Shown: positions 1 to 32,864 of the stretch, in pieces
Position numbering within the stretch: position 1 is the first letter of the stretch
Layout: every line of letters begins with the position of its first letter
NCBI GenBank assembly: GCA_017984135.1
Contig: JAGNZZ010000028.1
Coordinates: forward strand, 1 to 32,864
Direction of reading: 5' to 3'
Source: Chitinophagales bacterium
Lineage (GTDB): Bacteria; Bacteroidota; Bacteroidia; Chitinophagales; JADIYW01
Length of the DNA: 32,864 nucleotides
Translations under genes and position numbers: made by a program
Notes under the pieces: model-generated
What the model was told of the DNA's origin: nothing
Seen by the model: the letters and a program-made list of their open reading frames with translations, nothing else
Database searches by the model: none

Positions 1-425
1 TATTAAGTTATAAACTTAACTTATTTATACTCACAAGTTACGCAAGCCAATCTAAGGCTTTGTATTGCTAAACTTGCGAGAGTGTAGTAGGTATTAAAGA
101 AATCAGCTGTCCGAAATACGAAGTATTCATGAACACATTAAAAAACAAACTACTACAATGAATAGAACCGAATTACCAAAATTATGGCTCTCTTTTTTTA
201 TTTTTATCGGACAGTAGTGATTTAGAATATATTTAAATTAAAGTAATATATCAAGAGAAAGGAATTGTGAGTGTTCTGAGGTAAAACGAGTATCCAATAA
301 CGTAATTTTATCATTAAATAATATTCATTTTTCAGTATAAAAGCGTATATTCGCAGTTCTATTTTGGACAAAAAATATGTTTTGTTCATTTGTATTCGTT
401 GTATTTCATTTAAAACCAATAATTT
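1..425. other. Non-coding region upstream of rpoC
   Basis: I see no credible gene here. In most bacteria rpoB ends just before rpoC, but no rpoB C-terminus is readable in any frame of these 425 bases. The stretch contains several short inverted repeats: 41-46 with 73-78, 83-90 with 150-157, 124-130 with 158-164, and 107-114 with 207-214. The 83-90/150-157 and 124-130/158-164 pairs cross each other, as in a pseudoknot, but they are short and could be chance in AT-rich DNA. The last 200 bases should hold the rpoC leader or a promoter; I found no convincing -33/-7 pair. Confidence 0.6.
107..214. repeat. Possible short inverted-repeat element
   Basis: An 8-bp perfect inverted repeat (CTGTCCGA at 107-114, TCGGACAG at 207-214) encloses about 90 bases without coding content. 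The arrangement resembles the ends of a small non-autonomous element or an IS remnant, which would also account for the unusual gap before rpoC. The repeat is short, no target-site duplication is evident, and a simple RNA hairpin or chance are alternatives. Confidence 0.25.
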
Positions 426-3400
426 ATGCCTTTCAAAAAGGATAACAAAATCAACACAGAGTTTAAAACGATTACGTTAAAACTCGCTTCGCCCGATTCC
501 ATCTTAGAACGTTCGTATGGTGAAGTCAAAAAACCGGAGACAATTAACTACAGAACTTACAAGCCGGAAATGGAAGGTTTGTTCTGCGAGCGTATTTTTG
601 GACCCACTAAAGATTATGAATGTTTTTGTGGTAAATACAAGCGTATCCGTTATAAAGGCATTGTATGCGATCGCTGCGGTGTGGAAGTAACCGAGAAAAA
701 AGTACGTCGAGAGCGTATGGGGCATATCCGTTTGGTAGTGCCAGTTGTTCATATTTGGTATTTTAAATCATTGCCAAATAAAACAGGCTACATGTTAGGT
801 TTGTCGTCTAAAAATGTAGAATCTATCGTGTATTACGAACGTTTTGTAGTTATACAAGCTGGTATTACTGAAGATGGCGTAAACGTAAATGGTGAAAATA
901 AAACTACTAAATATTTAGACTTATTAACGGAAGAAGAATATTTAGATATATTAGATGCTTTACCTAAAGAAAATCAGCTATTGTCTGACGATGATCCAAA
1001 TAAATTTATTGCAAAAATGGGTGGCGAAGCTGTTCGTGATTTATTAGCAAGAATTGATTTGAAAAAATTATCAGGCGAATTGCGACATAAAGCATCACAC
1101 GAAACATCCCAACAACGTAAATCTGAGGCATTAAAACGCTTAAGCGTAGTGGAAGCTTTCCGTGAAGCAAATGAACATGTAGAAAATAGACCAGAATGGA
1201 TGGTCGTTCAATACTTACCGGTTGTTCCACCTGAATTGCGTCCATTAGTTCCATTAGATGGCGGTCGCTTCGCTTCTGCCGACTTAAATGATTTATATCG
1301 TCGTGTAATCATCAGAAACAATCGTTTAAAACGATTAATCGAAATTAAAGCACCGGAAGTGATCTTGCGAAACGAAAAACGTATGTTGCAAGAAGCGGTG
1401 GACTCTTTGTTCGACAACTCTAGGAAATCTAATGCCGTTAAAGCAGAAGGTGGCCGAGCATTGAAATCATTATCCGATGCCTTAAAGGGTAAACAAGGTC
1501 GTTTCCGTCAAAACTTATTAGGTAAACGTGTCGATTATTCAGGTCGTTCTGTGATTGTAGTTGGACCAGAATTGAAATTACACGAATGTGGTTTGCCAAA
1601 AGATATGGCAGCTGAATTATTCAAACCATTTATAATTCGTAAACTATTAGAACGTGGAATTGTAAAAACAGTAAAATCTGCAAAAAAATTAGTAGATAAA
1701 AAAGAAGCAGTTATTTGGGATATCTTAGAAAATGTAATGAAAGGACATCCAGTGATGTTGAATCGTGCCCCAACATTACACCGATTATCTATCCAAGCAT
1801 TCCAACCTAAATTAATTGAAGGGAAAGCAATTCAGTTGCATCCACTAGTATGTACATCTTTCAATGCTGACTTTGACGGTGACCAAATGGCGGTACACGT
1901 TCCTTTAAGCAATGCAGCAATTATTGAAGCACAACTTTTAATGTTGTCGTCTCATAATATCTTAAATCCACAAAATGGTACACCTATTACTATTCCATCT
2001 CAAGACATGGTTTTAGGTTTGTACTATCTTTCTAAAGGAAAGAAAACTGTTGGCGATGATAAAGTTAAAGGCGAAGGAAAAGTATTCTATTCAGCTGAAG
2101 AAGCCATCATTGCGCTAAACGAAGGTCAGGCAGATTTACATGCCAATGTGAAATGTAGAGTTAGAGTAAAAGAAGGCAATGAATTTAAATATAAAGTAAT
2201 AGACACTACGGTTGGTCGTTTAATATTCAACGAAGTAGTTCCAGAAGAGTGTGGTTATGTAAATGATTTATTGACCAAAAAGAATTTGAAAAATGTAATT
2301 GGTGATGTATTAGTACGTACCAATATTCCTACTACTGTAAAATTCTTAGATGACATTAAAGAGATTGGTTATAGACAAGCATTTAAAGGTGGTTTGTCGT
2401 TCAATATCGATGATTTAATTATTCCTGAAATCAAACAAAACTTGTTAAATTCTGCCTCAGATGAAGTGGAAGAAGTTTGGCAAAGTTTCAATATGGGTTT
2501 AATCACCAATAATGAACGTTATAACCAAATTATTGATATTTGGACGCGTGTGGATACAAGAATCACAGAAACATTAATGAATGAAATTTCTACGCATAAG
2601 CAAGGATTTAATTCTGTGTATATGATGTTAGATTCTGGAGCACGTGGTTCTAAACAACAAATTAAACAGTTAGGTGGTATTCGTGGATTAATGGCAAAAC
2701 CTCGTAAATCTGGTTCAACAGGTGGTGAGATTATCGAAAATCCAATTCTATCCAACTTTAAAGATGGGTTGAACGTATTAGAATACTTTATATCTACGCA
2801 TGGTGCACGTAAAGGTTTGGCTGATACAGCATTAAAAACTGCAGATGCTGGTTATTTAACGCGTCGTTTAGTAGATGTTGCTCAAGATGTTGTAATTAAT
2901 GGTGTAGATTGTGGAACATTACGTGGTTTAAGCACATCGGCATTAAAAGAAAATGAAGAAATAATAGAATCATTATCGGATAGAATAGTAGGACGTACAG
3001 CATTATTAGATGTGATTCATCCATTAACAGGCGAAATCATTGTTAAAGAAGGGGATTTAATTTTTGAAGATGCAGCAGCTATCATTGAAGCTTCTCCAAT
3101 TGAAAGCGTTGATATTCGTTCGGTATTAACTTGCGAAATGACACGTGGCGTTTGTGCGAAATGCTATGGTAGAAGTTTAACCAACAACCGACCTGCACAA
3201 TATGGTGATGCAGTAGGTATCGTGGCTGCTCAGTCGATTGGTGAGCCAGGAACTCAGTTAACACTTCGTACATTCCACACAGGTGGTACTGCCGCTTCTG
3301 TTGTTTCGGAATCTCAAATGTTAGCGAAATTTGATGGTAAATTAGAATTCGATAGCATTAAATCCGTAAAACAAGATGCAGAAGATGGCGAAATGAAAAC

Positions 3401-4745
3401 TGTGGTTATTGGACGTACTGGTGAAATTAATATTATTGAAGAAAATTTGGATAGAATATTATTGACCAACAACATTCCTTACGGTGCAGTATTAAATGTG
3501 AAGAATGGACAAAAAGTAAAGAAAGGCGACTTAATTTGCTCTTGGGATCCTTTTAATAATGTGATTATTTCTGAGTTTAAAGGTACCATCCAATATGAAA
3601 ATATTATTGAAGGTATTACCTATAGAGAAGAGTTAGAAGAGCAAACAGGTCACAGAGAAAAAGTTACTATTGAGTCACGTGATAAGAAAAAAGTACCAGC
3701 AATATTATTGGTAGATGAAAAAGGAAAAGAATTATATTCGTATTCCATTCCGGTAGGAGCACATATTTCTGTAGAAGATGGACAAGCTATTATTCCAGGA
3801 ACAATCATCGTTAAAATTCCACGTATATTAAGCAAAGTTCGAGATATTACGGGTGGTTTACCACGTGTTCAAGAATTATTTGAAGCACGTAATCCATCGA
3901 ATCCGGCTAAAGTTTCTGAAATTGATGGACAAGCTACTTTTGGAAAAATAAAACGTGGTAACCGTGAAGTTACCATCACATCAAAAGATGGTACACAACG
4001 TAAATATTTAGTTCCATTAACTAAGCATATCTTAGTGCAAGAAGGTGACTTCGTAAAAGCTGGTATGCCATTGTCAGATGGAGCAATTACACCAAGTGAT
4101 ATTTTGAAAATTAAAGGACCTTCTGCATTACAAGCATATTTAGTAAATGAAATTCAAGAAGTTTACCGTTTGCAAGGTGTTCGTATCAATGATAAACACA
4201 TCGAAGTAATCGTGAAACAAATGATGAGTAATGTATTAATCAGCGATGCAGGTGATACGAAATTCTTAGAAGGCGAAACAGTGAATAAATTTGACTTTAT
4301 CGAACAAAATGATAGTATTTACGATAAAAAAGTAATTACAGAAGCTGGAGATTCAGAGCAATTGGTAGTAGGTCAAATTGTAACTATGCGTCAAGTTCGT
4401 GAAGAGAATTCATTCTTAAAACGCAATGATAGAAAAATAGTGGAATTCCGTGATGCAATTTCGGCTACAGCGAGTCCAATGTTACAAGGTATCACCAGAG
4501 CATCTTTAGGAACACATAGCTGGATTTCAGCCGCATCTTTCCAAGAAACTACGAAAGTTTTAAATCAAGCAGCCATCAATGGTTCTATCGATTTAATGAG
4601 AGGTTTAAAAGAAAACGTTATCGTTGGTCACAGAATTCCGGCGGGTACAGGCGTGCGCGAATTTGAAAACATCTTAGTAAGTTCAAAAAAAGAGCAAGAG
4701 CGTATGATGTCTAAAAAAGCAATGATTGAAGCAGAGGAAGAATAA
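426..4745 (+). CDS. rpoC: DNA-directed RNA polymerase subunit beta' (RpoC)
   Basis: This is the largest catalytic subunit of RNA polymerase, 1439 residues, the usual length for Bacteroidota. The N-terminal zinc finger uses Cys66, Cys68, Cys81 and Cys84. The active-site Mg loop NADFDGDQ lies at 480-487, with Asp482, Asp484 and Asp486 holding the catalytic metal. A second zinc site is Cys829, Cys903, Cys910 and Cys913, with the same spacing as in Escherichia coli. The trigger-loop motif [19 protein letters not shown] follows at about 936-955. The ATG at 426 gives the conserved N-terminus. The gene is complete and ends at a strong terminator. The partner rpoB is not directly upstream within the window. 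Confidence 0.98.
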
Positions 4746-4770
4746 AATCATTTGCACTTAATAAAAAATT

Positions 4771-4798
4771 AGACTGTTCTTCGGAACAGTCTTTTTTT
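4771..4798 (+). terminator. Rho-independent terminator after rpoC
   Basis: A perfect 9-bp stem (4771-4779 with 4784-4792) closes on a UUCG tetraloop and is followed directly by six more T residues. It sits 26 bases after the rpoC stop codon. It should end or reduce transcription before the DUF3467 gene. Confidence 0.9.
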
Positions 4799-4861
4799 AT
4801 ACAACTCACCAAAAAAATAAGTTTGTTTTTCTTATATTTACATTACGCAAAAAGAATATTT

Positions 4862-5170
4862 ATGGAATCGAATAATCAAAATCAAATCAATATTGAACTG
4901 CCTGAAGAAATTGCTGACGGCGAATATTCTAATCTGGCAATCATCACTCATTCTAACCAAGAATTTATTGTAGATTTTGTGCGTTTAGCACCAGGTTTGC
5001 CAAAAGCAAAAGTGAAATCCAGAATTATTTTAACACCACAACATGCTAAACGTTTAATGGCTGCTTTGGCTGAAAATGTTAAAAAATTTGAACAGATGCA
5101 CGGCGAGATAAGAGATACTGAACAAGTAGCGATTCCTCTTAATTTTGGAACGCCAACCACCAAAGCATAA
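4862..5170 (+). CDS. DUF3467 domain protein
   Basis: This is a small soluble protein of 102 residues of the DUF3467 family, typically found just downstream of rpoC in Bacteroidota. The core is recognisable as a segment reading Y-SNLAIITHSNQEFIVDF followed by RLAPGLPKAKVKSRIILTPQHAKRL. The function is unknown. The frame is open from 4823, but the ATG at 4862 is preferred because the upstream residues are hydrophobic and unlike the family, and the rpoC terminator lies just before. It probably has its own promoter in 4799-4861; TATATTTA at 4833-4840 resembles a -7 box but no -33 element fits. It ends 17 bases before the MarR gene, so the two may be cotranscribed. Confidence 0.85.
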   Translation: MESNNQNQINIELPEEIADGEYSNLAIITHSNQEFIVDFVRLAPGLPKAKVKSRIILTPQHAKRLMAALAENVKKFEQMHGEIRDTEQVAIPLNFGTPTTKA

Positions 5171-5187
5171 CCCTGATTGTATTGTTG

Positions 5188-5646
5188 ATGAAATCCATTG
5201 AAGAAGAAATAAAACAAAAGCAATTTGCAAATATTTTTGTAAAAACAGATGTAAACCTATTGTTTACGTCTGGTTGGCTACAAAATGTAAAAGCTCGTTT
5301 CTTTAAACCTTATGGCGTGTCCTTGCAGCAATTTAATGTACTGAGAATTTTGCGTGGTCAACATCCACAACCAGTAATGTTGACCCAAATTACTGAACGA
5401 ATGATCGATAAAATGTCGAATGCAACTCGTTTAGTAGAAAAATTAAAACAGAAAGAATTAGTGTCTCGTGAGTTGAATGCCAACAGCAGACGACAAGTAG
5501 ATATTGGCATCACCCTAAAAGGATTAGAACTTTTATCAAAAATTGATGAAGAAATGAACCGACAAATTCCACCTTCTTATTATCAAAATTTATCAAAAGA
5601 TGAATTGCTTCAATTAAATATAATATTAGATAAAATCAGAAATTAA
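5188..5646 (+). CDS. MarR-family winged-helix transcriptional regulator
   Basis: This 152-residue protein fits the MarR family: a helical N-terminal dimerisation region, a winged-helix core (about residues 25-110, including VSLQQFNVLRILRG and the recognition-helix part DKMSNATRLVEKLKQKELVSRE followed by a basic wing with NSRRQ), and a C-terminal helix. Such proteins usually repress nearby genes and release DNA on binding a small ligand; the ligand cannot be read from sequence. Two TTG codons (5182, 5185) precede the ATG at 5188, which is the simplest start. The stop overlaps the stop of the convergent PhoH gene by 4 bases, leaving no room for a separate terminator. Confidence 0.88.
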   Translation: MKSIEEEIKQKQFANIFVKTDVNLLFTSGWLQNVKARFFKPYGVSLQQFNVLRILRGQHPQPVMLTQITERMIDKMSNATRLVEKLKQKELVSRELNANSRRQVDIGITLKGLELLSKIDEEMNRQIPPSYYQNLSKDELLQLNIILDKIRN

Positions 5647-6620
5647 TTTTTGTTATCCTTGTATTGTTGCTCACGGGCAGCATCATTATCAAATGCTTTA
5701 ATAATTTCTTTAACCAAGCGGTGGCGAACCACATCTTCAGAAGTCAAATGAATCATTCCAATACCTTTAATGCCTTCCAGAATCATTAAGGTTTTCTTTA
5801 ATCCCGATTGTTGATTTTTAGGTAAATCTATTTGCGACATATCTCCCGTAATAATGCATTGTGCTGAAGGTCCAATTCTAGTTAAAAACATTTTTAATTG
5901 AAGTGTTGTCGAATTTTGGGCTTCATCTAAAATCATAAATGCATTATCCAACGTTCGTCCACGCATATACGCCAATGGTGCAACTTCTATTACTCTGTTT
6001 TGCATATAATAAGCTAATTTATCTGCAGGAATCATATCATCCAACGCATCGTAAAGTGGTCGTAAATAGGGATCAATCTTTTCTTTTAAATCACCAGGCA
6101 AAAAACCTAAACTTTCACCTGCTTCCACTGCCGGTCGAGTTAATATAATTTTTTTGACTGATTTGTTTTTTAAGGCTCGAACTGCTAATGCCACTGCTGT
6201 ATATGTTTTGCCAGTTCCTGCAGGTCCCAACGCAAAAAGTATATCATTCTCTTCCGATAATTCCACCATTTTTTGTTGGTTTTCCGTGCGTGCACGTACT
6301 AGCATTCCATTGTTTCCGTACACTAAAACATTATCTTGAAATTGAGGGAAGTTAGTCTCATACGGATTTCTTCCATGCAATATTTCTTCTAAATGTTGGT
6401 CAGAAATTTTCCCATATCGTTCCAAGTATTCCACTAATTGATGCACCTTTTCATTAAATATTTCTAAATCTTCTTGCGCACCTGCAACTATAATTTTATT
6501 GCCACGTGCACTAATATTCAATCGGTTAAATTCTTTTTTTAGAATTTTCAATTTGTTGTTGTTAAACCCGAAAAATTCTACCGGATCAACTGTCTCTAAT
6601 TTTATTGTTAGTTCACTCAA
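5643..6620 (-). CDS. phoH: PhoH family ATPase (YbeZ/PhoL-like)
   Basis: A 325-residue cytoplasmic ATPase. Residues 1-110 form the N-terminal KH-like region typical of PhoH/YbeZ, followed by a P-loop domain with Walker A GPAGTGKT at 132-139 and Walker B MILDEAQ at 229-235. Other family signatures are TRPAVEAGESLGFLPGD (161-177) and the motif ending DEAQNSTTLQLKMFLTRIG. Family members are linked to RNA metabolism and ribosome maturation. The start is unusual: the codon is TTG (6618-6620) and an in-frame TAA lies immediately before it, so no longer start exists. The next internal Met would remove most of the N-terminal domain. The 4-base tail overlap with the MarR gene is convergent. Confidence 0.93.
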   Translation of the reverse strand: MSELTIKLETVDPVEFFGFNNNKLKILKKEFNRLNISARGNKIIVAGAQEDLEIFNEKVHQLVEYLERYGKISDQHLEEILHGRNPYETNFPQFQDNVLVYGNNGMLVRARTENQQKMVELSEENDILFALGPAGTGKTYTAVALAVRALKNKSVKKIILTRPAVEAGESLGFLPGDLKEKIDPYLRPLYDALDDMIPADKLAYYMQNRVIEVAPLAYMRGRTLDNAFMILDEAQNSTTLQLKMFLTRIGPSAQCIITGDMSQIDLPKNQQSGLKKTLMILEGIKGIGMIHLTSEDVVRHRLVKEIIKAFDNDAAREQQYKDNKN

Positions 6621-6643
6621 TTATTTTACTATTTTTGTTATTA

Positions 6644-6699
6644 AATACAATGAGAAAAAAAAACTGTTGTATTGAACACCTTTTTTATTCAATATTGAA
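6644..6699. promoter_or_regulatory. Divergent intergenic region with palindromes
   Basis: This short gap between the divergent PhoH and DUF62 genes has a 7-bp inverted repeat (6644-6650 with 6667-6673, 16-base spacer) and a perfect 12-bp palindrome at 6688-6699. Both genes must have their promoters here. The repeats could be operator sites, but the DNA is very AT-rich and chance is possible. Confidence 0.3.
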
Positions 6700-6717
6700 A
6701 ATAATATAAATTTTTAA

Positions 6718-7485
6718 ATGGCGGTAATAACGTTATTAACAGATTTTGGAGACAAAGACTATTATGTGGGTTTGTTTAAAGGCGATTTATACACATCAAG
6801 TCCTTCCGCTAAAATTGTGGATATTTCCCACTCCATTCCACCTTATGATATAGTAACAGCTGCCTTTTTCTTAAAAAATGTATTCAATCATTTTCCGGTT
6901 GGCACCATTCATATAGCAAGAGTATTTGAACAAGGATTAGGCAATCAAAAATTGTTAGCAGCAAAATATCAAAATCATTATTTTATTGCACCTGACAATG
7001 GCTTGCTTACGATGGTGTTTGAAGACAAACCAGATTTAATGGTAGAAGTGGATATAAAACAAGCCAAATTAAATACTATCGAAGAATATTATTGCCGCGT
7101 GGTGAAAGAAATTACGTTTAATAATAATATTGGTGCTATTGGTGTTGCTACTTCAAAATATGTAGAGAAAAAAGCAATGTTACCAGTGCTTCAAGAAAAT
7201 AGAATTATTGGTAAAGTAATTTATATTGATAATTTCGGAAACGTAATTACTAACATCAAAAAAGAAGACATAGCACGATTTAGTAGCAATAAACAATTAC
7301 GTATCAATTATCGTAAAACGGATGTGATTGAACGTATTGTAGAAAATTATTCAGATGTATCACAAGCCTACAGTTTAGCAAGATTTAATTCATTAGGCTT
7401 TTTGGAATTATGCATCAATTGTGGCAACGCTTCAGATTTATTAGGCTTAGTAAAAGACGATGATATACAAGTATTGTTTGTGTAA
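6718..7485 (+). CDS. Divergent SAM hydroxide adenosyltransferase family protein (DUF62)
   Basis: A 255-residue protein of the DUF62 / SAM hydroxide adenosyltransferase family, whose characterised members hydrolyse S-adenosylmethionine to adenosine and methionine and are related to fluorinase. Visible signatures are TLLTDFGDKDYYVGLFKG (5-22), DISHSIPPYDI (35-45), APDNG (91-95) and DNFGNVITNI in the C-terminal barrel. The segment usually reading V-D-P-G-V-G-(T/S)-x-R is here RVFEQGLGNQK (68-78), and the usual TFHGRD segment reads TFNNNIG (133-139). The Asp, Arg and His of the water-activating triad described for this family therefore appear replaced. Activity is uncertain. It is divergent from PhoH, a pairing I have seen in other Bacteroidota. 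Confidence 0.85.
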   Translation: MAVITLLTDFGDKDYYVGLFKGDLYTSSPSAKIVDISHSIPPYDIVTAAFFLKNVFNHFPVGTIHIARVFEQGLGNQKLLAAKYQNHYFIAPDNGLLTMVFEDKPDLMVEVDIKQAKLNTIEEYYCRVVKEITFNNNIGAIGVATSKYVEKKAMLPVLQENRIIGKVIYIDNFGNVITNIKKEDIARFSSNKQLRINYRKTDVIERIVENYSDVSQAYSLARFNSLGFLELCINCGNASDLLGLVKDDDIQVLFV

Positions 7486-7537
7486 GTATAAATAAGATTT
7501 AGCAAAAAGAAAGCCTTCAAAAATATAATTTATCAAA

Positions 7538-7834
7538 ATGATAGTACGGATAGTAAAACTAACAATGCGCGAAGAAGAAGTGGACACGTTTAAAAATTAT
7601 TTTAATACAGTATGCGAAACAATTCGCTCTCAACCTGGATGTCATTTATTACAAGCTTGGCAGGACATCCATCATCCAAATATTTTTTTTACATACAGTT
7701 TATGGGATAGCGAACAAGATTTAGATACATATAGAAATTCTGATTTTTTTGCTATTTTTTGGAAAACAGTAAAAGCATGGTTTGGTGCAAAAGCAGAAGT
7801 CTGGAGTTTTGATAAAATAGTCGATTTGCCTTAA
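7538..7834 (+). CDS. Antibiotic biosynthesis monooxygenase (ABM) fold protein
   Basis: A 98-residue single-domain protein with the ferredoxin-like ABM fold: an N-terminal strand MIVRIVKLTMREEEVDTF, a central QPGCHLLQAW strand, and FTYSLWDSEQDLDTYRNSDFF followed by the C-terminal aromatic-rich helix and strand. Family members include heme-degrading IsdG-like enzymes and cofactor-free monooxygenases, but many are uncharacterised and no heme-ligand motif can be assigned. It lies 52 bases after the DUF62 gene and 48 bases before aroB, all on the same strand, so cotranscription is likely. Confidence 0.8.
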   Translation: MIVRIVKLTMREEEVDTFKNYFNTVCETIRSQPGCHLLQAWQDIHHPNIFFTYSLWDSEQDLDTYRNSDFFAIFWKTVKAWFGAKAEVWSFDKIVDLP

Positions 7835-7882
7835 AACGTTCAAGTATTTTTTTTATAAAAAAATGAGCATAACCAAACATAA

Positions 7883-8941
7883 ATGAAAACAATTCCACTT
7901 ACTGATTATTCCATTTTTATAGATGACACCTTTGTCGATTTTCAAAATTTTATCCAACAAAATAACTATTCCTCTTTTTTAGTTTTAGTAGATGAAAATA
8001 CGAAAGAACATTGTTTGCCCATTTTAAAAAAATACATCTCATCATTTCATATTATTGAAACATGTAGTGGCGAACACCATAAAAATATTTCAACGTGTGA
8101 GCAAATTTGGCAGCAATTAATCGAACATAATACGGACAGAAAAGCATTATTTATCAATTTAGGTGGAGGTGTAATTGGTGATATGGGTGGCTTTGCAGCA
8201 TGTTGTTATAAGCGTGGAATTGATTTTATAAATATTCCAACAACGTTGCTTTCACAAGTAGATTCTTCCATCGGTGGAAAACTTGGAATAGATTTTAAAT
8301 ACGGAAAAAATTTAATCGGTTTGTTTAAAAATCCGAAAGCAGTTTTTGTAGCTTCTTCATTTTTTAAAACATTACCTACACGACAATTCATCAATGGCTG
8401 GGCAGAAATATTTAAACACGCACTCATCCATGATAAACAACAATGGGAAAAATATAAGAATATAGATATCCAACAGGCAAATATCAATGATATTGTATTT
8501 CACTCTCTTCTGATAAAAAAACAAGTGGTAGAAACGGATCCATTTGAAAAAGGATTACGTAAAATTTTAAATTTCGGACATACAATTGGTCATGCCATTG
8601 AAGCGTATTCTTTAGAAAATGAAACCAACAGTTTATTGCACGGCGAAGCCATTGCCATTGGTATGATTTGCGAAGCCTATTTGTCTGTAAAAAAATGTGG
8701 AATGCCTGAAGAAGATTTAAAAAGTATAACACACGTTCTACTCAAACATTTTCCTAAACAACCAATTGCTCATTTTTCTATAGAAAAACTATTGCCAATA
8801 ATGCGCATCGATAAAAAGAATGAAGGTGCAGTAATAATGGCAGCTTTACTATCCGAAATTGGAAATTGCCGATACGATATTCCTATCTCTGAAATAGAAA
8901 TTGCGGAGAGTTTGAGTTATTATAATAGCTTAAAGAATTAA
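7883..8941 (+). CDS. aroB: 3-dehydroquinate synthase (AroB)
   Basis: The second enzyme of the shikimate pathway; it converts DAHP to 3-dehydroquinate using NAD and a divalent metal in the cytoplasm. The 352-residue length is normal. The NAD-binding stretch LGGGVIGDMGGFAACCYKRG and the motif PTTLLSQVDSSIGGKLGID are intact, as are the metal-binding segments NGWAEIFKHALI, LNFGHTIGHA and LHGEAIAIGM. No frameshift or missing catalytic segment is seen. It follows the ABM gene closely. No clear terminator is found after it. Confidence 0.96.
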   Translation: MKTIPLTDYSIFIDDTFVDFQNFIQQNNYSSFLVLVDENTKEHCLPILKKYISSFHIIETCSGEHHKNISTCEQIWQQLIEHNTDRKALFINLGGGVIGDMGGFAACCYKRGIDFINIPTTLLSQVDSSIGGKLGIDFKYGKNLIGLFKNPKAVFVASSFFKTLPTRQFINGWAEIFKHALIHDKQQWEKYKNIDIQQANINDIVFHSLLIKKQVVETDPFEKGLRKILNFGHTIGHAIEAYSLENETNSLLHGEAIAIGMICEAYLSVKKCGMPEEDLKSITHVLLKHFPKQPIAHFSIEKLLPIMRIDKKNEGAVIMAALLSEIGNCRYDIPISEIEIAESLSYYNSLKN

Positions 8942-9063
8942 TCTATTTTAAAAAATACCAATAGAACAAGGTTTAGTGAACAAATAAAAAAATTGTTCAT
9001 CTGCTAATTATCAATCTTCTAATTTCTAACCGTGATCTGTGGACAAAAAGCTGCGGATCAAAT

Positions 9064-9747
9064 CTATATATCACCCAATTGAGGTCGAATGACAAGTTCT
9101 TCCACTACTGAAAGTGCGGAAAGCTGTGTGATGGCATATACCAAATCAGCAATGTCTTCCGCTTTGCTAAATCTAGTTTCTGGTAAATCTACACCAGCCC
9201 ATGAATCCGTTAAGGTAGCACCTGGAAGGATGGACGTGACTTTAATATTATATGATTTCAATTCTTCCCGCAAAGTTTTCGAAAATCCTAAAAGCGCAAA
9301 TTTAGAAATAGAATAACTTCCACCATTTTCATAAGCCTTTAAGCTCGCTACCGAACACATATTAAAAATAAAACCATTTTTTTGTTCCATCATTCTAGGT
9401 GCTAGTTTTTTGGTAATATAATAAGCACTGAACAAATTCGTATGTAGCATTTTTTCTAAAGCTGTTTCCTCTTCATCAATAATTTTTCCAGGAATAAAAA
9501 CACCTGCATTGTTAATCAAAACATCAATAGTTGGAAAAATAGTCAAGGCGTATTCTGCAAACGCATACAAAGATTGTTTGTCAGCAACATCGCAAACAAA
9601 TGTTTTTATACTTGGAAATTGATGTATAATGGCGTTTAACTTTAGTTCATCTCGTGAGCAAATAAGCACTTGATGATGTTGTTGTGCAAATTTTTCTGCG
9701 ATTGCTTTGCCTATTCCTCGGCTAGCTCCAGTAATTACGATATTCAT
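9064..9747 (-). CDS. Short-chain dehydrogenase/reductase (SDR)
   Basis: A 227-residue classical SDR. The nucleotide-binding motif TGASRGIG is at 6-13, an Asp follows at 53 (CDVAD), NNAG at 79-82, and the catalytic set is Asn104, Ser132, Tyr145 and Lys149 (YSISK). Arg10 and the SRDE segment after the second strand suggest NADP(H) preference. The substrate cannot be deduced; it is of the ketoreductase/sepiapterin-reductase-like type. It is convergent with aroB across 120 bases and divergent from mlaE. The 120 bases contain a 7-bp inverted repeat (8977-8983 with 8993-8999) without a T-tract, so I do not call a terminator. Confidence 0.92.
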   Translation of the reverse strand: MNIVITGASRGIGKAIAEKFAQQHHQVLICSRDELKLNAIIHQFPSIKTFVCDVADKQSLYAFAEYALTIFPTIDVLINNAGVFIPGKIIDEEETALEKMLHTNLFSAYYITKKLAPRMMEQKNGFIFNMCSVASLKAYENGGSYSISKFALLGFSKTLREELKSYNIKVTSILPGATLTDSWAGVDLPETRFSKAEDIADLVYAITQLSALSVVEELVIRPQLGDI

Positions 9748-9838
9748 GCTGTAAAAGTATAATTTTTATTCTAAATCAATTTTACTTCTGTTTTAGAAGT
9801 ATATTTATCAAACACAAGCTATTATTTTAAGCTCAATT

Positions 9839-9869
9839 TTGGCGAATCACTAAAAATAAACTAATTTTA
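9839..9869 (+). promoter_or_regulatory. Candidate Bacteroidota promoter for mlaE
   Basis: A TTG at 9839-9841 is followed after exactly 20 bases by TAATTTTA (9862-9869), close to the Bacteroidota -7 consensus TAnnTTTG. Transcription would begin near 9875, about 10 bases before the mlaE ATG. Two other sites in this window show the same spacing. Confidence 0.45.
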
Positions 9870-9884
9870 CATCTTTTATAAATT

Positions 9885-10649
9885 ATGGCAGAATACGTAC
9901 ATGCATCCGGCGGACCCTTATTTCATATAGGTCGATATGTCTTAATGATAAAACGCTCCTTTGCGAAGCCGGAACGAGCTGCCATGTATTGGAAAGAAAC
10001 ACTCGTTCAAATGAGCAATATTGGAGTGGGTTCTGTCATAATTATCCTCTTAATTTCATTTTTTATTGGAGCCGTTTCAGCCGTGCAATTTGCATATAAC
10101 TTATCACAATCCATGGTGCCGATGTATTATGTTGGATTTGTTGTGAAAGAATCGATGATATTAGAATTAGCACCTACGGTTTCATGTTTAATTTTAGGCG
10201 GAAAAATTGGCTCCAATTTAGCATCTGAATTAGGTACTATGCGACTGACTGAACAAATTGATGCATTGGAAATTATGGGCGTAAATACCATTTCTTATTT
10301 AGTAGGTCCTAAATTGGCAGCAGCGATAACGATGATACCATTATTGGTGATTATATCTGCTATAACAGGCATTTGGGGCGGCTTGTTGGCTGGTTCGATG
10401 TCCGGTTATGTGTCAGGTGCCGATTATTTACAAGGCGTTTTAATGAGCTTCAAAGCCTATAATATCTTTGTAATGATGATAAAAGCAACCGTTTTTGGTT
10501 TTGTACTCACATCGGTTTCTTGTTATCAAGGATTTTACGCACACGGAAGTGCCATCGAAATCGGAAAAGCCAGCACACGTGCCGTAGTACTAAGTTGTGT
10601 AATGGTATTGTTTGCCGATTTAATTTTAACATGGTTGTTACTTAGATAA
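9885..10649 (+). CDS. mlaE: MlaE family ABC transporter permease
   Basis: The membrane subunit of an Mla-type lipid transport ABC system in the inner membrane. It has 254 residues with an amphipathic N-terminus and about five hydrophobic segments (for example 47-70, 90-110, 145-172 and 225-252). The family signature is present: GGKIGSNLASELGTMRLTEQIDALEIMGVN, followed by a conserved GPKLAAAITMIPLL segment. In diderms this complex moves phospholipids between inner and outer membrane. The ATPase mlaF follows after 26 bases. The substrate-binding MlaD (MCE) subunit is not encoded here; the next gene is sucD, so MlaD must be elsewhere if the system is complete. Confidence 0.92.
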   Translation: MAEYVHASGGPLFHIGRYVLMIKRSFAKPERAAMYWKETLVQMSNIGVGSVIIILLISFFIGAVSAVQFAYNLSQSMVPMYYVGFVVKESMILELAPTVSCLILGGKIGSNLASELGTMRLTEQIDALEIMGVNTISYLVGPKLAAAITMIPLLVIISAITGIWGGLLAGSMSGYVSGADYLQGVLMSFKAYNIFVMMIKATVFGFVLTSVSCYQGFYAHGSAIEIGKASTRAVVLSCVMVLFADLILTWLLLR

Positions 10650-10675
10650 TTAAATATAGTTTAATAAGATATTGT

Positions 10676-11452
10676 ATGATTGAAGTAAAAGATGTCAGAA
10701 AAAAATTTGGTAGTCAAGAAGTACTAAAGGGAATTTCTGCCGTTTTTGAAGCAGGAAAAAATAACTTAATTATCGGCAAAAGTGGTTCCGGAAAAACAGT
10801 TTTATTAAAATGCGTGGTCGGTTTATTAACGCCTACGGATGGTCATGTTTTCTTCGATGAAAAAGATTATGTGGCTATGAATATTGATAAAAAAAATGAA
10901 ATTAGACGTGAATTAGGAATGCTGTTTCAAGGTGGCGCATTGTTCGATTCATTGACCGTTGAACAAAATGTACAATTTCCGTTAGATATGTTTACGAAGA
11001 TGTCATTATCCGAAAAAAGAGATAGAGTAAATGAAGTATTAAAACGTGTAAATTTGGTCAATGCCAATCATAAATTTCCATCGCAAATTTCCGGAGGAAT
11101 GCAAAAACGAACTGGCATCGCGCGTGCCATTGTGATGAATCCGAAATACCTCTTTTGCGATGAACCCAACTCCGGTTTAGACCCACAAACATCCATTGTC
11201 GTAGATGAATTGATAATGGAAATTACACAAGAATATAAAATTACTACCATTACCAATACACACGACATGAATAGTGTGATTGCCAATGGCGATAAAATTA
11301 TTTTCTTACACGAAGGCAATAAACATTGGGAAGGCAACAAATACACCCTTTTCGAATCAGATAATAAAGAATTAATTGATTTTATTTTTGCATCCGATTT
11401 CTTAAAAGAAGCACGTGATGCTCGATTTAATAAATTAAAACATAAATCTTAA
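10676..11452 (+). CDS. mlaF: MlaF-type ABC transporter ATP-binding protein
   Basis: A 258-residue ATPase subunit paired with the MlaE permease just upstream. Walker A GKSGSGKT (about residues 34-41), the signature SGGMQKR, Walker B YLFCDEPNSGLDP and the switch region NTHDMNSV are all intact. The GGMQKR signature and the length are typical of Mla/Ttg2A ATPases. It acts on the cytoplasmic face to power lipid movement. Only 27 bases separate it from sucD, so the three genes may share a transcript ending at the 12.37-kb terminator. Confidence 0.93.
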   Translation: MIEVKDVRKKFGSQEVLKGISAVFEAGKNNLIIGKSGSGKTVLLKCVVGLLTPTDGHVFFDEKDYVAMNIDKKNEIRRELGMLFQGGALFDSLTVEQNVQFPLDMFTKMSLSEKRDRVNEVLKRVNLVNANHKFPSQISGGMQKRTGIARAIVMNPKYLFCDEPNSGLDPQTSIVVDELIMEITQEYKITTITNTHDMNSVIANGDKIIFLHEGNKHWEGNKYTLFESDNKELIDFIFASDFLKEARDARFNKLKHKS

Positions 11453-11479
11453 AAGTCATTCATATTTAAACTTAGTAAA

Positions 11480-12352
11480 ATGAGTATATTAGTAAATAAA
11501 AATTCCAAAGTAATTGTTCAAGGATTTACGGGAAAAGAGGGAACATTCCATGCTTCCCAAATGATTGAATACGGAACCAACGTTGTTGGTGGTGTAACGC
11601 CCGGAAAAGAAGGAACCACTCACTTAGAACGCCCTGTTTTTAATACAGTAGAAAATGCCGTAAATAAAACCGGCGCAAATGTTTCTATTATTTTTGTGCC
11701 ACCGGCTTTTGCTGCCGATGCCATTATGGAAGCTGCCGATGCTGGTATTCAAGTAATTGTTACTATTACCGAAGGTATTCCTGTGCAAGATATGATAAAA
11801 GCAAAAAAATATGTGACCTCAAAAGGCGCACGTATGATTGGGCCGAACTGTCCAGGAATTATTACGGCAGACGAAGCAAAAATTGGAATTATGCCTGGTT
11901 TCGTTTTCAAAAAAGGACGCGTTGGTATTGTATCTAAATCAGGTACCTTAACCTATGAAGCAGCAGACCAAGTAGTGAAAGCCGGTTTCGGAATTTCTAC
12001 CGCCATTGGTATTGGTGGCGATCCAATTATAGGAACATCCACCAAAGAAGCTGTGGAAATGTTTATGAATGACGATGAAACCGATGCAATTGTGATGATT
12101 GGTGAAATAGGTGGAAGCATGGAAGCCGACGCAGCTTATTGGATAAAAAACAATAAGAAAAAACCAGTAATTGGTTTCATTGCCGGACAAACAGCTCCGA
12201 AAGGAAGACGCATGGGACATGCCGGCGCAATTGTGGGTGGTGCCGATGATACTGCAGCCGCTAAAATGAAAATTATGGCAGAATGTGGAATTCATGTGGT
12301 CGATTCACCGGCATTCATAGGCAAAACAGTAGCCGATGTTTTAGGTAAATAA
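11480..12352 (+). CDS. sucD: Succinyl-CoA synthetase subunit alpha (SucD)
   Basis: The CoA-binding subunit of the TCA-cycle enzyme that interconverts succinyl-CoA and succinate with nucleotide triphosphate formation. It has 290 residues, normal for the family. The CoA-binding N-terminus reads [26 protein letters not shown] lies in the middle, and the phosphorylated histidine is His247 in [10 protein letters not shown]. The beta subunit gene sucC is not adjacent, so the two subunits are expressed from separate loci. The gene appears complete and is followed by a strong terminator. Confidence 0.96.
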
Positions 12353-12372
12353 AAGATTTTAGTATAAGCAAT

Positions 12373-12401
12373 AAAGCAACTCATATCGAGTTGCTTTTTT
12401 T
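12373..12401 (+). terminator. Rho-independent terminator after sucD
   Basis: An 8-bp GC-containing stem (12375-12382 with 12388-12395), extendable by two A-T pairs, has a 5-base loop and runs into a T-tract up to 12401. It ends the mlaE-mlaF-sucD transcript. Confidence 0.88.
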
Positions 12402-12591
12402 ATATAAAAAATAGTTCATAGTTAATGCAAGTAGTATGATGTATAATCATATAGCACGCTTTAAATTAAATATAAACAAGTATAGGAAACTATTTTAATC
12501 GCATTTGTTTTTATAACATTACGCATTTGTATTATTGATAAAAAATCAAGATACTTGTAAAAGAGTTTGCTCTAAAAATCAAACTTGGTAT

Positions 12592-14688
12592 ATGTCATTT
12601 GTTTTAGCGTATTCTTGGTGGTTTATTTTGCTTTGTATGGCAATAGGTGTTGTGTATGCTTATTTGTTATACGGAAACAAAAAATTTATTTTTACAGAAA
12701 ATGAAAATAAATGGTGGAAATATAGCTTGGCTTCATTGCGCTTTTTATCAACCACATTGATTGCCTTTTTACTTTTATCTCTTTTAATTAAATCCATAAA
12801 AACAGAAGCAGAAAAACCGTTGCTAATTATTTTGCAGGATAATTCGTCTTCTTTAAAAACGTCGTTTGGAAATTTTCCAAAACAAGATTATTTAAACAAC
12901 ATCCAAACATTAGAAAAGGAATTAGCGCAGCAATATAATTTGGTGCATTATAATTTTGGTGCTACTTTACAGGAGCAGGTTTTGACCAATTTTACTGAAA
13001 ATGAAACCGATATTTCTCAAGCAATTGACGAAGCATTTATTCGTCATGGTGCTCAAAACATAGGCGCAATTATTTTGGCATCGGATGGAATTTTTACTAA
13101 AGGTAATTCACCTTTATACAATAAAAACACACTTCGCGTTCCATTTTATACCATTGCATTGGGCGATACAACGATAAGGAAAGACGCATTTATAAAAAGT
13201 GTGCACTATCCTGAATTAGTATATTTAGGCGATCAATTCAATATCAATATTCAAATAGAAGCCAACCGATTGAAAGGACAAAATTCGGTTTTAGAAGTGA
13301 TAGATCCGAAAGGAAATATTATTCAATCCAAAATAATTTCTATTTCCGATGAGCATTTTTTATTTCAATCAGATGTTGTAGGCAACGCTGATAAGCCTGG
13401 CATTTTACCATATAAAATAAGATTGAAAAAAATAGATGGAGAAACAATTTTAGAGAATAATTTGGATGTAGCATATATTGAAGTGATAGATGGAAGACAA
13501 AAAATTACCTTGCTCTATGATGCACCACATCCTGATATTAAAGCATTCAAAAATGCCATTGAACAAAACAAAAATTATCAGTTGGAGCAAAATTCTATTG
13601 CCACCTATTCTGGGAATTTTAAGGAATCTAACTTAGTTATACTTCATGGTTTGCCTTCCATGTCGTCTGCTACGTATTTGCAGAAAATTCAAGCTATCCT
13701 TACGTCCAATATTCCCATTTTATGGATAGTTTCAGCCAATACAAATTTAGCCCAATTTAATTTTCTTCAAAAAAATATACAAATTAATGGAACAGCACAA
13801 AATGGAAATGATGTACATCCAATTTATCAAAATACATTTTCTAAATTTACTATTTCGCCCGTTACGATTAAAATATTGAGCGATTTGCCACCATTGTTAG
13901 CACCATACGGAAAGTATGAAATGGCATCTACTACTTCCATCTTATTTACTCAACAAATTGGAAATATTCCTACAAATAATCCATTGTTTGTTTTTAATGA
14001 AATAAATGGAAATAAAACAGGAATTATTTGTGGCGAAGGTTTGTGGCGCTGGCGAATGCACGAATTTTATCAGTTTAAAAATTATAATGCTACCGATGAT
14101 TTAATAAATAAATGCGTACAATATTTAACAGTAAAAGGAGATAAGCGACGATTTAAAGTGCATACACCAAAAAATGTATATAACTCAAACGAAACAATTC
14201 AAATTGATGCAGAATTATATAACGAAAGTTTTGAATTAGTGAATGATGTAGATGCATCATGCGTTGTAAAAGGAGATAATGGGAAAGAATATTCGTTTAC
14301 ATTTGATAAAACAATGAATGCCTATTCCTTGAATGTCGGCATATTGCCAGTTGGAAATTATAAGGTGCACGCAACGACTAATTATAAAGGAAAAGGCAAT
14401 GCTGCGGCTTGTAGTTTTACCGTTCGAGCCGTACTTGTAGAAGCTTTAAATTTACAAGCCAATCATACTTTATTAAACATAATGGCCGTACAAAGTGGCG
14501 GAAAAATGTATTTTCCCAACAACTTGCAATCCATAGGAATTGATATAGAAAAAAACAATAAAGTAAAAACCATTCTGTTTGATGCAATTAGCACAAAACC
14601 ATTGATAGACTTTAAATGGTGGTTTTTTATCATTTTGTTACTGTTGATAAGTGAATGGTTTATACGTAAATACAATGGAAATATTTAA
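12592..14688 (+). CDS. VWA-like membrane protein of unknown function
   Basis: A 698-residue inner-membrane protein. Two N-terminal membrane helices (about 5-25 and 44-67) precede a von Willebrand factor A-like domain: LLIILQDNSSS contains the metal-site pattern D83-x-S85-x-S87, and IGAIILASDGIFTKG has the second acidic position. A long middle and C-terminal part (about 210-660) looks beta-rich and extracytoplasmic, and a final helix (about 678-695) ends with a short cytoplasmic tail. The layout resembles BatA-like or glutamine-amidotransferase-like VWA proteins of Bacteroidota. An in-frame TTG exists at 12535, but the ATG at 12592 directly precedes the first membrane helix and is preferred. 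The preceding 190 bases (12402-12591) show nothing recognisable. Confidence 0.75.
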   Translation: MSFVLAYSWWFILLCMAIGVVYAYLLYGNKKFIFTENENKWWKYSLASLRFLSTTLIAFLLLSLLIKSIKTEAEKPLLIILQDNSSSLKTSFGNFPKQDYLNNIQTLEKELAQQYNLVHYNFGATLQEQVLTNFTENETDISQAIDEAFIRHGAQNIGAIILASDGIFTKGNSPLYNKNTLRVPFYTIALGDTTIRKDAFIKSVHYPELVYLGDQFNINIQIEANRLKGQNSVLEVIDPKGNIIQSKIISISDEHFLFQSDVVGNADKPGILPYKIRLKKIDGETILENNLDVAYIEVIDGRQKITLLYDAPHPDIKAFKNAIEQNKNYQLEQNSIATYSGNFKESNLVILHGLPSMSSATYLQKIQAILTSNIPILWIVSANTNLAQFNFLQKNIQINGTAQNGNDVHPIYQNTFSKFTISPVTIKILSDLPPLLAPYGKYEMASTTSILFTQQIGNIPTNNPLFVFNEINGNKTGIICGEGLWRWRMHEFYQFKNYNATDDLINKCVQYLTVKGDKRRFKVHTPKNVYNSNETIQIDAELYNESFELVNDVDASCVVKGDNGKEYSFTFDKTMNAYSLNVGILPVGNYKVHATTNYKGKGNAAACSFTVRAVLVEALNLQANHTLLNIMAVQSGGKMYFPNNLQSIGIDIEKNNKVKTILFDAISTKPLIDFKWWFFIILLLLISEWFIRKYNGNI

Positions 14689-14717
14689 TACATTTGTTGT
14701 GTAAATAAACACAGAAT

Positions 14718-15332
14718 ATGAAAAATATACTTAAATCTATTTTTATTTTAATTTTTGCTGTTCAAGTATATTCAGCATCAGCCATTGAAAAAGGTGATTT
14801 TCACATTAATCTTACCACCAATTTAGGACATCATAGTTTTATTCCAACGTATCAAATGAAAGTTTTGAATACAAATACCAGTAAAATTGAAAAATTTGGC
14901 TTCATTCCAGGCGTTACCTTAAATATGGATTATGCAGCAAGTCCATATTTTAGTATTGGTGGTTGGTTTACTTTTTCTGGAAAATCGTTTAGCAAAGTCG
15001 ATTCAACCAGCTTCCTTTTTGATTTTAAATATCGACATTTTGGTATTGGTATGCGTGGTGTTTTTCATTTGTATCAATTAATTTCTGAAAAAGGAAATAC
15101 CAAATTAGATGCCGATAAGTTTGATGTTTATATACCGCTTTCTATTGGTGGAGGATTTCGTTTAAAAAGTAAAGATTCTAAAATACCAGAATATCAAAAA
15201 TTTAAAGGTGGCGCTATTGTAGGTTCAGGAATTGGGTTAACCTATTATTTCGTAGAGCATATTGGTGCCAATTTAGAAGCAGGATATTGTGAAGGTTCTT
15301 ATGCTAAAATAGGATTAGCATTTAAGTTTTAA
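14718..15332 (+). CDS. Outer-membrane beta-barrel protein
   Basis: A 204-residue secreted protein with a signal peptide (1-22, cleaved near SASA-IEK), alternating strands such as YFSIGGWFTFSGKSF and HFGIGMRGVFHLY, and a C-terminal aromatic (KIGLAFKF) typical of outer-membrane barrels. The size suggests an eight-stranded OmpW/OprF-like barrel. The substrate is unknown. A perfect -7-like TACATTTG at 14689-14696, overlapping the end of the preceding gene, may be its promoter, though no TTG is at the -33 position. Confidence 0.75.
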   Translation: MKNILKSIFILIFAVQVYSASAIEKGDFHINLTTNLGHHSFIPTYQMKVLNTNTSKIEKFGFIPGVTLNMDYAASPYFSIGGWFTFSGKSFSKVDSTSFLFDFKYRHFGIGMRGVFHLYQLISEKGNTKLDADKFDVYIPLSIGGGFRLKSKDSKIPEYQKFKGGAIVGSGIGLTYYFVEHIGANLEAGYCEGSYAKIGLAFKF

Positions 15333-15658
15333 AACTTCGTTCATTTTTTTTTTCGATTCTTTCCAAAAAATAATTCGCATGTTACATGCTTCTTAAGAGC
15401 ATTATGTTCTCAAAAAAAAATACGATTTCATATTTTTTGTAAATTTTTTACATAAGTATATATTTTTCTTTATTAGCTATCGAAAGGCTTGTATTTACTT
15501 AGGGTTTCATTTATTATGACTAATCTTATTTAATTGGCCTTGTCCTGTTTTCCCTTTACAATTAGCATTTAAATGATTAACTTCAAAATTAATTTGATTT
15601 ATTGAATTGAATTATATAATGTACGTAATTAAAATAATGTAACATCAAAATTAGTAAT
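15333..15658. other. Gene-free AT-rich region before the FNR-type regulator
   Basis: These 326 bases hold no gene. A short hairpin GCATG-TTA-CATGC is at 15377-15389. A near-palindromic 18-bp motif at 15418-15435 recurs before the respiratory operon (listed separately). The regulator promoter must lie here, but I could not choose one with confidence. Confidence 0.5.
15418..15435. promoter_or_regulatory. Candidate operator, copy 1
   Basis: This 18-bp site (AAATACGATTTCATATTT) matches the site at 16392-16409 at 15 of 18 positions. It has the partial symmetry AAATAC-N6-ATATTT. It lies 223 bases before the FNR-type regulator gene, so it could serve autoregulation. Low-complexity chance similarity is the alternative. 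Confidence 0.3.
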
Positions 15659-16360
15659 ATGGTCATTAATGGAGATTCTTGTTTAACATGTAAAATACGA
15701 GACTGCTCGATATTAAAACCATGCAGTACTACTACTTTAACGGCTATCAGTAATTTTAAATCAAAAAATAAATACGGGAAAGGCCAATCTGTATTTGCAG
15801 TGGGTGATGAAATGAAAGGTGTCTATTTTATTAAATCAGGAATAATTAAAGTAGAAATGCATACACCAAATGGAAAATCATTTATTGTAAAATTAGTGTC
15901 AAGTGGTGATATCGTAGGATATAGAGAATGCAATAATACGAGTATTAAGAATTACAGCGCAACAGCAGTTTCTGAAGTGTCAACTTGTTTTATACCTATT
16001 GATGCCTTTAAAAAAATACTATACGATTCGCCCGATTTAGACAAACAAATCAAAAATGAGTTTGTCCGTGATTTAGAATTAATGGAACAAAAATCGTTAA
16101 GTTTAGCTTTTAAACCAATTAAAGCACGCGTAGCCGAAATTATTTTACAAATAGCAGATGTTTATTGTTATAATGCCAGACGAAAAAGCTTTGTTTTAGA
16201 TTTATCTAGACAAGACGTTGCCGATTTAATAGGCACCACTAAAGAACAAGTGTCAGCCATCTTAAAAGAATTTTCTCGAAATTCATTTATTCGTTATTCC
16301 GGAAAAAAAATCTATTTTATAGATACTGAAGCCATATCCACCATATCTATAAATTATTAA
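15659..16360 (+). CDS. FNR-type Crp/Fnr transcriptional regulator with Fe-S ligands
   Basis: A 233-residue regulator with a cyclic-nucleotide-binding-like barrel, a long dimer helix (about 125-155) and a C-terminal winged helix. Cysteines at 8, 11, 16 and 22 match the E. coli FNR cluster region: CSILKPC (16-22) aligns with FNR CSISQLC (23-29), and Cys110 in STCFIPIDAF aligns with FNR Cys122. The ligands for an oxygen-labile [4Fe-4S] cluster are therefore present. In the recognition helix (TTKEQVSAILKEF) FNR Glu209 and Ser212 correspond to Glu196 and Ser199, but FNR Arg213 is Ala200, so the DNA target probably differs from TTGAT-N4-ATCAA. It sits directly upstream of a respiratory operon on the same strand, which it likely controls. 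Confidence 0.88.
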   Translation: MVINGDSCLTCKIRDCSILKPCSTTTLTAISNFKSKNKYGKGQSVFAVGDEMKGVYFIKSGIIKVEMHTPNGKSFIVKLVSSGDIVGYRECNNTSIKNYSATAVSEVSTCFIPIDAFKKILYDSPDLDKQIKNEFVRDLELMEQKSLSLAFKPIKARVAEIILQIADVYCYNARRKSFVLDLSRQDVADLIGTTKEQVSAILKEFSRNSFIRYSGKKIYFIDTEAISTISINY

Positions 16361-16391
16361 AGGTTATTTTTTTATGTGCAGATTGTATAAA

Positions 16392-16409
16392 AAATACGAT
16401 TCTGTATTT
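16392..16409. promoter_or_regulatory. Candidate operator, copy 2, before the respiratory operon
   Basis: A perfect inverted repeat AAATAC-N6-GTATTT, 99 bases upstream of the first operon gene and 50 bases upstream of a perfect -7-like box TAGATTTG (16459-16466). It matches the motif before the regulator gene at 15 of 18 positions. A binding site for the FNR-type regulator is a reasonable inference, but unproven. Confidence 0.33.
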
Positions 16410-16508
16410 ATTAACAAATAAAGCTTTCCCATTTAACCCAGCTCTTTTCAAGCCTATTTAGATTTGTATAGATAAGCAGTTATTTATCACATCACAAATC
16501 AAATAGAT

Positions 16509-16694
16509 ATGGAAACCAACCACGAAAAAAAATCGGAACACAAACCTTTCTATAGAATGATAATGGATGATTTTATGCTTTTATTATTCTTAGGTACCAC
16601 AATTTATGCTATATTTTATTTGCTGTGGGGTGTTATGGAATTATCCAATTTACCAGCTATTCCAGATGAAATAAAAAGATCACTATTAAAATAA
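16509..16694 (+). CDS. Small single-helix membrane protein of the oxidase/NO reductase operon
   Basis: A 61-residue protein with a charged N-terminus (METNHEKKSEHK), one membrane helix (about 23-44) and a short charged tail. It begins the operon and lies 24 bases before the subunit II gene. Small one-helix subunits are common in B-family heme-copper enzymes, for example subunit IIa of ba3 oxidase, so it may be a structural subunit. No sequence-level family is recognised. A possible -7 box TAGATTTG lies at 16459-16466. Confidence 0.7.
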   Translation: METNHEKKSEHKPFYRMIMDDFMLLLFLGTTIYAIFYLLWGVMELSNLPAIPDEIKRSLLK

Positions 16695-16718
16695 TTTCAT
16701 ACTCTAAAATGAATTAAT

Positions 16719-17639
16719 ATGAGTTTACTTAGTCCTCAAGAAGGTTGGTATAATAAGAAAGTATCCAAAGATGAAAAAATGTGGATGATAATTGCATTAA
16801 TACTTTGTATTATGCTGTTTGTATGGATGGTTCTATGGCACGTATATGGTAAACAAAATCCTTCGAGTCTTACCTATAAAACCAGCACTACTGAATTTGC
16901 CCAATTGACAGAAGCGTATATCAAAAAAAATATGATAGGCGTAGATAAAGGCATTCCTGTGGTTCGACCTGAACCCAACAGCCATGTGTTTGTAATGGCT
17001 GAAATGTGGCGTTGGAGTCCTGTATTGGTCTTGGAAGTCAATCAAGCTTATAAATTTCATATTTCATCAAAAGATGTGGTACATGGATTTTCTATCCAGC
17101 CAGTAAATATGAACTTTCAGGTTTATCCAACGTACGATTATGTGCTCGAATTTAAACCAACGGAAGTAGGTGAATACAAAGTAATATGCAATGAGTTTTG
17201 TGGTATTGGTCATGCCGGAATGATAGGCAAAATCGTTGTGATTGAAAAGGAGGCTGATTTAAGAAAGTATGGATACGAAAAGTTTAAAAAAGCACCTGTT
17301 GCTTTAAGTACGGAAGAAATGGCTAAACTCAGCGATGTAGAAAAAGTAAATTTGGGCGAACAAGTTTACACCTTAAAAGGTTGTGGTTCATGCCATACCA
17401 CAGATGGCTCCAAATTAATAGGTCCAACATGGAAAGGTTTATATGGAAAAAAAGAAAATGTAAATGAAGATGGAAACATTAAAGCAGTACTCGTAGATGA
17501 CACTTACATCAAAGAATCTATCCATGAACCAGCAAAAAAGAAAACCGTTGGCTTTGAAAAAACATTAATGCCTAAAGTGGCAATGACGGATGATGAACTT
17601 CAGTATTTGACGGCATATATTAAATCATTAAAAGACTAA
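16719..17639 (+). CDS. Heme-copper enzyme subunit II: CuA domain fused to cytochrome c
   Basis: A 306-residue electron-entry subunit. One N-terminal membrane helix (about 22-43), a feature of B-family (ba3-type) enzymes, anchors a periplasmic cupredoxin. All CuA ligands are present: His122, Cys157, Glu159 (carbonyl), Cys161, His165 and Met168. A C-terminal class I cytochrome c follows, with heme attachment CGSCH (222-226) and a probable axial Met284 in LMPK. Electrons would pass from an external donor or quinol-linked protein to heme c, then CuA, then subunit I. The gene is 17 bases before subunit I. The CuA plus cytochrome c layout matches caa3-type subunits, while the single helix and the partner match the B family. 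Confidence 0.92.
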   Translation: MSLLSPQEGWYNKKVSKDEKMWMIIALILCIMLFVWMVLWHVYGKQNPSSLTYKTSTTEFAQLTEAYIKKNMIGVDKGIPVVRPEPNSHVFVMAEMWRWSPVLVLEVNQAYKFHISSKDVVHGFSIQPVNMNFQVYPTYDYVLEFKPTEVGEYKVICNEFCGIGHAGMIGKIVVIEKEADLRKYGYEKFKKAPVALSTEEMAKLSDVEKVNLGEQVYTLKGCGSCHTTDGSKLIGPTWKGLYGKKENVNEDGNIKAVLVDDTYIKESIHEPAKKKTVGFEKTLMPKVAMTDDELQYLTAYIKSLKD

Positions 17640-17656
17640 CCTAAAATCAATCAATT

Positions 17657-19393
17657 ATGTCTACTATAAATCAAGGAAATGACAGTTTGCAAAACCCATC
17701 TCCGCAAAATACTAGTTTGTTTATGAATTTTAGAACTTGTGATATAACAGGTTTTAAGGTCGATTTAACCGCAGAAAAATTAATTAGAGTCAATGCCGTA
17801 GCGGCTGTTGTATCTTTACTATTAGCAGTTGTTGCAGCCATTTTATTGGTGTTTACACGCTATCAGCCTGTTCACCTCTTAGGAGCAGAATGGTATTATC
17901 GATTGGTTACTTTTCACGGATTAAATGCACTTATTTTTTGGATTATTTTCTTTGAAGTAGCAGGCTTATATTTTGGTTCCACCGTAATTCTTAATACACG
18001 ATTTTGCTCTCCAAAATCTGGTTGGGTAGCTTTTGGGTTAATGGTATTAGGTTTGTTAATGTCTAACTACATTATCCTAATTGGAAAAGCCGATGTGATG
18101 TTGACATCCTACACACCATTAAAAGCACATCCTTTGTACTATTTAGGCATCATCTTGTTTGCCGTTGGTGCCTTAATTGCCGTTGCTCTATTCTTTGGAA
18201 ATTTAATGATAGCTCGTCAAGAAAATGTATATGGCGATTCCTTACCACTCGTAGTTTATGGATTAATGACAGCTGCAATTATTGCGGTTATCACTCTAGC
18301 AACTGGAGCATTAATTTATATTCCAACATTTTTATGGTCATTAGGTTTAATTGAAAATATTGATCCGGCAATGTATAAATTAATTTGGTGGGGATTAGGA
18401 CATTCTTCTCAACAAATAAACGTGGCAGCCATGGTGTCTATTTGGTATATGGTTTCTTTTCTATCTGTTGGAGGAACATCCATAAATGAAAAAGTATCTA
18501 GAACAGCATTCGTATTGTATATTTTATTTATTTGCTTAGCATCTGCGCATCATTTGTTAACGGATCCAGGTGTTAGCAGTGCTTGGAAAGTTTGGAACAC
18601 CAGTTATGCCATGTATTTAGCCGTATTGGCTTCTATGATTCACGCTTTTGCGGTGCCATCCTCTTTTGAATCTGCTCAACGTAGATGGGGTTATAATAAA
18701 GGATTATTTGAGTGGTTGTCAAAAGCACCTTGGGGAAATCCAGCTTTTTCATCCATTATCTTAGCAATCATCGGTTTTGGTTTTATAGGTGGAACAACAG
18801 GTGTAATTTTTGGTATGGAACAAACCAATATTATTGTACATAATACCATTGCCATTCCTGGGCATTTTAAAGGAACCGTTGTTATTGGTACTACATTAAC
18901 TTTTATGGGAATTACATATTATTTAATTCCATTAATTTTTAGACGAAAAATTGTAGGCATGAGTTGGGCGAAAATTCAACCATGGTTATTTTTCTTCGGT
19001 ATCGCATTTTTGTCTATTTCTATGATTGTATTAGGTCAATTAGGTGTACCACGGCGACATTGGGATTCTACATTTTCCGGAGGTCCATTCACCCACAACT
19101 TTAATCCTGCAGTTGATTTCTTTTGGACACTCATGATGTTAGGTGGAACTGTTGCGTTTATCTCTGTCATCATTTGGATTTTAATTGTAGTTATATCGGT
19201 TTTCTTTGGTCCAAAAGTAACAGGTCCAAAAGATATGCAATTAACTATTTCACCACTAGCTCCACCAGCCAAAGAACACAAAGGAATTGAAGCACCAGGA
19301 ACATTGGTTTTGACGATGATATTCTTATTGGTTTTCTTAGCCTTGTTTTTCTTGAATTGGAAATGGTTGGCTGCTACTTGGTACGTAAAATAA
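17657..19393 (+). CDS. B-family heme-copper subunit I lacking the active-site tyrosine; putative NO reductase
   Basis: A 578-residue membrane protein with about 13 helices, closest by eye to ba3 oxidase (HHLLTDPGVSSAWK matches ba3 HHQFADPGIDPTWK; HNT-IAIPGHF matches HNTAWVPGHF). Heme and copper ligands seen: His87 (low-spin heme), CuB His249, His298 and His299, and His403 (high-spin heme). Two key positions differ. The residue four after His249, the cross-linked Tyr in A- and B-family oxygen reductases, is Gln253 (HSSQQ). The second low-spin heme ligand (ba3 His386) is Lys405 (GHFK). Loss of the Tyr is a hallmark of NO reductases derived from B-family enzymes (eNOR, sNOR, gNOR and nNOR types, from memory), so NO reduction to N2O is likely. 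An atypical oxidase remains possible. Confidence 0.88.
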   Translation: MSTINQGNDSLQNPSPQNTSLFMNFRTCDITGFKVDLTAEKLIRVNAVAAVVSLLLAVVAAILLVFTRYQPVHLLGAEWYYRLVTFHGLNALIFWIIFFEVAGLYFGSTVILNTRFCSPKSGWVAFGLMVLGLLMSNYIILIGKADVMLTSYTPLKAHPLYYLGIILFAVGALIAVALFFGNLMIARQENVYGDSLPLVVYGLMTAAIIAVITLATGALIYIPTFLWSLGLIENIDPAMYKLIWWGLGHSSQQINVAAMVSIWYMVSFLSVGGTSINEKVSRTAFVLYILFICLASAHHLLTDPGVSSAWKVWNTSYAMYLAVLASMIHAFAVPSSFESAQRRWGYNKGLFEWLSKAPWGNPAFSSIILAIIGFGFIGGTTGVIFGMEQTNIIVHNTIAIPGHFKGTVVIGTTLTFMGITYYLIPLIFRRKIVGMSWAKIQPWLFFFGIAFLSISMIVLGQLGVPRRHWDSTFSGGPFTHNFNPAVDFFWTLMMLGGTVAFISVIIWILIVVISVFFGPKVTGPKDMQLTISPLAPPAKEHKGIEAPGTLVLTMIFLLVFLALFFLNWKWLAATWYVK

Positions 19394-19450
19394 AAACTTA
19401 TCAAGCTATTGCTCTTTTATCATGGAAAGGACAATGGCTACTGATTTATA

Positions 19451-20209
19451 ATGAAGATTAAAATTTATTTTCCACTTATTGCAGTATATTTTATACTGGT
19501 TGCATTCACACTTCCTGATGAAAATAAATTTTTAGGAAAAAAAATGACGGATGTTTTACTGACAGATTCCAATGGAGATTCCATTCGTTTGTTTAAATTG
19601 ATAAATGGCAAACCTTTAATTATTATTCCTATTTATACCAAATGTGCATCTATTTGTGGTGTGGTAAATAATGGCACTAAAACCGCCATTCGAAAATTAG
19701 GAACATTAGGCAAAGAATTTAATGCCATTAGTTTCTCTTTTGATAGTACGGACATACCTTTTGATTTACAAAGTTATCAGTATAGATGGGGAATAGATGG
19801 AGTAAATTGGAAAGCGGTATCTGCCAATCCGAAGAATATAAAATTACTAACACAAAATATTGGATTTGACTACGATGTAGATACGGTGATGAACCAATAC
19901 AATCATCCAGCATATTTAGTGGTGTTGACGCCAGAAGGAAGAATATCCAGATTTATTTATGGAGTAAATCCTTCTAAAAGAGATATTGAATTAGCGGTTT
20001 TGGCAGCTAAAGCAGAAAAAACCACACCAGGTTTATTCACTGGAATTTACTTGCGTTGCTTTGGATATGATCCAGTTTTAAAAACCTATAAAGTGGATTG
20101 GCGATTTATATTGTCCACTTCGGCAGGTATCTTAATTATTATGATTATGACCACTATCTTTTTAAAAACATTTATTTTACCAAACCCTAATTATGTCCAC
20201 CACGAATAA
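19451..20209 (+). CDS. SCO1/SenC-type copper metallochaperone
   Basis: A 252-residue protein with an N-terminal signal/anchor (1-20), a thioredoxin-fold domain carrying the copper site Cys65-x3-Cys69 (KCASIC) and His152 (YNHPAYLV), and a C-terminal membrane helix (about 222-243). SCO proteins deliver copper to the CuA site of subunit II, fitting the operon. SenC is also part of the NorSY-SenC cluster I recall from ammonia oxidisers. The 3' end overlaps the next gene by 17 bases in another frame, which indicates translational coupling. Confidence 0.9.
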   Translation: MKIKIYFPLIAVYFILVAFTLPDENKFLGKKMTDVLLTDSNGDSIRLFKLINGKPLIIIPIYTKCASICGVVNNGTKTAIRKLGTLGKEFNAISFSFDSTDIPFDLQSYQYRWGIDGVNWKAVSANPKNIKLLTQNIGFDYDVDTVMNQYNHPAYLVVLTPEGRISRFIYGVNPSKRDIELAVLAAKAEKTTPGLFTGIYLRCFGYDPVLKTYKVDWRFILSTSAGILIIMIMTTIFLKTFILPNPNYVHHE

Positions 20210-22148
20210 GATTATAACGACACCAATTGGGAAAGAAAAAAATAAAGGACACCAATGGTATCAACAGATGGCATCAAAGGTAGGAGCTGTTTTTTCTACA
20301 GAATTAAATCCGATGTATCATCTTGGTGGAATTTCGGTACTTCTTTTTTTAATTGCATGTATTTCTGGTTGCTATATTTTTATTTTTTACAATATCAATC
20401 CACGGCATGCTTGGGATTCAGTGGAAAAAATATCCGATAATTTTTTTAATGCATGGATGCGTAATATTCATCGTTATGCGTCTGATTTATTAGTGGTTTT
20501 TACTATTTTACATTTATTACATACACTCATTGCAGGCAAATTTAAACGACTACTTTCTTGGATAAGTGGTGTAATTTCTTTTTTAATTGTGATATCCATA
20601 GGCATCACTGGATTTATTTTAGTTTGGGATCAAAAAGCAAAATTAACTGGATACCTCACAGCAAAATTATTTTCAGGATTACCCATTTTTGATCCTTCAA
20701 TAATGGGTGCATTTTTATTGAATGATTTGTCGGTTGTTGGTGGTTTTTTTAAAGTTGCCTTGTTTGGTCATATCGCCCTTTCTTTAATTACAATTATTAT
20801 CATTTGGATTCATGTACTTAGAATTGCGCAACCAAAAATTTTTCCACCCAAAAAATTAATTACGTATTGTTTAATAGCTATCGGAATTATTTCCATTTTA
20901 TTTCCTGTAAAAAGTGATCCACCTGCACAATTAACGAATCTGCCAACAGAAACCACTTTTGATTGGTTCTATTATTTTGGATATTATTTAATGAAGATTT
21001 TTAATGTTTGGCAAAATTGGGCAATCATGATTGGTTCCGGAATAATACTTTGTGTTATTCCATATTTAGTTAAACGTAAAGACAAAGCACCAGTTCAGAT
21101 TGATTTGGATATTTGTAATGCCTGTAATTTATGCTCGTATGATTGTCCGTACGGAGCGATTGATATGTTGATACACCAAGGTGAACGCAAAGCTATTTTA
21201 TCACCTGATAAATGCGTGGGATGTACTATATGTATTGGTTCTTGCAATGAGCATGCAATTTCTCATCCGGAATATCCAACCTTAATTACCTTGACTGCAC
21301 CTAAGAAAAAAATGACTGTTTTTACGTGTGGTTATTTTCCGGAAACAATATTTCCAAGTGAGTTAGATGTGACGCAATATCGCGTGCCTTGCTTAGGTAG
21401 TGTTATGGCAAAAGATGTACAAAAGATGTTAGATAATAATGTAGAAAAAGTAGCCTTGTTGGGTTGTGAAGATTGTTATTATAGATACGGAAAAAACTGG
21501 GCAATTCAACGTTTATTGCACAAACGTGCGCCCATATTTTCTAAGCGATACGATGCATCGAAAATTAGATTGTTCACGTTGACTCAGTTTACGAATGAAA
21601 AATTATTGGCTTTTTCAAAAGAAACAGATATCGAAAGTAAAAAGGCATCATCGTTTGTAGATTTTCAGAAATCAAAACCTGTTCTAGCAATACTTATGCT
21701 CACTGCATTCTTTGCTATTTTTATTCCATTTACTAGCACGAAAGTCCGTTTTTTCAATCCAAACGAAAAGACGCTGGTGGTTAATTTTAAATATATTTCT
21801 TCGCCAATTGCATTTGAAAATCATTACTCAGAAATGAAACACATGCAAACTTTAAATCCCATTGTAAAAGAAAGAAGTCCAGTAAAGTTATCTGTTTACG
21901 ATGCTGTCACGAATCAATTAATTTTTGAAAAAATGTACACACCACGTGGACTTCGTCACGATATTGCCATGTTTATTTTTACTCAATTAGTTGTCGATGC
22001 AGATAACGTAAATATTGAAATAACGGAAACTGCCGTTAAGCATAAAAAATTAATTTTAAAAAATGTAAGCACTAAAAAAGGAGATGGCGTGTTTGTTGTT
22101 TTACACGATGGAAAATTAGTGGTAGCGGATAATGTTACACCGCAATAA
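20193..22148 (+). CDS. Cytochrome b / 2x[4Fe-4S] / MvhD-like fusion protein
   Basis: A 651-residue four-part protein. Residues 40-295 form a bc1/b6-like cytochrome b with about six helices; His93 and His107 in one helix and His193 and His207 in another (both 14 apart) can bind two b hemes. Next come two [4Fe-4S] sites: Cys308, 311, 314, 318 and Cys341, 344, 347, 351. Residues 374-445 resemble the MvhD/FlpD (hydrogenase/heterodisulfide reductase iron-sulfur) domain, with Cys379, Cys400, Cys425 and Cys428 in RVPCLGSV and LLGCEDCYYRYG. A further helix (495-512) and a 139-residue domain I do not recognise end the protein. It probably exchanges electrons between the menaquinone pool, cytoplasmic carriers and the terminal enzyme. 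It starts inside the SCO gene (17-base overlap). Confidence 0.85.
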   Translation: MSTTNKIITTPIGKEKNKGHQWYQQMASKVGAVFSTELNPMYHLGGISVLLFLIACISGCYIFIFYNINPRHAWDSVEKISDNFFNAWMRNIHRYASDLLVVFTILHLLHTLIAGKFKRLLSWISGVISFLIVISIGITGFILVWDQKAKLTGYLTAKLFSGLPIFDPSIMGAFLLNDLSVVGGFFKVALFGHIALSLITIIIIWIHVLRIAQPKIFPPKKLITYCLIAIGIISILFPVKSDPPAQLTNLPTETTFDWFYYFGYYLMKIFNVWQNWAIMIGSGIILCVIPYLVKRKDKAPVQIDLDICNACNLCSYDCPYGAIDMLIHQGERKAILSPDKCVGCTICIGSCNEHAISHPEYPTLITLTAPKKKMTVFTCGYFPETIFPSELDVTQYRVPCLGSVMAKDVQKMLDNNVEKVALLGCEDCYYRYGKNWAIQRLLHKRAPIFSKRYDASKIRLFTLTQFTNEKLLAFSKETDIESKKASSFVDFQKSKPVLAILMLTAFFAIFIPFTSTKVRFFNPNEKTLVVNFKYISSPIAFENHYSEMKHMQTLNPIVKERSPVKLSVYDAVTNQLIFEKMYTPRGLRHDIAMFIFTQLVVDADNVNIEITETAVKHKKLILKNVSTKKGDGVFVVLHDGKLVVADNVTPQ

Positions 22149-22163
22149 AATGCCATTTTTTTA

Positions 22164-22226
22164 ATGAATGTATGTGGTTGCATTTTTATTGTAAGAAATT
22201 AGCATCAAAATGCAAAATGTATTCAT
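22164..22226. terminator. Long imperfect hairpin between convergent genes
   Basis: An outer arm (22164-22173 with 22217-22226, two G-U pairs) and an inner perfect 9-bp arm (22178-22186 with 22207-22215) make a near 19-bp imperfect hairpin. Seven T residues follow at 22236-22242 on the + strand, a little far for a classical terminator. It probably ends the respiratory operon. It overlaps one copy of the cdd-derived repeat. Confidence 0.45.
22190..22215. repeat. Direct repeat, left copy (cdd 3'-end-like)
   Basis: A 26-bp stretch matching 24061-24086 with two mismatches; the last 20 bases (22196-22215) are identical. Read on the minus strand it encodes HFDANFLQ-stop, nearly the C-terminus of cytidine deaminase (HFDANFL-stop). 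It looks like a remnant or duplicate of the cdd 3' end. Confidence 0.75.
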
Positions 22227-22334
22227 GATGTATAATTTTTTTAGAAGATACTCGCAATTTGTTTTTTAGCTATAAATGCTCCTTCCATATAGATTCAAAT
22301 GCTGTTTTTTTTTCGACTAAATATAAATTTATCT

Positions 22335-23567
22335 TTATTGCTTTATAATAGTTTTATAAATTGTATCGATATGTTCAGCGTTTAGAACAACAGTATATAT
22401 TCCTTTGTTTAATTCATATAGTGGAATAATTGTATTCTTATTTAGAATTTTAGATTTATACATTAACTCACCTAAAACATTATAAATTTGAATAGTAATT
22501 GGAGATGAATTATTTTCTGAAAAAATAATATTTAGTTCATCATTAAAAGGATTAGGACTTATAGAAAATCCAATATTGTTTTCTGTTTTTACCGATATAA
22601 TTTTACTGTACGTAAATGTACTATCACAATCTGTAAGTTTAAGTCTATAATAGCTAACACCACTTAAAGGATGTTTATCGTTAAAGTTATATTGGCTTTT
22701 ATTATTAGTCGTACCGTTAGCATTTATACGCTGAATATTATGGAAGCTCATACCATCCATACTTCTTTCTATATTAATATAACAAGCATTTAATTCAGAG
22801 GCTGTTTCCCATTTCAATTCGATGTTATTATTATTTTCCTTAGCATTAAATGATATCAATTCAATAGGTAGAATTATTGGAGCTTCAATAGCAATATCAT
22901 CTATATAATAATAACATCTTGTATCACCACTTCCAAAATTATGCAATGCAGATGTATTCCATGATTTGAAACATCCAATAACTATATATTCTTCATTACT
23001 TGTTGCAGTATATGTTCCTGAAATATTAGTCCATCCAATTTTATCCGTAAGAAAAACTCCAGATGTTTGAACTACCTGTGGTGTAAATGCTAATACTGGC
23101 CCACTAAAACCACTTTTACAATTAATCATTGTATCTGAAAAGTACATGCCAACAGCATCAGACGCATATCGTACATTGTCGGCACAACTAACATAAAACG
23201 AAACATTATAGGTAGTTCCTGCAATTAAGGGTTGTGTAAGCCGAACTCCTATATATTCATACCAACCACCATAAAATCCAAATCCTATATAATTAGTTCC
23301 AGTTCTTGCATTTTGATTGCCGAACCAAACATCTGGTACACTTGTTTGAGAATGCGAACTGCAATTTGTCATTGGGTCAGGACTTGCACAATTTGCTGAA
23401 TACCAGTTTTGAAGATATAATCCAACTTGAGAAGGAAAACCAGTATATCCTGTTGGGCAATTTGCCGATTCAAAACTCGGATTAGGTACTAAATTTTGAC
23501 TTTTGATATTTATAGAATAAATAAATACAAAAGTATAAAAGGCTAAAGTTCGCGTTAGCATTTTCAT
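22335..23567 (-). CDS. T9SS-secreted surface protein with type A sorting domain, behind a cobalamin riboswitch
   Basis: A 410-residue exported protein: signal peptide (1-23), an N-terminal jelly-roll/carbohydrate-binding-like domain starting NLVPNPSFE-x3-CP (about 24-230), a fibronectin-like segment (LISFNAKENNNNIELKWETASELNACYINIERS, about 240-325), and a C-terminal T9SS type A sorting domain with SISPNPFNDELNI, NVLGELMYK and LNKGIYTVVL (about 334-410). It would be moved through the T9SS and attached to or released from the surface. It is the only gene that can lie under the upstream cobalamin riboswitch. A role in capturing corrinoids at the surface is an inference from this context only; no corrinoid-binding motif is seen. 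It converges with the respiratory operon. Confidence 0.85.
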   Translation of the reverse strand: MKMLTRTLAFYTFVFIYSINIKSQNLVPNPSFESANCPTGYTGFPSQVGLYLQNWYSANCASPDPMTNCSSHSQTSVPDVWFGNQNARTGTNYIGFGFYGGWYEYIGVRLTQPLIAGTTYNVSFYVSCADNVRYASDAVGMYFSDTMINCKSGFSGPVLAFTPQVVQTSGVFLTDKIGWTNISGTYTATSNEEYIVIGCFKSWNTSALHNFGSGDTRCYYYIDDIAIEAPIILPIELISFNAKENNNNIELKWETASELNACYINIERSMDGMSFHNIQRINANGTTNNKSQYNFNDKHPLSGVSYYRLKLTDCDSTFTYSKIISVKTENNIGFSISPNPFNDELNIIFSENNSSPITIQIYNVLGELMYKSKILNKNTIIPLYELNKGIYTVVLNAEHIDTIYKTIIKQ

Positions 23568-23569
23568 TT

Positions 23570-23595
23570 AACTTTTAAGTGATTAATTAAAAGTT
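23570..23595 (-). promoter_or_regulatory. Start-codon-proximal hairpin, possible riboswitch expression platform
   Basis: A perfect 9-bp A/U-rich stem (23570-23578 with 23587-23595, 8-base loop) ends two bases before the ATG at 23567. There is no U-tract after it, so it would act on translation rather than termination. It is a candidate output element of the upstream riboswitch. Confidence 0.4.
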
Positions 23596-23732
23596 CTTGT
23601 TTAATTTTCAAAATGCTTGTAAAAACGAAATGAAGAAAGGATAACGAAGTGGTATTTAACTCAGAATAGAATTAAAAGAAACATCATTCCTGACTTATGC
23701 TTCAAATCGCGAAAGCATTGTCAATTTGGAAT

Positions 23733-23890
23733 GGGCAGGTCTCCTGACTTGTAACATCTTTGCCGTTCTTCCCACCTGTTTTTGCAGACAGTGAACATGT
23801 ATAATTGACAAAGATTTTTTGTGTTACTTACAGTTGCGCGACAGTTCGTGATTTACACACGATTCCCTTTTAATCTACAATTAAGTAAAA
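23733..23890 (-). promoter_or_regulatory. Cobalamin (adenosylcobalamin) riboswitch
   Basis: Read on the minus strand the conserved core is clear: an AAAGGGAAUC-GUG-GUAAAUCAC start, then GAACUGUCGCGCAACUGUAAGU, a GUGGGAAG element, and the B12 box AAGUCAGGAGACCUGCC at about 23750-23734. The order, spacing and sequences match the class I cobalamin aptamer known from btuB leaders. It lies 165 bases upstream of the T9SS-protein gene and has its own candidate promoter. Binding of cobalamin normally reduces expression of the downstream gene. Confidence 0.93.
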
Positions 23891-23908
23891 CCTTTTCCGT
23901 TTGATGAC

Positions 23909-23939
23909 GAAATATAAATAAAGAACGTATCTATTGCAA
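23909..23939 (-). promoter_or_regulatory. Candidate promoter of the riboswitch transcript
   Basis: On the minus strand TTG (23939-23937) is followed by exactly 20 bases and then TATATTTC (23916-23909), close to the Bacteroidota -7 consensus. Transcription would start near 23903, just before the aptamer, which suits a working riboswitch leader. Confidence 0.5.
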
Positions 23940-24059
23940 AAATAAGAACCTTAATATTAACGGAATAATATGGATTTATTTGTTTTGTATCTATTGTGTA
24001 AATTTTGCCAACAAGAAGAAATTATCTCGTGAGTATTTTTTGAGATAGATTTTTTATTC

Positions 24060-24545
24060 TTATAAAAAATTAGCATCAAAATGCAATGGCAATAAATCTT
24101 TTATAGACTTAAAAATATAAACATTCCCACTTTCACCAGTTAAAATGATTTCTATATTTTGTTGATGTTTGTTTTCAGCTTCAAATATAGTTTGTCGGCA
24201 GATACCACAAGGTGCAGCAGGTTTTAGTACTGGATTTTTGACCGACTTTGCTGTAATGGCAATAGCTTTTATTTTTTCATGAGATGCCAATGAAGCCGCA
24301 GCACTTAACGCGGTTCGCTCAGCACAAAAGCCAATTGGATACGATGCATTTTCTTGATTACTGCCTTTGATAATTTGTCCATTATTGAATAACAATGCTG
24401 CTCCAACTTTAAATTGAGAATATGGCGCATGGCTATCATCAGTAGCCGCTTTGGCATGAACGATGAGTTGCTGATATTGTTCCGGTAATTCCTCTACACT
24501 TGAAAAAGAACAATAATTAATTTCAAATTTTAAATTTTCCTTCAT
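24060..24545 (-). CDS. cdd: Cytidine deaminase
   Basis: A 161-residue enzyme of pyrimidine salvage that deaminates cytidine and deoxycytidine to uridine and deoxyuridine. The zinc site is complete: Cys74 and catalytic Glu76 in FCAERTAL, and Cys113 and Cys116 in PCGICRQ. The nucleoside-binding segments FKVGAAL and GSNQENASYP are present. The length is slightly above the usual 130-150 of the homotetrameric form, due to an N-terminal extension. Its start overlaps the end of the upstream NUDIX gene by 23 bases, so the pair is translationally coupled. Its final codons form one copy of a direct repeat also found 1.87 kb away. Confidence 0.94.
   Translation of the reverse strand: MKENLKFEINYCSFSSVEELPEQYQQLIVHAKAATDDSHAPYSQFKVGAALLFNNGQIIKGSNQENASYPIGFCAERTALSAAASLASHEKIKAIAITAKSVKNPVLKPAAPCGICRQTIFEAENKHQQNIEIILTGESGNVYIFKSIKDLLPLHFDANFL
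24061..24086. repeat. Direct repeat, right copy (inside the cdd 3' end)
   Basis: This copy covers the last codons and stop region of cdd. Bases 24067-24086 are identical to 22196-22215, and the adjoining six bases match at four. Resemblance continues weakly past the stop codon (a shared AATAAAAA on the minus strand) if a 3-base gap is allowed. Confidence 0.75.
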
Positions 24546-25089
24546 CCATCCAAATTTTTAATTTCATTAATGCTACCATCGACATGGCATCTGTTATTTC
24601 TCCAGTAAGCACCATATTTATCGCGGATATTAAAGGTAATTTTTTTATTTGTAATTGTTCTGTTTCATCCGGTTCATTTTTAGTCATATTCAAATCTTGA
24701 GCAATATATAAATATGCTTTTTCATTTGTTACTGAATTAGATGTATGTGTCGTCGCGAGCCATGTCCACGTATTTGCAATTAAACCAACTTCTTCTTTTA
24801 ATTCTCTTTTTGCCGATTCTAAAATATCTAAATGCAATAAGCCTCCACCTTCCGGAATTTCCCAACTATAAGTGTCTAAAGGATATCGATATTGACCAAC
24901 TAACCAAGTATTGCCATCTTTATCAATAGGTATAATGCCAATTGCATAATTTTTAATATGTACTTTTCCGTAAATACCATTTGTACCAGTTGGGGTAATG
25001 ACTTGCTCATGTGTGACTGTAATCCAATTATTGTCATAAACAGTTTCTTTAATCATTGTTTTCCATGGATTTATTGTTTCATCTATCAT
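24523..25089 (-). CDS. NUDIX hydrolase (ADP-ribose pyrophosphatase-like)
   Basis: A 188-residue NUDIX protein. The NUDIX region EIPEGGGLLHLDILESAKRELKEEVGLI lies at about 74-101, with the metal-binding RELKEE intact. The preceding VGQYRYPLDTYSWEIPEGGG and following TSNSVTNEKAYLYIAQDL segments resemble ADP-ribose or nucleoside-diphosphate-sugar pyrophosphatases. The Glu normally eight residues before the REL arginine is Leu, a small deviation from the box. The ATG at 25087-25089 is used; a second Met at residue 12 is possible. It overlaps cdd, suggesting a nucleotide-salvage or clean-up unit. Confidence 0.9.
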   Translation of the reverse strand: MIDETINPWKTMIKETVYDNNWITVTHEQVITPTGTNGIYGKVHIKNYAIGIIPIDKDGNTWLVGQYRYPLDTYSWEIPEGGGLLHLDILESAKRELKEEVGLIANTWTWLATTHTSNSVTNEKAYLYIAQDLNMTKNEPDETEQLQIKKLPLISAINMVLTGEITDAMSMVALMKLKIWMDEGKFKI

Positions 25090-25125
25090 TTTTATTTAAA
25101 GATTTTTAGTAAGTTTGATTTAGTT

Positions 25126-25506
25126 ATGAAGTTAAATTTATTCTTGTATTTGAGTGTTGCATGCTTTGTTTTTTCCTGTAAAAAAAATGAAACCTCTGCG
25201 CCAGTAGTTAGTATATATTCGCCAATATCTACAGATTCATTTTATGTTTCTGATTCTGTATTTACTCATTTTAAAATTGAAGATAATTACTTAAAAACGT
25301 ATAAAGTTATTTTCTCAAATTACATCACCCATCAAATTTATTATAAAGAAGAAGGAAATACAAATGCCACCACATTCAACTATTCTCAAAATATAAATTT
25401 ACCAATTTTGGCAGATACTTTGATTTTATTAAATGTATTAGGCTTGGATGAAAATGGGAATACGGGAAATGCAAATGTTATTTTTAAAATGAAATATGAC
25501 AGATAA
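25126..25506 (+). CDS. Small lipoprotein, possibly DUF4625-like
   Basis: A 126-residue exported protein with a lipoprotein signal: MKLNLFLYLSVACFVFSCKKNE, with lipidation expected at Cys18. The remainder looks like a single beta-sandwich (VVSIYSPISTDSFYVSDSVFTHFKIEDNYLKTYKVIFSNY), resembling DUF4625 domains of Bacteroidota, though this is by eye only. The frame is open further upstream, but the ATG at 25126 gives the signal peptide. A perfect -7-like TAAGTTTG is at 25110-25117, which would leave almost no leader. It is divergent from the NUDIX gene (36-base gap) and convergent with the sirtuin gene (5-base gap). Confidence 0.75.
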   Translation: MKLNLFLYLSVACFVFSCKKNETSAPVVSIYSPISTDSFYVSDSVFTHFKIEDNYLKTYKVIFSNYITHQIYYKEEGNTNATTFNYSQNINLPILADTLILLNVLGLDENGNTGNANVIFKMKYDR

Positions 25507-25511
25507 TTAAA

Positions 25512-26201
25512 TTATTCATTCATCAATCTATCTACTAAAATTCCCACACCTATACTTGCTATTTCTGTAATATATTCACTGTTCTGCATAAATGAAATGC
25601 TAGGTTTATTAGGATCGATAACATATTTAGGAACAGTGAAATCAGTATAGTGTACTAAGCCAGCCGCAGGATATACAACTAACGAAGTGCCTACCACTAT
25701 AAAGATATCAGCTTTAGCTACGATTTTTCCTGCAACCTGCATCATTGGAACATCTTCTCCAAACCAAACAATATGAGGCCTGAGTTGAGCATTTTTTTCA
25801 CACACATCACCCAAGCATAAATCTTTTGTCCAAGTATAAATTAGATTTTCATCTTTCGTGCTGCGTACTTTTAATAATTCGCCGTGTAAATGCAAAACAT
25901 TTGTAGAGCCTGCTCGTTCATGCAAATCATCTACATTTTGCGTAATAATATCTACCTGATATTTTTCTTCTAATTTTACCAATGACTTATGTGCTAGGTT
26001 GGGTTTGCATGTGATTAATTGTTTTCTTCGTTGGTTGTAAAAATCCAACACTAAACTAGGGTTTCTTTGCCATGCTTCAAAAGTGGCAACATCTTCAATT
26101 CGATGATTTTCCCATAATCCATCACTGTCTCTAAAAGTTTTAATACCACTTTCTGCACTGATGCCTGCACCACTTAATACCACAATTTTCTTTTTATCCA
26201 T
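25512..26201 (-). CDS. cobB: Class III sirtuin, NAD-dependent protein deacylase (CobB-like)
   Basis: A 229-residue sirtuin. NAD-binding GAGISAESGI is at 11-20, TFRDSDGLW at 22-30, QNVDDLHERAG at 88-98 and catalytic His106 is in LHLHGELLK. Tyr55 and Arg58 (FYNQRRKQL) are the acyl-pocket pair that in SIRT5 and E. coli CobB goes with removal of succinyl and malonyl groups. The zinc site is poor: KVRSTKDE replaces the usual first CxxC, and only Cys129 and Cys134 remain, so structural zinc may be absent, as I believe is seen in other Bacteroidota members. It lies 2 bases after the NlpC/P60 gene, so the two form an operon. Confidence 0.93.
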   Translation of the reverse strand: MDKKKIVVLSGAGISAESGIKTFRDSDGLWENHRIEDVATFEAWQRNPSLVLDFYNQRRKQLITCKPNLAHKSLVKLEEKYQVDIITQNVDDLHERAGSTNVLHLHGELLKVRSTKDENLIYTWTKDLCLGDVCEKNAQLRPHIVWFGEDVPMMQVAGKIVAKADIFIVVGTSLVVYPAAGLVHYTDFTVPKYVIDPNKPSISFMQNSEYITEIASIGVGILVDRLMNE

Positions 26202-26203
26202 AA

Positions 26204-26893
26204 TTATATAATTCGTTTTATGGAATGAAAAATATGAGAATAATGCTGTGTTTCTTCATTAAAAATACCACGTTCATCAAGTAAATCAATACGTACTTTT
26301 CCAGAAGCATGAATAATTTTAAGTTTGTTTTTCTCTTTAAAAGCTAATCCTACATGTATAATTTTGCCTGCATCGTTTTGAAAAAAAACTAAATCATTGG
26401 TTGCTATTAAGTCAAATTTTACACGTTTTCCTTGTGTTTGCTGTTGATAGGCATCACGCTGTAAAGCCACATGATGTACTCTGAAAATTATTTGTATAAA
26501 TCCGGAACAGTCAATGCCTAAAAAACATCTTCCACCCCACAAATAGGGTGTGTTTAAAAATGATTTAGCTGTTTGTAGTAAAGAGTGGTTTGTTTTTTTT
26601 ATTTCAAAATCGACAATACTTCCCATTGGAAGAAAAATATTTTTTTTCTTTTCAATCACTTTTGAAATGACATTTTTAAGCTTGATTTCTTCTGTTTTTT
26701 TATCAATGATTTGATATTGCTTATTGTCAATCCAACCTACGTATTTGTCGTGATGTAATTTTATTTTACTCCATTTATCTTCTTTTGTAAGAACATCAAA
26801 TGTTTCACCAAATAAAACTTGATTAACCATTTCAGCTTTATCATTGGCTTCCAAACGCATCGGTATCGCGGATAATATTACTTTTCCTTTCAT
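26204..26893 (-). CDS. NlpC/P60 cysteine peptidase with SH3-like region
   Basis: A 229-residue peptidase similar to the YkfC / dipeptidyl-peptidase VI type that cuts gamma-D-Glu-diamino acid bonds in peptidoglycan peptides. An N-terminal SH3b-like part (about 1-100, with KWSKIKLHHDKYVGWID) is followed by the NlpC/P60 domain with catalytic Cys129 (DCSGF), His180 (IIHVGLAF) and His195 (IIHASGKVR). PYLWGGR precedes the Cys as usual. No signal peptide is seen, so it probably acts in the cytoplasm on recycled muropeptides. It is the first gene of a pair with the sirtuin. Confidence 0.9.
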   Translation of the reverse strand: MKGKVILSAIPMRLEANDKAEMVNQVLFGETFDVLTKEDKWSKIKLHHDKYVGWIDNKQYQIIDKKTEEIKLKNVISKVIEKKKNIFLPMGSIVDFEIKKTNHSLLQTAKSFLNTPYLWGGRCFLGIDCSGFIQIIFRVHHVALQRDAYQQQTQGKRVKFDLIATNDLVFFQNDAGKIIHVGLAFKEKNKLKIIHASGKVRIDLLDERGIFNEETQHYSHIFHSIKRII

Positions 26894-26997
26894 GCATTAA
26901 ATATCTAAATTCTGTTTCAGATAAGCTTGATATTTTTGAATTTTGTTGTTTTAAATCAAAAAAAAACAATTTTTTTTTCATTTTAGTAAAAAAATAC

Positions 26998-27028
26998 TTG
27001 ACAATATGAAATGGCTTATTTAATATTG
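26998..27028 (+). promoter_or_regulatory. Candidate promoter for the PKD adhesin operon
   Basis: TTG at 26998-27000, then exactly 20 bases, then TAATATTG (27021-27028), one mismatch from TAnnTTTG. Transcription would start near 27034, about 20 bases before the ATG at 27054. Confidence 0.45.
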
Positions 27029-27053
27029 CAATAACATTAAAACCCCATGCCCA

Positions 27054-30000
27054 ATGTTTTTATTACCACGCTTTACGCGGAGACTTTCTCAGTCTTCTAG
27101 GAGTAGCTTATATTCAATTCTATTTTGTAGTAGTTTTTTATTGCTATCAGGAAACTTGTTTGCTCAACTCACCGCTAATTTTAATTTAAGTACCAATAAA
27201 GGATGTGCGCCGTTATATGTTACTTTCTCCAATACTTCTACCGGTTTGCCAGATAGTTGTTTTTGGAATTTAGGCATTAATGGAAATACATCCGATAATT
27301 GTAATCCAAGTGCCATATTTAATCAAGCAGGTGTTTATACTATTAAATTAACCATCTTTAAAGGAGGTCAATCTTCAACTGTTTCAAAAACAGTAACTGT
27401 ATTTAAAGACCCAAGTTCGAATTTTGATGCAACTCCACGAACCGGTTGTGTCCCATTTAATGTTCAATTTAAAGATAACTCAACATTAGGTGATGCCCCA
27501 ATAACATCATGGTTATGGGATATGGGCGATGGCAGAACCGAAGTATCACAAAATCCAATGCATACTTATACATTTAGCGGCGATTTAACCGTTTCATTAA
27601 TTGTTACAGATGCAAATGGCTGTAAAAACACGAAAACCATTCCAAATTTTATTAAAAAAGCCACAGCACCTACGGTAGATTTTTCAGTAAATAATTCACA
27701 TACCTGTAAAATTCCATTTACGGCTAATTTTCAAAGCGCTGTAACATCAAACGTGCCTGTTACATATACATGGGATTTTGGTAATGGAAATAATTCTAGT
27801 GCTCCTAATCCTACTTTTGTATATAATGCATCTGGAAATTATAATGTAAAACTTACTGTTAAAGACCAAAATAATTGTACGACAATCGTAAACAAACCGA
27901 ATGCAGTAAAATTAGAAGATTTTAATGTGAACGTTAATTTTCCAACGCCGATTTGCACGGATAAAGATGTGAATGTAACAACCACATCCAACTATTCTCC
28001 AATATTTTGTACATGGAATTTTGGAGATGGAAAAACAAGTACCGCTACTTCTCCTACAACCACATACAGCAGCGCAGGTACTTATCAAGTAACCATGCTT
28101 GCTACTAATCAAGAAGGCTGTAGAGATTCATTTAGTCAACGTGTAGATGTAAATACGTCACCCACAGCAGCTTTCTCTGCTGATAAATTGAAATCTTGTT
28201 CACCTTTTACAGTAAATTTTATTAATACATCTACAAATGCTGCTTCATATAAATGGATTATTAACGGAAGCGGTGGATTTTCAACAACAATTACAAGTAC
28301 ACAGCCATCCGTGTTTTTACCTCAAAATGGAATGTATAGCGTTTCATTAGAAGCTAAATCAGCAAACGGATGTATTGATAAAATTGATATGCCAAATTAT
28401 ATTTGGATTGGTCCTGATAAAATAGATGCAACAGCCAATAAAATGGAAGGTTGCGAAGATTTAACCATTCAATTTAATGCGAATTTGTCGCACAATTGGA
28501 CACCTAAAAGTATTACATGGTATTTTGGCGATGGAAGTACTTCTAGCTTGGAAAATCCAATTCATACCTACACCACACCTGGCGATTACAATGTTCGTGT
28601 AAAAGTTATATATGATGCACCTTGTGATTCATTAGTCGATTTTATTGGACCGATTCATGTTGGTGCAAAATATCCGTTTGATGGTGATTTTGATTTAGAA
28701 AAAGTTTGCGTAAATCAAGAAATGGTCACTTTTACTGCCACAGGCGGAATTCCAACTACAGAATTTATTTGGATTTATGGAGATGGAACCGGTGAAGGAA
28801 GAAACACGACACATATTTATCAAGAACCATCTCAACCTAAAACTTTTAATGTACAATTGATAGCAATTAACAATCATTGTAGAGATACATTAGATATAAA
28901 AGAAATTTTTGTGGCATATCCAAAAGCTAGTTTTACGTATGCCACTTCTTGCAATAGCCTTTCGGTGAATTTTACCAACAAATCAGAAGGACATACTTCT
29001 GCTACTTGGGATTTTGGAGATGGCACTACATCATCTTCAATGGACAAAATAATTACGCATGTATATCCGGCAAATACTATACATGCAACTGCCTCATTGA
29101 TTGTTAAAAATGACTCAACAGGATGTATTGATACATTAGCACAAATAATTCAATTTACGAATATTGATTCATTCAAATTTAAAGTTTCTACAAATATGGG
29201 ATGCAAGCCATTGAAAGTGACCTTAACGGCTGTTCAAGATACCAATATTACAGATTATATGTGGGATTTAGGCAATGGTTTCGTATTTGGAAATAATTAT
29301 CAAAATATATACTATAAAGAAGGAAAATTTGTAGTTAAAATGTTTGTTCGATATAGAAATGGTTGCATCATGGAATCTATCGTAAAAGATACGATAACTG
29401 TTTTAGCGGCGAATGCTGATTTTAATTATGAAAAAGCAAGTGGATGTGTTCCAGCAATTATGCAATTGAGAGATTCAAGTTATTCAAAATTTGATTCCAT
29501 CATTTCCTATAGATGGAACTTTGATGATGGCAGCAAAGCTTATACAAAAGATGCCACACATACATACAATGCATTAGGAACTTTTCCAGTTAAATTAGCC
29601 GTTCAATCTGCTTATGGATGCAAAGACTCTATTACCAAACAAGTTACAGTATCAAAAGTTACAGCTGATTTTGGCGTGAATTTAAAAGAACTTTGTAAAG
29701 GAAAAGAAATTCAATTTTACAATAGAGCATCCTTAAATGCTACTTCCTATTTATGGGATTTTGGCGATGGTACTACTTCTACCGATTCCATGCCAACGCA
29801 TATTTATACTAAAGCAGGAATCTATTCACCATCGTTAAAAGTAAGCGATGATTTTGGATGTGTGGATATACTAACTAAAACAAATTTTATTACCATTAAA
29901 GGTTTAAATATTGATTTCTCTGCTACGCCAACGTTTAAAACTTGTCCGGATTTGATTAGTGATTTCAAATTAATTGCACCACAAAATGTTGTTCTTAAAA

Positions 30001-31682
30001 GTATTTTTTGGGATTTTGGAAATGGAAATACAAGTAACGACAACAACCCAACGCCACAAGGTGTTTACACGCGCCCAGACTCGTATGATGTGAAATTAGC
30101 AATAATGGATACTAATAATTGCACCGATACGATTGTGAAAAATAAATACATCCAAGTATCCGGACCAAGTGGAAATTTTTCCTTTGCTCCTGATGGTGGT
30201 TGTGCTCCTTTTGATGTGAAATTTACAGCTGATTTTAAAAACACGACTACTACGATTTGGGATTTTGGCAACGGCGATACTAAATTAGACAGAAGCCTAT
30301 CTAAAGAAATGAATTACACATACAGACGTGAAGGTGAATTTACACCAACACTCGTTTTAAAAGACGATTACGGTTGTACCGTTAATATTATTTCTACTAA
30401 AAAAATAAATGTTGCCAGAATGATATCTTACTTCGGCGTAGATAGAACAACCTTATGCGAAGGAACAGGCTCAATTAAAATTAGAGATTCCTTATATACA
30501 TCATCCAATTCACCGGTAAAAGAACATTATTGGACGTTCACAGATTCTAGTAATATTCCAAGAAGAGGAAATGGAAATTCGTTTATTCCAATTGGATCAG
30601 GTAGTTATAAAATTAATTTCTATGCAGAAAATACATTTGGATGTATTATTAAAGATAGTGTGAAAGTAGGCGTTTACACCGTTCCTGCTATTACCAGTAC
30701 AACAGATAAAGTAATCTGCAAAGGCGAACAAATTAATTTGGAGGTGCAAGGTAATCCTTTGAAAATAGAATGGTCGCCAAGTAATTCATTAAATACATCA
30801 ACAGGTACAAGTGTAATTGCTACACCATCACAAACTACTAAATACAAAATAAAAGCATATAATTATGCACAATGTCCTGTCTATGATTCTGTGGAAGTAC
30901 AAGTGCGCACAATTGTAAATGCACGCGTTTATCCTGATACTATTTTATGTATTGGTGACACTATTCAAATCCATGCGGAAGCAGAAAATACGTCTCTAAA
31001 TGAAACTAAAATTCGTTGGGTGCCAACTTCAACACTATCCAGTACCACAGACTTAAATCCATTTGTGTACCCAAAAACAAATACTACTTATTTTGCAATT
31101 ATTGAAAATGGAAAATGTCAAATGCAAAAATTACCGGCAACGGTAAATGTGAAACCATTGCCAACGGTTCAAGCCGGTCAAGATCATATCATCATCAATG
31201 GAATGGAAGTGGCAATAGATGCGAGTTCACCTAATAATGTATCCTATGTTTGGAGTCCAGACTATAAATTGTCTTGTACGCAATGTCCATCACCAATGGC
31301 ATCTCCAGAAGTAGATACCAGCTATAAAGTGACCGCAGTGAATGAATTTGGATGTAAAGCAAGTGATGATTTAAATATTCGAGTGATTGAAGATTGCGCC
31401 GGAAAAATTGTGTATGTTCCAAATACCTTTACACCTAATGGAGATGGACAAAACGACGAATTAAAAGTGTTTGGGCCAGGCGTATCATCTGTCAAGTTAG
31501 TTAGAATATTCAATCGTTGGGGACAAATGGTATTTGAAACCAATGATCCAAATTCCATCGGTTGGGATGGCACCTACAAAGGAGAAACATTGAATCCGGG
31601 CGTGTTTGTTTATTACATGGATGTTGAGTGTATAGATGGACAACGCACCGTAAAAAAAGGAAATATTACATTGTTGAGATAA
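27054..31682 (+). CDS. Giant PKD-repeat surface protein with T9SS type B sorting domain
   Basis: A 1542-residue exported protein. After an N-terminal signal (about 1-38, ending GNLFAQ) come about 14 PKD-like repeats of 80-100 residues, with cores such as WDFGNGNNSSAPNPTFVYNASG and WDFGDGTTSTDSMPTHIYTKAG; the first, fifth and last are degenerate. Nearly every repeat carries cysteines (GC-PF/GCVP type), suggesting disulfides. Ig-like segments (about 1215-1445) follow, then a gliding-motility-associated CHU_C / T9SS type B C-terminal domain with VPNTFTPNGDGQNDELKV, FNRWGQMVFE and GWDGTYKGETLNPGVFVYYM. It is probably a cell-surface adhesin or gliding filament-like protein exported by the T9SS. 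The PorP/SprF gene 71 bases downstream is a matched partner. Confidence 0.93.
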   Translation: MFLLPRFTRRLSQSSRSSLYSILFCSSFLLLSGNLFAQLTANFNLSTNKGCAPLYVTFSNTSTGLPDSCFWNLGINGNTSDNCNPSAIFNQAGVYTIKLTIFKGGQSSTVSKTVTVFKDPSSNFDATPRTGCVPFNVQFKDNSTLGDAPITSWLWDMGDGRTEVSQNPMHTYTFSGDLTVSLIVTDANGCKNTKTIPNFIKKATAPTVDFSVNNSHTCKIPFTANFQSAVTSNVPVTYTWDFGNGNNSSAPNPTFVYNASGNYNVKLTVKDQNNCTTIVNKPNAVKLEDFNVNVNFPTPICTDKDVNVTTTSNYSPIFCTWNFGDGKTSTATSPTTTYSSAGTYQVTMLATNQEGCRDSFSQRVDVNTSPTAAFSADKLKSCSPFTVNFINTSTNAASYKWIINGSGGFSTTITSTQPSVFLPQNGMYSVSLEAKSANGCIDKIDMPNYIWIGPDKIDATANKMEGCEDLTIQFNANLSHNWTPKSITWYFGDGSTSSLENPIHTYTTPGDYNVRVKVIYDAPCDSLVDFIGPIHVGAKYPFDGDFDLEKVCVNQEMVTFTATGGIPTTEFIWIYGDGTGEGRNTTHIYQEPSQPKTFNVQLIAINNHCRDTLDIKEIFVAYPKASFTYATSCNSLSVNFTNKSEGHTSATWDFGDGTTSSSMDKIITHVYPANTIHATASLIVKNDSTGCIDTLAQIIQFTNIDSFKFKVSTNMGCKPLKVTLTAVQDTNITDYMWDLGNGFVFGNNYQNIYYKEGKFVVKMFVRYRNGCIMESIVKDTITVLAANADFNYEKASGCVPAIMQLRDSSYSKFDSIISYRWNFDDGSKAYTKDATHTYNALGTFPVKLAVQSAYGCKDSITKQVTVSKVTADFGVNLKELCKGKEIQFYNRASLNATSYLWDFGDGTTSTDSMPTHIYTKAGIYSPSLKVSDDFGCVDILTKTNFITIKGLNIDFSATPTFKTCPDLISDFKLIAPQNVVLKSIFWDFGNGNTSNDNNPTPQGVYTRPDSYDVKLAIMDTNNCTDTIVKNKYIQVSGPSGNFSFAPDGGCAPFDVKFTADFKNTTTTIWDFGNGDTKLDRSLSKEMNYTYRREGEFTPTLVLKDDYGCTVNIISTKKINVARMISYFGVDRTTLCEGTGSIKIRDSLYTSSNSPVKEHYWTFTDSSNIPRRGNGNSFIPIGSGSYKINFYAENTFGCIIKDSVKVGVYTVPAITSTTDKVICKGEQINLEVQGNPLKIEWSPSNSLNTSTGTSVIATPSQTTKYKIKAYNYAQCPVYDSVEVQVRTIVNARVYPDTILCIGDTIQIHAEAENTSLNETKIRWVPTSTLSSTTDLNPFVYPKTNTTYFAIIENGKCQMQKLPATVNVKPLPTVQAGQDHIIINGMEVAIDASSPNNVSYVWSPDYKLSCTQCPSPMASPEVDTSYKVTAVNEFGCKASDDLNIRVIEDCAGKIVYVPNTFTPNGDGQNDELKVFGPGVSSVKLVRIFNRWGQMVFETNDPNSIGWDGTYKGETLNPGVFVYYMDVECIDGQRTVKKGNITLLR

Positions 31683-31753
31683 ATTGGTTTTATATTTTTT
31701 ACCTATAAAAATAAACCCTGAAACATAAATTTTAAACCCTAATTTTTTGAAGT

Positions 31754-32782
31754 ATGAAAAATATTATTTTAGGAATTTTACTGATTCTGTTAGCCTATCA
31801 GTCAAGATCTCAGGATATTAATTCATCGCAATTTTATTCTATACCATCCAACATTAATCCGGCGTTTACCGGCTTTTTTAACCATGATTTTTACGCTGCT
31901 GCTTCGTATAAAAATCAATGGAGTAGCGTTACCGATCCTTATCAAACGGTAGGTGCTACCGCACAATTGTCTTTATTGAAAAATAAACGACCAAGTTCAA
32001 TAATTGGAACAGGAATCGATATTGTACACGATAGAGCAGGAGCGACCCATTTCAATACTACTAACATTAGTTTAAGTTTCTCCTATCTACAAGTATTGGA
32101 TAAAAAATACAGTCATATCCTTGGCTTCGGAATTCAAAACGGATTATCATTTAGAAAGTTTGATTTAAGTAAAGCTACTTTTGGCAATCAATACAATGGC
32201 TTTGATGGATTTGACCCAAATATGAATCCTATTGAAAATGGATTAAATACAAAACAATTGGATTATAATTTAGCAATTGGAAGTGTCTATTCTTATGCAC
32301 CAAAAGCACATTCGAATTTGTATGTTGGTTTTTCGGCATTTAATTTAATACGTCCAAATTTATCTTTTTATGAAGGACAAGAAAATCGACAATTCAGCCG
32401 ATTTGCAGCCATGGTAGGTGGAGAAGTTACCTTAAAAGGAACATGGTCGATGTTGCCATCAGCCTTGTTTCAAAAACAAGGACCCAACATGGAAATTATG
32501 TTTGGAACTTTTGCAAGATATGGATTGATGCACAATAGAGCTGAGAAATTAGCCATTAATTTTGGACTATGGTATCGTTATATGGATGCTATTATACCAG
32601 CAATAAAAATGGAATATAAAGGACTAAACATTACGGTGAACTATGATATCAATGTTTCTAAGTTGACCAAAGTCAGCCGATTTAATGGAAGTGGAGAAGT
32701 GTCAATTTCTTATTCTGGATTATTATTTAAAGAACATAAAAAACCGATTAAGCCACTATTTTGTCCAACCATGTCGTTCTAA
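31754..32782 (+). CDS. PorP/SprF family T9SS outer-membrane protein
   Basis: A 342-residue outer-membrane protein of the PorP/SprF family: signal peptide (1-19, ending SRS-QD), the family opening SQFYSIPSNINPAFTGFFNHDFYAAASYKNQW, and a barrel built of many short strands. In Flavobacterium, SprF is needed for export and surface attachment of the SprB adhesin encoded next to it. Proteins with type B sorting domains are commonly paired with a neighbouring SprF-like gene, which fits the upstream PKD protein. No separate promoter is evident in the 71-base gap, so cotranscription is likely. Confidence 0.93.
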   Translation: MKNIILGILLILLAYQSRSQDINSSQFYSIPSNINPAFTGFFNHDFYAAASYKNQWSSVTDPYQTVGATAQLSLLKNKRPSSIIGTGIDIVHDRAGATHFNTTNISLSFSYLQVLDKKYSHILGFGIQNGLSFRKFDLSKATFGNQYNGFDGFDPNMNPIENGLNTKQLDYNLAIGSVYSYAPKAHSNLYVGFSAFNLIRPNLSFYEGQENRQFSRFAAMVGGEVTLKGTWSMLPSALFQKQGPNMEIMFGTFARYGLMHNRAEKLAINFGLWYRYMDAIIPAIKMEYKGLNITVNYDINVSKLTKVSRFNGSGEVSISYSGLLFKEHKKPIKPLFCPTMSF

Positions 32783-32804
32783 ATAAAGTATATTAAAGTA
32801 AATA

Positions 32805-32838
32805 TCACCTATCGTTTTTATTGGGGTTTGATGGGTGA
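32805..32838 (+). terminator. Possible terminator after the PorP/SprF gene
   Basis: A 9-bp stem with one G-U pair (32805-32813 with 32830-32838) and a 16-base loop is followed by only four T residues. It is 22 bases after the stop codon. The weak T-tract and large loop make the call tentative. Confidence 0.4.
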
Positions 32839-32864
32839 TTTTCATGTCCGGATTGTAAAAAAAA

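Follow-up and report, generated by a model that had tools for sequence, protein, structure and literature searches.

Organisation of the operon

The window, a stretch of 32,864 nucleotides from a Chitinophagales bacterium (assembly GCA_017984135.1, contig JAGNZZ010000028.1), carries on its forward strand an operon in the order CRP/FNR regulator, CuA subunit with cytochrome c, haem-copper subunit I, Sco and a cytochrome b fusion. The CRP/FNR-family regulator (15659-16360; PF00027, 8e-16; PF13545, 1e-11) keeps its upstream position in most Bacteroidota relatives. A candidate FNR box upstream of the operon was rejected, as the best match in the window (7/10) was reached as often by shuffled sequence. 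The next gene (16719-17639; PF00116 and PF00034) encodes subunit II, a CuA cupredoxin with a fused cytochrome c, which aligns with the CuA site of ba3 subunit II, CNEFCGIGHAGM (E 2e-16), with CxxxCxxxHxxM at CuA.

Subunit I (17657-19393; PF00115, 2e-62) is a B-family haem-copper protein, in which HSSQQ is aligned with HPIVY of ba3 oxidase (4gp4), replacing Tyr237 (ba3 numbering) by Gln. The QQ pair was observed in every eNOR-type sequence compared, and Tyr was retained only in two ba3-type controls. Gln at the catalytic Tyr position of B-family subunit I is the criterion for this enzyme type (PMC8756737). By prediction, the enzyme neighbouring the fusion is an eNOR-type NO reductase, with which the NirK/NirS context is consistent. 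A sequence-only reading of the locus had proposed a putative NO reductase at this position; the link to a Tyr-less haem-copper enzyme stands, and the Gln at the Tyr position defines the enzyme more closely as eNOR-type.

A separate feature of subunit I in the window is the motif PGHFKGTV, in which Lys replaces the second His of GHFH, the low-spin haem ligand of haem-copper oxidases. The same Lys is present in Bacteroidota eNORs of this type, an Aquificaceae locus (L109) and a Thermus plasmid locus, and His is retained in Proteobacteria and others; the GHFK motif suggests a putative His/Lys ligation of the low-spin haem.

The fourth gene (19451-20209; PF02630, 4.5e-6) encodes a Sco-family copper/thiol assembly protein and runs at its 3' end 17 bases into the fusion gene. 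No electron donor protein is encoded in the operon, which also has no Rieske protein or cytochrome c1/f to go with the fusion beyond the cytochrome c of the reductase itself. No hydrogenase, formate dehydrogenase or HdrA partner was found in the window or the neighbourhoods examined.

Domain composition and predicted structure of the fusion

The last gene (20193-22148, forward strand), termed CYBFE here, is an uninterrupted open reading frame of 651 AA residues from ATG to stop, joining a cytochrome b, two [4Fe-4S] cluster motifs, an MvhD-like domain and a beta-sandwich. Pfam matches were obtained for cytochrome b (PF00033, 8e-17), Fer4 (PF00037/PF12838, about 2e-6) and FlpD (PF02662, 3.9e-6, 27.3 bits against a cut-off of 22.3), and cytochrome b6 ranks first by sequence when solved structures are searched. 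Decay or frameshift of the gene was ruled out, given that it is intact in nearly all relatives, with one broken copy. The single chain combining cytochrome b, two clusters and an MvhD-like domain, as first described from the letters of the window, was thus borne out.

The cytochrome b core covers residues 35-297 (20295-21083) and comprises helices A-F with haem ligands His93, His107, His193 and His207, numbered as in the sequence-only reading, invariant in 64/64 homologues and set at the bc1/b6f-type spacing of 13/13-14. PEWY, the Qo motif of bc1 cytochrome b, is absent; in a profile alignment with a cytochrome b that has PEWY (L022), its place is taken by D257-W258-F259-Y260 (20961-20972), and this x-D-W-F/Y-Y pattern is kept in nearly all of the 64 homologues (D257 and W258 in 63 each, Y260 in 58, with F in the other six). 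Two complete cluster motifs follow in residues 301-358 (21093-21266), with Cys 308, 311, 314, 318, 341, 344, 347 and 351. All eight are kept in 62/64 homologues, both exceptions being the domain-swapped paralogue described below.

The MvhD/FlpD-like domain spans residues 370-496 (21300-21680) and contains Cys379, 400, 425 and 428. All 38 homologous MvhD-like regions match PF02662 when taken alone, and a profile built from them retrieves MvhD chains of solved Mvh-Hdr complexes (8rvu_F, 5odc_D) with E values down to 2e-16 and aligned Cys positions, so that the region scores as MvhD rather than as something unrelated. The earlier description as a four-cysteine domain requires correction, since three of the four Cys are kept everywhere except in the domain-swapped paralogue (two loci) and Cys428 is found in only 56/64 homologues. 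The fusion is the only FlpD match in the whole genome, and no separate MvhD/FlpD protein was found there.

An AlphaFold2 model, built with 64 homologues, reached a pLDDT of 91.9 and a pTM of 0.90. VIA-align matched residues 24-297 to helices A-F of bc1 cytochrome b, with Z 21-24 for about 255 aligned positions, and a predicted transmembrane helix at about residues 496-515 (model helix 496-508; 21678-21737) occupies the position of helix G, many of the structural alignments running on to residue 519-520 of the fusion and 342-343 of cytochrome b. The predicted structure shows a bc1-type cytochrome b with the 2x[4Fe-4S] and MvhD unit inserted in the cytoplasmic F-G loop, followed by a periplasmic beta-sandwich. 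The cytoplasmic placement of the Fe-S unit, deduced from cytochrome b topology, is supported by a positive-inside charge pattern that agrees with it.

The C-terminal 139 residues had been described as matching nothing recognisable. This holds in that the C-terminal domain has no Pfam or NCBIfam family match and no clear PDB relative, its best PDB matches being generic beta-sandwiches (Foldseek E above 1e-3, Z below 8). The segment nevertheless consists of a membrane helix and a confidently folded beta-sandwich (21747-22145; pLDDT 94.4), predicted to be periplasmic and without a recognisable cofactor site. Assignment as a cupredoxin or other cofactor domain was rejected, as no metal ligand set is conserved in the homologue alignment. 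In many Proteobacteria the beta-sandwich is a gene of its own directly downstream of the fusion.

Co-occurrence with eNOR

In the order, the fusion was detected in 14 of 398 genomes, all 14 with eNOR subunit I; subunit I itself is present in 15, and the one genome without the fusion has its locus cut off by a contig end. Across the phylum (395 genomes) subunit I was found in 16 and the fusion in nine, the seven fusion-less genomes with subunit I forming a distinct group with 42-44% identical subunit I. Four loci of this second eNOR group display QQ and GHFH motifs. No cytochrome b fusion was found at the second-group eNOR loci examined, nor at the Thermus and Thermomicrobium plasmid loci (the plasmids being what was searched), indicating that eNOR as such does not need the fusion. 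The eNORs thus appear, from their gene content, to fall into two kinds, with and without the fusion.

A scan of 84,980 species genomes returned at least 578 relatives of the fusion. The best 80 of these come from Bacteroidota, Pseudomonadota, Nitrospirota, Nitrospinota, Verrucomicrobiota, Myxococcota and Aquificota, and 67 of the 80 have eNOR subunit I in the locus. Of the remaining 13, six were searched genome-wide, five of them carrying eNOR elsewhere; in each of the other seven, the contig breaks off a short way upstream of the fusion or its Sco/CyoE neighbours. The homologues therefore do not lie mainly away from such operons, as would have spoken against the association first proposed, and are instead found in eNOR operons or co-occurring with them. 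Recurrent neighbours include NirS, NirK, haem O synthase, hemerythrin and Rrf2-type regulators. Distance matrices of the operon proteins correlate (rho 0.73-0.84, 0/500 permutations), a result that shared organism phylogeny alone would give as well.

Several further features recur at these loci. A haem-copper-oxidase-like protein of 450-550 AA residues (PF00115 just above cut-off) lies beside eNOR operons (for instance L033:4218-5639) and is fused to Sco in one case (L060:9496-11520). A small hemerythrin gene, perhaps for a scavenger or carrier of NO or O2, adjoins or lies very near the fusion or the beta-sandwich gene in eight loci. In six loci, two cytochrome b fusions stand close together, and such paired proteins may form heterodimers.

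A domain-swapped paralogue

Two of the loci with paired fusions, from Polaromonas (L135) and Gallionella (L143) MAGs, have both copies in one eNOR operon, one of them of the Fe-S/MvhD type. The second copy (4672-6606 in L135), located between Sco and the gene for the C-terminal domain, joins cytochrome b to Fer2, FAD_binding_6 and NAD_binding_1, a module of plant-type [2Fe-2S], FAD and NAD, and keeps the D-W-F-Y motif. Its cytochrome b is 48% identical to that of the FlpD-type copy in Polaromonas. This paralogue was found in these two loci only, both betaproteobacterial MAGs, and the two copies agree at 73%, so a chimera of one assembly does not account for it. Among solved structures, the module is closest to the NADH-dependent reductases that serve P450, carbazole and benzoate oxygenases (benzoate dioxygenase) and to NqrF. 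Fer2-FAD-NAD reductases of these kinds pass electrons from NADH outwards, and the cytoplasmic unit is therefore best read as the point of electron entry, which makes electron flow from the cytoplasm to the membrane the likeliest mechanism. Together with the topology, the domain swap supports the part of the sequence-only reading that envisaged an electron route with a cytoplasmic donor.

Denitrification and quinol oxidation in the host

NirK is encoded in the genome of the window on contig C49 (63.7-71.8 kb), in the vicinity of genes for a NirV-like protein, Sco and three regulators of CRP/FNR type; downstream of this region is a run of masked N. No NosZ match above cut-off was found in the genome, the weak matches being subunit II and NirK, and no other cytochrome b or bc1 is present. 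A complete alternative complex III operon adjoins a caa3 oxidase, and the genome has two Rieske-domain matches, both on contigs other than that of the window. With NirK present, NosZ not found, no other cytochrome b and a complete alternative complex III, the host reads as a probable nitrite-to-N2O partial denitrifier, in which transfer from quinol to cytochrome c would already be covered independently of the fusion. The proposal that the fusion stands in for a bc1 complex is consequently not supported: bc1 is indeed absent, but alternative complex III is complete, and neither a Rieske nor a c-type centre is present in the fusion.

Proposed role of the fusion

Taken together, it is proposed, with a probability of about 0.5, that the fusion is the dedicated electron supplier of eNOR, a bc1-type cytochrome b with a cytoplasmic entry unit instead of a Rieske protein. 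A soluble cytoplasmic donor, probably ferredoxin-like for the MvhD form and NADH for the paralogue, would reduce the MvhD-like [2Fe-2S] or the [2Fe-2S] centre of the paralogue, respectively. In the MvhD form, electrons would then pass from this centre through the two [4Fe-4S] clusters to haem bH, which faces the cytoplasm, and on through the membrane to the periplasmic haem bL, from which they would leave either to the cytochrome c/CuA subunit of eNOR or to a quinone bound in the Qo-like pocket, which would then feed eNOR. The whole would amount to a transmembrane wire of NADPH-oxidase type on a cytochrome b scaffold. The first half of this scheme follows from the domain swap and the topology, and the last step, delivery to the eNOR side, was guided by the strict co-occurrence with eNOR. 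The conserved Qo-like motif counts against a plain wire and suggests quinone chemistry. The proposal is also weakened by the second eNOR group, which does without the fusion, by the lack of a donor gene in the operon and by the NADH-type paralogue having been found in two loci only.

That motif leads to a second, in our view unlikely, interpretation, which is nearest to the idea first put forward for this locus and comparable to NosGH/NapGH or NosR: menaquinol would be oxidised at the Qo-like site and its electrons passed to the CuA/cytochrome c subunit, the Fe-S/MvhD unit being a side branch or sensor of a quinol:eNOR oxidoreductase. The cytochrome b fold with helices E and F, the helix in the G position, D-W-F/Y-Y in place of PEWY and the c-type acceptor subunit in the operon all fit such an enzyme. 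However, the fusion lacks a Rieske or c-type centre, and alternative complex III already provides for quinol oxidation in this host; moreover, a quinol dehydrogenase would have no need of an NADH reductase, the form that the cytoplasmic unit can take.

The position of the fusion next to Sco, and at several loci also next to haem O synthase, together with its strict tie to eNOR, would equally suit an assembly factor akin to CcoG/CcdA, in which electrons carried across the membrane would maintain copper or thiols in reduced form for Sco and for CuA/CuB maturation of eNOR. We regard this as quite unlikely, given that two Beggiatoaceae loci have the fusion with the beta-sandwich gene and no Sco in the locus, with eNOR elsewhere, that other eNORs mature without the fusion, and that two b haems and three Fe-S centres exceed what known copper reductases use.

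Very unlikely is a bifurcation of quinol electrons by the Rieske-less cytochrome b, one going to NO at the very high potential of eNOR and the other via bL, bH and the Fe-S/MvhD or NAD module to ferredoxin/NAD+, which would let NO respiration drive reverse electron transport and so pay for low-potential electrons: bc1 cytochrome b itself bifurcates, MvhD is typical of flavin-based bifurcating complexes and several hosts among the best 80 belong to lithoautotroph groups (Gallionella, Mariprofundaceae, Aquificaceae and Beggiatoaceae), but nothing points to electrons moving into the cytoplasm, the direction is the opposite one in known Fer2-FAD-NAD reductases and many hosts fall in Bacteroidota groups usually regarded as heterotrophs.

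Implications

The eNORs are a widespread, recently recognised source of the greenhouse gas N2O. If the role as dedicated electron supplier is true, many N2O producers would link NO reduction directly to the redox pool of the cytoplasm through a third conserved component with cytoplasmic Fe-S/MvhD or NADH modules, which would change the predicted energy yield and regulation; judged from sequence and context, the fusion appears to deliver electrons of cytoplasmic origin to the N2O-making enzyme and is carried by bacteria of many phyla. It also offers a marker gene splitting eNORs into two kinds, and the pairing of the same cytochrome b with either an MvhD unit or an NADH reductase provides a natural experiment by which the direction of electron flow becomes testable.

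Comparison with known systems

In the passages compared here, published descriptions of eNOR name subunits I and II only (PMC8756737), plus Sco (PMC6431628), leave the cytochrome b fusion unmentioned and treat eNOR as an enzyme of two subunits that receives its electrons from cytochrome c. No such fusion was found in the literature by title and abstract, and the passages compared from the eNOR/ba3-a1 literature do not mention it as a third eNOR component; a PNAS 2024 article (doi 10.1073/pnas.2316422121) lies outside this comparison, and no priority is claimed.

With bc1/b6f cytochrome b (PF00033), the fusion shares the four haem His, helices A-F, the helix superposing on G and the position of the Qo motif. 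It differs in having Asp for Glu in that motif, no Rieske or c1/f partner in the operon, the Fe-S/MvhD unit between helices F and G and a periplasmic beta-sandwich. The MvhD/FlpD domain (PF02662) and its Cys positions are those of the Mvh-Hdr complex, whereas here the domain is fused to a membrane cytochrome b in an operon without hydrogenase or HdrA. The neighbouring enzyme has the diagnostic Gln in subunit I and the CuA site in subunit II of eNOR (ba3-a1, B-family NO reductase). By analogy, NADPH oxidase and ferric reductase likewise pass electrons from a donor domain in the cytoplasm across the membrane by way of two b haems, but the membrane fold of the fusion is that of bc1 cytochrome b, with no PF01794 match. 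NosR, NosGH, NapGH and CcoG are membrane proteins with a cytoplasmic 2x[4Fe-4S] unit that serve a periplasmic reductase or its assembly; this unit is shared with the fusion, whereas a bc1-type cytochrome b and an MvhD domain are, to our knowledge, absent from all of them. The cytochrome b, MvhD and eNOR families are each known, and what appears new, relative to the eNOR literature in the sections compared, is their combination, with the fusion as the third, near-obligate component of one large eNOR group.
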